Shown: positions 1 to 64,000 of the stretch, in pieces
Numbering within the stretch: position 1 is the stretch's first letter
Layout: each line of letters opens with the position of its first letter
Source: an uncultured Ruminococcus sp.
Lineage (GTDB): Bacteria; Bacillota; Clostridia; Oscillospirales; Ruminococcaceae
Direction of reading: 5' to 3'
NCBI GenBank assembly: GCA_949291125.1
Contig: CASEUJ010000016.1
Location: forward strand, 131,946-195,945
DNA length: 64,000 nt
The notes under the pieces: model-generated
Told to the model about the DNA's origin: nothing
Database searches by the model: none
The model's input: the letters and a program-made list of their open reading frames with translations, nothing else
Program-made: the position numbers and the translations under genes

Positions 1-1238
1 ATGGGCATGATTTTGTGCCACAGGCGATTGCAGCTGGTGCGGTTGCAGCTGTGACCGATCAGGCGATCGAAGGATGTCCGTGTCTGGTGGTCAAGGATAC
101 GGGTAAGGCGTTGCTTCAGATCGCGGCGCATTATCGACAGAAATTCCATCCAGTTCTTGTCGGTGTCACAGGAAGTGTGGGAAAGACGACTACCAAGGAG
201 ATGATCGCATGTGTGCTGGAATCGAAATTCCACACCCTGAAGACACAGGGTAATCTCAACAATGAGATTGGTATGCCAAAGACGCTGTTTGGACTTGAAG
301 ACAGCCACGGCGCGGCAGTGATCGAGATGGGGATGTCGCATTTTGGCGAGATTAGCCGCCTTTCCCGGACTTCCCGGCCGACCATCGGAGTAATCACCAA
401 CATCGGCTTTTCCCATATTGAAAACTTAAAGACTCAAGAGGGTATCTTACAGGCAAAGCTGGAGATCTTAGACGGAATGGAGACAGATGCACTGCTGGTC
501 GTCAATGGGGATGATCCGCTTTTACATCCACTGCGGCGGACACTGCGTCGTCCGGTGATGACTTATGGAATGCATGATGATCGTGCCGATGTGCGCGCTG
601 TGGATGTAGTTCGAAAGTCGAAGACCACCCAGTTTACCGTACTGACCAAAGACGGCGAACGTTATCCGGTGACACTGCCGTGTATTGGAAATCACAATGT
701 CATGAATGCATTGGCAGCGTTCTGTGTCGGAATGCTTTCTGAAATTACGCCGGAGATGATCTGCCGAGCACTCGAACAATATCAGACGGTGGGACTGCGG
801 CAGAATATTTACCGCCGCGGTGCATATACCATCATTGCGGACTGTTATAATGCAAGTCCAGATTCTATGAAGGCTGCGCTGACTGTGTTGCAGGAAATTC
901 CTTGTAAAGGCAGACGTGTGGCGGTTTTGGGCGATATGCTGGAGCTTGGCGATATGTCGCGTCAGCTGCATACATTAGTTGGCGATATGGTGGCAGAATG
1001 CGAGGTAGATGCGCTGTTCTGCTATGGAAAGGCATCACTTTACCTTGCAAAGCGTGCGGCGATGCAGGCGATTTCGGTCTATCATACCGAAGATCCACGC
1101 GAACTTTGCCGCGTGATCCGGCAGTATCTGCGGCCGGGTGATGTGGTTTTATTCAAGGCCAGCCGCGGCATGCATTTGGAAGATTGTATGACGGCGATTT
1201 TTGAACAGGAGGACAATGACGATGCCATTTTGGATTAA
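1..1238 (+). CDS. murF: UDP-N-acetylmuramoyl-tripeptide--D-Ala-D-Ala ligase, 5' truncated by the window
   Basis: MurF adds D-Ala-D-Ala to UDP-MurNAc-tripeptide in the cytoplasm, the last soluble step of wall precursor synthesis. The frame is open from the first bases: the residues GHDFV, typical of the MurF N-terminal domain, lie before the first possible internal GTG at 15, so the true start is outside the window. The Mur-ligase ATP loop reads TGSVGKTTTKEM, followed by QGNLNNEIGMP and, in the C-terminal domain, DCYNASPDSM. The product spans about 411 visible residues against about 450 for the family, so only a short N-terminal part is missing. The stop overlaps the start of mraY by 17 bases, consistent with co-transcription and coupled translation. 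Family identity is clear; murF rather than another Mur ligase follows from the GHDF motif and the mraY neighbour. Confidence 0.95.
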   Translation, partial: GHDFVPQAIAAGAVAAVTDQAIEGCPCLVVKDTGKALLQIAAHYRQKFHPVLVGVTGSVGKTTTKEMIACVLESKFHTLKTQGNLNNEIGMPKTLFGLEDSHGAAVIEMGMSHFGEISRLSRTSRPTIGVITNIGFSHIENLKTQEGILQAKLEILDGMETDALLVVNGDDPLLHPLRRTLRRPVMTYGMHDDRADVRAVDVVRKSKTTQFTVLTKDGERYPVTLPCIGNHNVMNALAAFCVGMLSEITPEMICRALEQYQTVGLRQNIYRRGAYTIIADCYNASPDSMKAALTVLQEIPCKGRRVAVLGDMLELGDMSRQLHTLVGDMVAECEVDALFCYGKASLYLAKRAAMQAISVYHTEDPRELCRVIRQYLRPGDVVLFKASRGMHLEDCMTAIFEQEDNDDAILD

Positions 1239-2250
1239 CATAGCAGTCGGGCTACTTGCTTTTGCTGTTGCCGCACTCGGCGGCAAAATACTCATCCCAT
1301 GGCTGCATCAATTGAAGTTCGGTCAGCCGATTAAAGTCGATTTCGGACCAAAGTGGCACGCCAATAAGCAGGGCACGCCGACCATGGGCGGCATCCTGTT
1401 TATCGTCGGCAGTATCGTCGCAACTGCATGTGGATATGCGATGTATCGCTTTTGGAATGCAACAGATGCTACCGCCATTTCCGGCGACCGTGAGGCATTG
1501 CGTGTACTGAGCTGTATTGTGTTTTGTTTGCTTTTCGGGATCATTGGTTTTATCGATGACTTTGCGAAAGTGGCAAAAAAACAGAACGAAGGGTTGAAAC
1601 CGATGCAGAAGATCGTGTTGCAAGTTGTGGCGGCAGTATTATGGCTGGGCGCCATGTATTGGCTTGGCGATCATAGCACGGTGATCGATTTGGGGTTTGT
1701 CCGGTTTGATATCAAGTGGTTTTATTATCCGCTGATGGTATTGGTGATTTTGTATTTGACCAATGCGGTGAATCTGACAGATGGCGTCGATGGGCTTTGC
1801 GGTACGGTGACGCTGGTGGCGATGTTGATCTTTACACTGATTTGCAGCAAGATGCAGATGCATACATATACGCTGTTTACCATGGCACTTGCCGGTGGCT
1901 GTCTTGGATTTCTGGTCTGGAATCTGCATCCGGCAAAGTGTTTTATGGGCGATACCGGCTCGATGTATCTGGGCGCGGCAGTGGCTGCGATCGGACTTGC
2001 AACGCATCAGCATCTGGCGATGATTTTAGTGACGCTGGTTTATATTTTAGAGGCGCTTTCTGTTATGATCCAGGTGACATATTTCAAGTATACGAAGAAG
2101 AAGTACGGCGAAGGCCGCCGGGTTTTCAAAATGACGCCGATCCATCATCACTTTGAGATGAGTGGATTCAGTGAGTATAAGATTGTGCTGACATTTTCGG
2201 TATTCGGATTGATCATGGGGCTTGTCGGACTGTTGATCGTTGTGCTGTAA
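1222..2250 (+). CDS. mraY: Phospho-N-acetylmuramoyl-pentapeptide-transferase
   Basis: MraY moves phospho-MurNAc-pentapeptide onto undecaprenyl phosphate in the membrane, giving lipid I. The 342-residue protein is almost entirely hydrophobic helices, about ten of them, with the family motifs NLTDGVDGLCG, FMGDTGSMYLG and MTPIHHHFE, the last being the HHH signature near the C-terminus. I chose the ATG at 1222 because the AGGAGG at 1207-1212 stands nine bases before it; the ATG at 1216 is too close and the in-frame TTG at 1201 has no site. It sits between murF and ftsW; in many Firmicutes murD would follow here but does not. Confidence 0.96.
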   Translation: MPFWINIAVGLLAFAVAALGGKILIPWLHQLKFGQPIKVDFGPKWHANKQGTPTMGGILFIVGSIVATACGYAMYRFWNATDATAISGDREALRVLSCIVFCLLFGIIGFIDDFAKVAKKQNEGLKPMQKIVLQVVAAVLWLGAMYWLGDHSTVIDLGFVRFDIKWFYYPLMVLVILYLTNAVNLTDGVDGLCGTVTLVAMLIFTLICSKMQMHTYTLFTMALAGGCLGFLVWNLHPAKCFMGDTGSMYLGAAVAAIGLATHQHLAMILVTLVYILEALSVMIQVTYFKYTKKKYGEGRRVFKMTPIHHHFEMSGFSEYKIVLTFSVFGLIMGLVGLLIVVL

Positions 2251-2313
2251 GGAAGATGTGGTGCGGCTGGCATAGATGGACAAAATAGCAAGGCTGCAAG
2301 GAGGTTTGAGATC

Positions 2314-3555
2314 GTGGAGAGTGCAGCAAAAACAAAGAAAAAGCATCGGTTTAATCTGCCGCTATGGCAGAGAAATATCCGCTATGGTGAAGTCGATCTG
2401 GTCTTTTTTCTGATCGTGATCGCACTACTTGTCATCGGCATTATTATGATGTTCTCCGCAAGCTATGCGTGGGCAATTGCCGAGGGCGAAAGCGGGACGT
2501 TTTATGCGTTCAACCAGATTAAGAATGCAATACTTGGCCTTGTGATCATGTGTGTGCTGTGTGCGGTGGATTATCATCTGTTTCAAAAACCAATGATCGC
2601 CATATCTGCTTTTGTGATACCGTTACTCTTGCTGATCCTGGTGCTTGTGCCGGGTGTTGGATATACGGAAAAGGGTGCAACGCGATGGATTGTTCTGGGC
2701 GGTTTTAACTTTCAGCCGTCTGAGCTGATGAAGATCGGGATCGTCATTTTCTTCGCATATGTTATTGATAAGAATTATGAAAATATGCGTTTGTTCCGAA
2801 AGGGTGTATTGCCACTGCTGCTTGCAATGGCAGTTGTTGCGGTACTTCTGATCCGTGAACCGCATTTGTCGGCGACGGTTCTGATCGTATTGATGTGCAT
2901 CATTTTGATTTTTGTTGGCGGTGCAAGTCTGAAACAACTGCTCACCATTGGGTTGATCGCGGTGGGAGCAGGACTTTTGATCATGTTTCTGATGTCGGGC
3001 AGCTATGATTATATCGGAACGCGTCTCCGATCATGGCGTGATCCGTTTGCAGATATTCTGGGGGAAACATGGCAAACGTGTCAGTCGCTAATCGCAATCG
3101 GTTCCGGCGGATTATTTGGTTTGGGACTCGGTGAGTCGCGGCAGAAATATCTCTATCTGCCGGAAACGAAAAATGACTTTGTTTTCGCGATCGTCTGTGA
3201 AGAGCTGGGATTTGTGGGCGCACTTACAGTTGTGCTGCTGTTTGCATTGTTGGTGATTCGCGGCTTTTATATTGCAACGCATGCCCGGGATAAGTTCGGT
3301 ATGCTCGTGGCAATTGGTTTGACATCTCACATTGGTTTACAGGCATTTTTCAATATTGCCGTTGTCAGCAATCTGATCCCGAATACCGGTATCAGTCTGC
3401 CGTTTTTTAGCTATGGGGGTACGGCGCTGATCTTACAGCTGGCAGAAATGGGAATCGTACTCAACATTTCCCGTGCGCGATATCGTGTGGCGGAGAAAAA
3501 GCCAAAACGGCGCGCGACAGAACAAAAACAAATGGTGCAAGGAGGAGAACTATGA
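2314..3555 (+). CDS. ftsW: SEDS-family lipid II polymerase FtsW
   Basis: FtsW is the membrane glycosyltransferase that polymerises lipid II at the septum together with a class B penicillin-binding protein. The 413-residue product has about ten membrane helices and SEDS motifs: GYTEKGATRWI in the large extracellular loop, QPSELMKI, and SLPFFSYGGTALI near the end. It starts at a GTG with AAGGAGG nine bases upstream (2298-2304). The C-terminal tail is basic and cytoplasmic. FtsW and RodA are hard to tell apart by sequence; the position next to murG in a division cluster favours FtsW. The stop overlaps the murG start by four bases. Confidence 0.93.
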   Translation: MESAAKTKKKHRFNLPLWQRNIRYGEVDLVFFLIVIALLVIGIIMMFSASYAWAIAEGESGTFYAFNQIKNAILGLVIMCVLCAVDYHLFQKPMIAISAFVIPLLLLILVLVPGVGYTEKGATRWIVLGGFNFQPSELMKIGIVIFFAYVIDKNYENMRLFRKGVLPLLLAMAVVAVLLIREPHLSATVLIVLMCIILIFVGGASLKQLLTIGLIAVGAGLLIMFLMSGSYDYIGTRLRSWRDPFADILGETWQTCQSLIAIGSGGLFGLGLGESRQKYLYLPETKNDFVFAIVCEELGFVGALTVVLLFALLVIRGFYIATHARDKFGMLVAIGLTSHIGLQAFFNIAVVSNLIPNTGISLPFFSYGGTALILQLAEMGIVLNISRARYRVAEKKPKRRATEQKQMVQGGEL

Positions 3556-4676
3556 GAGTGCTGTTGGCTGGGGGCGGAACAGGCGGTCACATCAATCCGG
3601 CGCTGGCAATCGCCGAAATCATCCGGACACATGATCCATCGGCAGAATTTCTCTTTGTAGGAACGCCGAATGGCATGGAGGCAAAGCTTGTGCCACAGGC
3701 AGGATATCGGCTGGAAACGATGCATGTTGCTGGATTTCAGCGTAAACTGACACTGAAAAATATCCGGCGCAACATTCAGGCAATGTATTATCTGGCGGTG
3801 TCACAGCCGCGTGCACGCAAGATCGTAAAGCAATTTCGGCCGGATATTGCGATCGGTACAGGCGGCTATGTTGCCGGCCCGATCTTGCATGCGGCGGCAC
3901 ATATGGGAATCCCCTGTGTCATTCATGAACAGAATGCATTTCCCGGCGTGACTAATAAGATGCTCTCCAAAGAAGTGTCACATGTGATGTTGACGGTGGA
4001 AAAGGCACTCGATTATCTCCATCCGGGCTGCCCGTATACCGTCACCGGACTGCCGGTGCGTGGTGGCATTTCTCAGATGGATCGTGCCGCAGCACGCAGA
4101 CAGCTTGGGTTTGACGATGGAATGTGCATCCTCTCTTTTGGCGGAAGTCTTGGCGCCGGATGCATTAACGAAGCAATGGCGGAACTGATCCCATGGCATG
4201 TAAAACAGGGGCTGAAGATTAACCATATTCATGGTTATGGCGGTATGGGGAAAGACAGCTTTCCGGCGGCAATGGAACATGCGGGCGTTCCACTCAAAAG
4301 TGATCGTCTGCGGATTACGGAATATATCCATGATATGGACGTGTGTCTTGCGGCAGCTGATCTAGTCATTTGCCGGTCGGGTGCTTCAACGCTGGCAGAA
4401 CTCGAGGCGGTTGGCAGGGGATCGATCCTTATTCCGTCACCGATCGTTACCGGAAATCACCAGCTGCACAATGCCAACGTCTTAGGCGATGCCGGTGCGG
4501 CAATTGTCATTGAACAGAAGGATGCTTCACCGAAGCGTATCATCCGTGAGGTGGAGATGCTGTATCACGATCGTGACCGTCTGACGGAGATGGGGAAAAA
4601 TGCCAAAAAGCTTGAGATCGCCGACACTGATGAGCGGATCTGGAAAATTATCAAGACATTGACACAGCCGCAGTAA
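3552..4676 (+). CDS. murG: Undecaprenyldiphospho-muramoylpentapeptide beta-N-acetylglucosaminyltransferase
   Basis: MurG transfers GlcNAc from UDP-GlcNAc to lipid I on the inner face of the membrane, producing lipid II. The 374-residue protein begins with the glycine-rich loop AGGGTGGHINPALAIAE, followed by the MurG loop HEQNAFPGVTNKML near residue 125. Its C-terminal nucleotide-sugar site reads CRSGASTLAELEAVG. The ATG overlaps the ftsW stop (ATGA-type junction) and is preceded by AAGGAGGAG, so translation is probably coupled. Length and both Rossmann-type halves are complete. Confidence 0.97.
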   Translation: MRVLLAGGGTGGHINPALAIAEIIRTHDPSAEFLFVGTPNGMEAKLVPQAGYRLETMHVAGFQRKLTLKNIRRNIQAMYYLAVSQPRARKIVKQFRPDIAIGTGGYVAGPILHAAAHMGIPCVIHEQNAFPGVTNKMLSKEVSHVMLTVEKALDYLHPGCPYTVTGLPVRGGISQMDRAAARRQLGFDDGMCILSFGGSLGAGCINEAMAELIPWHVKQGLKINHIHGYGGMGKDSFPAAMEHAGVPLKSDRLRITEYIHDMDVCLAAADLVICRSGASTLAELEAVGRGSILIPSPIVTGNHQLHNANVLGDAGAAIVIEQKDASPKRIIREVEMLYHDRDRLTEMGKNAKKLEIADTDERIWKIIKTLTQPQ

Positions 4677-4745
4677 GAGTACGTTTTCGTTTCACCAATT
4701 GATTGCTGGGCGCATACACTGAAACTAAAAAAGAGGTGATGCGGC

Positions 4746-6011
4746 TTGCAAAAGCTAGTGATTGAGGGTGGCGTACCGCTCGAAGGAGAAGTGTTTTTAC
4801 ATGGTGCCAAAAACAGTGCTCTGCCAATCTTGGCGGCAGTACTGTTGTGTGATGGAGAAACAACACTGGAAAATTGTGCGCGGCTTACAGATGTTTTTGC
4901 TGCCTGCCGGATTCTGACTCATTTGGGGTGTCGCTGTACGATTCGCTCACATACAGTGACAGTGAATGTATGTGATCTACGGTCGGATACGATCCCAGAG
5001 GCACTGATGCAGGAGATGCGTTCTTCTGTGATCTTTCTGGGGGCAGTTCTCGGACGTACCGGATCGTGCCATATTTCTTATCCCGGTGGTTGTGAATTGG
5101 GACCGCGTCCGATCGATATGCATTTAGAAGCACTGCAGCAAATGGGGGCGCGTTTTCACATTCATGGCGGTGAACTTGACTGTACAGTGCCGGATCGGCT
5201 GCATGGCGCAAAGATCCACCTGCCGTTTCCATCCGTGGGCGCAACGGAAAATGTGATGCTTGCCGCTGTGCTTGCCAAGGGGCGGACAGTACTCCATAAT
5301 GCGGCACGTGAACCGGAGATTTGCGATTTGGCATCGTTCTTGCGTATGGGTGGTGCAAAAATTTCCGGAGACGGCGAAAGTACCATCGTGATCGATGGCG
5401 TTGAGAAATTGCACGGCAGTACTTATCGGATCATGCCTGATCGTATTGCCGGGATCACATATCTCGGTGCAGCTGCGATCACGGGCGGTACGATCTGCCT
5501 GCGTGGCACAGATGCGCATCCGATGGAAAATGTGCTGCCGATGTTCGAGCAAATGGGCTGTCGGCTTTATCCTGAACCCGATCGGATGCATCTATTGGCA
5601 CCACGGCGGTTGCATGCTGTGCCGTCAATTCAGACGATGCCTCATCCGGGCTTTCCGACCGATGCACAGGCGATTTTTATGGCGATGCTGAGTGTGGCAA
5701 ATGGCGTGAGCGTCATCGAAGAAAATATCTTTGAGAACCGCTATCGTCATGTGGATGCGCTTGTGAAAATGGGTGCAAAGATCCATGTGTCGGGTAGGAT
5801 CGCCGTTGTGACCGGAACACAGACGCTCAGCGGCGCAAGTGTTTCAGCGACAGATCTGCGCGGCGGTGCAGCGATGGTGCTTGCCGGACTTGCGGCAAAC
5901 GGGAAGACCGAGATTCGCCAGATCTCACACATTGACCGCGGTTATGAGGCGATCGAAACAGTGCTGCAGGGGGTTGGAGGCAGGATCACACGTGTGGATA
6001 TGGGGATATAA
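4746..6011 (+). CDS. murA: UDP-N-acetylglucosamine 1-carboxyvinyltransferase
   Basis: MurA transfers enolpyruvate from PEP to UDP-GlcNAc, the first committed step of peptidoglycan synthesis and the target of fosfomycin. The 421 residues match the family length. Lys22-Asn23 in GAKNSALPILA bind substrate, and the catalytic loop cysteine is Cys116 in PGGCELGPRPIDMHL; because it is cysteine and not aspartate, the enzyme is expected to be fosfomycin-sensitive (family knowledge). The start is a TTG, supported by an AGAGGTG site about ten bases upstream; no ATG precedes the conserved N-terminus. It lies 69 bases after murG in the same direction. Confidence 0.95.
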   Translation: MQKLVIEGGVPLEGEVFLHGAKNSALPILAAVLLCDGETTLENCARLTDVFAACRILTHLGCRCTIRSHTVTVNVCDLRSDTIPEALMQEMRSSVIFLGAVLGRTGSCHISYPGGCELGPRPIDMHLEALQQMGARFHIHGGELDCTVPDRLHGAKIHLPFPSVGATENVMLAAVLAKGRTVLHNAAREPEICDLASFLRMGGAKISGDGESTIVIDGVEKLHGSTYRIMPDRIAGITYLGAAAITGGTICLRGTDAHPMENVLPMFEQMGCRLYPEPDRMHLLAPRRLHAVPSIQTMPHPGFPTDAQAIFMAMLSVANGVSVIEENIFENRYRHVDALVKMGAKIHVSGRIAVVTGTQTLSGASVSATDLRGGAAMVLAGLAANGKTEIRQISHIDRGYEAIETVLQGVGGRITRVDMGI

Positions 6012-6053
6012 ATTCTGCCGTTAGTTATCATCAAAAATACAGGAGGAAATGCG

Positions 6054-6938
6054 ATGCAGGATGTTGAAAAGACAGAAATCCAGCGGGATACTAGCGCCAG
6101 GCGAAAACGCCGCCGCAACCGAATGCGGCCGTTTTACAGTTTGGTGGTGTTTATCTTGGTGATCGGAGTGGGTGTGGCGCTGTGTATGACAGTGTTCTTC
6201 AACATCCAGACAATTGAAATTGCCGGAGAATCGTCTGAGTATTCCGCAGAAGAGATCGCACAGGCCTCCGGCGTACATACGGGAGATAACTTGATGCGTC
6301 TGAATTCTGAGCAGGTGGAGCAAAATGTGCTTTCAGGTCTCGTCTTCGTGGACAGTGTTCGGGTCGAAAAAGAATTCCCGGATATGCTGGTGATTACGGT
6401 TACACCAAGCATCCCCGCATATAATTTAGTGGATGAAAGCGGCACACTGCAAGTGAGTGCTGCGGGAAAGATTCTGAAGAATAGTCCGGAAACGGATTTG
6501 TCTCTGCCCACAATCACAGGCTTTGAAACAAAAACGCGCGAACCCGGTATGATGATCACATCCGTAGATAGCCAGAAAGATCAGATTTTTCAGACTCTAT
6601 CTGAGCTGATTGCACAAGGGCTGGAGTATCCGATCACGGCAATTGATGTGACGGACAAGTATGATATAGTACTGACGTTTGATGACCGGATCGAGTTTTC
6701 ACTTGGGAACTGGAATGAACTTTCTTATAAAGTTTCTCTGGCAGAAACTGTGATCGGTAAGCTTTCGGCGGATAAAGTTGGCTATCTCACCATGATCGGT
6801 GACCACCAGTGTTCCTATCGAGATAAGGACGATGTGGAACGTCAGCCGTTTGTGACGGCAGTTACGGATGAGGATGGCAATATTGTGACAACCACAACTA
6901 TGACAGAAACAACAACGGCGGATGAGGCGGCACAATAA
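6054..6938 (+). CDS. ftsQ: Cell division protein FtsQ/DivIB
   Basis: FtsQ/DivIB is a bitopic membrane protein of the divisome that bridges the cytoplasmic ring and septal wall synthases. The 294-residue product shows a basic cytoplasmic N-terminus (ARRKRRRNRMRP), one membrane helix near residues 25-47, then a POTRA domain starting IQTIEIAGESSEYSAEEI and containing the typical GDNLMRLN, followed by the FtsQ-type domain and a threonine-rich tail. AGGAGG at 6041-6046 lies seven bases before the ATG. Position between murA and ftsZ agrees. The threonine-rich tail resembles linkers in exported proteins of ruminococci. Confidence 0.9.
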   Translation: MQDVEKTEIQRDTSARRKRRRNRMRPFYSLVVFILVIGVGVALCMTVFFNIQTIEIAGESSEYSAEEIAQASGVHTGDNLMRLNSEQVEQNVLSGLVFVDSVRVEKEFPDMLVITVTPSIPAYNLVDESGTLQVSAAGKILKNSPETDLSLPTITGFETKTREPGMMITSVDSQKDQIFQTLSELIAQGLEYPITAIDVTDKYDIVLTFDDRIEFSLGNWNELSYKVSLAETVIGKLSADKVGYLTMIGDHQCSYRDKDDVERQPFVTAVTDEDGNIVTTTTMTETTTADEAAQ

Positions 6939-6984
6939 AATATGCCGCTTGCCTTCCGGCTTTCTGGCTTGAGACCGAGAAAAA

Positions 6985-7008
6985 TCCACACTGTTGTGTG
7001 AATTTTAT
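6985..7008 (+). terminator. Weak hairpin after ftsQ
   Basis: A five-base-pair stem CACAC/GTGTG with loop TGTT is followed by AATTTT. It sits just after ftsQ and before the ftsZ promoter, so it could be a weak terminator for the mur-fts operon. The stem is short and read-through into ftsZ is likely. Confidence 0.3.
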
Positions 7009-7078
7009 AAATTTATGCTGAAAATTTGGCGGCAATCTTGTGTGAAAAGGAAAAACCGCAGGAATTTTGAAAAAAAGC

Positions 7079-7107
7079 TTGCATTGTGTGCAGAAATGTG
7101 TTAGAAT
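7079..7107 (+). promoter_or_regulatory. Sigma-A type promoter of ftsZ
   Basis: TTGCAT, a 17-base spacer and TAGAAT stand about 105 bases before the ftsZ ATG in a 273-base gap. It gives ftsZ its own transcription start, as expected for a gene needed in larger amounts than the operon ahead of it. Confidence 0.6.
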
Positions 7108-7211
7108 GATAAGTGTATTTCCAGAAGGTTTGGGCTGTGCCAAAAGTGAGATGCTTTGGATGCGGTACGGCAAGTAGCCTGTGATAGTAGACTTGTAGGA
7201 GGAAATGAGAG

Positions 7212-8351
7212 ATGACTGATTTTATCTACGAAGATGCGTTTGATCCCGATGTGAATATCAAGGTGATTGGTGTCGGCGGCGGCGGCGGAAATGCGCTGAA
7301 CTGTATGGCATCTTCTGATGTAAATGATATTGAATATATTGCAGTGAACACTGATGCAAAGGCACTGAATAATTCAAAGGCGACAACAAAAATCCAGATC
7401 GGCGCAAAGCTCACCAAGGGTCGCGGCGCCGGAAATAAGCCGGATGTCGGCAAGCAGAGCGCAGAAGAAAATAAGGATGAGATTGAAGCTGCACTTAAGG
7501 GTGCAGATATGGTCTTTATCACTGCTGGTATGGGCGGCGGCACTGGCACGGGTGCGGCTCCGGTCGTAGCGCGTCTGGCACAGGAGGCAGGCATCCTGAC
7601 TGTTGCAGTTGTGACAAAGCCATTTGCGTTTGAACGTGAACAGAAAATGATCCAAGCAGAAAAAGGCATTACTGAACTGCGTAAGTACGTGGACTCCCTG
7701 ATCGTCATCCCAAATGAAAAGCTGCTCGAGGGTCTGGACAAGCCGCTTACTATGCGTGAATCTTTCGCGCTGGCAGATGATGTGTTAAAGACCGGCGTCA
7801 AGAGTATTTCCGATCTGATCGTAGAAGAGGGCTATATCAACCTTGATTTTGCAGACGTATCGACCATTATGAAGGGCGCAGGATATGCGCACATGGCAAT
7901 CGGGCATGGTTCCGGCAAGGACAAGGCAAAGGAAGCGGCAAATGCTGTTATTGCGAGTCCGCTACTCGAAACTTCAATCGCTGGTGCAAGACGCTTGTTA
8001 ATCAATATCGCGATGAGCGAGGATATTCTTTCGTCCGATGTGGATATTGCAACAAAGATGATCACAGACAAGGCGGCAGAAGATGTCGAATTCATCTTTG
8101 GTACGGCATTCAAGGAAGATATGCAGGATGAGATGACCATTACGGTGATCGCAGCTGGCTTTGATATGCATGATCCGGATGCACTGGAAGAAGAGGAAGA
8201 AGAGCCGATCCAGGTGGACAATCCTTTGGTGGACGATGTCAAGGTAAGCGGTCGGTCGGCGGTAGAACCGGCAAAACAGCCGCAACCGAAGACAACACAG
8301 TCGGATATGGACGATCTGACAGCAATTTTCCAGATCTTAGACCGAAAATAA
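7212..8351 (+). CDS. ftsZ: Cell division protein FtsZ
   Basis: FtsZ is the tubulin-like GTPase that forms the division ring. The 379-residue product carries the nucleotide-binding VGGGGGNALN near residue 21, the tubulin signature GGGTGTG at residues 108-114, and the T7 loop region NLDFADVSTIM. After the globular domain come an acidic segment (EEEEEEP), a short linker and the C-terminal peptide DDLTAIFQILDRK, the docking tail for partner proteins. The start is supported by TAGGAGGAAAT upstream. No ftsA lies beside it, which is common in Clostridia. A ZapA homologue is encoded at 46.0-46.4 kb on the other strand. Confidence 0.98.
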   Translation: MTDFIYEDAFDPDVNIKVIGVGGGGGNALNCMASSDVNDIEYIAVNTDAKALNNSKATTKIQIGAKLTKGRGAGNKPDVGKQSAEENKDEIEAALKGADMVFITAGMGGGTGTGAAPVVARLAQEAGILTVAVVTKPFAFEREQKMIQAEKGITELRKYVDSLIVIPNEKLLEGLDKPLTMRESFALADDVLKTGVKSISDLIVEEGYINLDFADVSTIMKGAGYAHMAIGHGSGKDKAKEAANAVIASPLLETSIAGARRLLINIAMSEDILSSDVDIATKMITDKAAEDVEFIFGTAFKEDMQDEMTITVIAAGFDMHDPDALEEEEEEPIQVDNPLVDDVKVSGRSAVEPAKQPQPKTTQSDMDDLTAIFQILDRK

Positions 8352-8370
8352 GGCTTAACAGATACGGTGT

Positions 8371-8399
8371 GACCCTGACGGATGCGTCAGGGTCTTTTT
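8371..8399 (+). terminator. Rho-independent terminator of ftsZ
   Basis: GACCCTGACG pairs with CGTCAGGGTC around a GATG loop, followed directly by TTTTT. This is a strong intrinsic terminator 20 bases after the ftsZ stop. Confidence 0.92.
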
Positions 8400-8462
8400 G
8401 CGGAAAATGGCGTGGGAATTAGAGCGGAAATTGTATATTTCAATAAAAACAAGCTAGAAAAA

Positions 8463-8490
8463 CTGGCGAAAATGACAGTTTTTTCGCCAG
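8463..8490. repeat. Perfect 10-bp inverted repeat before the sigma factor promoter
   Basis: CTGGCGAAAA is separated by eight bases from its exact inverse TTTTCGCCAG, 24 bases before the -35 box at 8514. It lies outside the ftsZ terminator. It may be a second terminator-like hairpin or a protein-binding site; the sequence alone does not decide. Confidence 0.6.
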
Positions 8491-8513
8491 CAAAAAGAAA
8501 TCAAAGAAGGTTA

Positions 8514-8542
8514 TTGACAAATAAAAATTTTTTCGATATAAT
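8514..8542 (+). promoter_or_regulatory. Consensus promoter of the sigma factor gene
   Basis: TTGACA, exactly 17 bases, and TATAAT: a perfect sigma-A consensus about 85 bases before the sigma factor start, in an AT-rich stretch. Confidence 0.9.
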
Positions 8543-8627
8543 AATAGAGGTATGATGCTGAAAATGTATCATACATCCTGAGCAATAGCAAACTGGACAA
8601 TTTCGCGGATTGATAGGGGAATGTGTG

Positions 8628-9200
8628 TTGAAGCCGGTATCTTTTGAACAATTACCGGATGAAAAGCTCGTCCTTTTGGCGCGGCAGAATCGTCAGGCAA
8701 TGGAAATTTTGATCTCACGATATACCGGATATGTCTGGAATCGAGTCAAACAGTATCAAGGTGTTTCTGATGCAGAGGATCTGGCGCAAGAGGGCTTCCT
8801 GGGGCTGATCTCTGCGGTATGCCGGTATGATGAATCACGTGGCGTACCGTTTTCTGCTTTTGCAGGAAAGTGTATTCACAATCGAATGATATCTGCATTG
8901 CGGCGCATCCGCAATAACCCGACGCCTGTGGGGGCATCCGATATGCCGCCGCTTTCTCAGGTGCAGGATCCTGCCGCAGCTCCGGATCATGAAGTGCAAA
9001 GCCGGACGCAGATGGCAGAGATGATCTGCGCGATGGTGGATCGCTTATCCCGACGGGAATATCAGGTTTGTATGCTGATCTATAGTGGCGCATCTTACGC
9101 GCAGGCAGCTGCAGCGCTGCATATTTCTGAAAAATCAGTAGATAATGCACTGCAGCGTGCACGACGGAAATTACGTGCCGCATCAAACGAAACAGTGTGA
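8628..9200 (+). CDS. RNA polymerase sigma factor, SigH-like
   Basis: A 190-residue sigma-70 family protein that would direct RNA polymerase to alternative promoters. Region 2 contains DAEDLAQEGFLGLISAV followed by YDESRGVPFSAFAGKCIHNR, the SigH/SigF-like core contact and -10 reading region. Region 4 has a helix-turn-helix, SYAQAAAALHISEKSVDNAL. There is no region 1.1 or 3, so it is not the primary sigma. I place the start at TTG 8628, seven bases after AGGGGA; GTG 8625 and TTG 8610 are in frame and possible. The pattern of region 2 most resembles SigH of Bacillus, a stationary-phase and early sporulation factor, but the gene lies beside ftsZ and not in the usual SigH neighbourhood, so the name is left open. 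Confidence 0.82.
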   Translation: MKPVSFEQLPDEKLVLLARQNRQAMEILISRYTGYVWNRVKQYQGVSDAEDLAQEGFLGLISAVCRYDESRGVPFSAFAGKCIHNRMISALRRIRNNPTPVGASDMPPLSQVQDPAAAPDHEVQSRTQMAEMICAMVDRLSRREYQVCMLIYSGASYAQAAAALHISEKSVDNALQRARRKLRAASNETV

Positions 9201-9327
9201 TTGCAGCGGGATTCCCGGAATGCAAGAGGCATTTCGGACAATGAAATGAAACATGCCGGCCGATGCCGCCGGTACGAGGAATCCCAGAAAGCGGAAGCGC
9301 CTCGGGAAAGGAAAAAGGTAAACCGAT

Positions 9328-9606
9328 ATGTACGAAGACAAGACTTTGGTGTGCAAGGAATGCGGCTCAGAATTTGTATTTACCGCCGGAGAACAGGAAT
9401 TTTATGCAGAGCGTGGCTTTGAAAACGAGCCAAAGCGCTGTAGGGCATGCCGCGATGCCAAGCGCGCAAGCACAAGACCGGAACGCGAAATGTTCACGGC
9501 TGTTTGTGACTCCTGCGGTGGTGAAGCACGGGTACCGTTTCAGCCGCGTGAGGGTCGTCCGGTATATTGCAGTGAATGTTATGCAAAAATGCGTGAAGAG
9601 GCATAA
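9328..9606 (+). CDS. Small double zinc-ribbon protein (zf-trcl-like)
   Basis: A 92-residue cytoplasmic protein with two treble-cleft or ribbon zinc sites. The first half has CKECGSEF and later CRACRDAK, spaced as in the probable zinc-ribbon family zf-trcl; the second has CDSCGG and CSECYAKM. The ATG follows AAAGGAAAAAGG. Such proteins are common in Clostridia but have no established function; nucleic acid or protein binding is only a guess. A 127-base leader containing a long inverted repeat separates it from the sigma factor gene, and a strong terminator follows. Confidence 0.85.
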   Translation: MYEDKTLVCKECGSEFVFTAGEQEFYAERGFENEPKRCRACRDAKRASTRPEREMFTAVCDSCGGEARVPFQPREGRPVYCSECYAKMREEA

Positions 9607-9660
9607 GGCATACCGGATGTTCACAGCTGGATCATTTGAGCTGTGCTGATCTTTGTCTGC

Positions 9661-9693
9661 ATAGCGACGCCCGATTCGGGTACGCTATTTTTT
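9661..9693 (+). terminator. Rho-independent terminator
   Basis: ATAGCG and CGCTAT close a stem with an inner CCCGATTCGGG hairpin, followed by TTTTTT. It ends the zinc-ribbon transcript. Confidence 0.88.
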
Positions 9694-9745
9694 AGCAGGT
9701 GCAGCAGTTTTGCTGTAGGATGATGCAGACAGGAGGTGTTAGAAT

Positions 9746-9958
9746 ATGGCAACGATTACAAGAGAAACCATTATCGGTGATATTCTGGACATTGCGCCGC
9801 AGACAGCACCGCTGTTCATGGCAATTGGGATGCACTGCCTGGGCTGCCCGGCGTCTCGTGGAGAGACGGTGGAAGAAGCCTGCATGGTGCACGGCATCGA
9901 CCCGGATGAGCTGCTCGAAGAACTCAACAAGCAGATCGCAACCGGCGATGTTCAGTAA
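9746..9958 (+). CDS. DUF1858-type small redox/metal protein
   Basis: A 70-residue protein of the DUF1858 type. The N-terminal half ITRETIIGDILDIAP leads to the core FMAIGMHCLGCPAS, which contains the family CxxC-P pair; a second cysteine region EEACMVHGID follows. The family occurs alone or as the N-terminal part of iron-repair and hybrid-cluster-associated proteins, so binding of iron or a redox role is plausible but unproved. The start follows an AGGAGG site (9731-9736). It is monocistronic, with terminators on both sides. Confidence 0.8.
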   Translation: MATITRETIIGDILDIAPQTAPLFMAIGMHCLGCPASRGETVEEACMVHGIDPDELLEELNKQIATGDVQ

Positions 9959-9970
9959 ATGAGAATCAAG

Positions 9971-10033
9971 TTGCTCCCCGTGTGAATTCTGCCGCTTTGA
10001 ATGGTGGGATTATCGCGGCGGAGCAATTTTTGT
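9971..10033 (+). terminator. Long-stem terminator
   Basis: TTGCTCC (9971-9977) pairs with GGAGCAA (10020-10026), with GCCGC and GCGGC pairing inside, then TTTTTG. The loop is longer than usual for a terminator. Confidence 0.7.
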
Positions 10034-10058
10034 TTTAAGAGAAGGAAAGGATGAGTTT

Positions 10059-10739
10059 ATGCTGACCAAACGCCTTGCTGTCTGTGCAGCACTGGTGACA
10101 AAAGGCGGTGTTGTCTGTGATGTGGGAACGGATCATGCGTATTTACCGGCATATCTTTTAAAAAACAACATTTGTACACGTGCTGTTGTGACGGATATCC
10201 ACGCAGGGCCACTGGAGGCGGCACGGCGTACCCTGACAGAATCTGGCGTACTGGATCGGGCGCAGCTGGTGTTGGGAGATGGGGTTGCTGGCGTATCCCC
10301 AGACGGCATTACCGACTTAGTGATTGCCGGGATGGGCGGCGAGATGATCGTACATATCTTGGAGCAGTGCCCATGGCGGCAGGAGGTTCACCTTGTGTTA
10401 CAGCCGATGACAAAGATTCCCACGCTGCGCAGGTGGCTCGCAGAAAATGGTTTTGGCACATGGACAGAACGAATTGCGGCGGAGGGCGATCGGATGTATA
10501 CGGTGATCGAAACATGCTATGATGGTGGCATGCGCACGCTTTCGCTATTTGATGCGGAGGTTGGCTGTCCGGATTGGAATACGCCAGATGCAAGGCGTTA
10601 TGCTATGTGGAAGCAGGGCGTATGTGAGATGCTGGCACATAAACTCAGTGCTGCTGGATGTGAGGAGGCGGCAAAGTGGGAAAATCTTGCAAAACAGCTT
10701 GCAAAGCTGCGGCAAACATGGGAGGAATCGATATGCTGA
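10059..10739 (+). CDS. trmK: tRNA (adenine(22)-N1)-methyltransferase
   Basis: TrmK methylates N1 of A22 in bacterial tRNAs using S-adenosylmethionine. The 226 residues begin LTKRLAVCAALV and carry the SAM-binding VCDVGTDHAYLP, followed by AVVTDIHAGPLEAA and the family motif LVIAGMGGEMI, then LQPMT. Length fits the family. It overlaps the next gene, the Nif3-type protein, by seven bases; this pairing is conserved in many Firmicutes, usually downstream of the primary sigma factor gene, which is not present here. The start is preceded by GAAGGAAAGG. Confidence 0.93.
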   Translation: MLTKRLAVCAALVTKGGVVCDVGTDHAYLPAYLLKNNICTRAVVTDIHAGPLEAARRTLTESGVLDRAQLVLGDGVAGVSPDGITDLVIAGMGGEMIVHILEQCPWRQEVHLVLQPMTKIPTLRRWLAENGFGTWTERIAAEGDRMYTVIETCYDGGMRTLSLFDAEVGCPDWNTPDARRYAMWKQGVCEMLAHKLSAAGCEEAAKWENLAKQLAKLRQTWEESIC

Positions 10740-11533
10740 CAGTCAGGGAAATTTATAAGACGATCGATGCATTTGCACCATTTGCATCACAAGAGTCGTG
10801 GGACAATTCTGGCTTATTAGTGGGTAGTATGGATATGCCGGCAGAGCACATCCTGACGACACTCGATATTTCTGCGCCGGTGATCGAAGCAGCAGTGCAG
10901 CAAGGCGTACAGCTGATCGTTGCACATCACCCAGTGATTTTTTCGCCGCTCAAGTGCTTGCCTGTAAATAGTCCGGTTTATCAGCTTGCCGCGCATGGGA
11001 TTGCGGCAATTTGTGTCCATACCCCCTTGGATATATCGCCGGAGGGGCTGAACATGTATGCACATACACAGCTGAAAGAACCGCTGATGTTGGAAGGAAA
11101 TCTGGCGGTATTCGAATCAACTTGGACGGACGGACGTGGCTTTGGATGGATCGATGAAAGTCGCCGTACGTGGACGCCGCAGGATCTGGCACGGGCATTG
11201 GAGCAGTGCTGCGGTTTTTTTGACGTGCGCTATTCTTCGTGGCATAACGATATCCGCAGGATCGCATATTGCTCCGGATCGGCGGCATCTATGCTGGAGC
11301 TTGCCGCAGAACAGGGATGCGATGCCTTTATTACTGGTGACATCAAGCACGACCGGTGGTATGCGGCGCAGTTTCTGGGCGTGTCGCTGTTTGACTGCGG
11401 CCACTATGGGACAGAACAATTTGCGGCGCAGATTCTGTATGATCAGATTCGTGCGGCACATCCTGATGCACAAGTGATCTGCATGCCGGGAGAAAATCCA
11501 TCGTCACTGTACGCAGGAGGTGTGTTCGAATGA
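10733..11533 (+). CDS. Nif3-like dinuclear metal centre protein
   Basis: A 266-residue member of the Nif3/YqfO family, cytoplasmic hexamers with a two-metal site. Metal ligands are visible in VAHHPVIFSPLK near residue 63 and in the C-terminal GHYGTEQFAAQIL; the family's CxGSA element reads YCSGSAASMLEL and is followed by DAFITGDIKHD. Some relatives are reported as GTP cyclohydrolase I type 2, but for most the reaction is unknown. I chose ATG 10733 because GGAGGA lies at 10721-10726 and the homology begins MLTVREIYKTI. Translational overlap with trmK implies joint expression. Confidence 0.92.
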   Translation: MLTVREIYKTIDAFAPFASQESWDNSGLLVGSMDMPAEHILTTLDISAPVIEAAVQQGVQLIVAHHPVIFSPLKCLPVNSPVYQLAAHGIAAICVHTPLDISPEGLNMYAHTQLKEPLMLEGNLAVFESTWTDGRGFGWIDESRRTWTPQDLARALEQCCGFFDVRYSSWHNDIRRIAYCSGSAASMLELAAEQGCDAFITGDIKHDRWYAAQFLGVSLFDCGHYGTEQFAAQILYDQIRAAHPDAQVICMPGENPSSLYAGGVFE

Positions 11534-12363
11534 GTGTCTGGAAGTGTCCGGTGTGCGGTGCGTTCATGCAGCATCGGGGTCGGTGTTGGAGCTGCGCAAA
11601 GGGACATTCATTCGATATGGCAAAAAGCGGCTATGTCAATCTCTTGCCCTCAAACCGCAAGCGTGCGAAAAATCCCGGGGACAACGCGGTGATGATGCGT
11701 GCAAGGCGCAAATTTTTAGATGCCGGGCATTATGCATCGCTGCAGGATACGCTTGAACAGATCGTTGTGCGTTATGGCAGAGCCGGCGGCGTTTTGCTTG
11801 ATGCTGGGTGCGGCGAGGGGTACTATACCGAAGGCATGGGACAGGCGCTCGAACGTGCAGGACTGCCGATGCAGATCTATGGCGTAGACATTGCTAAATG
11901 TGCTGTGGACGCGGCGGCAAAACGCTGTCCCGGTGGGAAATTTGCTGTGGGCAGCGTCTATCATCTGCCCGTGTCTGACCACTGTTGTGATGTGATAAGT
12001 GTGATTTTTGCACCCTATTGCGGTGAGGAGTACCGTCGGGTATTACGCAAGGGCGGCGTGATGTTGATGGTGATCCCCGGTCAGCAGCACCTCTGGGGAC
12101 TGAAAGAAGCGATCTATGATGTGCCCTATCCGAACGCAGTGCGCGATTATGCACTCGATGGATTTGAACTGATTCAGGCGGAGTATGTGGACAGCTGGTT
12201 AAAACTAAACAATCCCGAGGATATTCAGAATTTGTTTCAAATGACACCCTATTATTACAAGACCGGTCGGGAAGAGCATGCAAAGCTGGAACAGCTGCAA
12301 ACGCTTTCCACGCAGATCTCGTTTGAGATTTTGCAGTATCGGGTGGTGAATGATGCGGTATGA
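11530..12363 (+). CDS. 23S rRNA (guanine)-methyltransferase, RlmA family
   Basis: A 277-residue enzyme of the RlmA type, which methylates N1 of a guanine in the 745-748 region of 23S rRNA. The N-terminal zinc finger is CPVCGAFM with CWSCAKGHSFD, followed by the family stretch KSGYVNLLPSNRKRAKNPGD and MMRARRKFLDAGHY. The SAM site is LLDAGCGEGYYTEGM. In Gram-positive species related enzymes modify G748 and influence tylosin sensitivity; which guanine this one uses cannot be read from the sequence. Its start overlaps the stop of the previous gene (ATGA) and has an AGGAGG upstream. Confidence 0.88.
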   Translation: MSVWKCPVCGAFMQHRGRCWSCAKGHSFDMAKSGYVNLLPSNRKRAKNPGDNAVMMRARRKFLDAGHYASLQDTLEQIVVRYGRAGGVLLDAGCGEGYYTEGMGQALERAGLPMQIYGVDIAKCAVDAAAKRCPGGKFAVGSVYHLPVSDHCCDVISVIFAPYCGEEYRRVLRKGGVMLMVIPGQQHLWGLKEAIYDVPYPNAVRDYALDGFELIQAEYVDSWLKLNNPEDIQNLFQMTPYYYKTGREEHAKLEQLQTLSTQISFEILQYRVVNDAV

Positions 12364-12445
12364 TTTTGTGGATCATGCACAACAGCTGGAAGAAAAATGA
12401 AAACAGAACTGGCTTGGATGTTTTCTGTTCGAAAGGAAAATCTGA

Positions 12446-12871
12446 ATGGCATACAAAGTAGAAATATTGGATCAAAATGATATCGTTTCCTATAAAGAAC
12501 TGATCGACAATTGTTTTGGTGGTAGCAATCCGCTGGAACAGTATCAGGCATATCAGCAAAAACCAGAATATACGATATGGGTGATTAAAGATGGGGAGAC
12601 CATCATTGCCAGTGTGACGCAGTATGTCATCGACTTGTTCACATTTGATTTCCAGCCGTGCCTAATGCTTTTTAACGTAGCAGTACTGGAAACATATCGC
12701 AAGCAGGGGATTGGCAAACAGATGCTTTCTGATATCATTCAAAAAGCAAAAGAGGAAGGATATCGGCAAATTTCTCTTACCTGTCTGGAAAGCGCAGCGC
12801 CAGCCCATCGATTGTATGAAAGCGTGGGATTCCAACGGGCAGATAGCTGTAAATATACCATATCCCTATAA
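12446..12871 (+). CDS. GNAT-family N-acetyltransferase
   Basis: A 141-residue GNAT acetyltransferase that would move an acetyl group from acetyl-CoA to an amine. The acetyl-CoA loop reads YRKQGIGKQML near residue 88, and the C-terminal HRLYESVGFQ is the usual end of the fold. The start is preceded by GAAAGGAAAAT. The substrate is not predictable. Its coding sequence is more AT-rich than the flanking rlmA-type and rqcH genes, which suggests separate acquisition, though the gene is intact. Confidence 0.87.
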   Translation: MAYKVEILDQNDIVSYKELIDNCFGGSNPLEQYQAYQQKPEYTIWVIKDGETIIASVTQYVIDLFTFDFQPCLMLFNVAVLETYRKQGIGKQMLSDIIQKAKEEGYRQISLTCLESAAPAHRLYESVGFQRADSCKYTISL

Positions 12872-12912
12872 ACTTCAGAATGAATTTTAGAACATGAAAG
12901 GAATGACCCAAC

Positions 12913-14649
12913 ATGGCATTAGACGGTGCATATCTCTACGCCATCCGGCAGGAACTTTTGTCCCTGATTGATGCACGCATTGAAAAAATTTATCAGCCTA
13001 CACGTGAAGAACTGATTCTGGCGCTGCGTAGTCGCACCGGCAGTGCAAAAATTTTGCTGTCCTGCGCCGCAGATCGGGCGCGGGTCCACCTGACACAGAT
13101 CTCGGTGGAAAATCCCAAGACACCGCCGATGTTCTGTATGCTGCTGCGCAAACGTCTTGGAAACGGAAAGCTGCTTCGTATTCGCCAGGATGGACTGGAG
13201 CGTGTCCTTTATTTTGATTTTTCCTGCATCAACGAACTGGGTGATGTAGTACAGCTGACGCTGGCGTGTGAGATTATGGGACGTTATTCCAATATCATCC
13301 TCATTGATGAAAGCGGCGTTGTGATCGACAGTATGAAGCGTGTCGACGCCACCATGTCCAGCAAGCGTCTGGTGCTGCCGGGTGTTGCCTATAAGATGCC
13401 GCCTCGGGATCATCGGTTGAATTTTTTGACTGCGTCAGGCAACGAAATCCGCAGCGCTGTGATCACAAAAATCGGCGAACTCTCCAAAGCGCTGCTTCAG
13501 ACGTTTGAAGGGGTGTCGCCGGTATTGGTGCGTGAGTGGGCGTATTATGTGGGACAGGGTCAGCCCTGCCGCGCAGAGTCATTGACGGAAGATCAGTGCG
13601 ACCGGCTTTGTTATATCTTGCACCGTACCAAAGAACTGTTGGAACAGGGCGAAGAAGTTTACACGATCGTTAGCACCAAAGAGGGTCAGCCGAAGGACTT
13701 CTCCTTCGTACCCCTGCGGCAGTATGGGACGCTGATGGTGACAAAAACCATGCCGTCGGCGTGTGCGCTGCTCGATGAATTTTTTGCCAGCCGAGATCGC
13801 ACGGCGAGACTGAAACAGCGCGCAAATGATCTGTTTCACTTACTGCTCCATGCGACAGAGCGTATTCAGCGCCGGATTGTCTCTCAGTCAGAGGAGCTCG
13901 ATGCCTGTGAAGAAAAGGAACAACTGCGCCGAAAGGCAGATCTGATCTCGTCTAATCTCTATCGACTGAAAAAAGGCGACACAGTTGCAGAACTTGAGGA
14001 TTTTTACGAGCCGGATCAGCCCATTATGACCATCGAGCTGGACGCACGCCTGACGCCGCCGCAAAATGCCCAGAAGTATTATCAGGCGTATAAAAAGGCT
14101 TGTACGGCGGAGAAAATCCTGACTGAACAGATTGCCAAAGGGAAGGAAGAACTGGCGTATCTGGACAGTGTGCTGGATGTGTTGAGCCGGGCAGAAACGG
14201 AAAATGACTTGGAACAGCTGCGCGCTGAACTGGCGGAACAGGGCTATCTGCGGCTACTTCGCAAAAAGGGAAAGCCGCCGAAGTCGCTGCCGCCGATGGA
14301 ATACCATGCATCCGACGGCACGCGGATTTTAGTGGGTCGAAACAACCGCCAGAATGATCAGCTGACCTTGAAAACAGCCAATAAAAACGACATCTGGCTG
14401 CATACTCAGAATATTGCGGGCTCACATGTGATCTTAGAAACCGGCGGCAAAGAATCGCCGCTTGAGATCTTAAAAGAAGCGGCATCCCTTGCGGCGTATC
14501 ACAGCAAGGCGCGCAGTTCGGCACAGGTGCCAGTGGACTATTGCCAGGTGCGCTATGTCAAAAAACCGGCGGGCGCAAAGCCGGGTATGGTGATCTTTTC
14601 GAATCAGCACACCTTGTATGTGGTGCCGAAAGAGATCGGGAAGGTGTAG
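12913..14649 (+). CDS. rqcH: Ribosome quality control factor RqcH (Rqc2/NEMF family)
   Basis: RqcH binds stalled 50S-peptidyl-tRNA complexes and adds C-terminal alanine tails that mark the unfinished chain for degradation. The 578-residue protein has the NFACT-N domain from MALDGAYLYAIRQEL, the helix-hairpin and long coiled-coil middle (about residues 300-440), and the NFACT-R domain with NDIWLHTQNIAGSHVIL near residue 500. Older annotations call such proteins fibronectin-binding FbpA. The ATG follows AAAGGAATG. It is close to the glycosylase gene downstream (four bases). Confidence 0.93.
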   Translation: MALDGAYLYAIRQELLSLIDARIEKIYQPTREELILALRSRTGSAKILLSCAADRARVHLTQISVENPKTPPMFCMLLRKRLGNGKLLRIRQDGLERVLYFDFSCINELGDVVQLTLACEIMGRYSNIILIDESGVVIDSMKRVDATMSSKRLVLPGVAYKMPPRDHRLNFLTASGNEIRSAVITKIGELSKALLQTFEGVSPVLVREWAYYVGQGQPCRAESLTEDQCDRLCYILHRTKELLEQGEEVYTIVSTKEGQPKDFSFVPLRQYGTLMVTKTMPSACALLDEFFASRDRTARLKQRANDLFHLLLHATERIQRRIVSQSEELDACEEKEQLRRKADLISSNLYRLKKGDTVAELEDFYEPDQPIMTIELDARLTPPQNAQKYYQAYKKACTAEKILTEQIAKGKEELAYLDSVLDVLSRAETENDLEQLRAELAEQGYLRLLRKKGKPPKSLPPMEYHASDGTRILVGRNNRQNDQLTLKTANKNDIWLHTQNIAGSHVILETGGKESPLEILKEAASLAAYHSKARSSAQVPVDYCQVRYVKKPAGAKPGMVIFSNQHTLYVVPKEIGKV

Positions 14650-14653
14650 CCTG

Positions 14654-15178
14654 ATGCAGCTGATAAGACTCGATAATACCTTTTTTCACCGTGACTGTTT
14701 AGATGTTGCGCCGGATTTGGTGGGAAAGCTGATCTGTCGCAGACTCGCGGATGGCAGCGTGCTACAAGAACGCATTGCGGAAACGGAGGCGTATCGCGGC
14801 GAAGAAGATCTCGCTTGTCATGCTGCCAAGGGTCGCACGCCCCGGACGGAGCTGCTCTATCGCGAAAGCGGCGTGATCTATGTCTATCTCTGTTATGGCA
14901 TTCATTGGCTAATGAACGTGATTACCGGCGAAGTGGAACAGCCGCAGGGCGTGCTGATCCGTGCCGGAGAGGTGCATTATGGTCCGGCAAAGCTGACAAA
15001 ATATTTACAGGTGGACAAGCGATTTAATGGAGACAGCTTTGTTACTTGCCCGGATCTGTGGATTGCGGATGATGGATTTCGTCCGGCACTGCATACTGAT
15101 GCCCGGGTGGGCATTGACTATGCCGGGGAATACTGGAAGAATATGCCGTGGCGGTGGGTGATGGGGAAAGAGTTTTAA
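14654..15178 (+). CDS. DNA-3-methyladenine glycosylase (AAG/MPG family)
   Basis: A base-excision repair enzyme that removes alkylated purines. At 174 residues it is slightly shorter than the roughly 200 of the family. The active-site region is ETEAYRGEEDLACHA, with the family motif GRTPRTELLYRESGVIYVYLC continuing to YGIHWLMNV, and GPAKLTKYLQ further on. I start at ATG 14654, seven bases after AAGGTG at 14641-14646; an upstream in-frame start would run far into rqcH. It is probably co-transcribed with rqcH. Confidence 0.9.
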   Translation: MQLIRLDNTFFHRDCLDVAPDLVGKLICRRLADGSVLQERIAETEAYRGEEDLACHAAKGRTPRTELLYRESGVIYVYLCYGIHWLMNVITGEVEQPQGVLIRAGEVHYGPAKLTKYLQVDKRFNGDSFVTCPDLWIADDGFRPALHTDARVGIDYAGEYWKNMPWRWVMGKEF

Positions 15179-15217
15179 CGGGTATCATATGGGTATTTAT
15201 CGTAGGAGGGATTCGGG

Positions 15218-16009
15218 ATGAAACGAACATGTGAACACTGCGGCGCTCCGGTTACTGGTAAGGTCTGTACTTATTGTCACATGCCGATACAATCTCAGCA
15301 CAAAAAAATGACAGGTCGGAAGTCAAGACTCTGGCTGTGTATTGGCGCTATTATTGTGGTGGGTATGATCGCTTTGACAGCTGTGGTATTCTACAGCCGA
15401 GGCTGGATACAACAGCTGGCAACATTGCGTGCCGGGTTGAATGCCCGGCAGACTTCAGAATCTGCTTCTATCTACATACCGGAATGGGACACGGAGCAAA
15501 ACGCCACAGCATCCACGTATGATTTGCAGCAGAAAGGAATTTATCCCAGCGGTACCTATCTGGTGGGGACGGATATTCCGGCTGGAGAATACTTGTTGGT
15601 GTCCAGTGTTGGGGATGAATACCGGCACTTTTATGCTGGTGTCTACACTGCCCCGGACTGTGAAAATGATAGTGAGATCAGCGGCGGCTTTTATAGCTAC
15701 AGCGCGATTGTGTTGTTAGAAGAGGGCACCTACTTTGAGTTTTCATGGGCGATCTGCTATGACCGGACTAAAAACAATGTACCCAACGACCCCTTTGAGC
15801 ATCCCGGCATGTTTCAAGTGGGGGTGGACATCGACCCTGGCACTTATGTTCTGACGCCATGGGAGGATTATGCATCTTATCAGATCTATACAGAATTGGG
15901 CACAGTGGCGCCGATCCTGTCCGACTCCAATCGGGTTGAGTCCCAAGCGGAGATTACGCTGGAAGAGGGGGAGTATCTCTATTTGGCGGATTGTGTGATC
16001 GCCTCCTGA
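15218..16009 (+). CDS. Zinc-ribbon membrane protein with twin extracellular repeats
   Basis: A 263-residue protein of unrecognised function. The N-terminus is a zinc ribbon, CEHCGAP and CTYCHMP, expected in the cytoplasm. One membrane helix follows at about residues 38-60. The outer part holds two copies of a short beta motif: YLVGTDIPAGEYLLVS and FQVGVDIDPGTYVLTP, each followed by an acidic beta stretch with an L-E-E-G turn (VLLEEGTYFEF, ITLEEGEYLYL). Domains with the sequence V-G-x-D-I-x-x-G-x-Y occur in many Gram-positive surface proteins without known role. GTAGGAGGG precedes the ATG. Confidence 0.8.
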   Translation: MKRTCEHCGAPVTGKVCTYCHMPIQSQHKKMTGRKSRLWLCIGAIIVVGMIALTAVVFYSRGWIQQLATLRAGLNARQTSESASIYIPEWDTEQNATASTYDLQQKGIYPSGTYLVGTDIPAGEYLLVSSVGDEYRHFYAGVYTAPDCENDSEISGGFYSYSAIVLLEEGTYFEFSWAICYDRTKNNVPNDPFEHPGMFQVGVDIDPGTYVLTPWEDYASYQIYTELGTVAPILSDSNRVESQAEITLEEGEYLYLADCVIAS

Positions 16010-16016
16010 ATCGATA

Positions 16017-16057
16017 AAACAGCCTGTCTGGTGACATACATCACCGACAGGCTGTTT
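16017..16057. terminator. Bidirectional terminator between convergent genes
   Basis: AAACAGCCTGTC pairs with GACAGGCTGTTT, with GGTGA and TCACC pairing inside. T-runs on both strands let it serve the + strand membrane protein and the - strand flavin reductase. Confidence 0.9.
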
Positions 16058-16063
16058 CTGTCT

Positions 16064-16645
16064 CTATCTGCGCTTGGCGGGCTTTTTCTTTCGCCGCACG
16101 GAATCACCGAAATTCCCCAATTTACGTCCCAGGGCAAAATATTCCCCGTGGGCATATGCCATCAGACCGCACTGTTGGAGATTCAGCTTTCCTTTGCTGT
16201 CGAGATATGTTTCGTCTACATTGACGCCTACAATCTCTGCTTCAAATACAGTATGCGTTCCAAGAGAACGGGACGAAGTAACCCGGCACTCCAGATTCAC
16301 CGGGCACTGAGCGATCAGCGGTGCAGATACCGTCTGAGCCGGTTCCGGCGTCAGATGACAGAACTCAAATTTATTGACATCTCTGCCGCTGCGGACGCCG
16401 CAAAAATCTACCGCCTGCATCATAGACGAGGTGGTGAGGTTGATGACGAATTCGCTGGTTTCTGCGATGATATCGTGAGAATAGCGAGTGGGACGCACAG
16501 AAACATAGGTCATGGGCGGATGGGTCGCAAGGACGCCGGTCCATGCGACAGTGAAAACATTTGGTTCTTCCAGTGTGCCGCAGCTGACAAGCGTTGGCGG
16601 AACGGGTGCTAAAAGCGCGCTGCCTTTCCAGAATTGTTTTGCCAT
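16064..16645 (-). CDS. Flavin reductase family protein (flavoredoxin-like)
   Basis: A 193-residue protein of the FMN-binding flavin reductase/flavoredoxin family, cytoplasmic electron-transfer proteins. It begins with a family-like LLAPVPPTLVSCG, then NVFTVAWTGVLATHPPMTYVSVRPTRYSHD, which forms the FMN pocket, and EFVINLTT with CGVRSGRDVNKF. The start at 16645 is set by AAAGGAT eight bases upstream. The partner is unknown; relatives reduce flavin for oxygenases or carry electrons in anaerobes. A sigma-A promoter stands at 16695-16723. Confidence 0.87.
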   Translation of the reverse strand: MAKQFWKGSALLAPVPPTLVSCGTLEEPNVFTVAWTGVLATHPPMTYVSVRPTRYSHDIIAETSEFVINLTTSSMMQAVDFCGVRSGRDVNKFEFCHLTPEPAQTVSAPLIAQCPVNLECRVTSSRSLGTHTVFEAEIVGVNVDETYLDSKGKLNLQQCGLMAYAHGEYFALGRKLGNFGDSVRRKKKPAKRR

Positions 16646-16694
16646 AAATGGAATCCTTTCGTTACGGACGGTTTGCATAAGCTATTTTATGTTC

Positions 16695-16723
16695 ATTGTA
16701 GCATAGTTTTGGGATGGTGTCAA
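16695..16723 (-). promoter_or_regulatory. Promoter of the flavin reductase gene
   Basis: Read on the - strand: TTGACA, 17 bases, TACAAT. It ends about 50 bases before the start codon. Confidence 0.82.
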
Positions 16724-16751
16724 ATCATCAATTATTTTAAAATCTCAAGTT

Positions 16752-16944
16752 AGCTTTTTTACATCATCAGCGAATCTTGATTCCTCTTTAAGGAGATCAC
16801 ATATTTCTTTTGGCAACTCATCGCATCGCTGGTGATGATACATCCTTGTACATCGATGAGATCTAGAAGTCCTGGCACCGCAGGAATTTCATTACTTTTT
16901 TCGTCTACACGCAATTATCCCATCACCAGACCAGTATTATGTTT
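16752..16944 (-). pseudogene. Remnant of an ISAs1-family transposase
   Basis: Reading the - strand from 16944 gives KHNTGLVMG, a stop, LRVDEKSNEIPAVPGLLDLID, then VQGCIITSDAMSCQK and YVISLKRNQDSL. This matches the central DDE region of ISAs1-family (H-repeat-associated) transposases, whose usual form is LVLGQ...VDEKSNEIPAIP...DAMGCQ...YVLALKGNQ (from memory of the family). At least one in-frame stop replaces the glutamine, and the stretch between SCQK and YVIS lacks about a dozen residues expected there. Upstream - strand sequence to about 17040 may be further decayed coding sequence. No intact terminal repeats were found. It is non-functional and sits just before the pilus operon. Confidence 0.78.
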
Positions 16945-17040
16945 TCAAAAAGCTTTGCAGGAACCGCAATTGTATTCGCTTACCCATACATCAACGATTG
17001 CGTCCCTGACTGATGTGACAGACTTTGCGAACATGAACAT

Positions 17041-17334
17041 ACAAAATGCACAAATGCATAGTTATATTTTTGTTTCGGTATTGCCATTTCCAGTTTTTTC
17101 GCCGAAAAAATCAGGCACAAGTCAAACATTCAAATGAATTTTTGTGAAAATGATCTTCATACGTGAGCTCTGCTGGCATAGTTTTGAGCCGGGAGTGACT
17201 GGATCTATGCGTAAAATCGGTATAAAAACGATCAAATATTGTAAAAATTTCCTGTTTTTGTGCTGAAAACTATACATGTTGCACAAATAGGATGTATATT
17301 TGTACGTCAAATAGATGAAAATGAATAAGAGCCA
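17041..17334. other. Gene-poor AT-rich gap before the pilus operon
   Basis: About 300 bases between the transposase remnant and the pilus promoter. I see no convincing open frame, RNA gene or terminator here; short frames on both strands have no ribosome site or recognisable residues. It may be further decayed insertion-sequence DNA. Confidence 0.5.
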
Positions 17335-17363
17335 TTGACTTTTTCAGAAAAACTGAATATAAT
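17335..17363 (+). promoter_or_regulatory. Near-consensus promoter of the pilus operon
   Basis: TTGACT, exactly 17 bases, TATAAT. It lies about 115 bases ahead of the first gene of the pilus operon and no other promoter of like quality is seen until the end of that operon. Confidence 0.9.
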
Positions 17364-17477
17364 GAAATCATAAATATAAAATCAACCAATTTAGATGATT
17401 GTATTCTGATACAGGAAGCAATCGATAGAAACCAGCGTCAAAGAAGAAGACGTATATGATGGTGAGGTGGGTCGGCA

Positions 17478-17690
17478 ATGACAGAAAAAGAGCTGCACAA
17501 GCTCCATAAAACAGAATTATTGGAGATGATGCTGGAGATGCGTACGGAGTTAGACCGGGTGCGTGAAGAGAACACAGTGCTTGAACAAAAGTTGGAGGAG
17601 ACAAATGCACAGCGTGTCTTGCTTGAGAAGATCCTCGGCATTGTCGAAGAAACGGCGGCACAGGTCAAAGGGATATCGGCGCAAAAGTAG
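17478..17690 (+). CDS. Small coiled-coil protein at the head of the pilus operon
   Basis: A 70-residue, highly charged, probably all-helical protein. Leucines and isoleucines recur in a heptad-like pattern through TELLEMMLEMRTELDRV and LEQKLEE, so a coiled-coil dimer is likely. It has no signal peptide, no membrane segment and no cysteines, so it should stay in the cytoplasm. GGTGAGGTGG precedes the ATG. I do not recognise a family. Being the first gene after the pilus promoter, 22 bases before the signal peptidase gene, it may regulate or assist export of the pilus proteins; that is inference only. Confidence 0.75.
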   Translation: MTEKELHKLHKTELLEMMLEMRTELDRVREENTVLEQKLEETNAQRVLLEKILGIVEETAAQVKGISAQK

Positions 17691-17712
17691 AAGATTCGGA
17701 GTAGTGAGAAAT

Positions 17713-18297
17713 ATGGAGGAAGAGAAATTACAGACATTCCCGACAGTGCAGCAGCTGGAGGTTGAATTGAAGCGCCGCAGATATCGAAGCGGTTACTTCC
17801 GGTTATTGCGGAGCACGGTGTCATCCCTGTTGGTAGTAGCGGCGATCGCAGTCTTGATCTCAATGTTGTTTTTACCGGTGCTTCGAGTCACGGGGACGAG
17901 TATGACGCCAACATTGCAAAATGATGAGCTTGTGGTGTGCAGCAAGCGGAGCAATTTTGAATGCGGCGATGTAGTGGCGTTTTATTACAACAATAAAATT
18001 TTATTAAAGCGTGTGATTGGTCTTCCTGGGGATATTATCGATCTACAGGAAGACGGTACAGTATATGTGAATGGGGAACCATTAGAGGAACCGTATCTGA
18101 GTGAAAAGGCATTTGGGGAGTGTGATATTGACCTTCCGTATCAGGTACCGGACAATCGGATTTTTGTGATGGGGGATCACCGGTCGACTTCGGTCGACAG
18201 CCGTTCGACAACGGTTGGCTGTATCGCGGAGGAGTATGTGATCGGAAGAGTGATCTTTCGGATCTGGCCGATAGAAGCGATCGGCACATTGCGCTAA
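17713..18297 (+). CDS. lepB: Signal peptidase I of the pilus operon
   Basis: A 194-residue membrane-anchored signal peptidase I. One helix lies at about residues 36-56, and the catalytic parts face outside: serine 63 in VTGTSMTPTL and lysine 99 in ILLKRVIGLPGDII, followed by the family boxes VYVNGEPLEEPYL and FVMGDHRSTSVDSR. The serine/lysine dyad marks the prokaryotic P-type and not the ER-type SipW. I start at ATG 17713 with a CGGAG site upstream; GTG 17704 is possible. Signal peptidases placed in Gram-positive pilus operons (SipA-like) are known to act in pilus assembly; unlike inactive SipA homologues, both catalytic residues are present here. Confidence 0.9.
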   Translation: MEEEKLQTFPTVQQLEVELKRRRYRSGYFRLLRSTVSSLLVVAAIAVLISMLFLPVLRVTGTSMTPTLQNDELVVCSKRSNFECGDVVAFYYNNKILLKRVIGLPGDIIDLQEDGTVYVNGEPLEEPYLSEKAFGECDIDLPYQVPDNRIFVMGDHRSTSVDSRSTTVGCIAEEYVIGRVIFRIWPIEAIGTLR

Positions 18298-18342
18298 GAA
18301 CTGAAATGGGTTTGAAAAAAGGCTATAAAGGAGGCGCGAATT

Positions 18343-21300
18343 ATGGATATGAATCGCAAGGCAGAATCGTATCTCACAAAGCATAAATATCAAAAGCGGA
18401 AAACGATTTGCACCGCGCTTCTTTCGGTGCTTATGGTGTTCTGCGTGGTCAGTAGCCTGATTATGCCTGCGGTGAGTATGACGATCGACGCAGTACAGGA
18501 GTTTGTGGTAGAACAGGAAGAGATGGAGCTGTATGCAGCACCGCCAGCGGATGCACCGAATGCGGTAGATATTATGATCGGGACATATACTGTGACAGTG
18601 ACAGTGGCTAGAGATCATGTGATTTACAGCAATGATAGTACTACTTCAACTGAGGATTATACGATTTCAGGGAATGAAACAGATATTGCCTTTGATTTAT
18701 CTTACACAATAAATAATGTAGTAGAGAGGCTACCATCCAGGGGACCACATTTATATATGTCGATTGGAAACTTGACCGACTGCGTGTCGTTTAATGAACA
18801 GCAGGCAACAGGGAATGTTTCTGATGAAGCGTATTTTCTTGAAATAGGGGAAGATTCTGCCGGTACTTATGCTATTGATGAAGAAGGCTACATTAAAATC
18901 ACATTGACTGACCGATATATTACATATTTGCATGATCAGGCAGGCGGTAATCTGGTCGGTACCCTGAATTTTTCTGGTACGATCAGCCGCGCAAATACTG
19001 AAACTGGCGACCAGACCTTGAATATCGGCGATCAGGAAATCACCGTAAAATTTGAAGATCGCTATCCCGAGATCACCAGTAAATCGGGAAGCCTCGATAC
19101 AACAGATGGCACAATTGACTGGACAGTTGTAATCAACAATTCTGATGGAATCGATTTGAGCGGTTATCAATTTACGGATTCTATGTTGAAGGATTCTGGT
19201 ATCTCACTGGCAGAGGACACATCAATTGTGATTGAACCTTCAACCGCGGCTACGGAAAATGGAAAGACTATTACCTTTACCGCTGGTTCAAAAGATGCGA
19301 AAACAATTACAATAAAATACACCACAAAACTGACGGAAGAACAACTGAAAACAAATGCCGCATCTTTAAATAATACCGCGCAATTGACAAAAGATAACTA
19401 TACCAGCGAAAAAACCGGTAGCGTCTGGTTGTCCAACGCATTCACCGTCAACAAATCTGGTGCGCCGAATTATACATCCAAGAAGATCGATTGGACAATC
19501 ACGATTCAAAGTGAATACGGTGTATCGTTGGATGAGTATCGGATTGAGGATCAAAATATTCCGGCTTCTGGAGCTACGGTTTCTCCCAGTGGGACGCTAA
19601 AAAATGAAGGCAATGGCGTATGGTCGCTTTCGGGAACAAATGGTGCCAAGACTGTTACCATTAGCTACTCTACCGATCCTTCCAAAACTGATGAGACTGT
19701 AACAGACAACAACACAGTCAATTTGCAATTCCCCTCCGGGAAGCCGACAGGTGACAGCACCACAGCATCTGTTACCTATAAAAAGCAGAGTGACTTGATC
19801 AACTTCAATAAGAGTGTGGCAAGCTATAATCAGGACACTCACGAGATCACTTGGAGCATTACGGTAACACCGGAGTGGCTGGAAAATGAAAATCGGCATT
19901 ACAGCTTAGAAGGATACTCCTTAACAGATAGTAAGTTTAGTAGCTTAACATTAGATGATCTGACTTTTGAGCCGGGCAATCTGGATTTGAAAAATGACAA
20001 TAGAGTCACTTTGACTGGGGATACGCTGACCTTCCATACTGATGTGTGTCAGATTGTAACGATCACTTATAAAGAAAGGGTGGAGTTTGAAGGCACCAAA
20101 GCAGTTACTGTGACAAACCCGATCAGCGACAGCAATGGGCATACTACTACAGTCGAAACAGCGGTGACGCCCAGAAATTCGTTTTCGAAAACGCTTGTCG
20201 GCTCTGATACAAAAACAGAAGCTGCCAATGGGCAACTTAACGAAACATTAAACTGGCAGGCGGAAATTCTGTGGGATGGAAAGTTTGCAAATTTGTCGCT
20301 ACAAGATACGCCTGGCGTTACGATTCATGTGGCAAGCGGTGTACATGCATCGCATACGCTAAATCGGGATTCCATCGTGGTGAAGGCGAAGAAGGCGTCT
20401 GGGGATGGATATACGACAATCGACGCATCGAACTATACCATTGCCTCTAATGACACCGGCTTTACCATTACGTTTCATGACAACAATACACTTGACACAA
20501 ACGGCTATAACTACGTACTGATCGAATATTCCACCACCGCAACAATGGATTCGGTGCAGGGTGTGGAGAATGCATTTGCAAATGGTAGTATTGAATACAA
20601 ATTTACCAACAAGGGATCGTTTAATGGGCTTCAATCTGAAGAGAACACCTTTACGTTCATTCGCACAAATCCTGATGTCGATGAAAAAGCAGATATTACC
20701 ATTACGAAGCAATGGAATGATCAGGACAATGCCGCAGGAAGACGCCCCGATAACGTTACCGTAAAACTGGAATACAAGAAAAAGGTAGGCGATACATGGG
20801 ATGTCAGCTGGCATGATGTAAAAGGCATACAAGGCAATTACCTGTTTTATAACGAAGCAGAAGCAGAAGGCTCTACCAATAATTCAGCTTATCGCGATGC
20901 CAGCGTATTTGAGTATGTGTTGGATTCCAACAACAACTGGAGCATGAATCTTGAGACTTTGGGACTTCCCAAGGTAGAAGCCTCTGCAAATGCTGACGGC
21001 ACACAGGGGACAATTACGGAATATTGTTATCGCGTCGTAGAAGTTAAGGCAGGGGATACTGAGATTTCCAACAACTTCTTCAGAGTAGAGAATGGTTCCT
21101 ATGAAGTCACGTATCTGGCGAATAACGGAACGTCGCTATTCGAAAACGGGATTCAGTCCGGCACGATGACGATCACAAATACATTCCGGAAAAATATTGC
21201 AGTTCAGGCAAAAAAGACCTGGGATGGAGATGGAAAAACGTATCCGGTTGTGGTAACGCTGCAGAGAAGCTATGATGGACAAAATTGGTCGGATTATACG

Positions 21301-24300
21301 CCGACTGACAGCAGTAGCGCAACGGTAATGCTCGATTCTGCAAATGAATTCTCCCATATTTGGGATAATCTTCCTGCCATGGGCGTTGAAAACAATGTAC
21401 ACGTCGAATATCAATATAGAATTGTTGAGACGAAGTTTGACGGTCAGGAAGTGACAGATGACGGGCAAAGATTTGTGATCCGGAACGATGACCAAACGAT
21501 TGCCGGTTATTATGAAGTGACCCAGCGTATCAGCGCGACAGCGAAATCTAATTCGTCAAATAATCTTGATACACAAACCTTAGAAGTCAAGAATACGTAT
21601 CACCCGACGAATACGATTACCATTTCTGCGAATAAGAAATGGTCGGATGAAGCACATCAATTAAAGGGCGTTGTTGTCCAGCTGCAAAGAAAAGCAGAAG
21701 GAGCGAATCCTACAGATTGGGAAGCGTATCCAGATGATGATACTTCAAAACAGACATTGGATAGCAAAAATAACTGGACTTGCAGCTGGAGTGATCTTCC
21801 GAACCAACAGATCGACGAAAACAACAATATCACAAAGTACACCTATCAGGTTGTAGAAGTTGGCGTGCAAAACGGTGATTCTACTGTGAATTTCGGCGAC
21901 CAGGTACAGTCCGAACAAAAGTTCGCCGTTGAAACAGATGGTTATTATGAAATCAGCTATTCTACTGCGAGCGGCGGGGTAAATCATACAAATTCGCTTG
22001 ATGCAAGTGGGACGATTTATGTAACCAATACGTATCGATCTGTCGCTACTGCCAGCATTACGCCGCAGAAGGTGTGGAAAGATGATAGCGCATATGCCAA
22101 CCAGAGACCTGAAGTTACCTTTGAATTGCAGCAGAAGATCGGCGATGGCGAATGGCAATCATTACATGGCGAATTGCAAAATGGCGTATTTGTTGTGGAT
22201 GAAAGCAAGGATGCTTATCGCGTTACGCTGAATTCACAAAATCAAGTGTCCTGGAGTGATTCTACATGGGAACTGGCAACGATTACTGGTCTGCCGGAAA
22301 AGGTGTTGACTGTAAATTCTGCGAATGGGACATATACGGAAACGTATTGCAGCTATCGGTTTGTAGAAGTTGTGACGGTAGATGGACAGGAGCAGATACT
22401 TGCAGATGGCGGAGAGTTTAACCCGTCCTATACTGGTACAGATGGTATTGTAGAGGGAAAATATACAATCAGCATCAATGGTGGAACTGTTACGAATACA
22501 TTCAAGGAGTCAACAGGAATCTTGAAAAATATTCTGGATAAAAACGGAAATTCTATCAACACCATCACAAAGGATGATCTGGATACATGGCCAACGATGA
22601 CAGTTGAAGGAGAAGAATATTATGTTTTTAACTGGATTATTGAGTTTGAGGTTTTTAGGAGTGAAAGTATTAATGACATTCAATCTCCGGTTATAGATGT
22701 ACTGCCAGAAGGATTTTCTTTATGTACTGATTCTACCAAGAATGGAAATCCATCGAATTTAGGTCCAGGTGGGTACATAGATCCAGACGATATTGTTGCA
22801 ACATCTGATGTTATGTATCAGGTAAAAAGAGCAGTTGGTGATTATTATCCATCCCCATTGTTTATTTGGCGTACTTATTATGCCGTTTGGATGTCAGAAA
22901 ATACTGAAGCCAATTTATGGGAAATGTGGGATCGGAACGATCGTTATTACTATGAAGAAAATTATAGTGGTAAAACGATTGGCAACTGGGTTTATAAAGA
23001 TGCAGATGGAAATGAATACACAGGTTCTGTTTTAAACCCAGAACTTGTAGGCAAAAATATTGTTATATTTAACAAGCCTTATAATTCTGCCTCGCTTTCT
23101 CCAATTATCGCTTACAGTACAAAAATCAAATGCTCTGAATTGGATGCAAAGGTAGAGAAAGGAAGCTATACATTCTCCAATGATGCAGAACGGTATACGG
23201 TTAACACGAGTGCAAAAGAAGTTACTGCAACTGGTTACACCGCTTCTGCCTCCCTCACCATCACCAACACCCAAAACCGCGGTTTGATCACCAAGGACTA
23301 CAGTGCAACGCTGATTCCTGGTTACATCCAATACAGTCTGGATGTTAACCCGGAGGGCAAGAACCTCTCCACAGGTGATACCATTGATATTGCGGATCTG
23401 TTTCAGACGAACAGCTATTATGACCACGACTGGAATACCAGCAACAAGGCCACAGATGAAACAACATATGGAGATAAGCTGATCGATGTTGTCATGAATA
23501 ATATTCGTGTGTATCAGTATGATGCCAATGGCAACGAGACGTTGCTTCCAGTGAATCAATACACGATTCTGTTCCAGAACAGCAGTGAACTGGACACCGG
23601 TGCGGCGCTGTTACAGATGACAGTTCCGGATGAAATGCATCTTCGTATTGTCTATTCATATAAGCTTGTGGCGAATGAAAATACACCATCTGTCCTGAAT
23701 GGCTGTTTAAGCTCGACCAGAGAAAATGGCAGATACGCAGTGATGCGTCCCGGACTGATTCCACCCGAAGGCGATAGGATTGTATTTTCAAATACAGCAA
23801 CGCTGACATCGGATAGTGCCACAGATTCCAGTTCAGAGAATAATATTGAGTATGAGGTGTTCCGTTCAGGCGGCACGATCTCGACAAATACACTCCCGAG
23901 TATTACAAAAGTGAATACCGGCGACTATACCATAAACGATCTGGATGCGACCTTCTTGCTTGCAAGGTATGACGTTGCGAGCGGCATGTGGTATTATGCG
24001 GGCGAGATCGGCGACAAAGGCGTGATCACCTGGGAAGAAGATGGCTATACCAATACATCCCTTTCAAGTTCGGCCGTTAAAATTGATACTGCCGGTGGCG
24101 CAGTTTCAGTCGATCTGGAGGAGAGTGTCCTCTATAAGCTGGTGGAAATTTCAGTGCCGGCTGGTTATGAGGGATCGGATCTGACCAATTCCAGCGGCGC
24201 CGTATTAAGCGCAGCGGAATATGAAGCACTAATCAGAGCCTATCTCAACAGCGGCGTAACAATTACAGGCGGTATTAATTACAGAAACTTCCTGACCAAC

Positions 24301-27300
24301 CATGTGCATATCCACTATTTTGCCTATAACAGTACCCTGAGCGGCGATGCACTGCCGGCTGGGGTGACATCCGAAAATGTGATGCAGATCAGAACCGGCG
24401 GAAATATCGAAATTCCCAACAACGAGCTTGTGGATATTACCGTCAATAAGAGCTGGATCGGGACGGACGGCAATGTGGAAGAGAATAAGGATGCTTCTGT
24501 TACAGTAGAATTGTACTGGTCTTACACAAAATCTTCTACAGGAATTCCGGAAGATGCAACGCTGGCAACGGCAGAGAATCTGGGGATCGTGGGAAGCGAT
24601 TTTACGAATATCAAAAAGATTATAACACCCGAACAACTGCCGACAACGCCAACATGGGAAAATTTGCCGAATGGTAAAAATGACCGACCGATTTATTATT
24701 ACATCAAAGAGACGGCGTATACCATTGGCGAAAAAACCTATGAACTGATGGACAATGGACAATATATTTGTACCGAAGACAGTTCAAACGGTGGGTATTT
24801 GCCGACGTATATCGGAAATGCATCTTATGTTACAACGGGCTCCGATGATACAGTGCAGAATAATGTTCATGTCACTATAAACAATTCTCAACAGCTGATG
24901 CTGAAAAAAGTGTGGAGAAATGCAGACGGCGGCGAATTGGCTGAGCGGTATATCCCAATAGATACATTGCAAGTAGCAATTTATGGATATGATGCAGACA
25001 ATCAGAGAACAGCGAATCCTCTGGTTACCACCACATTGAAAAAATCAGAGAGTTGGCAAACGAATATCACAAATTTGGTACAAAATATCGATCTGAGCCA
25101 GTATAAAAGTTTTGAGGCAGTTGAAATTGGCAGCAATGCGAGTCTGGATGGTTTTGTAGTCAGCTGTGTCTTCAACCTGAACCAGAACACCGGCGAGATC
25201 ACGGTTACCAACCGTAGCACCCAGCCGACAGAGGCCTCTGTTACAGTCAATAAGATTTGGAGCGATGGTGCTGATCTGCATAAGAGCGATTCTGTTGCAG
25301 TGACGTTGTATCGGACAGTGGCACAAGTGCGAAGTGATCAACTCACAAATCTGACTGCGGATATGCTCATAGAGGAGTATAATGCACATGTTGTGACACC
25401 GACAGATAAAAACGACACACAAAAGTATGAAAATGTGCTGCTCAGTGCCAACAACAACTGGACCTACACTTGGACAGGATTGCCGCTGGATAATGGAACA
25501 GATGACACGGATGCAACGCAATCATATTACTATTATGCGGTGGAGACTCAGATCAACGCGGCAGATTCTGACGAATATACGCCTACTTATGAGGCCGTGG
25601 TCAACGGCGCAAAGACCACCTATAACATCACCAACACCCGAAACGCCATTGTGGTACAAAAACAGTGGTATGACGAAGACGGCAATGTGCTCGTCAAGTA
25701 TAATGAAAACGGCGAGCTGGTGGATGCAGAAGGGAATGTGCTGAGCGATGCAACGTATGAGCTGTATGATAGCTTAAAAGCAACGGTCGAGGTGTATCGG
25801 CAGACGGTGCAGGCACCGGAAGATGGGATTGACATCCTGGCGTTGGGTGATTCTATTACAAATGGTGATGGAAATGGCGGCACAGGTTATTTGAGTTATT
25901 TGGTGGATAATCTTGAAAATGAAAGCATTGGGATTAATGTAAATAATTCATATAAATGTGGTCACTCTGGCTATGCAATTAAGTCAATGTCATATGGCTC
26001 ACTACCTGAAGGACTAACCTTTACGGAGAGTCGAAGCGGTATTTACGATTGTGTTGATACTGATTTCAATGGAAGGAACCCTGACATTGTTCTATTGATG
26101 GCTGGTACAAATGATATCATTAGTAACTATCGTACTGGTATTACGGATAGACTTCATGAATTAATTGATAAAGTTCAAAGTGTTGCCCCGGATGCAGTAA
26201 TATTTGTGGCAAGTATACCTGATTTTAATTTGGACGGAACACCCTATGGAACTGTAGTGAGTCAAAACTGGTTTAAATATTATGACCAGACAACAGGTGA
26301 TGTTGTATCTAACCATCAAGTAACTTATGATACTGCATTTGAAACTATGATCAATGGCTTCATTGATGATTATAATTCCAGCATTCAGTCTCTCGTAAAT
26401 CAGCTATCTGCACAAGGCGAAAAAGTGCAATACGTAGATATTAATAGCGTCGTATTGCAAGAACACTTGACAGATGATGGTTGTCATCCGAATGATGCTG
26501 GTAACAAAGCTATGGCAGCTAAGTGGGCAGAAGCCATCAACGACTACTACACCACATCCGACGCCGAAGCATTTCAAACAACGGTCACCCTTAACCGCAC
26601 CAACAACTGGACGGCAGCAGTAGACGTTCCGGATGACGGCGCATATTATGTGAAAGAAACGGCACCCACAAGCGGCTGGACAGTTACTTATTCCGATCCG
26701 TCCACAACGGATGAACCCAGCGGAACACCCATCAGTCAGACGGCTGGCGGTACAGTTCTGATCATGAATACGCGTCATACTCCAGAAACTGAGCTTACTG
26801 TAGAAAAAACGTGGGAAAAGGATACGGCGGCCGACCGACCGGCCAGCATCACGCTGACGTTGCTGCGGCGAGTTGGTACAACGGGCAACTGGGAAGAATA
26901 TCGAGCGACGCCGACAGCTGTAAAGGATGATGCAAATGGAAAGTGGACATTGACCTATTCAAATCTTCCGATGCAAGACCTTGGTGGCGACACCTACTAC
27001 TATAAAGTAGAGGAAACGAGAGTACCAGAGGGCTATACCGTATCGTATGGTACAAATAATGGCCCGGATGGCGAGGGCGTTATGGCACAGGACGGCGCCT
27101 CTGCCGGGACGCTGACTCTCACTAACACCCGTTCGGTTTCTCTGAAACTGCAAAAAGTGTGGGATGACCAGAATCAGGATCACACAGGCGACAGCGTAAC
27201 TGTGAAATTGTATCGCTCGACAACTGAGCCGACGGACACCGCCAATCTCGCACTTTCCCTTAGCTCGAGTAATGTTTCGGTGAGCGCGGATGGAACCGCG

Positions 27301-29586
27301 AAGGTGACGGCAAATAAGACGATTACCGGAGCAACGATTCTTTCCGACGATTCAGATATTGCAACTGCTTCTCTCGGCGAAGATGGAATAACCATTACCA
27401 TTAATGGCATATCCCAGGGGACGACCCAAATTACTGTCATGTATGAAAATGATAGTGGTGTGGAAGAGACGGCGACGATCGGGGTTACGGTTTCGAACTT
27501 GAAGATTTTATTGGATGATGCAGAAACCTATACCATGACTGCTGGAACGTCTGGCATATTATCTGCGACGATGGATAGCGAAGAGGTAAGTGCTACATTT
27601 CGCATAATCGAGGGAAACAATGTAATCTCGCTGGATAGTAACAACACAATTTCGGCGCTGAAAGCAGGCGAAGCGACTGTGCAGGCTGAATATAAGGGGA
27701 TTACAGCGTCTCAGAAAATCGTAGTCAATCTTCCGTCATCCTTCAAAATTGTTGGTGCAGATTCGGTAGATATTGGTGGTACAACAAAACTCAGTATTTC
27801 ACCGGGCGAATTTGGTGCAACATTTACATGGAGCTCCAGTGATAACACCAAAGCGACCGTATCTGATGATGGTACGGTGACAGGTATAGCCGAAGGCACT
27901 GTCACAATTACCGCAAGAAGAGAGGATGGTGTAGAGGTAACCAAAACATTGCAAGTGCAGGAACCCAGCGAAGTAACTATCACAAATGGTGCAACCTACT
28001 ACTTGAATTCGGAGCATACTGATGTGGAAGTAGAGAGCATTATTATTGATGCGAGTGGGGTTGAAGGAGAAGGAAACGAGTATATTGTTTTTTGCAGCTC
28101 TTCTGAAGACGATAACGGAGGCTGGAACTGTAGCTTCTATATGGGACGATACGGTGGGAACTTGCAAGTTGGTACTACATCAGGTTGTAGCGTAACGTTA
28201 AGCAATTCGGTTTACACAATTACTAATATAGATAAATCTATAAATAGAATTGTGTTTAGTCAGGCTTTAACAGGAACCGTTACTATCACCGTTGTACCGA
28301 AGAGCTCCGGCGGTTCCACCACCACAACAACCACCACAACATCCCAAACGACCACGACTACGACTACCACAACAACTACAACTACAACCTTGTCTAAGAA
28401 TTTGACGATCTCAAATGTAAGCGCAGGTCAAACGCTGGAAGTTACCATATCTGGCGGCGTGCCGAATGCAACGGTAAACGGCTGTTATGGTTTCAATGCG
28501 ACAAGTGGTTGGTATCAAGATGGGTGGTCAGGAACGCTTGATGGAGATGGAAACCTGACATTACCTGCATATACAATTCCTGATACAATAGTGGACACTT
28601 CTTTGCAATTCCAGATATGGTGGGATTCGGGCGGAACGTTGTCTGCCAATAATGTGACATATACGCTCACATCCGGCGGAGAAACCCCTGAGCCAGAACC
28701 AGACCCATCACCGGGTGGAGATACTGTTACAGGTGGACCAATAACAGTAAGCAGTGACCAAAATATTCAAGTACGGACAGATACAGCCATTCAAAGTATA
28801 ACATTTGAATTTGATAATATTACCTCTGTTTACAATTTACACGTTTATTTAGATAATTGGACGAGGCAATTTAATATTAAATGTGATGGTACACAATTGA
28901 TGCAAGACACAGATAAGACTTGGAATGTAGGAACTTGCATTATTGATGGTAATACTGTGACTGTAAACTTGAATTATACGTCTTCTGGTTCTTTGGTATT
29001 CCATAATGATGGCGGGCGGTCTGATGCAGCTCCACCAATAAAAAGCTACACCATCACCTACGCCTCCACCAACGCCCTCACCCTCTCCGCCGCCGACGCT
29101 CCGATTCAGCTCTATGCTGCGAGTGAAGTAAATAGTGCGCCAAGCACCAAGAGTGCGGCAAGCGAGTGGACATGGACGAGTGATTCAAAGGGTTCGTATA
29201 TCACCATCACCATTGATCGGGTTCCGAATCAAGGCGAAGAGGAATGGACCTATATCGTCGAAAACCTCGAACCTTATGATTCCAGCGAAAATTCATACTA
29301 CTACTGGGCAGAAGAAGTGAGAGATGGTGTGACAACCGGCTACACGCCGCTCTACACCTACACTGATGACGATCCGGCTCAGGACACGGCGCTCAACGCC
29401 GGGAACCTCGGCGACGGCACGATCACGATCCGCAATGTCAAAACCCAGACCACAAACGTCACCCTCCCCTCCACCGGCGGTACAGGGACGAGGATGTACA
29501 CCATCACAGGCGCGGCTCTAATGGGCAGTGCAACCGCCGCTTATATTCTCATCAGACGACGGCGAAAAGCAAGTCGTATGAAATAA
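18343..29586 (+). CDS. Giant LPXTG adhesin with CnaB chain, embedded SGNH hydrolase and binding modules
   Basis: A 3747-residue surface protein, probably the pilus tip adhesin. Order: export helix about 20-47; adhesin-type immunoglobulin-like domains to about 780; CnaB domains from about 781, 952, 1090 and 1234; further isopeptide/SpaA-like domains to about 2000; CnaB domains from about 2030, 2183, 2298, 2433, 2815 and 2929; LPSTG at 3708-3712, a hydrophobic helix and an RRRRK tail. Typical CnaB units run V-x-K-x-W, VKLYR, YxYxVVE and ITNT, giving the Lys/Glu/Asn of intramolecular isopeptide bonds. The domain at 2433 is interrupted at about 2493-2742 by an SGNH hydrolase: GDSIT (Ser2504), GTND (2588-2591) and DGCH (Asp2712, His2715). 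The last CnaB is interrupted at about 2967-3625 by Big-type domains, a Thr-rich linker (3326-3348), a PEPEPDPSP linker and carbohydrate-binding-like beta modules. AAGGAGG precedes the ATG. Confidence 0.93.
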   Translation: MDMNRKAESYLTKHKYQKRKTICTALLSVLMVFCVVSSLIMPAVSMTIDAVQEFVVEQEEMELYAAPPADAPNAVDIMIGTYTVTVTVARDHVIYSNDSTTSTEDYTISGNETDIAFDLSYTINNVVERLPSRGPHLYMSIGNLTDCVSFNEQQATGNVSDEAYFLEIGEDSAGTYAIDEEGYIKITLTDRYITYLHDQAGGNLVGTLNFSGTISRANTETGDQTLNIGDQEITVKFEDRYPEITSKSGSLDTTDGTIDWTVVINNSDGIDLSGYQFTDSMLKDSGISLAEDTSIVIEPSTAATENGKTITFTAGSKDAKTITIKYTTKLTEEQLKTNAASLNNTAQLTKDNYTSEKTGSVWLSNAFTVNKSGAPNYTSKKIDWTITIQSEYGVSLDEYRIEDQNIPASGATVSPSGTLKNEGNGVWSLSGTNGAKTVTISYSTDPSKTDETVTDNNTVNLQFPSGKPTGDSTTASVTYKKQSDLINFNKSVASYNQDTHEITWSITVTPEWLENENRHYSLEGYSLTDSKFSSLTLDDLTFEPGNLDLKNDNRVTLTGDTLTFHTDVCQIVTITYKERVEFEGTKAVTVTNPISDSNGHTTTVETAVTPRNSFSKTLVGSDTKTEAANGQLNETLNWQAEILWDGKFANLSLQDTPGVTIHVASGVHASHTLNRDSIVVKAKKASGDGYTTIDASNYTIASNDTGFTITFHDNNTLDTNGYNYVLIEYSTTATMDSVQGVENAFANGSIEYKFTNKGSFNGLQSEENTFTFIRTNPDVDEKADITITKQWNDQDNAAGRRPDNVTVKLEYKKKVGDTWDVSWHDVKGIQGNYLFYNEAEAEGSTNNSAYRDASVFEYVLDSNNNWSMNLETLGLPKVEASANADGTQGTITEYCYRVVEVKAGDTEISNNFFRVENGSYEVTYLANNGTSLFENGIQSGTMTITNTFRKNIAVQAKKTWDGDGKTYPVVVTLQRSYDGQNWSDYTPTDSSSATVMLDSANEFSHIWDNLPAMGVENNVHVEYQYRIVETKFDGQEVTDDGQRFVIRNDDQTIAGYYEVTQRISATAKSNSSNNLDTQTLEVKNTYHPTNTITISANKKWSDEAHQLKGVVVQLQRKAEGANPTDWEAYPDDDTSKQTLDSKNNWTCSWSDLPNQQIDENNNITKYTYQVVEVGVQNGDSTVNFGDQVQSEQKFAVETDGYYEISYSTASGGVNHTNSLDASGTIYVTNTYRSVATASITPQKVWKDDSAYANQRPEVTFELQQKIGDGEWQSLHGELQNGVFVVDESKDAYRVTLNSQNQVSWSDSTWELATITGLPEKVLTVNSANGTYTETYCSYRFVEVVTVDGQEQILADGGEFNPSYTGTDGIVEGKYTISINGGTVTNTFKESTGILKNILDKNGNSINTITKDDLDTWPTMTVEGEEYYVFNWIIEFEVFRSESINDIQSPVIDVLPEGFSLCTDSTKNGNPSNLGPGGYIDPDDIVATSDVMYQVKRAVGDYYPSPLFIWRTYYAVWMSENTEANLWEMWDRNDRYYYEENYSGKTIGNWVYKDADGNEYTGSVLNPELVGKNIVIFNKPYNSASLSPIIAYSTKIKCSELDAKVEKGSYTFSNDAERYTVNTSAKEVTATGYTASASLTITNTQNRGLITKDYSATLIPGYIQYSLDVNPEGKNLSTGDTIDIADLFQTNSYYDHDWNTSNKATDETTYGDKLIDVVMNNIRVYQYDANGNETLLPVNQYTILFQNSSELDTGAALLQMTVPDEMHLRIVYSYKLVANENTPSVLNGCLSSTRENGRYAVMRPGLIPPEGDRIVFSNTATLTSDSATDSSSENNIEYEVFRSGGTISTNTLPSITKVNTGDYTINDLDATFLLARYDVASGMWYYAGEIGDKGVITWEEDGYTNTSLSSSAVKIDTAGGAVSVDLEESVLYKLVEISVPAGYEGSDLTNSSGAVLSAAEYEALIRAYLNSGVTITGGINYRNFLTNHVHIHYFAYNSTLSGDALPAGVTSENVMQIRTGGNIEIPNNELVDITVNKSWIGTDGNVEENKDASVTVELYWSYTKSSTGIPEDATLATAENLGIVGSDFTNIKKIITPEQLPTTPTWENLPNGKNDRPIYYYIKETAYTIGEKTYELMDNGQYICTEDSSNGGYLPTYIGNASYVTTGSDDTVQNNVHVTINNSQQLMLKKVWRNADGGELAERYIPIDTLQVAIYGYDADNQRTANPLVTTTLKKSESWQTNITNLVQNIDLSQYKSFEAVEIGSNASLDGFVVSCVFNLNQNTGEITVTNRSTQPTEASVTVNKIWSDGADLHKSDSVAVTLYRTVAQVRSDQLTNLTADMLIEEYNAHVVTPTDKNDTQKYENVLLSANNNWTYTWTGLPLDNGTDDTDATQSYYYYAVETQINAADSDEYTPTYEAVVNGAKTTYNITNTRNAIVVQKQWYDEDGNVLVKYNENGELVDAEGNVLSDATYELYDSLKATVEVYRQTVQAPEDGIDILALGDSITNGDGNGGTGYLSYLVDNLENESIGINVNNSYKCGHSGYAIKSMSYGSLPEGLTFTESRSGIYDCVDTDFNGRNPDIVLLMAGTNDIISNYRTGITDRLHELIDKVQSVAPDAVIFVASIPDFNLDGTPYGTVVSQNWFKYYDQTTGDVVSNHQVTYDTAFETMINGFIDDYNSSIQSLVNQLSAQGEKVQYVDINSVVLQEHLTDDGCHPNDAGNKAMAAKWAEAINDYYTTSDAEAFQTTVTLNRTNNWTAAVDVPDDGAYYVKETAPTSGWTVTYSDPSTTDEPSGTPISQTAGGTVLIMNTRHTPETELTVEKTWEKDTAADRPASITLTLLRRVGTTGNWEEYRATPTAVKDDANGKWTLTYSNLPMQDLGGDTYYYKVEETRVPEGYTVSYGTNNGPDGEGVMAQDGASAGTLTLTNTRSVSLKLQKVWDDQNQDHTGDSVTVKLYRSTTEPTDTANLALSLSSSNVSVSADGTAKVTANKTITGATILSDDSDIATASLGEDGITITINGISQGTTQITVMYENDSGVEETATIGVTVSNLKILLDDAETYTMTAGTSGILSATMDSEEVSATFRIIEGNNVISLDSNNTISALKAGEATVQAEYKGITASQKIVVNLPSSFKIVGADSVDIGGTTKLSISPGEFGATFTWSSSDNTKATVSDDGTVTGIAEGTVTITARREDGVEVTKTLQVQEPSEVTITNGATYYLNSEHTDVEVESIIIDASGVEGEGNEYIVFCSSSEDDNGGWNCSFYMGRYGGNLQVGTTSGCSVTLSNSVYTITNIDKSINRIVFSQALTGTVTITVVPKSSGGSTTTTTTTTSQTTTTTTTTTTTTTTLSKNLTISNVSAGQTLEVTISGGVPNATVNGCYGFNATSGWYQDGWSGTLDGDGNLTLPAYTIPDTIVDTSLQFQIWWDSGGTLSANNVTYTLTSGGETPEPEPDPSPGGDTVTGGPITVSSDQNIQVRTDTAIQSITFEFDNITSVYNLHVYLDNWTRQFNIKCDGTQLMQDTDKTWNVGTCIIDGNTVTVNLNYTSSGSLVFHNDGGRSDAAPPIKSYTITYASTNALTLSAADAPIQLYAASEVNSAPSTKSAASEWTWTSDSKGSYITITIDRVPNQGEEEWTYIVENLEPYDSSENSYYYWAEEVRDGVTTGYTPLYTYTDDDPAQDTALNAGNLGDGTITIRNVKTQTTNVTLPSTGGTGTRMYTITGAALMGSATAAYILIRRRRKASRMK

Positions 29587-29671
29587 AAACGTAAAAACAG
29601 GAGTATGCGGCATCCGTCGTCGGAGAATGCGGCGGAACCGCAGTTCCATAAAACTCTCAAGGAGGTATTTT

Positions 29672-31420
29672 ATGAAAAACACAAAAAAATTCGCGAGTAT
29701 CGCAACCGCAGCTCTGTTGGCAGCTTGTACAGTGGTTCCGTCAATGGCGTCTTTGCCGGTTTGGGCGGCAGGGAATAATACCATTACAATTGAAGGATTC
29801 AACACAGCAACCTCAAATGACGATGGTACCCACACTTATGAAGCATATCAGGTATTCTCGGGTAATTATGCTGATGGCGTTCTGAGTAATATTCAGTGGG
29901 GTAGTGGCGTTAATCAGGAAGGTTTGTTGGATGCTGTGAAAGCAATTACACTTTCTACAGGCATTATTGTAGAACAAGGTGGATTAGCCACAACAACGCC
30001 GTTTGCTAATGTAGAAAGTGCTGCTGACGTTGCCAATATTCTCTCAGGATATTATGCAACAGGCGAAGCTACTGATATCACTGCATTTGCTGATGATGCA
30101 GAAATTGCACAAGCTTTTGCTGATGTGATTGGTACGCATTTGAGAACAGCGACAGGTATTTCATCAGGTGGCTCGATTTCAGGGCTGGATGATGGTTACT
30201 ATTTGGTTCAGGATACAAGTGATTCTCCGAGTTCAACTGTTGGTGAAGATAATAGCGGCGCAAAGACTCGTTTCATTTTGAAAGTTGTTGGTGGAACCAC
30301 TGTAACAGTCCAAGCAAAAAGTTCTGCACCATCTGTTGTAAAGAAGGTTAAAGAAAACACAGATGTATCCGATTATGAAGATCCTTCTAGCGCTACATGG
30401 GCAGATTACAATGATGTTGCAGACTATAACATTGGTGATGAGGTACCGTTCTTGCTGGTAGGTACACTTCCATCTACGTTGAATGATTACAGCGAATATA
30501 AGTACGTTTTCCATGATACATTGGATTCACAATTTACAATTACAGATGATACAACAGTTATCGTTAAAATTGATGGCACTGATAAAACTGAAAGTGCAAC
30601 AATTACAAAAACTCCCGGAACTAATACGATCACAGTTCAGTTTGATGATATTATTGCTGCTGGTGCAACGGCAGACAGTGTCGTTACAGTGGAATACTCT
30701 GCGGTTTTGAATGAGAATGCTGAAATTGGTCTCCCCGGTCAGGAAAACGAAGTGTATCTGACATATTCCAATAATCCGAATTGGTCGGGCATAGGAACAC
30801 CGGATGACAATGGTCAAACTCCAGTAGATAAGGTTATCGTATTTACATATGAACTGGATGTAACCAAGTATTTAGGGGATAAAAGCGAAACAGCAAATGC
30901 GACTTCTGGAACGCAGGCAGGATTTAAGTTATATAGCCAGGCAAAAGCACAGTGGGCAACTGTGAATACGACTGGCGGCGTAAATAAGATTACAGGTTGG
31001 ACTTCGAACAAAGAGGATGGTACGGAAGTCAAAACTAATGGTGATGGTAAATTTAGTTTTGTGGGATTGGACGATGGACAGTATACACTGAGCGAAACCA
31101 CAACGCCGAGTGGATATAACACAATGGCTGATTTGACGATTACCATTGATGCGGATACTTCCAATACCCAAACATGGACCGAGACTCCTTCGGATGCACT
31201 GACGGCAATTAAATTGACAGGTATGGGCACAAGTGACATCACTGGTGACACAACTTCTGGTATTGTAGCTGGTGAAATCATCAACCAGAAGGGCTCTACT
31301 CTCCCCTCCACCGGTGGTATCGGTACCACAATCTTCTACATCGGCGGCGGTGTGCTGGTTGTTGGCGCTGGCGTGCTGTTGATCACGAAGAAGCGCGCAA
31401 AGTCCGCAGAAGAAGCATAA
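29672..31420 (+). CDS. Major (backbone) pilin, LPXTG
   Basis: A 582-residue pilin subunit that a class C sortase would polymerise. It has a signal peptide (TAALLAACTVVPSMASLPVWA), an N-terminal domain about 35-220, a fimbrial isopeptide-type domain from about 225 starting PSVVKKVKENTDV, a SpaA/CnaB-like domain from about 395 (ELDVTKYLG to GQYTLSETTTPSGY), and the sorting signal LPSTG at 544-548, a glycine-rich helix and a KKRAKS tail. A lysine in VVKKVKEN sits where backbone pilins carry the lysine joined to the next subunit; which lysine is used is not certain. The ATG is set by AAGGAGG at 29659-29665. It lies directly before the sortase C gene, the usual order. Confidence 0.9.
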   Translation: MKNTKKFASIATAALLAACTVVPSMASLPVWAAGNNTITIEGFNTATSNDDGTHTYEAYQVFSGNYADGVLSNIQWGSGVNQEGLLDAVKAITLSTGIIVEQGGLATTTPFANVESAADVANILSGYYATGEATDITAFADDAEIAQAFADVIGTHLRTATGISSGGSISGLDDGYYLVQDTSDSPSSTVGEDNSGAKTRFILKVVGGTTVTVQAKSSAPSVVKKVKENTDVSDYEDPSSATWADYNDVADYNIGDEVPFLLVGTLPSTLNDYSEYKYVFHDTLDSQFTITDDTTVIVKIDGTDKTESATITKTPGTNTITVQFDDIIAAGATADSVVTVEYSAVLNENAEIGLPGQENEVYLTYSNNPNWSGIGTPDDNGQTPVDKVIVFTYELDVTKYLGDKSETANATSGTQAGFKLYSQAKAQWATVNTTGGVNKITGWTSNKEDGTEVKTNGDGKFSFVGLDDGQYTLSETTTPSGYNTMADLTITIDADTSNTQTWTETPSDALTAIKLTGMGTSDITGDTTSGIVAGEIINQKGSTLPSTGGIGTTIFYIGGGVLVVGAGVLLITKKRAKSAEEA

Positions 31421-31464
31421 CAACCCCTTTGACCGCAAATAAATTTGCATAAAACCTAAATCAC

Positions 31465-31490
31465 GTCTGCCGGGCATGAACCCGGCAGGC
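31465..31490 (+). other. Stable hairpin between pilin and sortase genes
   Basis: CTGCCGGG (31467-31474) and CCCGGCAG (31481-31488) form an eight-pair GC-rich stem with loop CATGAA, extended by outer pairs. No T-run follows, so it is not a classic terminator. It lies between the highly expressed pilin and the sortase and could protect the upstream mRNA end or lower read-through. Confidence 0.75.
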
Positions 31491-31505
31491 ATTAGGGAGG
31501 ACCTC

Positions 31506-32423
31506 ATGAGAACAAAGAAACGAAAATTCAATATGATTTCCACAATCGTGTTGGTCGTTCTGTTTCTGGTGGGGCTCTCCGTGATGCTTTATCCAACCAT
31601 CAGCGATTGGTGGAACTCTCGTGTACAGAGTTATGCTATTGCCGACTATGACCAATCGGTCGAACAAATGGACGACAGTGAAAAAGAAAAAATGCTCGCC
31701 GCAGCACATGCCTATAATGCGTCACTGCGTGAATTGAATTCGCCTTTTGAAAATTATGACGAAATCCCCGGCTATGAGGAACTTCTGAATATTTCCGGCA
31801 CGGGGATCATGGGATATATTTCGATTCCGCAGATCAATGTTGAACTGCCGATTTATCATGGCACAAGCCCCGAAGTTCTGAACATTGCCGTTGGACATCT
31901 CCAGGGTTCTTCTCTGCCTGTCGGCGGAAGCGATACCCACTCGGTAATTTCTGCCCATCGCGGTCTGCCGTCGGCGCGGCTGTTCAGCGATCTGGATCAA
32001 CTTGTGGAGGGTGACACATTCACAATTACGATTTTAGACGAAATTTTTACCTATGAAGTAGAAAAAATTCTGATTATCGAACCGGATGAAGTCGATAAGC
32101 TTGCCATCATTCCCGGCGGCGACTATGTCACACTGATGACCTGTACACCATATGGCATCAATTCCCATCGGCTTCTGGTACGTGCCCATCGGGTTGACAC
32201 TGTTTATCCCCATGATGTCAAGGTTTCTGCCGATGCAGTCCAGCTGGATTCGATGTCGGTCGTGCCGTTTATCGCAGCGCCGCTGTTTTTGCTCCTGCTC
32301 TTAAAGTGGATTCTCGACGGCAAGCGAAAAAAGCACATACGCCACAAGTCAAAATATCAGTTGTCGTACGAAGACAGCGTGCTGAAACGTAAGGAGGGAG
32401 ATGTTCCATGCAAAAAAAATTAG
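31506..32423 (+). CDS. srtC: Class C (pilus) sortase
   Basis: A 305-residue transpeptidase that cuts LPXTG and joins pilin subunits through lysine side chains. It has an N-terminal helix (about 11-29) and a C-terminal helix (about 250-270, PFIAAPLFLLLLLKWIL), the two-anchor plan of class C. Catalytic residues are His151 (SAHRGL), Cys213 (TLMTCTPYG) and Arg222 (NSHRLLVR). The region before the core, around LNSPFENYDEIPGY, is where class C enzymes carry a lid with a DP-aromatic motif; here it reads SPF, so the lid may differ. The ATG follows GGGAGG. The stop overlaps the next gene by 16 bases. Confidence 0.93.
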   Translation: MRTKKRKFNMISTIVLVVLFLVGLSVMLYPTISDWWNSRVQSYAIADYDQSVEQMDDSEKEKMLAAAHAYNASLRELNSPFENYDEIPGYEELLNISGTGIMGYISIPQINVELPIYHGTSPEVLNIAVGHLQGSSLPVGGSDTHSVISAHRGLPSARLFSDLDQLVEGDTFTITILDEIFTYEVEKILIIEPDEVDKLAIIPGGDYVTLMTCTPYGINSHRLLVRAHRVDTVYPHDVKVSADAVQLDSMSVVPFIAAPLFLLLLLKWILDGKRKKHIRHKSKYQLSYEDSVLKRKEGDVPCKKN

Positions 32424-33481
32424 TTCGCCGATGCGGCATGCTTGTAGTTGCATTGGGTCTGATGATCTGCCTGACGGCGCATCTTTGTCTGCCGCCGGTT
32501 TTTGCCGCCGAATCCGAGACATGTTCGCTGACACTGGTATGTGAAGTCGAAGATGTGATCTTGTCCGACACCACATGGAATTTTTATCGTGTCGGGGAAC
32601 ATGTAGAAGATCACACGTATGTTTTGACGGGAGATTTTGCGGATTACCCGGTTTCGATGGAAAATCTGACCGATAAAGCAATGCAGGATGCGGCAGACAC
32701 ATTAGAAAATTATGCCGTTCTCGACAAAATTGAGCCAGACGATACCGGTGTTACGGATGAATCGGGCATGTTGACTGTTGATTCACTCAAGCCGGGATTG
32801 TACCTGCTGTCCGGCACGTCGAAGACAATTGGTTATACGGAATATATTCCGTCGGCAATCCTGATTGATCTGACTGCCGATGGCGAGACGTTTGACTTCA
32901 CCGCTTATCCAAAATACCGCGTACAGGATACGCTCAGCGGTACGGTTGTACGCTTTACTGTGCAAAAAGTCTGGATGAATGATGACGATCAGCCAGAAAG
33001 CCGTTCGACTGCGCTAAAAGTTTCCATTTATCAGGATGAAGATCTTTACGAAGAAGTAACCTTGACCGAAGAAAACGACTGGAGCTATACATGGAACGGT
33101 TTAGCAGAATCTGATTGGCGTGTGGAAGAGGTTGAAGTGCCGGAAAATTATACGGTAATCTATCGTTCGAACGAGCAGCAATATCTGATTGTGAATACCT
33201 ATGAGGAGAAAGCGCCGCCATCGAAAACCACAACCATGACGACCACACCATCAGAAACAACTGTGATAACACAGACCACAACGCAAACGGATCAGCCGCC
33301 TGTAACAACAATGCGCACAAATTCGCCAGGTGGTGGATCTTCAAATAGTTCCAATTCCAGCAGTCGACTGCCGCAGACCGGGCAGCTCTGGTGGCCGGTA
33401 CCAGTTCTAATCGGTGGGGGTCTGGTGTGCATGGTGATTGGCTGGCGGCTTAGCAAAAAGCATAAGAGAGGGATTCGATGA
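32408..33481 (+). CDS. Minor LPQTG pilin with CnaB domain
   Basis: A 357-residue cell-wall anchored protein, probably the basal or accessory pilin. Signal peptide about 1-36 (ending PPVFAAES), an N-terminal beta domain about 38-170 containing SLKPGLYLLSGTSKT, a CnaB domain from about 180 (FTVQKVWMNDDDQPE, WRVEEVEVPENY, LIVNTY), a threonine-rich linker about 275-300, LPQTG at 321-325, helix and a KKHKRG tail. Its sorting motif (LPQTG) differs from the LPSTG of the adhesin and backbone pilin, so it may be the subunit moved to the wall by the second sortase. Overlaps srtC by 16 bases and the next sortase gene by four. Confidence 0.88.
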   Translation: MQKKLVRRCGMLVVALGLMICLTAHLCLPPVFAAESETCSLTLVCEVEDVILSDTTWNFYRVGEHVEDHTYVLTGDFADYPVSMENLTDKAMQDAADTLENYAVLDKIEPDDTGVTDESGMLTVDSLKPGLYLLSGTSKTIGYTEYIPSAILIDLTADGETFDFTAYPKYRVQDTLSGTVVRFTVQKVWMNDDDQPESRSTALKVSIYQDEDLYEEVTLTEENDWSYTWNGLAESDWRVEEVEVPENYTVIYRSNEQQYLIVNTYEEKAPPSKTTTMTTTPSETTVITQTTTQTDQPPVTTMRTNSPGGGSSNSSNSSSRLPQTGQLWWPVPVLIGGGLVCMVIGWRLSKKHKRGIR

Positions 33482-34149
33482 GACGATCGCGCAGTTTTTG
33501 GTGGATTGTGGGTGGACTGATATTGCTGTTGGCGGCGGCGTGTCTTGCGGGATATAATTTCCTTCAGGACAAAAACGGCGAAAAAACGGCGCAGTCGGCG
33601 TTGTCTGAGATACAGGCGCAGATTTCCACATCCGCAGACGCAAAGCCGCAGCAGATGCAAGAAAACGATTTATATGCCGAATATGTTGCTGATATGCCAC
33701 AGGAAGAGGTGTTGATCGAGATTGATGGGTACACGTATCTTGGCTATCTCTCGATTCCGTCACTGGACTTAGAGTTGCCGGTGTTGAGTGAGTGGAGCTA
33801 TCCAAATCTGCGGGTTGCACCGTGTCGCTATGGCGGAACAGTCGCAGACGGCAATCTAATGATTGCGGCGCATAACTATCGCTCTCACTTTGGCAGAATT
33901 GGCGAGCTTGTGTCCGGTGATGCAATCTATTTTACCGACGGCAGCGGTACGGTACACGAATATGAGGTGATCCAGTCCGAATTGATCGCCGGTCATGATG
34001 TTCCTGCGATGGAAGCAAATGCGGAGAGCTGGGACTTGACGCTGTTCACCTGTACCTGGAGCGGACGCAATCGTGTGACGGTGCGCGCAGTAGAAGTGCA
34101 GAAGGATAATCACACGCTTACAGTTCCCCAAGAAACAATTACACCATAA
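33478..34149 (+). CDS. Second sortase of the pilus operon
   Basis: A 223-residue sortase with one N-terminal membrane helix (about 8-28) and no C-terminal anchor. Catalytic residues are His132 (IAAHNY), Cys192 (LTLFTCTWSG) and Arg199 (GRNRVTVRA). Lack of a lid and of a second helix separates it from class C; its strand order resembles the class B/D group, but I would not assign a class from eye alone. A likely job is to attach the finished pilus, or its LPQTG base, to the wall. The four-base overlap with the minor pilin gene makes coupled translation likely. Last gene of the operon. Confidence 0.86.
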   Translation: MRRSRSFWWIVGGLILLLAAACLAGYNFLQDKNGEKTAQSALSEIQAQISTSADAKPQQMQENDLYAEYVADMPQEEVLIEIDGYTYLGYLSIPSLDLELPVLSEWSYPNLRVAPCRYGGTVADGNLMIAAHNYRSHFGRIGELVSGDAIYFTDGSGTVHEYEVIQSELIAGHDVPAMEANAESWDLTLFTCTWSGRNRVTVRAVEVQKDNHTLTVPQETITP

Positions 34150-34157
34150 AAATAGAT

Positions 34158-34193
34158 CCCGCACAAAGCGCGAAATGCATTGTTTTGTGCGGG
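34158..34193. terminator. Terminator shared by the pilus operon and aspS
   Basis: A perfect ten-pair stem, CCCGCACAAA with TTTGTGCGGG. On the - strand it is followed by ATCTATTTTTA, on the + strand by GTCTTGTAATT, so it should work better for aspS than for the pilus operon. Confidence 0.85.
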
Positions 34194-34213
34194 GTCTTGT
34201 AATTAAGCCAGGT

Positions 34214-36004
34214 TTATGATGCCGTCTCGTTTTCTTCTGTTTCCTTGATTTGGATGCCCAGTACATCCAGGCTTTCCTGATCCACTGCGGACGGGCAAGC
34301 GCTCATCAATTCGCTTGCATTCTGCACCTTCGGGAATGCCACGACATCACGCAGGCTCTCCGCCTCTAACAGCGCCATTGTGAGACGGTCAAGCCCGATG
34401 CCGAGTCCTCCATGCGGCGGTGCGCCATAGTGGTATGCCTCTACCAGGAAGCCGAACTTTGCTTCGATCTCCTCTGGAGTCAATCCAAGTGCTTCGAACA
34501 TTTTCTGCTGCAATTCATAGTTTGTGATACGAATCGAGCCAGAAGAAAGTTCCGTGCCGTTTAACACCAGATCGAATGCCTTTGCCGTTACACGTCCTGG
34601 GTCACTGTCAAGATAGGGTAAGCATTCGTCCATCGGCATGGTGAACGGATGATGCATGGCCACCCATGATTGAGTTTCTTCGTCCCATTCGAAGAAGGGA
34701 AATTGGGTGATCCACAGGAAATGAAATTGCCCTTCCGGAATCAAGTCGAATTTCTTTGCTACTTCCAGACGCAGCGCACCTAGTACCGGTAGCGTCACCT
34801 TGTTCTTATCTGCGATAATCAACACCACATCGCCTTTTTCACAGCCGAGGTGTGTGAGGATTTCTTCCAGCTTGCCTTCGGGCAGAAATTTTGCAAAGGA
34901 ACAATTCGGCTTGTCCTCCTGCCAGCGGATATATGCTAGTCCTTTTGCACCAATCCCTTTTGCCTTTTCGGTGAGCTTATCGATTTCCTTACGCGTCAGC
35001 GTAGAAACCGCATTCTTCGCGACAATCGCGCGGACACTGCCGCCGGCTTCGAGCGCGGAACGGAACACCATAAAATCCACATCCTGCACCAAAGCAGAAA
35101 GATCCTGCAATTCCATGCCAAAGCGTGTATCCGGCTTGTCTGTGCCATAGCGCTCCATGGACTCCTGATACGTCAGGCGCGGAAGTGGCATGGGGAGCGT
35201 GCGTCCCATGACCGTTTCAAAGAGATGCGAAAGGAATCCTTCGGTCATTTTCAGCAGATCTTCTACGTCTACAAACGACATCTCCAGATCGATCTGGGTG
35301 AATTCCGGCTGGCGGTCGGCACGCAGGTCTTCATCGCGGAAGCAGCGCGCAATCTGGATATAGCGATCCATGCCTGATACCATCAGAAGCTGCTTATAGA
35401 TCTGCGGCGACTGGGGCAGGGCATAGAATTTCCCGTTGTGGATACGCGAGGGAATCAGATAGTCACGTGCGCCCTCTGGCGTAGACTTCATCATCATCGG
35501 TGTTTCGATTTCGATAAAGCCGTTTGCATAGAAGTATTCTCGTGCCGCTGCCGCAATCTTGTGACGCATGATCAGGTTGCGCTGAAGCGGTGCGCGCCGC
35601 AAGTCTAAATAGCGGTATTTCAGACGCAGCTCTTCGTTTGTCTTTGTCTCGTCTGTAATGGCAAATGGCGGTGTCTGCGCCTTGGATAAGACGCGCAGAT
35701 CATCAACGAGAATTTCCACCTCACCGGTCTTCATATCCGGGTTGATACTGGAACGCTTTGCGACGATTCCCTTTGCCATCAGCACATATTCGCTGTGGCA
35801 GGACGCCGCTTTTTCAAATACGCTTTGTTCTGTCTGGTCGCTGAACGCTAACTGTATAATTCCTGTGCGATCGCGCAGGTCAATAAAAATCAGGTTGCCT
35901 AAATTTCGGACTTTCTGGACAAAGCCGCCGACAACGACGGTTTCGCCTGGTGTTGTTACCTCGCCACAATAACAGGTGCGGCGCAGTTCTTGCATCAGAT
36001 CCAT
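34214..36004 (-). CDS. aspS: Aspartyl-tRNA synthetase
   Basis: A 596-residue class II synthetase charging tRNA with aspartate. The N-terminal OB-fold anticodon domain is at about 1-110 ([20 protein letters not shown]), class II motif 2 reads [16 protein letters not shown] near residue 220, the bacterial GAD insertion domain is in the middle, and motif 3 is [13 protein letters not shown] near 540. The length is that of bacterial AspRS. Whether it also charges tRNA-Asn cannot be told. GGAGA stands nine bases before the ATG. It follows hisS by four bases, the same pair as in Bacillus. Confidence 0.96.
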
Positions 36005-36008
36005 TTGG

Positions 36009-37322
36009 TCAGTTCTCCTTTTCCATTTCGTCTAATATATCCTGAAACATGTATTGAACTGCAAGATCATCGAATCGCTGCTCAAATGTTTCGTTGAGTG
36101 CGATTGCGATTTCCTCACCAGTTTCCATATTTTTCAAGTTTGCATTCTGGGATTTCAGTTCGTTTTCTCCAAGCACCATCACAAACGTTGAACCGATTTT
36201 GTTGGCATATTTCATCTGTGCCTTGAGTCCACGGTGCATGAGGTCATATTCCACCTGATAGCCGTTGTGGCGTAGTGTATTGCTAAGTTGCATTGCAACT
36301 GGTGTGGCAGCCTTGTCCATTGGTGCGATGTAGAGATCGCACTTCTTTGGCGCTTTAAATGCACATCCCTGGCTTTCCATTGTAAGGATCAGCCTCTCAA
36401 GACCAAGAGCAAAGCCCATAGCTGGTGTTGGCTTTCCGCCGAGCTGTTCGATCAGACCGTCATAGCGACCGCCGGCACAGACAGTGCCCTGTGCACCGAT
36501 GTCGGTCGTAATAAATTCAAATACTGTTTTGGTGTAATAGTCGAGTCCACGCACGATCTTTGGGTCAAGCAAAAAATCGATGTCCAATGCACGCAGATAT
36601 TCCTGAAGGCTCTCATAGTGTGTTCTGCATTCTTCGCAGAGAAAATCCGGAATGAGTGGTGCATCTTTTGCGATCTCTGCGCAGATTGGGCTTTTACAGT
36701 CGAGAATACGCATCGGGTTCTTGTCTAAACGCGTCTGACAGGTCGGACAAAGTTCTTTCCGGTGCGGTTCAAAATATGCCTTGAGTGCGCGGTGATATTC
36801 CGCGCGGCAGATCGGACAGCCGATCGAATTGATGTGTAGCACGATATTTTTCAGCCCGGCACGGTCGAGCAGATTTTTTGCCAGTGCAATGATCTCTGCA
36901 TCAGATTCCGGACCTTCACTTCCGGCCATTTCCACGCCAAATTGGTGGAACTCTCGCAGTCGTCCTGCCTGCGGTCGTTCATGTCGGAAGCAGGAGAGGA
37001 TGTAGAACACTTTTTGCGGCAGCGCATCATTGAGCATGCCGTTTTGCAGCATGGCGCGGATCGTGCCAGCAGTACCCTCTGGGCGCAGAGTGAACTCTGT
37101 TTCCTTTGCCTTTACGGTGTACATTTCCTTTTGTACTACGTCTGTTGTTTCTCCGACGGAACGCAGGAACAAGTCTGTCTGCTCAAACGTTGGGATGCGG
37201 ATTTCGTGAAAACCGAAGCTCTCCGCTGTTTCACGCGCAATCTGTTCTACGGTATGCCATTTGTAAATTTGTTTCGGGGTGATATCTTCTGTTCCCTGTG
37301 GGCGTGTTATTTTGATCGCCAT
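36009..37322 (-). CDS. hisS: Histidyl-tRNA synthetase
   Basis: A 437-residue class II synthetase charging tRNA with histidine. It begins IKITRPQGTEDITP, motif 2 is FRHERPQAGRLREFHQFG near residue 113, the histidine-binding loop is GLDYYTKTVFEF near 260, motif 3 is ALGLERL, and a C-terminal anticodon domain follows. Four cysteines in the pattern CPIC...CPTC sit in the insertion near residues 175-200, a possible zinc site. I start at ATG 37322, ten bases after GGAGG; upstream frame has no site. A hairpin terminator in its leader (37375-37401) may control it. Confidence 0.95.
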   Translation of the reverse strand: MAIKITRPQGTEDITPKQIYKWHTVEQIARETAESFGFHEIRIPTFEQTDLFLRSVGETTDVVQKEMYTVKAKETEFTLRPEGTAGTIRAMLQNGMLNDALPQKVFYILSCFRHERPQAGRLREFHQFGVEMAGSEGPESDAEIIALAKNLLDRAGLKNIVLHINSIGCPICRAEYHRALKAYFEPHRKELCPTCQTRLDKNPMRILDCKSPICAEIAKDAPLIPDFLCEECRTHYESLQEYLRALDIDFLLDPKIVRGLDYYTKTVFEFITTDIGAQGTVCAGGRYDGLIEQLGGKPTPAMGFALGLERLILTMESQGCAFKAPKKCDLYIAPMDKAATPVAMQLSNTLRHNGYQVEYDLMHRGLKAQMKYANKIGSTFVMVLGENELKSQNANLKNMETGEEIAIALNETFEQRFDDLAVQYMFQDILDEMEKEN

Positions 37323-37374
37323 CGCGTCAAAACCTCCTACTATAGAAAAATATATCAATTACCATTGGGACTGC

Positions 37375-37446
37375 AAAAAATTTCCCCTTTCGAAAAAGGG
37401 GACAGCAAAACAGAACAAACGGACATGGCGCAATCCAGCTTGTCCC
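37375..37446 (-). promoter_or_regulatory. Candidate transcription attenuator before hisS
   Basis: On the - strand CCCCTTT and AAAGGGG (37384-37401) form a terminator stem with loop TTCG, followed by AAATTTTTT, 53 bases before the hisS ATG. Upstream, GGGACA (37441-37446) can pair either with a nearby TGTCC or with the GCTGTCCCC that includes the left arm of the terminator. This is the layout of an antiterminator/terminator switch. No T-box consensus was found. It could also simply be the terminator of mgsA. Confidence 0.5.
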
Positions 37447-37528
37447 TTGCCTTGCAGCATTGCCGCGTCAGATCGTGTTGAGTTCTTAATACCTTCGACG
37501 CCACAATCTGCATGTATGGCTCAGCGTG

Positions 37529-37933
37529 TCAGATCGTCGGATTTCCGATCTCACGCCAATCAAGATCGCCGCGTTCAAGCGCCATGATCAAGGCCTCTGC
37601 AGTCGCAATATTTGTCGCGACCGGTACGTTGTGTACGTCACAAAGCCGCAGCAGATTCATTTCGTTTGGCTCTGAAGATTTACGATTGATCGGATCGCGG
37701 AAAAACAGCAATACATCGATCTCGTTACAGGAGATGCGTGCCGCAATTTGTTGATCCCCGCCCTGAGATCCGCTCAGATACCGCTGGATCCGCAGTCCAG
37801 TGGCTTCTGCCACTTGCTTTCCGGTCGTACCTGTAGCACAAAGTGTATGTCTGGATAAAATACCGCAGTATGCGATACAAAATTGAATCATCAGTTCTTT
37901 TTTGGCGTCATGGGCGATCAGTGCAATTGTCAT
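37529..37933 (-). CDS. mgsA: Methylglyoxal synthase
   Basis: A 134-residue enzyme converting dihydroxyacetone phosphate to methylglyoxal and phosphate, a relief valve for sugar phosphate overload. The sequence starts TIALIAHDAKKELM, carries the phosphate loop CATGTTGKQV, then LSGSQGGDQQIAARI and LLFFRDP, including the catalytic aspartate of the GGDQQ box. Length matches the family. I start at ATG 37933, with AAAGGA thirteen bases upstream; the longer open frame is cysteine- and histidine-rich and non-conserved. It has its own promoter. Confidence 0.94.
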   Translation of the reverse strand: MTIALIAHDAKKELMIQFCIAYCGILSRHTLCATGTTGKQVAEATGLRIQRYLSGSQGGDQQIAARISCNEIDVLLFFRDPINRKSSEPNEMNLLRLCDVHNVPVATNIATAEALIMALERGDLDWREIGNPTI

Positions 37934-38033
37934 AGGAAACAACCAGTCCTTTCTATATCGAGTTGTATTAGGATCGTTGTATGTCTTAGGTGCATTATTT
38001 GTCTGATTTTCGAAACCATCTTGTTTCTCTTTT

Positions 38034-38061
38034 ATTATAGCACAAATTCGGGATTTGTCAA
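38034..38061 (-). promoter_or_regulatory. Promoter of mgsA
   Basis: On the - strand: TTGACA, 16 bases, TATAAT, about 100 bases before the mgsA start codon and 86 bases after the stop of the PBP2 gene. Confidence 0.85.
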
Positions 38062-38147
38062 AGTTTTTATGCGGTTTCGCAGTAAAATTGTGAAATATAT
38101 GGTGATGACAGTGTTGTGATTTATGCAACTTGACGAATCATATAAAC

Positions 38148-40274
38148 TTATGCCATATTGTCTGCAGCGGTAGAGGTTGTGGTAGTTGTCTGAGATGAAC
38201 CGGTGGCCGAATTTCCGGCGGCATTAGGCGTTGTGGTGGTAGTGGATGCGGAATGACTGCCGTAGTTATCTATAGTCACATTTTCTTCCTTGACACATTG
38301 GTAATATGCCTGAATGATCGAACGGATCATGTATTTTGCATATTCACCGCCTTCGATCACGCCGGCAAAAGCGATCTCCGGATCTTCCGCCGGCGCATAG
38401 CCGATGAAGAAGGAGTCTTGTACGCGGCTGTTGTTCTGCGGCGTACCGGTTTTGACTGCAACAGAAAAGCCGAGGTCCGTAAGGGCATAAGCAGAGGGAA
38501 AGTTATTTGTCGAAGCCGCAATCATACCATCCTCCACAGCTTGGAATACATCGCTGTCGAGCGGTGTGATCTGCTCTGCCGCAACGGGCTCATACTCTTC
38601 CAGACATTCCGTGTAGTTATAGTCCCAGATGCTGTCGACAAGGTGGGTTTCATAGCGCGTACCGTTATTTGCAATCGTACATGCCACATTTGCCATCTGG
38701 AGAGGCGTAACGGCCCATTCGCCTTGTCCAATCGCACTTTGCAACACCTGACCGACCGTCCAGTCTACACCGAGTTCCGCAAAGGTTTCTTGATTCGAGA
38801 GATGACCCTCGGCATCGCCAGTTTCCAATCCGGTAGACTGCCCGAGTCCGAAGCGTGTGGCATAGTCGGAGATACGGTCAATGGTCAGCTGTTCAGAGAG
38901 CTGATAGAAATAAATATTACAGGATACCTGTAATGCCCGGAGAATGGAAATTTCCCCATGATAGCCGGTACAGTTATAGTCGTGATCGCGGAAATGGTAG
39001 GTATGACCGCAGTAGAATGTGGAATAGCGATTGACAATTCCCTCGTTAAGGCCTGCCACTGCGGTAATTGTTTTGAAAGTGGAACCAGGACGATAGGTGC
39101 CATCTGTAGCGCGGTTGAAAAGCGGCTGATTGTCCGCACTGATGAGTATGTCATAGTTGGTCTTATATTCGCTTAGATCATAGGTCGGTGCTGTTGCCAT
39201 TCCCAGAACGCCGCCGTCTTTGGCATCCAGTACCACAAGTGCACCGCAAGAGATCTCGCCAAGGCCGAGTTCTTCTGTGTTGGAGTTGCGAAGGCTATCA
39301 AAACCAGCGATAAAGTTTTCGAGGATCGCCTGTAATTCTCGCTGGAAGTTGCTGTTGACAGTGAGCTGTATTGTGTGACCATTTTCTACAGGTGTTGTGA
39401 TCTCAGATGAAGTGATCTCGCCGTTTTCCACTGTGATTTCTCGGATGCCGTCTGTGCCGCGCAAGGTGAGATCCATTGCACGCTCAATCCCATTTTTTCC
39501 AACGATGTCGTCCAGTGCATAGCCCTGTTCTTTCAGTGACTCATATTCTTCGGCATAGATCGGTCCGACTGTGCCGATCTCATGTGGGATCACATCGCCT
39601 TGTGCCACCGAACGAATTGGTTCTTCGGCAATATCAAGTCCTGGCATCGTGACCGCACGTTCTTTTAGCGCCATAACAGTTTCCAAAGGGATATCTTCCG
39701 TCAGCGTGAAACGATTGCTCAGCGAAAAAGAACACAGCTGCATTTCATAGCGGATACCGGCAAGAAGGCGCTGTTGTTCTTGAGAATAGGACGGATCAAT
39801 GTCATAGTCTTCAAGCAGCTTATCGATGCAATTTTCTGCCGTGGCATAGACATTGAGGTTGAGGTTCTCTTTGAGTTTTTCCACAGCATCTGCATCGTCG
39901 GTAAAGGTGTATGGTGTCGTTTCCGAAATCGGCAGGGAAGTGCTCCACGGTGTATTGTATTCGTCAAGGATTTGCACAATTGAAAGCAGTACTGCGTTTC
40001 CATCGGCGTAGTCTTCCGGAAATGTATCCGGTTCGATGATCACATTATAGCCGACCTTGTTTTCGATAATAGGATTTCCCTGTGCATCCACAATCTCACC
40101 GCGAGTGGCACTGATGGTTTGAGTATAGGTCTGTGTGGAAATATTTTGTTTGGCATAGGTTTCACTTTCCACTACCTGGATCTTCAGCAACCTCCAGGCA
40201 CACAGACAGCATGATGCCAGAACCAGCGTACTGGCAAGAGTCAGTTTGACATAACTTGAAGCCGTTCGTTTCAT
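38148..40274 (-). CDS. mrdA: Penicillin-binding protein 2, elongation transpeptidase
   Basis: A 708-residue class B penicillin-binding protein that crosslinks lateral wall peptidoglycan. One membrane helix near residues 8-28, a pedestal domain (TRGEIVDAQGNPIIENKVGY), then the transpeptidase with Ser398 in GSTFKTITA, the SCN box in VSCNIYFYQ and KTGTPQNNS. The tail is rich in Ser, Thr and Asn and ends in an eight-threonine-type linker before ADNMA. Its place after mreBCD marks it as PBP2 of the elongasome and not the divisome enzyme. AAGGAG precedes ATG 40274. No rodA follows in the window. Confidence 0.93.
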   Translation of the reverse strand: MKRTASSYVKLTLASTLVLASCCLCAWRLLKIQVVESETYAKQNISTQTYTQTISATRGEIVDAQGNPIIENKVGYNVIIEPDTFPEDYADGNAVLLSIVQILDEYNTPWSTSLPISETTPYTFTDDADAVEKLKENLNLNVYATAENCIDKLLEDYDIDPSYSQEQQRLLAGIRYEMQLCSFSLSNRFTLTEDIPLETVMALKERAVTMPGLDIAEEPIRSVAQGDVIPHEIGTVGPIYAEEYESLKEQGYALDDIVGKNGIERAMDLTLRGTDGIREITVENGEITSSEITTPVENGHTIQLTVNSNFQRELQAILENFIAGFDSLRNSNTEELGLGEISCGALVVLDAKDGGVLGMATAPTYDLSEYKTNYDILISADNQPLFNRATDGTYRPGSTFKTITAVAGLNEGIVNRYSTFYCGHTYHFRDHDYNCTGYHGEISILRALQVSCNIYFYQLSEQLTIDRISDYATRFGLGQSTGLETGDAEGHLSNQETFAELGVDWTVGQVLQSAIGQGEWAVTPLQMANVACTIANNGTRYETHLVDSIWDYNYTECLEEYEPVAAEQITPLDSDVFQAVEDGMIAASTNNFPSAYALTDLGFSVAVKTGTPQNNSRVQDSFFIGYAPAEDPEIAFAGVIEGGEYAKYMIRSIIQAYYQCVKEENVTIDNYGSHSASTTTTTPNAAGNSATGSSQTTTTTSTAADNMA

Positions 40275-40337
40275 AGAAAAAACTCCTTTGACAAAGCAAA
40301 AACAAGGGCAATATCGCACACGTGGGGTTATGACAGA

Positions 40338-40361
40338 TTCAGCCTCCGTCGGGAGGCTGAA
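40338..40361 (-). other. Perfect hairpin between mreD and the PBP2 gene
   Basis: TTCAGCCTCC and GGAGGCTGAA form ten perfect pairs around a four-base loop in the 106-base gap. On the - strand it is followed by TCTGTCATAA and not by a T-run, so it is at most a partial terminator; it may set the ratio of PBP2 to MreBCD or protect mRNA. Confidence 0.75.
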
Positions 40362-40380
40362 CGTCGGATGAAATCTCCGT

Positions 40381-40959
40381 TCATTCTTCCATCGGCTTTA
40401 CTGTTTTTTCCACAGTGCGTTTGCGGCGTGGAAGCAGATGGCGGCGGATGAGCGAGAAGATAGGATACAAGACTCCACCGCTGATTGTGGTGTATAACAC
40501 GCATGGCAGTGAATAGTGGATATAGAGATACGAAACATTTTCATAACCCCAAATGGCATAGCAAAAGATAAAATCCATGCCTGTGATCAGGAATGCAGCA
40601 ATGGCGGTGAAGAACACTAGATTCAAAAATCGCTGCTGCATCAGACGATCGTACAGCGTTGAAACCGCCAGACAAAACAAAAACATTGCAATCGCATGAT
40701 AGCCGAGCAATGTACCACTGGAAATATCCATCAAAAAGCCGCAGATGATGCCGACTGTGCCGGAAACATAAGAGCCGGATACAGATGCAATGCTCAGTGC
40801 GATCGGGATCAACAGCAGCGGCTTGGTGTAGTCGCCGGTGTTAGAGATCAGAAAAGCGATCAGAATCATCAGCAGATACAGTCCCCAGCGAATAGCATTA
40901 TGCAGGCGAGTGCGTTTTTTCTTTTTGGAAGGAAGAAGCGTTCTTCTATTCTGCCGCAT
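40381..40959 (-). CDS. mreD: Rod-shape determining protein MreD
   Basis: A 192-residue membrane protein of the elongasome. It has a basic N-terminus (LLPSKKKKRTRLH) and about five to six membrane helices, with the MreD-like GIICGFLMDISSGTLLGYHA in the middle. Sequence conservation in this family is low, so the call rests on hydrophobicity, length and the mreC neighbour. ATG 40959 has AGGAG seven bases upstream and overlaps mreC by 14 bases. The C-terminus is basic and cytoplasmic. Confidence 0.88.
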   Translation of the reverse strand: MRQNRRTLLPSKKKKRTRLHNAIRWGLYLLMILIAFLISNTGDYTKPLLLIPIALSIASVSGSYVSGTVGIICGFLMDISSGTLLGYHAIAMFLFCLAVSTLYDRLMQQRFLNLVFFTAIAAFLITGMDFIFCYAIWGYENVSYLYIHYSLPCVLYTTISGGVLYPIFSLIRRHLLPRRKRTVEKTVKPMEE

Positions 40960-41806
40960 TCTGCTGCTCCTTTCCGGCAAAATCAGTCACGACAATGACA
41001 CTGGATAGATTTTCAAGATCGACTGCTGGTTCAATGATAGCGCTATAGCTCAGCCCACTTTCCATTGGTTCAATTGAAACGATCGAGCCGATCAGATAGC
41101 CCTGTGGAAAGATTCCGACAGAATTCGAGGTCACAAGTAAATCGCCAGGTGTCAGTGTGGTTTCTCTATCGAGATAGATCATGCGGCACTGATAGTCTGC
41201 CGTCAAGGTTACATCTCCTTCGACGATGCCGGATTCATTTTTACCGGAAGCCATGACGCTGACAGAAAGATTTGGGGAACAGAGCGTTTCGACTGTGGCA
41301 TAGGTTTCGGAAATTTCGGAAATAATGCCGACAAGCCCTTCTGAAGTTACCACCGGGTCATAAACCGATAGACCATCTTCGCTGCCTTTATCGATATAAA
41401 ACCCATGAAATGGGTCATTTTCTACATAGCCAATGATCGTACACGGATTTGAGAACGTGTCGTTTTCGTGTTCCTCCTTGACACCCATGAATTTTTGCAG
41501 TTCTGCAAGTTCGTCTTGTGTATTCTGATAATCTACCAGCTGTTTTTCTAGTCCTGCCACCTGTTGACGCAGTTCGATATTTTCCTGTTGAGTATCCTTC
41601 GCCTGCGTGAACAGCTCTAAGGTGTGTTCCACGCCATCTGAGATCCGGTTGGATACCAATCGGATCGGATTGAGTACACGCCCGATAAAACCGGTCGTTG
41701 GAAGCGTATAGCCGTTTTGCGTAACGGAATAGAGCATAATGCCGATCAGCAAAGCGATGACACATAGTATAATCCGAAATTTTTTACTGCGGAAAAAACC
41801 ACCCAT
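40946..41806 (-). CDS. mreC: Rod-shape determining protein MreC
   Basis: A 286-residue bitopic protein that links MreB to wall synthases outside the membrane. A helix lies at about residues 11-27, followed by a coiled coil about 65-105 (ENIELRQQVAGLEKQLVDYQ) and two beta-barrel domains with KGSEDGLSVYDPVVTSEGLVG and TPGDLLVTSNSVGIFPQGYLIG, both typical of MreC. AGGAGG stands eight bases before the ATG. It follows mreB by 39 bases. Confidence 0.95.
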   Translation of the reverse strand: MGGFFRSKKFRIILCVIALLIGIMLYSVTQNGYTLPTTGFIGRVLNPIRLVSNRISDGVEHTLELFTQAKDTQQENIELRQQVAGLEKQLVDYQNTQDELAELQKFMGVKEEHENDTFSNPCTIIGYVENDPFHGFYIDKGSEDGLSVYDPVVTSEGLVGIISEISETYATVETLCSPNLSVSVMASGKNESGIVEGDVTLTADYQCRMIYLDRETTLTPGDLLVTSNSVGIFPQGYLIGSIVSIEPMESGLSYSAIIEPAVDLENLSSVIVVTDFAGKEQQNAAE

Positions 41807-41845
41807 CCGCTTTTCCTCCTGTCATATTGCGCGCGACGAATCAAC

Positions 41846-42862
41846 TCAGGCAAATTTCGATTCATCCGAAAGTGCGTCGCGGTATTTTTCTAAGTTTTCG
41901 AGGATCTTTCCGGTGCCTTCAGCCACACAATCGAGCGGATATTCTGCAATGTAAACGGGCATACCGGTTTCTTTATGGATCAGCTGATCAAGTCCGAGCA
42001 GAAGTGCGCCGCCGCCGGTCAGCGTGATGCCATGGTCGATGATGTCTGCCGCCAGTTCCGGCGGCGTCTGTTCTAAGGTATAGCGTACTGCATCCACAAT
42101 CCGGGAGAGCGGCTCAGCGAGTGCTTCGCGGACTTCATTGGAAGAAATATTGATATTTTCCGGTAATCCGCTCATGAGATTGCGTCCTTTGATCTGCATG
42201 ACTTCGTCGCGGTCGACCGGATATGCCGAACCGATCTGGATCTTGATGGTTTCGGCGGTGCGTTCGCCGATCAAAAGGTTATAGCGCTTTTTGATATAGT
42301 TGATGATGGCAGCATCAAATTCATCACCGGCACAGCGGATGCTCTTGGAGCAAACAATGCCTCCCAAGGAGATGACTGCTACTTCGCTTGTGCCGCCGCC
42401 GATATCCACGACCATACAGCCCGTCGGTTCTGTCGTCGGGAGTCCTGCACCAATTGCCGCCGCCATAGGTTCTTCGACGATCAATACCGGCTTTGCCCCA
42501 GCCTGATCTGCGGCATCGCGTACTGCACGTCGTTCTACCGCCGTAACGCCGGAGGGGATACAGATGATGACGCGTGCACGTGCAAACATTTTGCCACGCA
42601 GCGCTTTGCGAATAAATTCCTGCAATAAGATCGTCGTCGTATCAAAGTCCGCAATAACGCCGTCTTTCAGAGGACGCACTGCAACGATCGAACCGGGCGT
42701 GCGACCAATAACTTCCTTGGCTTCTTTTCCGACGTATTTGGCACGGTCAGTATGCGTATTGACCGCCACGACCGACGGCTCTCGTATAATAATCCCTTTG
42801 CCACGCAGATAGACAAGGGTGTTTGCTGTTCCAAGATCAATGCCGATATCTTTTGTAAACAT
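41846..42862 (-). CDS. mreB: Actin-like rod-shape protein MreB
   Basis: A 338-residue actin-fold ATPase that organises lateral wall growth under the membrane. Phosphate 1 loop: [15 protein letters not shown]; phosphate 2: [21 protein letters not shown]; adenosine region: [15 protein letters not shown]. MreB and Mbl paralogues are not separable by eye, but linkage to mreC and mreD favours MreB. The start at 42862 has AAGGAG eight bases upstream. A 200-base leader with a sigma-A promoter precedes it. Confidence 0.96.
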
Positions 42863-43059
42863 GTGTGGCGCTCCTTTGGCATGACGAATCAGAATAAATA
42901 AAATTGGGAAGCCCCTGCGCATAGATCTGGCAGGAGCAGTTCAGAGAAAGATAAAATCAGAATGGGAATGCAAATCAGACGGTGCAGAGCCGGAGTATGT
43001 AGCATTGCCGTTATTCACGCATTTTGTATGTCGATGCAATTCATTTTTCCTACTATTCC

Positions 43060-43088
43060 ATTATACCACGATTTTAGATGTGTGGCAA
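43060..43088 (-). promoter_or_regulatory. Promoter of the mreBCD operon
   Basis: On the - strand: TTGCCA, 17 bases, TATAAT, about 200 bases before mreB. The leader contains a GC-rich hairpin near 42910-42945 whose role is unclear. Confidence 0.78.
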
Positions 43089-43215
43089 TCATTTTTTCGG
43101 GAATTTTGCGCAAAGCAAAAATTCTGTCTTTTTGTTAAAATGCATCAAAGTGATTGCTGAGAATCACAGCATATTATACAAATCCGCATAGAATACGCAA
43201 TCCTCTGGCATATTA

Positions 43216-43482
43216 CTATTTCTGGAACATAGCCGCAATTTTTGGTGCTGTAAATATCGCAATGATCGTGAGGATCAGCTGTGCAATATTGAATTTTGAG
43301 TCGATTCCAAATGTGAGGTCGGCAATATATATGTTCCATTCATGAGCCTTAATATGCAGTGGCAGTGTATAATTAAGCCAGTGTAGCGAGTCAATGTCGT
43401 TGCAAAGATTGCCAATCACACCGCCAAGCACAAGCGCGACGACAATAGAAGCGATATAAGTCAATACTTTTTTCATGAGCAT
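43216..43482 (-). CDS. DUF4321 family small membrane protein
   Basis: An 88-residue membrane protein, two helices: KVLTYIASIVVALVLGGVIG at the N-terminus and FNIAQLILTIIAIFTAP at the C-terminus, joined by an outer loop ending LTFGIDSKFNIAQLI. The arrangement and the LTFG-type motif fit DUF4321, a family of unknown function found near mreB or maf in Clostridia. The start is uncertain: ATG 43482 or 43476; a GTG at 43512 is too close to its AAGGAG. It follows dut by 56 bases and is likely the last gene of the zapA operon. Confidence 0.65.
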   Translation of the reverse strand: MLMKKVLTYIASIVVALVLGGVIGNLCNDIDSLHWLNYTLPLHIKAHEWNIYIADLTFGIDSKFNIAQLILTIIAIFTAPKIAAMFQK

Positions 43483-43538
43483 GTATGTAACGTTCTCTCG
43501 GAAAGAGCGCACTTCTCCTTTCTATGCAATGATGTAGG

Positions 43539-43979
43539 TCAGGTCAGACCACTTGCACCAAAACCACCGGTACCGCGAATGGTTTCATCGAGTGTTTCAG
43601 TTTCGATCAGCTGCGGCTTAAGAACAGGCATCATCACAAGCTGGGCAATACGAGTTCCCGGTTCTACAATAAACGGCACCGTGCCGAGATTGATCAACGG
43701 CACAAGGATCTCGCCGCGATAGTCACTATCGACTAGCCCAACGCTGTTGGCAAGGGTGATTCCGTATTTTGACGCTAACCCAGAGCGTGCGAAGATATAC
43801 ATTGCCACATCGCGGCGATCGGGTGCCATGGCAATGCCGGTTGGAACCTTCCGGATCTCACCGGGTTTGATCTCCAATGGTGCTTCCAGGCATGCATAGA
43901 GATCATATCCAGCGCTGTCGGGTGTGGCACAGACCGGCAGTTTTGCTTCCGATCGAAGCCGTTTGATGGATAGGGTCAT
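43539..43979 (-). CDS. dut: dUTP diphosphatase (trimeric dUTPase)
   Basis: A 146-residue enzyme hydrolysing dUTP to dUMP, keeping uracil out of DNA. All five motifs are present: DSAGYDLYA, FARSGLASK, GLVDSDYRGEI, EPGTRIAQLV and the C-terminal arm RGTGGFGASG that closes on the active site. GGAGGA lies six to seven bases before ATG 43979. It is 15 bases after the U32 gene and likely co-transcribed. Confidence 0.96.
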   Translation of the reverse strand: MTLSIKRLRSEAKLPVCATPDSAGYDLYACLEAPLEIKPGEIRKVPTGIAMAPDRRDVAMYIFARSGLASKYGITLANSVGLVDSDYRGEILVPLINLGTVPFIVEPGTRIAQLVMMPVLKPQLIETETLDETIRGTGGFGASGLT

Positions 43980-43994
43980 ACAATTCCTCCTCAT

Positions 43995-46034
43995 TTATTC
44001 TACACCACGTTGAAATAGTCCACGGGTGATGGGGGTACTGGACGGAAGGCGATGCACAAATGCATCATAGCAAGAAAGTGGATCAGGACAGATGGAAAAA
44101 TCAAGGAGCCAGTACGCTGCATGTGTGAGCGTATCGAGCTTGTCTGACATCCATGTTGTAAGCGCATTGTACATCGTTACCGTGCCGCAGGTTTTGTCAC
44201 AGTATACGGGGAATATTCTGCCGGTTCGGTCACGAAGCTGGTGTCGACAGCTCCTACAGCTTACTTCTTCCCGGATGGGACAGTTTCGCATGGTCATAAC
44301 CGGTTGATTGCCATAGACATACAGTCCGATCGGCAGTCCGGCACAGGCCTTTGTCTGCGCCGTGGTCAATTCCGGCGAGAGCAAGACATCCTGTACGCCC
44401 TCCTGCCGCAAAAAATGCAGACAGCGGCTGTTTGCGGCGTTGAGCCCCATGCCGCCATAAAGCGAAAAGCCATAGGTCTTGCCGAGCCGGATATGTGCTG
44501 CATTTTCACAAACTAGACCCGTAAAGCCAAGTGCCTTTGCCGCTTTTAGTGCATTTCGGATCAGATCTTCATCTGCACAAAAACGTGGAAGTGTCAAACG
44601 AACGCGATCACGCATTTCATCCGGTACAGACGCCGCTACAAATGCCGGCAGCCAGATCGCCGCCATTTCGGTCTTTTTCGCGAGTATAGATGCTACCTTG
44701 TTCCACTGGTTTAACAGCATGTGAAATTTCGGCGCGGTTACATTCGCATCCACTTCTGGTAATGGAAGGGCAGGACACAGAGTTTGGTACGGTGTGTGTT
44801 GCTGGATCCGCAGGGCATCCATCGCTTGGACGCAATTTCGGCGCAGGGCGTTGAGGGCGGATGTCGGCAGCATGCTGACGCCGTCGCACTGGGCGGTCAG
44901 CGCATGAAGTGTGTAGATCGTTCCACCAAGCTTACCCAGTTGACGAGTCAGTTGTTCCGCATCGGTGGGACGTGTCTTCGCCGGCTGGGGAACATCACCG
45001 GAAACGGTAACAGTATTGCCGCTTTGGTCGGTCACCGTCAGCATCGCGGGCTGGCCTGCTTGTACCGTAGCGCGCATGGTCAGTGGTATGATGCTGTGTG
45101 GCTTTTGATAGCGCTGTGCCAGCTCCGGCAGTACCGTTTTGGCGCGCATAACATCTTCCTTCTGACGCGTGCCAAACATCTCCCGGCGTTTTCCGGTGTA
45201 ATAGCCATCGGTAAAGCCACTGCGTGAAAAGACTGCGCGCAGTGTTTCCAAGTCCGGCTCTTTATCGTTTCGTGCCTGCACCAGCGCGGTCACGGCTGCT
45301 GCCACATATTCCGGGCGCTTACACCTGCCCTCAATTTTGAGGGACGCCACGCCATCCTGTTTCATTTGGCGGACATAGGGCACCAGACATAGATCCTTCA
45401 GTGACAGCGCACAATATGTCGAATTGCCGGCTGCAGAGAAGGGCAGACGGCAAGCCTGCGCACATCGACCGCGGTTTGCACTGCGTGAGCCGATCACCGC
45501 CGAGAGTCCGCACTGTCCCGAAACGCTCATGCAAAGTGCACCGTGGACAAATTGCTCTACTTCGATGCCGGATTGACAAATGGCGGCGATCTCTTCTCGA
45601 GAGAGTTCCCGGGATACGACCACGCGGCAAATACCGTGCTCTTTTGTCCAGCGTGCGCCTTCTGGCGTGTGAATCGTCATTTGTGTAGAAGCATGGATCG
45701 GCGTTTTGGGCGCAATCTGTTGGATCAGCGCCAGAACGCCGAAATCCTGCACTAGAAATGCATCCACACCACATAAAACGGCTTCGCGAATTAGCTGTTC
45801 CAGTGCTGGAAACTCCGGATCGAAGACCATGGTATTGACGGTCAGATAAAACTTTGCGCCATATAAATGGCAAAGACGAACCGCCTGTTTCAGCTGATCG
45901 GAATCGAAATTCTCTGCGCTATGTCGTGCAGAGAAAAGCTTTCCACCGCCATAGACTGCATCTGCACCGCATCGCAGTGCTGCCGTCAGCGATTCCATAG
46001 AGCCGGCAGGTGCTAAAATTTCTGGATGTGTCAT
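43995..46034 (-). CDS. Peptidase U32 family protein (RlhA-like, with DUF3656-type C-terminal part)
   Basis: A 679-residue protein. The N-terminal TIM-barrel begins EILAPAGSMESLTAALRCGAD, with the U32 signature EQFVHGALCMSVSGQC followed by SANRGRCAQACRLPF; these cysteines match the iron-sulfur type ligands of U32 proteins. The C-terminal half corresponds to the DUF3656 extension. E. coli RlhA of this family hydroxylates C2501 of 23S rRNA, while other members were described as collagenases; the rRNA role is the better guess for an intracellular protein without signal peptide. The start overlaps the zapA stop as ATGA. Confidence 0.88.
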   Translation of the reverse strand: MTHPEILAPAGSMESLTAALRCGADAVYGGGKLFSARHSAENFDSDQLKQAVRLCHLYGAKFYLTVNTMVFDPEFPALEQLIREAVLCGVDAFLVQDFGVLALIQQIAPKTPIHASTQMTIHTPEGARWTKEHGICRVVVSRELSREEIAAICQSGIEVEQFVHGALCMSVSGQCGLSAVIGSRSANRGRCAQACRLPFSAAGNSTYCALSLKDLCLVPYVRQMKQDGVASLKIEGRCKRPEYVAAAVTALVQARNDKEPDLETLRAVFSRSGFTDGYYTGKRREMFGTRQKEDVMRAKTVLPELAQRYQKPHSIIPLTMRATVQAGQPAMLTVTDQSGNTVTVSGDVPQPAKTRPTDAEQLTRQLGKLGGTIYTLHALTAQCDGVSMLPTSALNALRRNCVQAMDALRIQQHTPYQTLCPALPLPEVDANVTAPKFHMLLNQWNKVASILAKKTEMAAIWLPAFVAASVPDEMRDRVRLTLPRFCADEDLIRNALKAAKALGFTGLVCENAAHIRLGKTYGFSLYGGMGLNAANSRCLHFLRQEGVQDVLLSPELTTAQTKACAGLPIGLYVYGNQPVMTMRNCPIREEVSCRSCRHQLRDRTGRIFPVYCDKTCGTVTMYNALTTWMSDKLDTLTHAAYWLLDFSICPDPLSCYDAFVHRLPSSTPITRGLFQRGVE

Positions 46035-46387
46035 TTGGCATTTTTTTCACGCAGTTCGCGCTCCAGCATAGCTACTTTTGAACGCATTGCCTCAACTTCT
46101 TGCAGCGCTGCATCCCGTTCCAGCCGCGTTTTTCCGGCTTCATCGACATACTCTTTGGACTGATCCCGCAGGGCGTCCAGCTTGGCATTTGCCTTATTGA
46201 GGTCATCAAGGGTCGCAAGTCCGACCATGATCGCAGCCGTAAACGGCGAAGCACTGCTATTGGAATCTGTGATTTCTGTGATCCGGGATTCCAGCGTGCG
46301 TGCTAGCCCGAATACATAATTAGAAGATTCTGCGGTCTGAAGCGTAAAGTCTTTGCCGCAGATCACCACTTTGACTTTATTGGACAT
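46031..46387 (-). CDS. zapA: Cell division protein ZapA
   Basis: A 118-residue FtsZ-ring stabiliser. The N-terminal ZapA fold is KVKVVICGKDFTLQTAESSNY with the LARTLESRI helix, followed by a long coiled coil through the C-terminus (AGKTRLERDAALQEVEAMRS). ATG 46387 follows AAAGGATC by eight bases. It is the first gene of an operon with the U32 protein, dut and DUF4321. Confidence 0.9.
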   Translation of the reverse strand: MSNKVKVVICGKDFTLQTAESSNYVFGLARTLESRITEITDSNSSASPFTAAIMVGLATLDDLNKANAKLDALRDQSKEYVDEAGKTRLERDAALQEVEAMRSKVAMLERELREKNAK

Positions 46388-46471
46388 GGAAAATGATCCT
46401 TTCTGGGTTCTGGATATTCGGTGCAGCGTGCCCACTGACACGGCGCAGCCGTTTTTCGGATGACATCACTT

Positions 46472-46499
46472 ATTATACAACATTTTTCGCCGCTTGAAA
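46472..46499 (-). promoter_or_regulatory. Promoter of the zapA operon
   Basis: On the - strand: TTTCAA, 16 bases, TATAAT. The -10 is perfect, the -35 weak. It lies about 85 bases before zapA in the gap after murC. Confidence 0.55.
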
Positions 46500-46533
46500 A
46501 GGGCTTTTTTGCAAATTTTTAAGGGAAGAGAGA

Positions 46534-47961
46534 TTAGTCGTGATTACGCCGCTCCAGTTCTTCCAGAATCAGCTTATTTACCTTATTGATATCGCCGCAG
46601 CCCAGTGTGATTACCAGATCGCCTGGTTTTGCATGGTCGCAGACATATTGCACCACTTGATCGAAATTGTGATATTTGCGTTCATCTGTTGTTTCTGGAT
46701 TGGACTCGTCCTGTGGGAACCACACAGCACCGGGAATTTTTTCGCCTAGCTGGCGGGTGAAAATGCTGTAGGTGTTTTTCTCCCGTGATCCCATAATGTC
46801 TGTTAGAACTGCATGATCCGGGATGGACAGTGCTTTTGCAAAATCATCAAGAAGCATTGCTGTCCGTGAGAAGGTAAACGGCTGGAATACCGCCCACACT
46901 TCTCGGAAGGGCATATCCATTGCTGCCTTCAGAGTTGCAGCAAGTTCCGTTGGATGATGGGCGTAGTCGTCTACTAGCGTAATCCCATTTACCTCGCCCT
47001 TTTTCTCAAAGCGTCTGCCAGCGCCGTGGAAGTTTGCCAGACCCTTTGCAACATCTGCAAAGGAAACGCCCACATACATTGCCGCAGCTGCAGCCGCTGT
47101 GGCGTTGAGGACATTATGCGCTCCTGCTACGTGCAGGACAATCTCGCCGAGATCTTCGCCCTTGTGCATCAGGTGGAAGTGCGTTTCCAGGCCGGAGACA
47201 TGGCGAATTTCTGTAGGGAAATAGTCGCAGTCGGGCGTGATACCAAAGGAGATTCGTTCCTTTCCAATGATGTCTGCTACCGCCTTGCAGGTGTTGGGAT
47301 CGCTGCCGTTGTAAATAATGGCTTTGGTGGTAAGTTCGGCAAATTTGTGGAAGGACTTGATGATGTTTTCCACTGTGCCGAAATAGTCTAGGTGGTCGGC
47401 GTCGATGTTAAGCAATACTGCAATATCCGGATAGAGTTTTAAGAAGGTGTCCACGAATTCACATGCCTCACACGTCATAATGTCGCTGGAGCCGCTCTTG
47501 CCGCTGCCGTGAATACATGGCAGTTTGCCGCCGATAAAAGCGGAAAGATCCACGCCGGCATCGTAGAGAATCTGTGTTACCATGGAGGTGGCTGTGGTTT
47601 TACCGTGGGTACCGGCGACACAGATGGCGTTGTCATACCAGCTGGTAACGATTCCTAGTAATTCGCTGCGCTCTAACACTGGCACACCGCTGTTTTTCGC
47701 GGCGATAAGCTCAGGATTGTCTGCCATGATTGCCGCTGTGTGGACGATTAGGTCGGCACCTTCGATGTTTTCTGCGCGCTGTCCCAGAAAAACTGGAATG
47801 CCCATATCCCGTACCGCTTGCAGTGTTTCGGTTTCGTTGTTATCGGAACCGGTGAGATAATATCCCTTTGCATGGAGAATCTGTGCTAACGGATACATAC
47901 CGCTGCCGCCGATGCCGATCATATGAATATGCTTTTTTTCACTTAAAATGTCATTGTTCAA
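46534..47961 (-). CDS. murC: UDP-N-acetylmuramate--L-alanine ligase
   Basis: MurC adds the first amino acid, L-Ala, to UDP-MurNAc. The 475-residue product has the N-terminal nucleotide loop HMIGIGGSGMYPLAQIL, the ATP loop CVAGTHGKTTATSMVTQIL near residue 120, and DDYAHHPTELAATLKAA near 345. I start at TTG 47961, seven bases after AAGGTG; the homology begins shortly after. Alone here, 45 kb from the division cluster, and divergent from spoVG. Confidence 0.95.
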   Translation of the reverse strand: MNNDILSEKKHIHMIGIGGSGMYPLAQILHAKGYYLTGSDNNETETLQAVRDMGIPVFLGQRAENIEGADLIVHTAAIMADNPELIAAKNSGVPVLERSELLGIVTSWYDNAICVAGTHGKTTATSMVTQILYDAGVDLSAFIGGKLPCIHGSGKSGSSDIMTCEACEFVDTFLKLYPDIAVLLNIDADHLDYFGTVENIIKSFHKFAELTTKAIIYNGSDPNTCKAVADIIGKERISFGITPDCDYFPTEIRHVSGLETHFHLMHKGEDLGEIVLHVAGAHNVLNATAAAAAAMYVGVSFADVAKGLANFHGAGRRFEKKGEVNGITLVDDYAHHPTELAATLKAAMDMPFREVWAVFQPFTFSRTAMLLDDFAKALSIPDHAVLTDIMGSREKNTYSIFTRQLGEKIPGAVWFPQDESNPETTDERKYHNFDQVVQYVCDHAKPGDLVITLGCGDINKVNKLILEELERRNHD

Positions 47962-47981
47962 AAAAATCACCTTTTTCTTTA

Positions 47982-48010
47982 TTGCAATTTTCAAAAATAT
48001 GGTGTATACT
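47982..48010 (+). promoter_or_regulatory. Promoter upstream of spoVG
   Basis: TTGCAA, 17 bases, TATACT on the + strand, about 150 bases before spoVG. The box lies just upstream of the murC start on the other strand, so both genes share this divergent region. Bacillus spoVG uses SigH; I did not find a clear SigH site here. Confidence 0.5.
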
Positions 48011-48160
48011 TATAGATAGCACAATTGAAATCTTAGCACACTTAAAATAATAAAGTTATTTTAGATTTCAGCTGTGGATTCAAAACGACGTTTTCGCGGA
48101 CGGCACTTGGATATGGAAGAATCAGAGAAGCTGTCGCGAAAAAACGGAGGAGGTCATCTT

Positions 48161-48481
48161 ATGGAAATCACAGATATCAAAATCAGAAGGATCATCACAG
48201 AAGGGCGGCTTCGTGCGGTTGTTTCTGTGACCATTGACAACATGCTTGCGGTACATGACATCAAGGTTGTGCAGGGGGATGAGCGACTGTTTGTGGCGAT
48301 GCCGAGCCGCAAAGATGAAAACGGTGTATTTCGCGATATTGTTCATCCGATCTCTGCCGCTGCAAGAAATCTGTTAGAAGAGCAGATTCTGGAGACATAT
48401 CAGCAATATTTGATCGTGGCCGAAGCCGAGGCGGAATCCGAATCGCAAGGTCATGCGATAGAAGAAACGACAAATATTTGA
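48161..48481 (+). CDS. spoVG: Septation regulator SpoVG
   Basis: A 106-residue DNA/RNA-binding regulator that affects septation, sporulation and virulence in Gram-positive bacteria. It begins MEITDIKIRRI and shows the core SVTIDNMLAVHDIKVVQG, FVAMPSRKDENGVFRDIVHP and ISAAARNLLEEQIL typical of the family. GGAGGAGG precedes the ATG. The acidic tail (AEAEAESES) is common. Monocistronic, with a terminator. Confidence 0.95.
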   Translation: MEITDIKIRRIITEGRLRAVVSVTIDNMLAVHDIKVVQGDERLFVAMPSRKDENGVFRDIVHPISAAARNLLEEQILETYQQYLIVAEAEAESESQGHAIEETTNI

Positions 48482-48540
48482 GGGACATAATAAAAATTGG
48501 CATGATATAATAAAAAGATAAATCTGAAATTCTGATATTT

Positions 48541-48569
48541 GCCGCTTCTTTCGAAGGCGGCTTTTTTTT
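48541..48569. terminator. Terminator after spoVG
   Basis: GCCGC and GCGGC enclose a TTC/GAA inner stem, followed by eight Ts on the + strand. It lies in the convergent gap between spoVG and the Nudix gene. Confidence 0.88.
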
Positions 48570-48595
48570 GCGCTTTTTATTGTTGCTTTTTAAGA

Positions 48596-49144
48596 TCAGT
48601 TTTTGCTTTGCTGCACCAGAAGATATGTTTTGAGTAGTGCGATCTGGGTTTTGGCATCCGGAATCTCACCGCGCATAACCATCTGTATTACTTCTTCAAG
48701 CGGTAGTTCTGTTATATCGAGAAATTCGCCGTCGTCGAGATCCTGCTGCTGCGGTGCAGAAAGTTCCTGTGCCAGATACATGTGAATGACTTCTGTATCA
48801 TATGCCGGTGTGGGGAAGAGCGTCCCAAGGCTGGTATATTTGCCGCAGGTGCGGCCGGCCTCTTCCCGTAGTTCACGGATACCACACTGTGCCGGATCCT
48901 CGCCGGGTTCGATCTTTCCGGCAGGGATCTCTAGCGTCACCTGCTGCATCGGATATCGGAACTGTTTCACCATCAGAACGGTGTTTTCTGTTGTAAGCGG
49001 TACGACGCACACGCCGCCGGAATGGTGTACCACATCACGCTGGACCTGTCTGCCATCTTCCAGTTCGGCAGTGTCTCTTGTGATATAAAAGATTTTCCCT
49101 TGATGAACGGTTTCGCTTGTGATTGTTTTTTCCTGTAAGTGCAT
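48596..49144 (-). CDS. Nudix hydrolase, ADP-ribose pyrophosphatase type
   Basis: A 182-residue Nudix enzyme. The Nudix box is GKIEPGEDPAQCGIRELREE with AG following; upstream VHHSGGVCVVPL and QFRYPMQQVTLEIPAG are typical of ADP-ribose pyrophosphatases of the NudF kind, which split ADP-ribose into AMP and ribose 5-phosphate. TGGGAGGAA precedes the ATG. It follows the YfhO-like gene by 26 bases. Substrate assigned by similarity only. Confidence 0.9.
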   Translation of the reverse strand: MHLQEKTITSETVHQGKIFYITRDTAELEDGRQVQRDVVHHSGGVCVVPLTTENTVLMVKQFRYPMQQVTLEIPAGKIEPGEDPAQCGIRELREEAGRTCGKYTSLGTLFPTPAYDTEVIHMYLAQELSAPQQQDLDDGEFLDITELPLEEVIQMVMRGEIPDAKTQIALLKTYLLVQQSKN

Positions 49145-49170
49145 CAGAAATTCCTCCCATAAATCATAAA

Positions 49171-51612
49171 TTACGCCGGATCTTTTGGTGTTTTTTCATT
49201 TTCGTTTTGTGGCGGCGCGGCAGATATGTCATAATCCACACAGCATACCTTTTCTTTGCTGGTTCGTACACCAATAATCCGGCAGATAATCAGGTATCCG
49301 ATCAGCAGCACAATACCGCCGATTGTTAGATAACCGCCAATGCGCAGACCCGGCGTTTCGTAGGTAAAGATGATCTCGCTGTCACCAGCATCTACTGGTA
49401 CTGCCATAAAACCGACATCAACTTTTTCGATCTCGACCGGTTCGCCATTGACGGTGGCGCTCCAACCCTCATCATACGGCACGCTGAAAAAGACTAGATT
49501 CGGTGCATTGAGCGTAGTCGTCGCTGTAAAGCCGTCAGAGTCATAGACAAAGCTGTTGCAGGCAGTTCTGGCACGTGCTGCACACTCGCTTAGATAGGCA
49601 GTCTGTGTAATTTCTGTCTCATCTTTTTCAAGCGGTTGCATGAGATCGCCATAAGATTTGATCTGTTTTTCGTCCAACACCAGTGCGCGAATTAGCACGG
49701 TAGAGCGCCGACTTTCCGGTATGATATCCCAATCTTCTCGTGAGATATATTTTTCAAAGGTAAAGCCCATGGGGATAAAACTGGTGTTGCGAAAACGATG
49801 GAAGCCGTTTTCCGTGGTTTCGTATTCAAATCCTGGCAGGCTGATCTGTGGCTGTGTTTCCGTTTCATCTGCAAGCGGCGCATCGGCTTCGTCAAAATAA
49901 TATTGTACCGAAAGCAGACCGCGCAGGGCATAGTGGCTCAGATCCACACGCGATGCCACATCACGGGTTATGCCAAGGCTATTATAGAATTCCATGATCG
50001 ATGTCGGTACTACACTGTGGAATGTACGCATGGATGGAAGTTGCCAGAGCATCGGATAGTTATCGCAGCTTTCCGAAATATCCACGCGGAAAAAGCTGTC
50101 CTCAGAAACCGAAACAGAGATTTCATCTTCGGTGTCAATCGCTTTATCTACAAATTCGCGTGCACGCGATGGCTCAAATGCACCAAAGTAGACCACCGAC
50201 ATCGTACAGGCAATGCTGACACAGGTGGTACAGATAAGGGTGAGCCGCAGAAATGGCTTTTCTTTTTTTCGGCGGCGGAGCAGGTAAACTGCTAGTCCCA
50301 GTGACAGCGCACACACTGTCAATACAAGGTAGAAGTGCCATGGATACTCCGAAAACGAAAACCATTTCGGTTTGCCATTTTCAAGTACCGGCAAGACTGA
50401 GATCACGCCAAATGCCGCCATCAGTGTAAAGCTGAATCCAAAGCCGAATTTCCAGCTGATCTTGCGGTTATCGAGCGCATATGCCGTCATCATGGCAAGA
50501 ATCAGAATCGGCATGTAGAACCAACGTGCATAGTATGAGCCATTAAATGTATAGAATGCACTGTTGAGGATCGGGACACATGCACATACTGCGCAGGCGA
50601 TTGTCAGTCGTTTTGCCCAGTGACCGGTACGGTGTTTCAAAAAGGCAATAACACCTGCCATGGAGAACATGGGGAGATAGCCGCCGATGGATGCCCATTT
50701 TGCATTGTTCGAGGAGAAAAGATTCGGCCGCGCCGGAACATCCGGAATCATGAAGAGACTATATAGAATGCGCCAGATCCGGGTACGATCGTTGTACGCG
50801 ATCATGTCCATGCCATATAGCCGCTCGGAAACGCGTGTATTTGCCAGAATTGCAAGAGCCGATGGCAGCAGGATGACGCAGGCAATCATTACGCCGATTA
50901 CAGCTTCGAGCAGGATCAGGAAAAACTTTTTTACGGATGCGTGGAAATCCTTTGCCGGACAGCGCAGGATAAAGTACAGCACCAAAAAGACGACCTGACC
51001 GGTGAAGAAAAAGTAGTTGATCGTTGCCATTAGCGCAACGGATAGCGCAAATACACCGCGACGGTTTTCGTTGACAAGTTCTTCCATAGCAATCAGCATC
51101 AGTGGGAAGAAGGCCGTAACATCCTGGAAGTGGTTGAAGAAGAGATTGAACAGCTGAAAGCCGGAGTAAGCGTAGAGCAGGCCGCCAATCATAGCTGCAC
51201 CCGGATTGCGCACAAAGCGGCGGATGTACATATAAGCGGTCAATGCCGCAATGCCATGTTTGAGACACAGCAGGATCGGCATCGAGAGTGTTACAAGTCC
51301 GCGAGGCAGAATGGTCGAGAGCCAGAAAAAAGGACTGCCAAGAAGGTAGAAGGAATAAGAGCCAATGAAATTTGCACCGAGATCGGTATACCAGTTCCAG
51401 CCGAAGCTGCCGCTGCGCACCGCATCGTTCGCCAGTGAGTAAAATGGGATCTGTTGGGAGTTATAGTCTCCGTAGTAGATGAAATAGCCACCATCGGCGA
51501 TCATCACCGGGATGACGGTGACAAGCAAAATGACAAAGCCGAGCAGGAATACAACAAGACATCGGCGGCGTTCATCCGTCCAAAGCGGCTGGCGAAGGGA
51601 TATTTGTTTCAT
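49171..51612 (-). CDS. YfhO-family multispanning membrane protein
   Basis: An 813-residue protein with about thirteen membrane helices and a large extracellular domain after residue 500, the plan of YfhO. The first extracellular loop reads FIYYGDYNSQQIPFY followed by GANFIGSYSFY, close to the GT-C type catalytic loop. Bacillus YfhO is required for glycosylation of lipoteichoic acid. Which sugar or polymer this one handles is unknown. AAAGGAG stands eight bases before ATG 51612. The order phosphodiesterase, YfhO, Nudix on one strand suggests an operon, but a functional link is not obvious. Confidence 0.88.
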   Translation of the reverse strand: MKQISLRQPLWTDERRRCLVVFLLGFVILLVTVIPVMIADGGYFIYYGDYNSQQIPFYSLANDAVRSGSFGWNWYTDLGANFIGSYSFYLLGSPFFWLSTILPRGLVTLSMPILLCLKHGIAALTAYMYIRRFVRNPGAAMIGGLLYAYSGFQLFNLFFNHFQDVTAFFPLMLIAMEELVNENRRGVFALSVALMATINYFFFTGQVVFLVLYFILRCPAKDFHASVKKFFLILLEAVIGVMIACVILLPSALAILANTRVSERLYGMDMIAYNDRTRIWRILYSLFMIPDVPARPNLFSSNNAKWASIGGYLPMFSMAGVIAFLKHRTGHWAKRLTIACAVCACVPILNSAFYTFNGSYYARWFYMPILILAMMTAYALDNRKISWKFGFGFSFTLMAAFGVISVLPVLENGKPKWFSFSEYPWHFYLVLTVCALSLGLAVYLLRRRKKEKPFLRLTLICTTCVSIACTMSVVYFGAFEPSRAREFVDKAIDTEDEISVSVSEDSFFRVDISESCDNYPMLWQLPSMRTFHSVVPTSIMEFYNSLGITRDVASRVDLSHYALRGLLSVQYYFDEADAPLADETETQPQISLPGFEYETTENGFHRFRNTSFIPMGFTFEKYISREDWDIIPESRRSTVLIRALVLDEKQIKSYGDLMQPLEKDETEITQTAYLSECAARARTACNSFVYDSDGFTATTTLNAPNLVFFSVPYDEGWSATVNGEPVEIEKVDVGFMAVPVDAGDSEIIFTYETPGLRIGGYLTIGGIVLLIGYLIICRIIGVRTSKEKVCCVDYDISAAPPQNENEKTPKDPA

Positions 51613-51764
51613 GAGCGATACTCCTTTTTGGTTTATCTGCGGCTTTTGTGCAGAGAGATTTTTTTCTGTGCAGGAAATTTTTTGCGCTGTCTGCATATAC
51701 TGGTATTGGCACAGGTGTTGTGCAACGAGTTTCAGACACAGGCATTTCCGGACGCAGAAGGGAT

Positions 51765-52247
51765 CTATATAAAGACCACATTGGTAATGACGCCGGCAGT
51801 TGTGACGTCGACGATGCCGTAAGACGGGGGATTTCCGTCACGTGGGCAGGATGCACTACCGGGATTGAGCACATATACGCCGTCTTCATAGACGCTTTTC
51901 GACTGGTGGGTGTGTCCGTATAGTGCAATATCACAGCCATCTTCTCGTGCTGCCCGGATGAGCGGGGTAAGACTAGACTTGACGCCATAGCGATGCCCAT
52001 GTGTCGCAAAAAGCCGATGGCCAGGCATGAGATCAAGAGAGAGCTCCAGCGGCAGAGATTCAAAGTCACAGTTCCCCTTGACATTGTGAAAGCGATCGGT
52101 GATCTCCGGGAATTGCATTAGGAGCAATGTGCATTCACTTTCTCCGTCGCCGAGGTGGAGAAACAGATCGGCGTCCAGATGCTGTGAAATGATTTCCTTG
52201 AGATTCAAATAGTTCTGGTGGGTGTCTGAGATGACGATAATGCGCAT
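51765..52247 (-). CDS. YfcE/MJ0936-type phosphodiesterase
   Basis: A 160-residue calcineurin-like metallophosphoesterase. The metal ligands are visible: DTHQN at the N-terminus, LHLGDGESEC, GNCDFES, ATHGHRYGV and YGHTHQSKS. Family members hydrolyse phosphodiesters in vitro; the physiological substrate is unknown. AGGAGG is five bases before ATG 52247. A promoter lies just upstream. Confidence 0.92.
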   Translation of the reverse strand: MRIIVISDTHQNYLNLKEIISQHLDADLFLHLGDGESECTLLLMQFPEITDRFHNVKGNCDFESLPLELSLDLMPGHRLFATHGHRYGVKSSLTPLIRAAREDGCDIALYGHTHQSKSVYEDGVYVLNPGSASCPRDGNPPSYGIVDVTTAGVITNVVFI

Positions 52248-52291
52248 AAGAACCTCCTGTGTGCAGCTTTGTAACAATTATATTATAGTTC

Positions 52292-52320
52292 ATTATAACA
52301 CAATTTCGGATGCATGACAA
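52292..52320 (-). promoter_or_regulatory. Promoter of the phosphodiesterase-yfhO-nudix group
   Basis: On the - strand: TTGTCA, 17 bases, TATAAT, 45 bases before the phosphodiesterase start. Confidence 0.75.
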
Positions 52321-52418
52321 CATCTTTTTGAGAATTCCTGTGAGATATGCTGTGTTGTTCGGTAAAATAATCTCCCAGTAGTTGGCATTCGATATCGTGC
52401 CGGAAAGGAGTGCATGAA

Positions 52419-52673
52419 ATGGATCGGCAGAAATTAGATCCGAAACAGGTGGATCAGTTGTTGGATGCAGCAGGCAAAAAGCTTGGCGTAGCACCGCAGC
52501 AGCTGAAAACAGAGCTGGAATCGGGAAAATATGATAACATTCTTCGGAATATGAGCCAGAAAGATTCAGCAATGCTGCAAAAGGTTTTGCAGAATCCGAA
52601 GATGATGGAGAAGATGATCAGTTCGCCGCAGGCAAAAGCGCTCTATCAGAAACTCTCAGGCAAAAAGCCGTAA
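52419..52673 (+). CDS. Small helical protein, first of a three-gene group
   Basis: An 84-residue, charged, apparently all-helical cytoplasmic protein with no cysteines and no membrane segment. It reads KQVDQLLDAAGKKLG, then LESGKYDNILRNM and ends KALYQKLSGKKP. AAAGGAG is eight bases before ATG 52419. I do not recognise the family. It is followed 67 bases later by two more small genes in the same direction; its role is unknown. Confidence 0.8.
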   Translation: MDRQKLDPKQVDQLLDAAGKKLGVAPQQLKTELESGKYDNILRNMSQKDSAMLQKVLQNPKMMEKMISSPQAKALYQKLSGKKP

Positions 52674-52740
52674 GGCGGGCACGGACGGTGCGCCGTCCGA
52701 TACATGACGGATATGTACGCAAACAGGAGGTGCAGGTAAG

Positions 52741-53118
52741 ATGGAAGATATGATGAAGGAAATGGGTGAGATCCTGTCTGATCCGGAAAGCCTGCGCCAA
52801 TTACAAGAACTGGCGCAGATGTTTCAGCACAGTGACGGCGAAGCATCTGATGCATCGGAACATACAGTGCAGCAGCCGGATGAGAGTGCGGAACCATCTG
52901 GGGAGTCGGGCAGCTTTGACTTTGGCATGTTGCTGAAAATCCAGGAATTGATGGGAAGTATGCAGAATGCAGACGAGGATACAAAGCTATTGTTGGCGCT
53001 GCGTCCACATCTCCAACAGGCACGGCAGAAAAAAGTGGATCAGGCGGTAAAACTGTTAAAATTATATGCCGTATTCATTGCGTTGAAAGAAAACGGGCTG
53101 TTGCAAGATCTCTTATGA
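52741..53118 (+). CDS. Small acidic helical protein, second of the three-gene group
   Basis: A 125-residue protein in three parts: an N-terminal helix (MMKEMGEILSDPESLRQLQ), an acidic low-complexity linker (about 32-55, rich in Glu, Ser and Asp) and a C-terminal helical domain with LLLALRPHLQQARQKKVDQA and LLKLYAVFIALKENGLLQDL. The last part resembles, from memory, small proteins often seen in spore-forming Clostridia, but I can give no function. AGGAGG lies upstream of the ATG and the next gene is 30 bases away. Confidence 0.8.
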   Translation: MEDMMKEMGEILSDPESLRQLQELAQMFQHSDGEASDASEHTVQQPDESAEPSGESGSFDFGMLLKIQELMGSMQNADEDTKLLLALRPHLQQARQKKVDQAVKLLKLYAVFIALKENGLLQDLL

Positions 53119-53148
53119 TCGTACAAGAGATCGGATGGAGGTGAGCGG

Positions 53149-53577
53149 ATGGCACAGTATTCCCAGCAGGAGCAAAATGCAATGCGGCAAGAGGCGATGC
53201 GGCGCGCCAGAGAAATGCAGCAGCATGCACATCTGACGTCTTCATCTTCCTTACAGTGTCCGATGCGTTCACAAGAACATCATGCCGATTCACCAGACGA
53301 GATGCATCAATGGCATCCGGTACCGCCGCCACAGAGAAAAGCGCCATTTATGTCGGAATCGCAGCAGTTCACACCACATTCTGGTTCTCATTCTCAGCAA
53401 AACAGGAATGTTCCGCTGCTCAGCGGGTTGTTGTCCAGAGGCCCTGCGTCGTTGTTGTCAGGAATCGACGGCGACACTATGTTGATTCTGGCACTGATGG
53501 TGATGATCTATAAAGATGGCAGGGCACAGGGATGCGACAAAAAACTGCTCATGGCACTGGCATATTTGCTGACCTAA
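53149..53577 (+). CDS. Small Gln/Met-rich protein with conserved C-terminal hydrophobic segment, third of the group
   Basis: A 142-residue protein. The first 60 residues are rich in Gln, Met, Arg and Ala (EAMRRAREMQQHAH), the middle is a polar Ser/Gln/His linker, and the end is a hydrophobic unit: LSGIDGDTMLILALMVMIYK then GCDKKLLMALAYLLT, which could be two short membrane-associated helices. AGGTGAG stands before the ATG. No family recognised. Its shared direction and spacing with the two genes upstream point to one transcript and perhaps one complex. Confidence 0.78.
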   Translation: MAQYSQQEQNAMRQEAMRRAREMQQHAHLTSSSSLQCPMRSQEHHADSPDEMHQWHPVPPPQRKAPFMSESQQFTPHSGSHSQQNRNVPLLSGLLSRGPASLLSGIDGDTMLILALMVMIYKDGRAQGCDKKLLMALAYLLT

Positions 53578-53799
53578 GGCAGCACTGCACAATTCTCGCC
53601 TGTCGGCTTTGCATGTCATCTGCTTTCAGATTTTCCGTCATACTTGTACTCGTATGAGTGCTCAAAAAATACACAAAGTGCTTTTCAAGGTGTTCATTTC
53701 GTTTTTGCTTTATCTGGCGAAAAATTTGACAAAGTTTATGTGTAAAGAGTAGATCTGACGCACAGCGGCATTGCTCTAAAAACAAAAGGAGAACATATC
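53578..53799. other. Intergenic stretch, possible dispersed repeat
   Basis: Two hundred bases without a convincing gene. The block at about 53578-53690 has an orderly look (GGCAGCACTGCACAATTCTC, then a 10-base imperfect palindrome around ACTCGTATGAGT) and recalls short non-coding repeats scattered in ruminococcal genomes, but no second copy was noticed in this window. A - strand frame across it has no ribosome site. Confidence 0.35.
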
Positions 53800-54057
53800 A
53801 TGATGCAACAAAGCGTTTTTTGGATGATCTGGGGAATCTTAGGACTGATCATGTTGGTATACTATTTGCGGCGCAGGCATACCATACGATCATTTTTGTT
53901 CGGCGCATTCAGCGGCATTTTGGCGTTACTTCTGGTGCATTATGGCGGCGCTTTGTTTGGGTATACACCGGCACTGAATGTGCTACATCTGGTGCAGTCC
54001 ACGATTTTAGGTGTACCGGGTGTGATTCTCATGGTGGTATTGCATATAACGCTCTGA
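53800..54057 (+). CDS. BofA-like small membrane protein
   Basis: An 85-residue protein with three hydrophobic segments: FWMIWGILGLIMLVYYL, SGILALLLVHYGGALFG and TILGVPGVILMVVLHI. The last, with ILGVPGVI preceded by a polar LNVLHLVQ stretch, is the pattern of BofA, which in Bacillus holds the SpoIVFB protease inactive until pro-sigma-K is processed. Similarity is limited to this pattern, and no spore gene is adjacent, so the role in sporulation is only suggested. AAAGGAGAAC precedes the ATG. Confidence 0.7.
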   Translation: MMQQSVFWMIWGILGLIMLVYYLRRRHTIRSFLFGAFSGILALLLVHYGGALFGYTPALNVLHLVQSTILGVPGVILMVVLHITL

Positions 54058-54072
54058 TATGGATTGTAAAAG

Positions 54073-54136
54073 AAAAAGCACTGTCTGTACCGATAGCATT
54101 TTGCTTGAATGCTTTGGGATACAGACAGTGCTTTTT
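54073..54136. terminator. Bidirectional terminator between convergent genes
   Basis: AAAAAGCACTGTCTGTA pairs with TACAGACAGTGCTTTTT, with AGCATT and AATGCT pairing inside. The T-runs at both ends serve the BofA-like gene (+) and the methyltransferase gene (-). Confidence 0.93.
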
Positions 54137-54212
54137 ACAATGTGTCGATCTCATTTGCGTTTTATATATGGATCTTCATAAAAAACAGCGCTTACCGTCA
54201 CTTTATTTGATC

Positions 54213-54977
54213 TCATTTCTGTCGTATTTTTTGTGCTGCAACGACCATACGTGGGCTGTTCGGATGCAGCGGTTCTGTGGTGTCGGCGTGGTAAATGCCG
54301 ATCACCGAAAAACCAGCGCGTTTAAGTGCTATCTGAATCTGTTCTGGCGCATAGGCACGTTCGGTAATCTGTTCAACTTTACGCCGATAGCGTCCGTCTG
54401 GACAAACTTCAAACAAATTGAGTGTCAGATCGACGGTACAGCTGTCTTCACGCAGTGTGTTTTCCCAGACACAATAGACTTCATCTGTTTCATAGACATA
54501 AACTTGATTGCCAAGCAGCTGACGGTGTTTGAAGAGCGTATTCATATCAAAGAGAAAGAGTCCGCCTGGTTCTGTCGCCGCCGCAACGCGTTGGAATACT
54601 TCTTCTATTGCCGTAAGATCTGGCAGGTGATTCAGACTATCCAGCGTACACAGCGTCACATCCACCGTGCCATATAGTTCCAGTTCTCGCATATCCTGTT
54701 GAACATACTGGATTGCAAGACCGCTTTCAAATTTTTTGTCCATAGCTTGATTGAGCATACCGCTGGAATAATCTACGCCGATCACGTCATAGCCGCGTCG
54801 TGCCATTTCTTGTGCCATTGTTCCTGTGCCGCATGCCAGATCCAATAAAACGCATCCTGGTGTGTGCAAATGTGTATGGATCAGTGTGTCGAAATAGTTT
54901 GCTCGTGCCGCATAATCGACGTTTTTCGTCAGTTTGTCATAATAAAACGAAAAGACCTCATAGCCTGTCTGTCTCAT
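54213..54977 (-). CDS. Class I SAM-dependent methyltransferase
   Basis: A 254-residue methyltransferase. It begins YEVFSFYYDKLTKNVDY, typical of a broad Firmicutes family with an opening S-x-x-Y-D motif, and the SAM loop is LLDLACGTGTMAQEMARRGY, followed by VIGVDYSSGMLNQA. The middle part VDVTLCTLDSLNHL is also family-like. The substrate is unknown. AAAGGAG is ten bases before ATG 54977. It lies after the secA terminator, so it must have its own promoter, which I did not identify. Confidence 0.87.
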   Translation of the reverse strand: MRQTGYEVFSFYYDKLTKNVDYAARANYFDTLIHTHLHTPGCVLLDLACGTGTMAQEMARRGYDVIGVDYSSGMLNQAMDKKFESGLAIQYVQQDMRELELYGTVDVTLCTLDSLNHLPDLTAIEEVFQRVAAATEPGGLFLFDMNTLFKHRQLLGNQVYVYETDEVYCVWENTLREDSCTVDLTLNLFEVCPDGRYRRKVEQITERAYAPEQIQIALKRAGFSVIGIYHADTTEPLHPNSPRMVVAAQKIRQK

Positions 54978-54996
54978 CCGACCATTTCTCCTTTCA

Positions 54997-55037
54997 TAAA
55001 AACAGGGGAACATGGCGTTCGGCACATGATCCCCTGT
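54997..55037 (-). terminator. Terminator of secA
   Basis: On the - strand ACAGGGGA pairs with TCCCCTGT (55030-55037 and 55002-55009), followed by TTTTTATG. It lies 25 bases after the secA stop and overlaps the leader of the methyltransferase gene. Confidence 0.85.
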
Positions 55038-55061
55038 AACATTGCGTGTGTGATGACACGA

Positions 55062-57749
55062 TTATTTTTTATTGCGATTCGGATTGCGGCGCTGTGTCCC
55101 AAAGCTGCCATCGCCTGCGCCAGCATTTGGTGCATCCGGCTTAGAAACTTGTTCACGTTGCGGCGCTTCGTTTTTACGTAACTTGACTGTTAGCAGCATG
55201 CGGACGGTATCTTCACGGATTGAGTCGACCATCGCGTCAAACATTTCAAAACCTTCATAACGATATTCGACAACCGGATTCTGCTGACCATAAGCGCGCA
55301 AACCGATTCCTTTCTTGAGTTCGTTCATGTCATCGATATGTGCCATCCACTTGGTATCGACAACCTTCAGCAGAACAACGCGTTCGAGTTCGCGCATGAT
55401 CTCTTCGCCGTATTCTTCTTCCTTTGCTGCATACAGCTCTTTTGCACGATCGGTCAGCGCTTCAATGATGTCGCTTGTAGTGAGCGTATTCAGATCGCTT
55501 TCATCGTATTCAAGATCATCTTCCTGTGTGATCCATCCAAGGAAATAATCGCGCAGTCCCACCAGATTCCACTGGGTATGATCTGTTTCTTCCTCATTGA
55601 TATATTGCTTGACCGTTGCCTCGATTAGTTCCTCAATCATCTTGATGATGCTGTCATGAATATCCTCGCCGTCCAGCACCTGTGCACGTTGCTTGTAGAT
55701 AATCTCACGCTGGGTGTTCATAACATCGTCGTAATTAAGGACGTTCTTACGGATATTGAAGTTACGTCCTTCTACCTTGCGCTGAGATGACTCAATGATC
55801 TTAGTCAGTGCTTTACTTTCAATTGGAGTATCCTCATCGACATTGAGCGTACGCATCATATTTTCCAACCGGTCGCCAGCGAAAATACGCATCAGATCAT
55901 CCTCAACCGAGAGGAAGAAACGGCTTTCACCTTCATCACCTTGACGACCGGAACGACCACGAAGCTGATTGTCGATACGACGTGATTCGTGGCGTTCGGT
56001 GCCGAGGATATACAGACCACCGGCCTCCTTGACTGCCACTGCTTTTTCCTTGACTTCTTCGCCAAACTTCTTGTACAGTTCCTGATATACGGCTCTTGCG
56101 TCGAGGATCTCCTGATCGTCGGTATCTGCAAAGCCAATCGCCTCTGTGATGATCTCTTCCGGATAATTGCGCTTGCGCATCTCTGCCTTTGCAAGGAACT
56201 CTGCGTTACCGCCGAGCATGATATCCGTACCACGGCCAGCCATGTTGGTTGCAATAGTAACTGCACCGAGCTTACCTGCCTGTGCGACGATCTCTGCTTC
56301 CTTAGCGTGATACTTTGCGTTCAGGACTTCGTGCTTGATGCCTTTGCGCTTGAGCATTGCCGAGAGCAGCTCAGACTTTTCGATAGAAATGGTGCCGACC
56401 AGAACTGGCTGCCCTTTTTCATGACATTCTGCAATCTGTTCAATGATTGCCTTATACTTGCCCTTTTCTGTGCGATAGATCAGGTCGGTGTGGTCAATAC
56501 GTTTTATCGGGCGGTTGGTCGGAACAGCGATGACATCGAGCTTATAGATCTCGCGGAATTCATCTTCCTCTGTCATTGCCGTACCGGTCATACCGGACAG
56601 CTTAGTGTATAGGCGGAAATAGTTCTGGAAGGTAATGGTCGCGAGTGTCTTGGATTCTTGCGCAACCTTGACGCCTTCTTTTGCCTCAATTGCCTGATGC
56701 AGACCATCATTAAAGCGGCGGCCGAGCATCTTACGACCGGTGAATTCGTCGATGATGATGACTTCGCCGTCCTCGACGATATAATCGATGTCCTTGCGCA
56801 TAACGCCGTTTGCCTTGAGCGCTTGGTTGATGTGGTGTAATAGCGTCATATTGTCAGAATCCATGAGGTTCTCGACTGCAAAATATTCCTCTGCCTTTTT
56901 TACGCCTCGCCGTGTGATGGTCGCGGTTTTTGCTTTTTCATCGACAATATAGTCGGCGTTTTCGTTGACTTCTTCCTGATCCTGTTTGTCATCCATTTCC
57001 ACAACAGTGACAGCTGACAGCGTTTTGGCGAACTTATCTACTACGCCATAGAGCGCGGTAGATTTATCGCCTTTGCCGGAAATAATCAGCGGTGTTCTTG
57101 CCTCGTCAATCAGGATCGAGTCCACCTCGTCGACAATTGCGAAGTTGTGTTCTCGTTGTACCTTGTCCTTTTTATAAATAACCATGTTGTCACGCAGATA
57201 GTCGAATCCAAGCTCGTTGTTCGTACCATAGGTGACGTCACAGTTATATGCCTCACGGCGCTGGTCATTGGTCAGACCATGGAGAATACAGCCAACGGTG
57301 AGCCCCAGAAAGCGTAGAACTTTTCCCATTTCGTCTGACTGTGTTTTTGCCAGATAATCGTTGACAGTGACAATATGTACACCTTTTCCCGGCAATGCAT
57401 TCAGGTATGCAGCAACACATGCTACGAGGGTCTTACCTTCACCGGTCTTCATTTCTGCGATACGTCCCTGATGCAGGACAATCGCACCAATGATCTGTAC
57501 CGGGAACGGCCGCTTGCCGAGCACACGATCTGCTGCCTCACGAACAGTTGCAAGCGCCTCCGCCTCTATCGACTCGAGTGATTCGCCAAGCTCCAGACGT
57601 TCGCGGAATTCTACCGTTTTTTCCTTTAGATCTGCGTCCGAAAGTGCCCGATACTCTTCTTCGAGCGCCAACACCTTATTTTTTAACGGTTCTATACGAG
57701 CCAACTCCCGCGAGCTGTAGGAGCCGAACAGTTTGCTAAAAATACCCAT
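55062..57749 (-). CDS. secA: Protein translocase ATPase SecA
   Basis: An 895-residue motor that drives unfolded proteins through SecYEG. Walker A is [17 protein letters not shown], Walker B region [12 protein letters not shown], with [23 protein letters not shown] and [12 protein letters not shown] all in order. The start [10 protein letters not shown] is standard. The C-terminus ends [13 protein letters not shown] and has no CPCGSGKKY-type zinc motif, which many SecA proteins carry for SecB and ribosome contacts. It should export the pilus proteins of this window. Its promoter is at 57785-57813. Confidence 0.97.
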
Positions 57750-57784
57750 GAACTTACCGCCTTTATTCAAATTATACAGTTATT

Positions 57785-57813
57785 AGTATAGCATGCTCCA
57801 CGCCGTTTGTCAA
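57785..57813 (-). promoter_or_regulatory. Promoter of secA
   Basis: On the - strand: TTGACA, 17 bases, TATACT, about 35 bases before the secA start. Confidence 0.88.
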
Positions 57814-57904
57814 TAGTTATTGAAACGGCGATTTCACAAAAATTCACACACAACCAAAGTGCAGTGCAAATATTTCATAATGATTCATACCACGTCGGAT
57901 GGGT

Positions 57905-58669
57905 TTATTCCGCTTGATAATTTGCCAGGAACTGTTTGGTTCGCTCTTGTGTCGGATGCTCAAACACTTCCTGCGGCGTGCCGGCTTCCACGATATAGCC
58001 GTCTGCCATGAAGATAACGCGGTTGGAAACAGCCTTTGCAAAGTCCATTTCATGTGTGACGATTACCATGGTCATATGATCCTCTGCCAGTAAACGGATA
58101 ACTGAGAGGATCTCTTTGGTCAGCTCTGGATCCAGTGCCGAAGTCGGTTCATCAAAGAAGAGGATCGATGGATTCATAGCAAGTGCTCGAACGATTGCGA
58201 CACGCTGTTGCTGGCCGCCGGACAATTCGCAGGGATAAGATTTTGCCTTGCTGTCCAGTCCCACTTTCTGAAGTAGGTGCATGGCGGTCTCTCGCGCCAT
58301 TTCGCGGCTTTTTTTCAGGATCAGCTGCTGCGGTTCTGTGATATTTCGCAGTACGCTGTAATGTGGAAACAAGTTGAAATTTTGAAATACCAGCCCGAAA
58401 AATTGCTGGATCTGCTTAAACTCTGCCTTGGGGGCATAGACGGGTTTCTGATTCGCCTCGGCAGAAACTGCAAGTTTATCCATGTAGGAAATGCTGCCGG
58501 ATGAAAGTGTTTCTAAAAATGTGCAGCATCGCAGTAGTGTGGACTTTCCAGATCCGGAGGGACCGATGATTGAAACGATCTCACCCGGATGTACAGTCAG
58601 AGAAATATCCTTGAGTACTTCGTTGTTACCGAAGGTCTTTTTCAGATGAGAAACCTCTAAATAGTTCAC
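57905..58669 (-). CDS. Polar amino acid ABC transporter, ATP-binding protein
   Basis: A 254-residue ATPase of the GlnQ/HisP type. Walker [15 protein letters not shown]-loop [15 protein letters not shown], signature [15 protein letters not shown], Walker [15 protein letters not shown] and the switch histidine in VIVTHEM are all intact. I start at GTG 58669, eight bases after AAGGAGG. It follows the permease fusion gene by 13 bases. It would power uptake of a polar amino acid; the exact substrate is set by the partner. Confidence 0.93.
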
Positions 58670-58682
58670 AGCCGTCACCTCC

Positions 58683-60143
58683 TTATATTTTATAATAGTT
58701 CATTTTCTTTTCTACCAGTGACATCACGCCAGCCACCAACAAGTTGAATACATAATAAAAGATGGCGGCAACCAGATACGGCAGCATCGAGGTCTGGCTT
58801 GCGGCGATCCGTTCGGTTTCAGTAAAAAGTTCGGTGTACGAAATGGCGAAGGCAAGGGAGGTATCCTTAACCAGCGTGATCGATTCGTTGGTTACTGCAG
58901 GAAGCACACGCTTGACCATTTGTGGTGTGATGATACGTAAAAATTTCTGAGGTGCCGAATAGCCTAGGATCTTTGCCGCTTCATATTGTCCTACCGGGAT
59001 TGACTGAATGCCACTACGGAAGATCTCTGCAAAGTATGCCGCATAATTAAGCGAAAAAGCAAGGATCACTGCCCAGAAACGATATTCCGGGGTCAGCGGC
59101 AGTCCAAAGATAAAATATTTTCCGAAATAGATTACTAGAAGTTGTAACATCAGCGGCGTACCGCGCACGATGGAGATATAGACCTTCATCAGCCACTGTA
59201 CCGGCTTCCATGCATAGAGCCGTGCCAGACAGATCAGAAGCCCCAGTGGCATCGAGAATAATAGCGTCAGGGCAAATATGACAACAGAACGGAGCATGCT
59301 GTCGGTCAGTTCTTGGAAAATTTCAGAAAATGACATTTTCTGGTTTCCTTGTGTTTCCTGTACCGCGATATTTTCCAGATCCCATTTTTCTGAGATTTCC
59401 TCAAATGTACCATCCTCCCGCATTTCGTCGAGCGTCGATTGCACCTGATCGCGCAGTTCCGTATTGTCCTTGGCAAATCCCACACCGTACTGTTCGTCGG
59501 AAAGATGCTCTTCAAGGATGGTATATCCACCGCCGCGGGATGCGATCTGATAGTTTGCAACGCCAATATCCATAGCAATGGCGTCTACTGCACCAGAGTC
59601 CAGATTCAGAAAGGCGTTATTATAATCCGAGACAATGACCAGTTCCCGAAATGATGCTTTGAGATCGGCGTTATCTTCTTCATTCAGCGCCGCTTCGGCG
59701 GATGAATCAGTCTGTACTGCAACGCCTTTGCCGGCAAGGTCTGAAAATGTGACAATACCGCCGTTCTCCTTGACCACAATCACCTGAGAGTTATCGACAT
59801 AGGGTTCTGTCCATGCATAGTCGTCTTCTCTGCCGTTTATGGTGAAGCCGTTCCAGATACAGCTGATTGTGCCGGAATTGAGTTCCATATCTTTGGAGTT
59901 CCAGTCGATCGGCTGTTTGACTAGTTCCCAGCCGTTTCTTTCACAGACCTCTGCGGCAAGGTCAAGGTCATATCCCACATATTCGCCGCTTTCGTCCTGA
60001 TAGCCATATGGCGGAAATGCCGCATCAAATCCGACGATAAATTTCATTCCGTTTCCGGAGGATTCTCCGCATCCGACCAAGGACAGTCCCATTACTGCGG
60101 CGGCAAAGATCGCCAGCAAATGGCGGTATGAGGTTCGTTTCAT
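58683..60143 (-). CDS. Amino acid ABC transporter, substrate-binding/permease fusion
   Basis: A 486-residue fusion of a lipoprotein-type binding protein and its permease. The N-terminus has a lipobox, LSLVGC with Cys25, then a binding domain of the SBP_bac_3 type (about 32-265: [27 protein letters not shown]), and from about 280 an inner-membrane permease of the HisM/GlnP type with the EAA loop [18 protein letters not shown]. In such fusions the binding domain is outside, tethered to the permease. Substrate probably glutamine, arginine or a relative. Start ATG 60143 with AAGGAG upstream. Confidence 0.92.
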
Positions 60144-60324
60144 AAAGCATATTCTCCTTTTTGCATCTGCCGGATATTGTAAGGTATAGTAGCATTAGAA
60201 CAGAGAGAAAGCCGTATGCCTTCCGGCTGTTTGGGAAAAGAGAACTGACCAGACAGATTGCTGTATTGTCAACTGATGCAGCAATGAGTGGTGATTTATC
60301 AGCTTATCCCAGAAAAGTATTCAC

Positions 60325-60354
60325 ATTATAACATGAATCGGCATATTCTGTCAA
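60325..60354 (-). promoter_or_regulatory. Promoter of the amino acid transporter operon
   Basis: On the - strand: TTGACA, 18 bases, TATAAT, leaving a leader of about 175 bases. The leader has a small GCCG/CGGC hairpin but no riboswitch I recognise. Confidence 0.72.
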
Positions 60355-60372
60355 CTGCCGGATTGATATGAC

Positions 60373-60408
60373 AAAAGCCCCTTGCCGGCATGTACCGGAC
60401 AAGAGGCT
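60373..60408 (-). terminator. Terminator of the glycoside hydrolase gene
   Basis: On the - strand AGCCTCTTGTCCGG and CCGGCAAGGGGCT pair with small bulges around a TACATG loop, then TTTTGT. It lies 37 bases after the stop. Confidence 0.85.
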
Positions 60409-60444
60409 CAGATTGTATAAACAGATCGCCTTTCTTGTTTCGTC

Positions 60445-61875
60445 TTAAAGCTCTATTGGTTCAAAGCGAATACGGATCTTCGGTAGCTCATGGAGCGTGG
60501 TGTCATAGTGGAACAGTCCATTTTCTACGGAAAGATCATTTTCACCGGTTGCCGGCGGTGCAAAGATCTTTAGTGTTAGGTCTGCCGCACCTTCCAACGG
60601 CTTTTCGAAGAACGCCGCCATCAGATCCACTGTCTTAGTCTTTGGCGCCTTATAGAACCACTTGCCGTTGAGTTCCAGCATCAGATTGCTGTCCTCTTCA
60701 AACACAGCTTCGCAGAAAGTCGGGTTTTTGTCAAAGTGCAGCGGAATCGCAATGCCCTCGGCATCTTCTGAGTGGCTCCAGCGCAGTGTAATCGGAAGTT
60801 GTACATCGCCTTCCATCTTAGTGATCTGCGGTGAGAACCAGTCGCGGTGGATGATTTCTTTGTAGGTCTCCAGTACCGGCTGTGCAATGCCGGTGTCCGG
60901 ATTATTTGGATTTTCGATTTCAAGCCCCAGTCTGCCGCGGTCGCGGAACTGATAAAATGTAAATGCACTGAACCAGTCTGCTTGTTCACGCTCAAGTCTG
61001 TCGCAGAATTCTTTGACCATCTGTGCTTGTTCATAAGGACCGGTGACATCGCCATCGGCGTTAAATTCTGCCATGGTCATCGGTTTTGCCACGCCGCCAT
61101 TCAAGTAACGGAAACGTTCAAAGCTGCGTCTGGTCTTTTCATAGGTGTCGTCTACTGTGCCGCGGCTGTGGGAATTTCCGCCGCGTTCTGCGACATCATA
61201 TGGCCAGCCCCAGTGCAGCGCCATATACTTGTCCACTGACCAGATATCTGCTGCCGGAATGGTCTGCGCAAATTCCGTCTCCTTCTCCATTTCCTCTTTG
61301 GAGAGATCTTCGATGCCGCCGATGCAAATCACCGTTTGTACATTCGGCGCGTGTTCTTTGATGATGCGGCTTGCGCGCACGAAGAAGTCCGCGACTTCCT
61401 GATAGGTACAGCGCTTGTTGAACGAAAACCAGTTTCCGGTTGCCTCGTGGTTGATGCGCAGGAATACGCGCCCAAATGGCCGCAGATCATCACCGATTGT
61501 GGCAAGCTGCTCGTCTGAAACGTGCGGATCGATGGTGAGAGTGAGATTGACATCCTGTCCATGCTGGCGGATCTCACGCATGTAGTTGAAGGGCTCGCCT
61601 TCCGTGTTGCCCTCTAAGCCGCCTTTGTAGGTAAAATAGTCGTCATAGGGGAAGTCCCATGCAAAGCTCACATCCGGGCTTGCATGCACAACGCTTGCGC
61701 GCCCCGGGAATCCCGCATCAAGCGGATAATAACAGTACATCAGACTGATGCTGCGATGCGGCCGTCCGAGTTTTTCGAGAATATAGTCCTGATTGACATA
61801 TTCGCCGCGTTCGCTTCCATCGCCGAGGTCTACGGCGCATTTTGCTTTTCCCATATGTATGCGATAAACATCCAT
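60445..61875 (-). CDS. GH-A clan glycoside hydrolase, GH26-like
   Basis: A 476-residue protein with no signal peptide, so intracellular. Its barrel part resembles GH26 in the box LRINHEATGNWFSF (compare the family R-P-x-H-E-x-N-G-x-W), giving Glu144 as probable acid/base, and KPMTMAEFNAD gives Glu270 as probable nucleophile. The C-terminal 110 residues look like a beta-sandwich. GH26 is mainly mannanases, but similarity is limited to these boxes and another clan GH-A family is possible. I start at ATG 61875, eight bases after AAGGAGA. It may act on imported oligosaccharides. Confidence 0.6.
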   Translation of the reverse strand: MDVYRIHMGKAKCAVDLGDGSERGEYVNQDYILEKLGRPHRSISLMYCYYPLDAGFPGRASVVHASPDVSFAWDFPYDDYFTYKGGLEGNTEGEPFNYMREIRQHGQDVNLTLTIDPHVSDEQLATIGDDLRPFGRVFLRINHEATGNWFSFNKRCTYQEVADFFVRASRIIKEHAPNVQTVICIGGIEDLSKEEMEKETEFAQTIPAADIWSVDKYMALHWGWPYDVAERGGNSHSRGTVDDTYEKTRRSFERFRYLNGGVAKPMTMAEFNADGDVTGPYEQAQMVKEFCDRLEREQADWFSAFTFYQFRDRGRLGLEIENPNNPDTGIAQPVLETYKEIIHRDWFSPQITKMEGDVQLPITLRWSHSEDAEGIAIPLHFDKNPTFCEAVFEEDSNLMLELNGKWFYKAPKTKTVDLMAAFFEKPLEGAADLTLKIFAPPATGENDLSVENGLFHYDTTLHELPKIRIRFEPIEL

Positions 61876-62079
61876 TGCGATTTTCTCCTTGTTCTTGTCA
61901 GAAATCAATACCGGCAGATTTTGCCGTATCTTCATTATAAACGATGTACACGGTGCTGTCAAGGAAAAATGCGGCAAAATTGGAGAAGACAAGGGGATTC
62001 TTGTTGCGAACCGAATTTTGTTGCTGCATGCAAGCGTTCTCCATTGCTATCGCTTGACAGTCCAAAGCAATAAATGCTA

Positions 62080-62211
62080 TCATAAAATCATTTGAGATTG
62101 CCAAAATCCTGAATAAGAATGGTTGACAACATACGCACCAATCCGCTCTTGGGGAATATCCATATATGCAATTTGCGTAGAAATCTGAATTTCCTTATCC
62201 GTATAACTCAT
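62080..62211 (-). pseudogene. 43-residue fragment resembling the N-terminus of a DUF2974/Mbeg1-like protein
   Basis: On the - strand an ATG at 62211, nine bases after GGAGGAGAT in the end of the lipoprotein gene, starts a 43-codon frame: MSYTDKEIQISTQIAYMDIP, then QERIGAYVVNHSYSGFWQSQ and a stop. The opening T-D-K-E-x-Q-I-x-x-Q-x-A-Y pattern is like the start of lipase-like DUF2974 proteins, as far as I remember. The remainder of a normal protein is missing, so this is probably a truncated gene. Confidence 0.5.
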
Positions 62212-62968
62212 TTTTTCGAATCTCCTCCATTTTTTTGTTAAAGTCATCCATATTCATATTCCAAACGCCCTGCTCTGCTCCTTGTGCCACCCGATCGTAT
62301 TTTCCGTCCAAATAACCAATCAGATTCGAATTGCAGGAAAGGGATGGGTATTCACTGAAATAATCTTCCACAACACGCCTATCCTCCGTCTGTATAAAAT
62401 AAACGGTTAAAGAGCGGAGATCGGTGGCAGAAACAACGGTTTGGAAATAAGAATATAATTCCTCATCATTGTAATGCTCCAAGAAATCGGAACATAAGTA
62501 AAGCTCAATTTCTGGTTGAGTACTATACCCTGACATTTCATCATTATACTCTTCAATTGTGATATCTGTGTTCGTGATTTCTTTTCCTTTTGGTAAAACA
62601 GGTGCCATATCCACATCGATATAAAAATCTAAATCAATATCAGCAAATATTTCTTCCACGATTTGTAGATATTGCTCACCCACCAGTGCATGGATGTAAT
62701 AATCTTCTCCACCACGTGTTTCAATCAAGCTGTATACCTCAAACAGTAGGTCAGGATTATTCACTGGATACGCAATTGTTCGATGGGAATCCATGATGGT
62801 TTTCACTTCGAATTCTTCCCCATACTTTTCATATAGCTGCTCTTTCGCAAATCCTGCTAAATCCTTACTGTCATATATGACACAACCTGTCAGCCAAATT
62901 ACGTTTGTGAAAACAACAGCACATAAAGTTGCTATCGAAAAAAGATTATGAAAGATATTCTTCTTCAT
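62195..62968 (-). CDS. Lipoprotein of unknown function
   Basis: A 257-residue lipoprotein: signal peptide with lipobox WLTGC at Cys29, then a rather acidic extracellular domain with no repeats. I do not recognise a family. The sequence is AT-rich compared with neighbours, and the stop overlaps the start of the fragment at 62080-62211, implying the two once formed an operon in which a secreted or membrane partner was lost. Its promoter, TTGACA-N17-TATAAT, is about 225 bases upstream. Start ATG is preceded by GAAAGCGAGAA, a weak site. Confidence 0.75.
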   Translation of the reverse strand: MKKNIFHNLFSIATLCAVVFTNVIWLTGCVIYDSKDLAGFAKEQLYEKYGEEFEVKTIMDSHRTIAYPVNNPDLLFEVYSLIETRGGEDYYIHALVGEQYLQIVEEIFADIDLDFYIDVDMAPVLPKGKEITNTDITIEEYNDEMSGYSTQPEIELYLCSDFLEHYNDEELYSYFQTVVSATDLRSLTVYFIQTEDRRVVEDYFSEYPSLSCNSNLIGYLDGKYDRVAQGAEQGVWNMNMDDFNKKMEEIRKNELYG

Positions 62969-63007
62969 GCTTGTGTTCTCGCTTTCAAAAAAAGTAAATA
63001 AAACAAT

Positions 63008-63184
63008 TCAAATTATAAACACTTGAAAATCGCAGTCTGCATAAAGAACTGCAAGTTCTGTGCACCACGTTGCCAGGTCATCACTGATGGAATACATAAA
63101 ATAGTTGTCAATCGCCACATATCCGGCATAAATATGGTTGAGATTATCTATGACAGCCACTACAAATTCTTCGGCAGACTTTGT
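63008..63184 (-). pseudogene. Possible 58-codon gene fragment upstream of the lipoprotein
   Basis: On the - strand a frame free of stops runs 59 codons and has protein-like content: EEFVVAVIDNLNHIYAGY, VAIDNYFMYSISDDLATW. A TAG sits just before it, and only a GTG at 63160 could serve as start, without a clear ribosome site. It lies immediately after the promoter at 63192-63220. It is either a short gene or the remains of a longer one. Confidence 0.35.
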
Positions 63185-63191
63185 CTATTCC

Positions 63192-63220
63192 ATTATAAAC
63201 GCGGGAAGAATAAGTGTCAA
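63192..63220 (-). promoter_or_regulatory. Consensus promoter facing the lipoprotein gene
   Basis: On the - strand: TTGACA, 17 bases, TATAAT, a perfect consensus. Its transcript would cover the 58-codon frame and the lipoprotein gene. Confidence 0.82.
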
Positions 63221-63280
63221 GGGAAAAACCGGAAACATCACAATTTTTCCCGTCTGTCTTTAGATTGCCTTTGTTCTCAT

Positions 63281-63309
63281 TTGACATCTTCTGCAAAACC
63301 ATGTATAAT
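63281..63309 (+). promoter_or_regulatory. Consensus promoter of the sialate O-acetylesterase gene
   Basis: TTGACA, 17 bases, TATAAT, 40 bases before the gene start. It is divergent from the - strand promoter 60 bases away. Confidence 0.88.
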
Positions 63310-63349
63310 GAGGTATCAATGATATCTAATGAAAAGAGGAAATGATGTT

Positions 63350-64000
63350 ATGATGCGAGCCCAAGTGTTTCAATTTGCTCCGATCTTTACGGATCATATG
63401 GTCTTACAGCGTGATGCCTGCAATGCATTGTTTGGTATCGGTACGCCCGGAGATGTTGTTACAGTTTGTGTGCCGGAACGTGCGATCCGGGTTGAAACCG
63501 TTGTTTTACCGGATGGGAATTGGCGAGCTGTGCTGCCGCCGTCTGGCACAGGAGAAGCCGTTTCTCTGACCGCACAAAGCGGTGCAGAGAAACTGATTTT
63601 GCATGATGTGGTATACGGTGAGGTCTGGCTTGCCGGCGGACAGTCCAATATGGAATTTATGCTGAAAGACGCTAAGGGTGGTGCAGACGAGCTGAAAGCG
63701 TGTGAGTGTTCCCGCGTTCGCTGTTTTCAGGTGCCACGTAATACATATGTTGATGCAGCGTACGAAAAAGCATTTGAAGAAGCGAAGTGGCAGACTGCAT
63801 CGCCACAGACAGCCGGGGCGTGGTCTGCGGTGGCGTATCTGGCGGCAAAGGAACTGGCATCCGAGCTTGATGTGCCAGTTGGTATCATCGGCTGTAACTA
63901 TGGCGGTTCTTCAGTAAGTTGTTGGATTCCGGAGTCGGATCTTGCGGCACATAAAGCAGGACATCCTTACCTCGAAGATTACCGTAAGGCGACGCAGGGT
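63350..64000 (+). CDS. Sialate O-acetylesterase type protein, 3' end outside the window
   Basis: The first 217 codons of a SASA/SGNH-type esterase that removes O-acetyl groups from sialic acid or other glycans. The catalytic block is GEVWLAGGQSNMEFML, with the nucleophile serine in GGQSN, and a second family motif is VPVGIIGCNYGGSSVSCWIP. The N-terminus PIFTDHMVLQRD is also typical and there is no signal peptide, so it would act inside the cell. The ATG at 63350 is nine bases after AAGAGGA; an alternative ATG follows at 63353. The gene runs past base 64000. Confidence 0.85.
   Translation, partial: MMRAQVFQFAPIFTDHMVLQRDACNALFGIGTPGDVVTVCVPERAIRVETVVLPDGNWRAVLPPSGTGEAVSLTAQSGAEKLILHDVVYGEVWLAGGQSNMEFMLKDAKGGADELKACECSRVRCFQVPRNTYVDAAYEKAFEEAKWQTASPQTAGAWSAVAYLAAKELASELDVPVGIIGCNYGGSSVSCWIPESDLAAHKAGHPYLEDYRKATQG

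Follow-up and report, generated by a model that had tools for sequence, protein, structure and literature searches.

Gram-positive pili are usually viewed as ropes with sticky ends. In their CnaB domains an isopeptide bond links the adjacent first and last strands, and the CnaB domains of Spy0128 are inextensible under AFM tension (passages of PMC12617251); the same passages describe CnaA and CnaB folds as tolerating inserted domains, usually with an isopeptide or adhesion role (vWA, thioester, CnaB). In Cpa/Spy0125 of Streptococcus pyogenes a loop of a CnaB-like domain, bounded by the isopeptide residues, accommodates a complete functional domain (PMC12617251; PMC6194298), and the tip adhesins RrgA, GBS104 and Mfa5 have a domain set among the strands of a stalk domain that is locked by an isopeptide bond (PMC7835359). 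What Cpa carries is a thioester adhesion domain, and RrgA, GBS104 and Mfa5 have an adhesive vWA domain inserted into a CnaA fold, whereas the adhesin described here holds an enzyme, an SGNH hydrolase, in a CnaB domain, and this enzyme differs between relatives whose flanks are alike. The SpyTag and SpyCatcher pair derives from a CnaB domain. In the SpyRing, an enzyme is locked by the isopeptide bond between these two split-CnaB parts (PMC4748275); that system is man-made, for heat resistance, whereas the present one would be natural and lie inside an adhesin, with a predicted bond.

The main text of PMC12617251 makes no mention of lipase, esterase or hydrolase, and those of PMC8286594 and PMC9210967 make none of lipase, esterase or SGNH; among the matches listed from the open-licence literature no title or abstract beginning names an enzyme inside a CnaB domain. 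In passages of PMC3022926 and PMC11271431, SGNH hydrolases and pili figure as separate genes. The initial annotation of the locus had supposed that a whole enzyme within a CnaB loop might be new; the insertion of a domain into CnaB was already known from Cpa/Spy0125, and it is the enzyme cargo, together with its exchange between relatives, that appears new.

A giant adhesin in a sortase-pilus gene cluster

We analysed a stretch of 64,000 nucleotides (the window) from an uncultured Ruminococcus sp. (GCA_949291125.1, contig CASEUJ010000016.1), in which the following genes lie in one order on one strand:

17563..18297, + strand, signal peptidase I of the pilus operon (PF10502, E 5.2e-36)
18343..29586, + strand, giant LPXTG pilus adhesin of 3747 aa with several CnaB domains (ORF; TIGR01167, 23.4 bits, cut-off 15.9)
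29627..31420, + strand, pilus backbone pilin with LPXTG (PF16569, E 1.1e-19; TIGR04226, 76.3 bits, cut-off 30)
31476..32423, + strand, class C (pilus) sortase (NF033745, 281.3 bits, cut-off 160)
32408..33481, + strand, minor pilin with a CnaB domain, probably basal (PF05738, E 5.5e-13)
33478..34149, + strand, second sortase (PF04203, E 8.6e-17; TIGR01076, 42.3 bits, cut-off 39.35)

The adhesin ends in LPSTGG at aa 3708 (LPXTG anchor; Pfam), and the cluster thus unites an LPXTG signal, a class C sortase and a backbone pilin, the combination that marks a sortase pilus. From the gene order and its size, the adhesin would be of the tip type.

A complete SGNH hydrolase

Residues 2495 to 2736 of the adhesin form the insert:

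25825..26550, + strand, SGNH hydrolase insert, aa 2495-2736, with Ser2504, Asn2590, Asp2712 and His2715

We found PF13472 at aa 2500-2723 with its whole profile aligned (1-178 of 178; E 3.5e-18; 67.2 bits, cut-off 32.9) and PF00657 at aa 2498-2727 (E 4.4e-17), both far in excess of chance. Blocks I (GDS), III (GxND) and V (DxxH) are all present in this complete domain, and the residue numbers first given for it are correct, with GDSIT at 2502 (Ser2504), GTND at 2588 and DGCH at 2712 (Asp2712, His2715). Structure prediction of the split domain (mean pLDDT 61.8 in the best of five models, 47.6-55.1 in the others) returned the expected alpha/beta/alpha SGNH fold for the insert.

Compared with esterase families, the insert finds its best PDB sequence match in the CE3 enzyme 2vpt (E 1.9e-11), and by fold the CE2 enzymes 2wab and 2wao score as high as CE3; sialate and peptidoglycan O-acetylesterases are also among the fold matches. 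Fold and catalytic blocks are common to the insert, the CE2/CE3 esterases (2wab, 2vpt) and the free SGNH enzymes of the genus, two of which, among those scanned, carry dockerins. The calcium loop DFVGxnDxD, called general in characterised GDSL-2/CE3 enzymes in the relevant part of PMC9487903, is absent from the window insert, and we therefore name the latter CE2/CE3-like rather than CE3; five aligned free enzymes of the genus have DMVG or EMVG. Unlike the free enzymes, the insert is embedded in an adhesin, falls outside their cluster of 18 in the tree and lacks a DMVG-like stretch.

A probable single CnaB domain split around the enzyme

The chain on either side of the enzyme appears to carry the two parts of a single CnaB domain:

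25642..25824, + strand, split CnaB 1, N-terminal part, aa 2434-2494, first strand with Lys2440 and strand ATVEVYR
26551..26775, + strand, split CnaB 1, C-terminal part, aa 2737-2811, with Glu2772 and Asn2809 (alignment)

Delimited by hand on aligned relatives, the entire split domain covers aa 2434-2811 (25642-26775), and the span 25792-26640 given at first comprises the insert and its edges. Without prompting, MAFFT aligned the halves with three of the protein's own uninterrupted CnaB domains, leaving the enzyme largely as a gap in which a few paralogue loop residues were scattered. TTVTLNRTNNW lies on the C-terminal side, as do the Glu box with Glu2772 and the final strand, which bears Asn2809, and the residues Lys2440, Glu2772 and Asn2809 fit a CnaB isopeptide triad. 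Lys, Glu and Asn are kept in 14/14 of the fully delimited SGNH-filled CnaB domains, hereafter slots (the window's and 13 others; the permuted slot of genome G013 and the contig-cut ones of G003 and G009 were left out).

We scored the halves with a local CnaB HMM, for which 17 uninterrupted CnaB domains served as the source. In the window the joined halves reach 12.2 bits (5.6 for the N-half alone, 11.4 for the C-half alone), and in six relatives 14.3 to 46.8 bits, with 20 shuffles of each at or below 8.6. The split is plainest in G010 (46.8 bits joined; 18.4 and 30.9 apart), where joining gains 15.9 bits over the C-half; the gain is 2-7 bits in G002, G007, G013 and G015 and below 1 bit in the window and G008, so that the N-half of the window alone is weak evidence. 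When the halves were swapped (C then N), the window still scored 9.2 bits against 12.2, because HMMER sums pieces, and the score is therefore no test of half order.

Could the SGNH domain instead be a bead between two complete CnaB domains, the nesting being only apparent? The low score of the window's N-half (5.6 bits) would fit this, as would the fact that Pfam scans of the region name no CnaB over the split domain. Nevertheless, the opening strands and Lys precede the enzyme and the remainder with Glu and Asn follows it in 14/14 slots, the G010 halves score far higher joined than apart, and the unguided alignment with paralogues places the halves on either side of the enzyme. Furthermore, among 10/297 family genomes in which the CnaB upstream of the slot was found (E <=1e-12), G218, G277 and G298 have no SGNH match, and by eye their next CnaB is uninterrupted, an empty site; in G218 and G277 this uninterrupted domain follows a homologous upstream CnaB, which argues against a bead. 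We consider the bead scarcely credible. That a complete SGNH hydrolase lies within one CnaB of a sortase-pilus adhesin, as the initial annotation had proposed, is supported by Pfam, the fold model, the paralogue alignment and the 14 slots.

Occurrence of the slot and conservation of the catalytic residues

The same architecture recurs in other genomes. Within the genus the slot is present in 9/16 genomes (the window's, G002, G007, G008, G010, G013, G015, G003 and G009; in the last two, contig ends cut it within the enzyme), and the other 7/16, several of them incomplete, gave no clear match. At E <=1e-40, 8/396 family genomes match; three of them belong to the genus, the remaining five are spread over four further genera, and one of these five carries three copies. 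Three different adhesins of G173 (L097, L098, L101) each have an SGNH-filled CnaB. G1008, a genome of another family, also has the slot. In overlapping samples searched with strict E limits and at most four candidates scored per genome, which can miss weak or distant cases, the slot was found in 1/394 genomes of the order (that of the window), 2/391 of the class (that of the window and G1008) and 1/398 of the phylum (that of the window).

Weak upstream-CnaB matches in G012 and G014 (2.5e-8 and 3.6e-8) were set aside, the long frames or stretches read there holding no SGNH motifs; the G014 frame is cut by a contig end. Pattern stretches were confirmed in 0/127 cases on viral contigs with a first query and in 1/46 with a second, and in 1/13 on genome contigs, this one being the truncated G003 contig; four plasmid records matched, none covering 80% of the query.

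Across the 14 delimited slots GDS is kept in 14/14, GTN in 14/14 (with GTNN replacing GTND in three) and DGxH in 13/14. The sole enzyme without a canonical DGxH, L103 of G176, is possibly inactive or has a shifted Asp. Adhesins usually bind, and one might suppose that the insert is a used-up enzyme serving as a lectin-like, non-catalytic binding module, for which the loss of the DGxH block in G176 (1/14 inserts) could be cited. Many pairs of slot inserts are less than 40% identical, yet the catalytic blocks persist, and a binding role would have no need of the triad; we regard such a module as quite improbable. The insert may well act as an esterase.

Probable exchange of the insert between adhesins

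The similarity of the inserts does not follow that of their flanks. Between the window (WIN) and G008 the flanks are 60% and the inserts 38% identical, and between G015 and G007 the values are 73% and 38%; conversely, WIN and one G173 insert (G173b), the nearest to the window's among the 14 slots, share 59% of the insert and 35% of the flank, and G008 and G007 share 56% and 45%. In 13/14 slots the nearest neighbour by insert differs from that by flank, although identity to the nearest neighbour is low in many of these cases. In the insert tree WIN groups with G173b (99/95) and G007 with G008 and G013 (98/91), whereas the groups in the flank tree are WIN plus G008 and G015 plus G007 (100/99 each); several rows in both trees are long branches. 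With 14 rows, AU tests on insert data rejected WIN+G008 (p 9e-70) and G015+G007 (p 3e-7), and those on flank data rejected WIN+G173b (p 3e-5) and G008+G007 (p 3e-8), p values that are optimistic because the pairs were named after the identities had been seen. In three profiled pairs the identity shifts near the insert edges on both sides.

This conflict might alternatively arise because the insert evolves faster or because the genes are old paralogues. Five slot inserts do sit on long branches, and G173 with its three such genes shows that paralogues exist. But WIN and G173b are closer in their inserts than in their flanks, which faster insert evolution cannot yield, and the change of identity near both edges and the AU tests likewise speak against either cause, which we judge improbable. 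Because the relatives are known from draft genomes, their sequences may be chimaeric assemblies. These comparisons suggest that adhesins of different lineages have exchanged the enzyme as a cartridge and kept the socket, probably retuning the substrate. In a tree with 18 free SGNH enzymes, all from the genus, 15 slot enzymes lie on one side of a branch and the free enzymes on the other (100/99), which favours exchange among slots over the repeated recruitment of free enzymes. The initial annotation did not mention insert exchange between relatives.

The slot of G013 (L019:10051-11208) is circularly permuted. It runs from the CnaB N-half through the SGNH end (profile 198-227 of 227, 34.8 bits) and the SGNH start (2-198, 154.5 bits) to the CnaB C-half, so that the H block precedes the S, G and N blocks, all in a single frame. 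The locus contains no N but is near a contig end, and an assembly error is therefore possible. AlgX and DHHW families are described as permuted SGNH proteins in the pertinent part of PMC9487903, where AlgX/AlgJ and PatB1 have the same H-S-G-N order of blocks; unlike them, the G013 permutant occupies a CnaB slot and has GDSIT, GTND and DGCH intact.

A second split CnaB with a carbohydrate-binding cargo

The same adhesin contains a second split CnaB, which had escaped the initial annotation. The last CnaB (27136-29445) is interrupted in the corresponding loop by some 656 aa:

27136..27228, + strand, split CnaB 2, N-terminal part, aa 2932-2962, with Lys2938 (local CnaB HMM)
27229..29196, + strand, insert of split CnaB 2, about aa 2963-3618, a Big_2-like region and one CBM
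29197..29445, + strand, split CnaB 2, C-terminal part, about aa 3619-3701, with Glu3658 and Asn3698 (HMM; alignment with three paralogues)

Its joined halves score 52.6 bits against the local CnaB HMM (25.3 and 31.0 apart). The one recognised CBM is of the Ruminococcus flavefaciens Cel5A type, a cellulosome-type module (about aa 3351-3448). Directly before it lies a near-pure threonine run (28318-28389, aa about 3326-3349). The model of this domain has a mean pLDDT of 47.8, and only its CBM part (residues 426-523) was used, with the EbpB row taken with caution; most of the top Foldseek rows are virus capsid proteins with rmsd >20 and were discarded as meaningless. In G218, G277 and G298 (L114, L115 and L116) the last CnaB closes many hundred residues after it opens, and its cargo is CBM77 in the first two and CBM_4_9 in the third; CBM77 is described, in the part of PMC5943554 that treats it, as binding homogalacturonan of low esterification.

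These modules bear on the substrate. The initial annotation had allowed for an enzyme that would deacetylate or cut host or food glycans. Host or microbial glycans (sialate O-acetyl groups, mucin, peptidoglycan) would be a fitting target in so far as sialate and peptidoglycan O-acetylesterases occur among the fold matches. On the other hand, the insert comes closest to a CE3 enzyme in sequence and to CE2 and CE3 esterases in fold, its neighbour is a cartridge with a cellulosome-type CBM, and in three relatives elsewhere that place is taken by CBM77 or CBM4/9. Such a target is unlikely, and deacylation of plant polysaccharide would be the likelier activity.

Proposed model and significance

We propose that the CnaB domain acts as a socket. 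The chain would leave the beta-sandwich after the strand TVEVYR, fold as a complete CE2/CE3-like SGNH esterase, and return to finish the CnaB, whose first and last strands would then be joined by a predicted Lys2440-Asn2809 isopeptide bond with Glu2772 as catalyst. With the bonded residues on either side of both inserts, tension would run across the bond and spare the cargo: the pulling force would bypass the enzyme, which a covalent ring would enclose. In the last CnaB the same loop would hold the carbohydrate-binding module, and this module may grip acetylated plant polysaccharide while the SGNH enzyme strips acyl groups at the point of pilus contact. We think it probable that this reading as a whole is correct, namely a tip adhesin with an esterase nested in a CnaB socket, a CBM in the last CnaB, and a cartridge that is exchanged.

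More tentatively, and at rather less than even confidence, the CnaB domains of these pili may be general cartridge sockets, a natural SpyRing in which a bond-closed loop ring-locks enzymes or CBMs with tension bypassing the cargo, and in which the cargo is recombined between genera, even permuted, with the socket kept. If so, the socket would be a pilus-borne counterpart of the modular enzyme attachment of cellulosomes, within one polypeptide.

The slot suggests a cartridge-like device that turns a grappling fibre catalytic. If this is true, an enzyme in a locked stalk domain would make the pilus catalytic at its contact point, would show how a folded enzyme can ride on a load-bearing fibre, and would be nature's version of SpyRing enzyme toughening. 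A fixed socket with exchanged cargo would be a ready-made scaffold, by which fibre-degrading gut bacteria may retune their targets.
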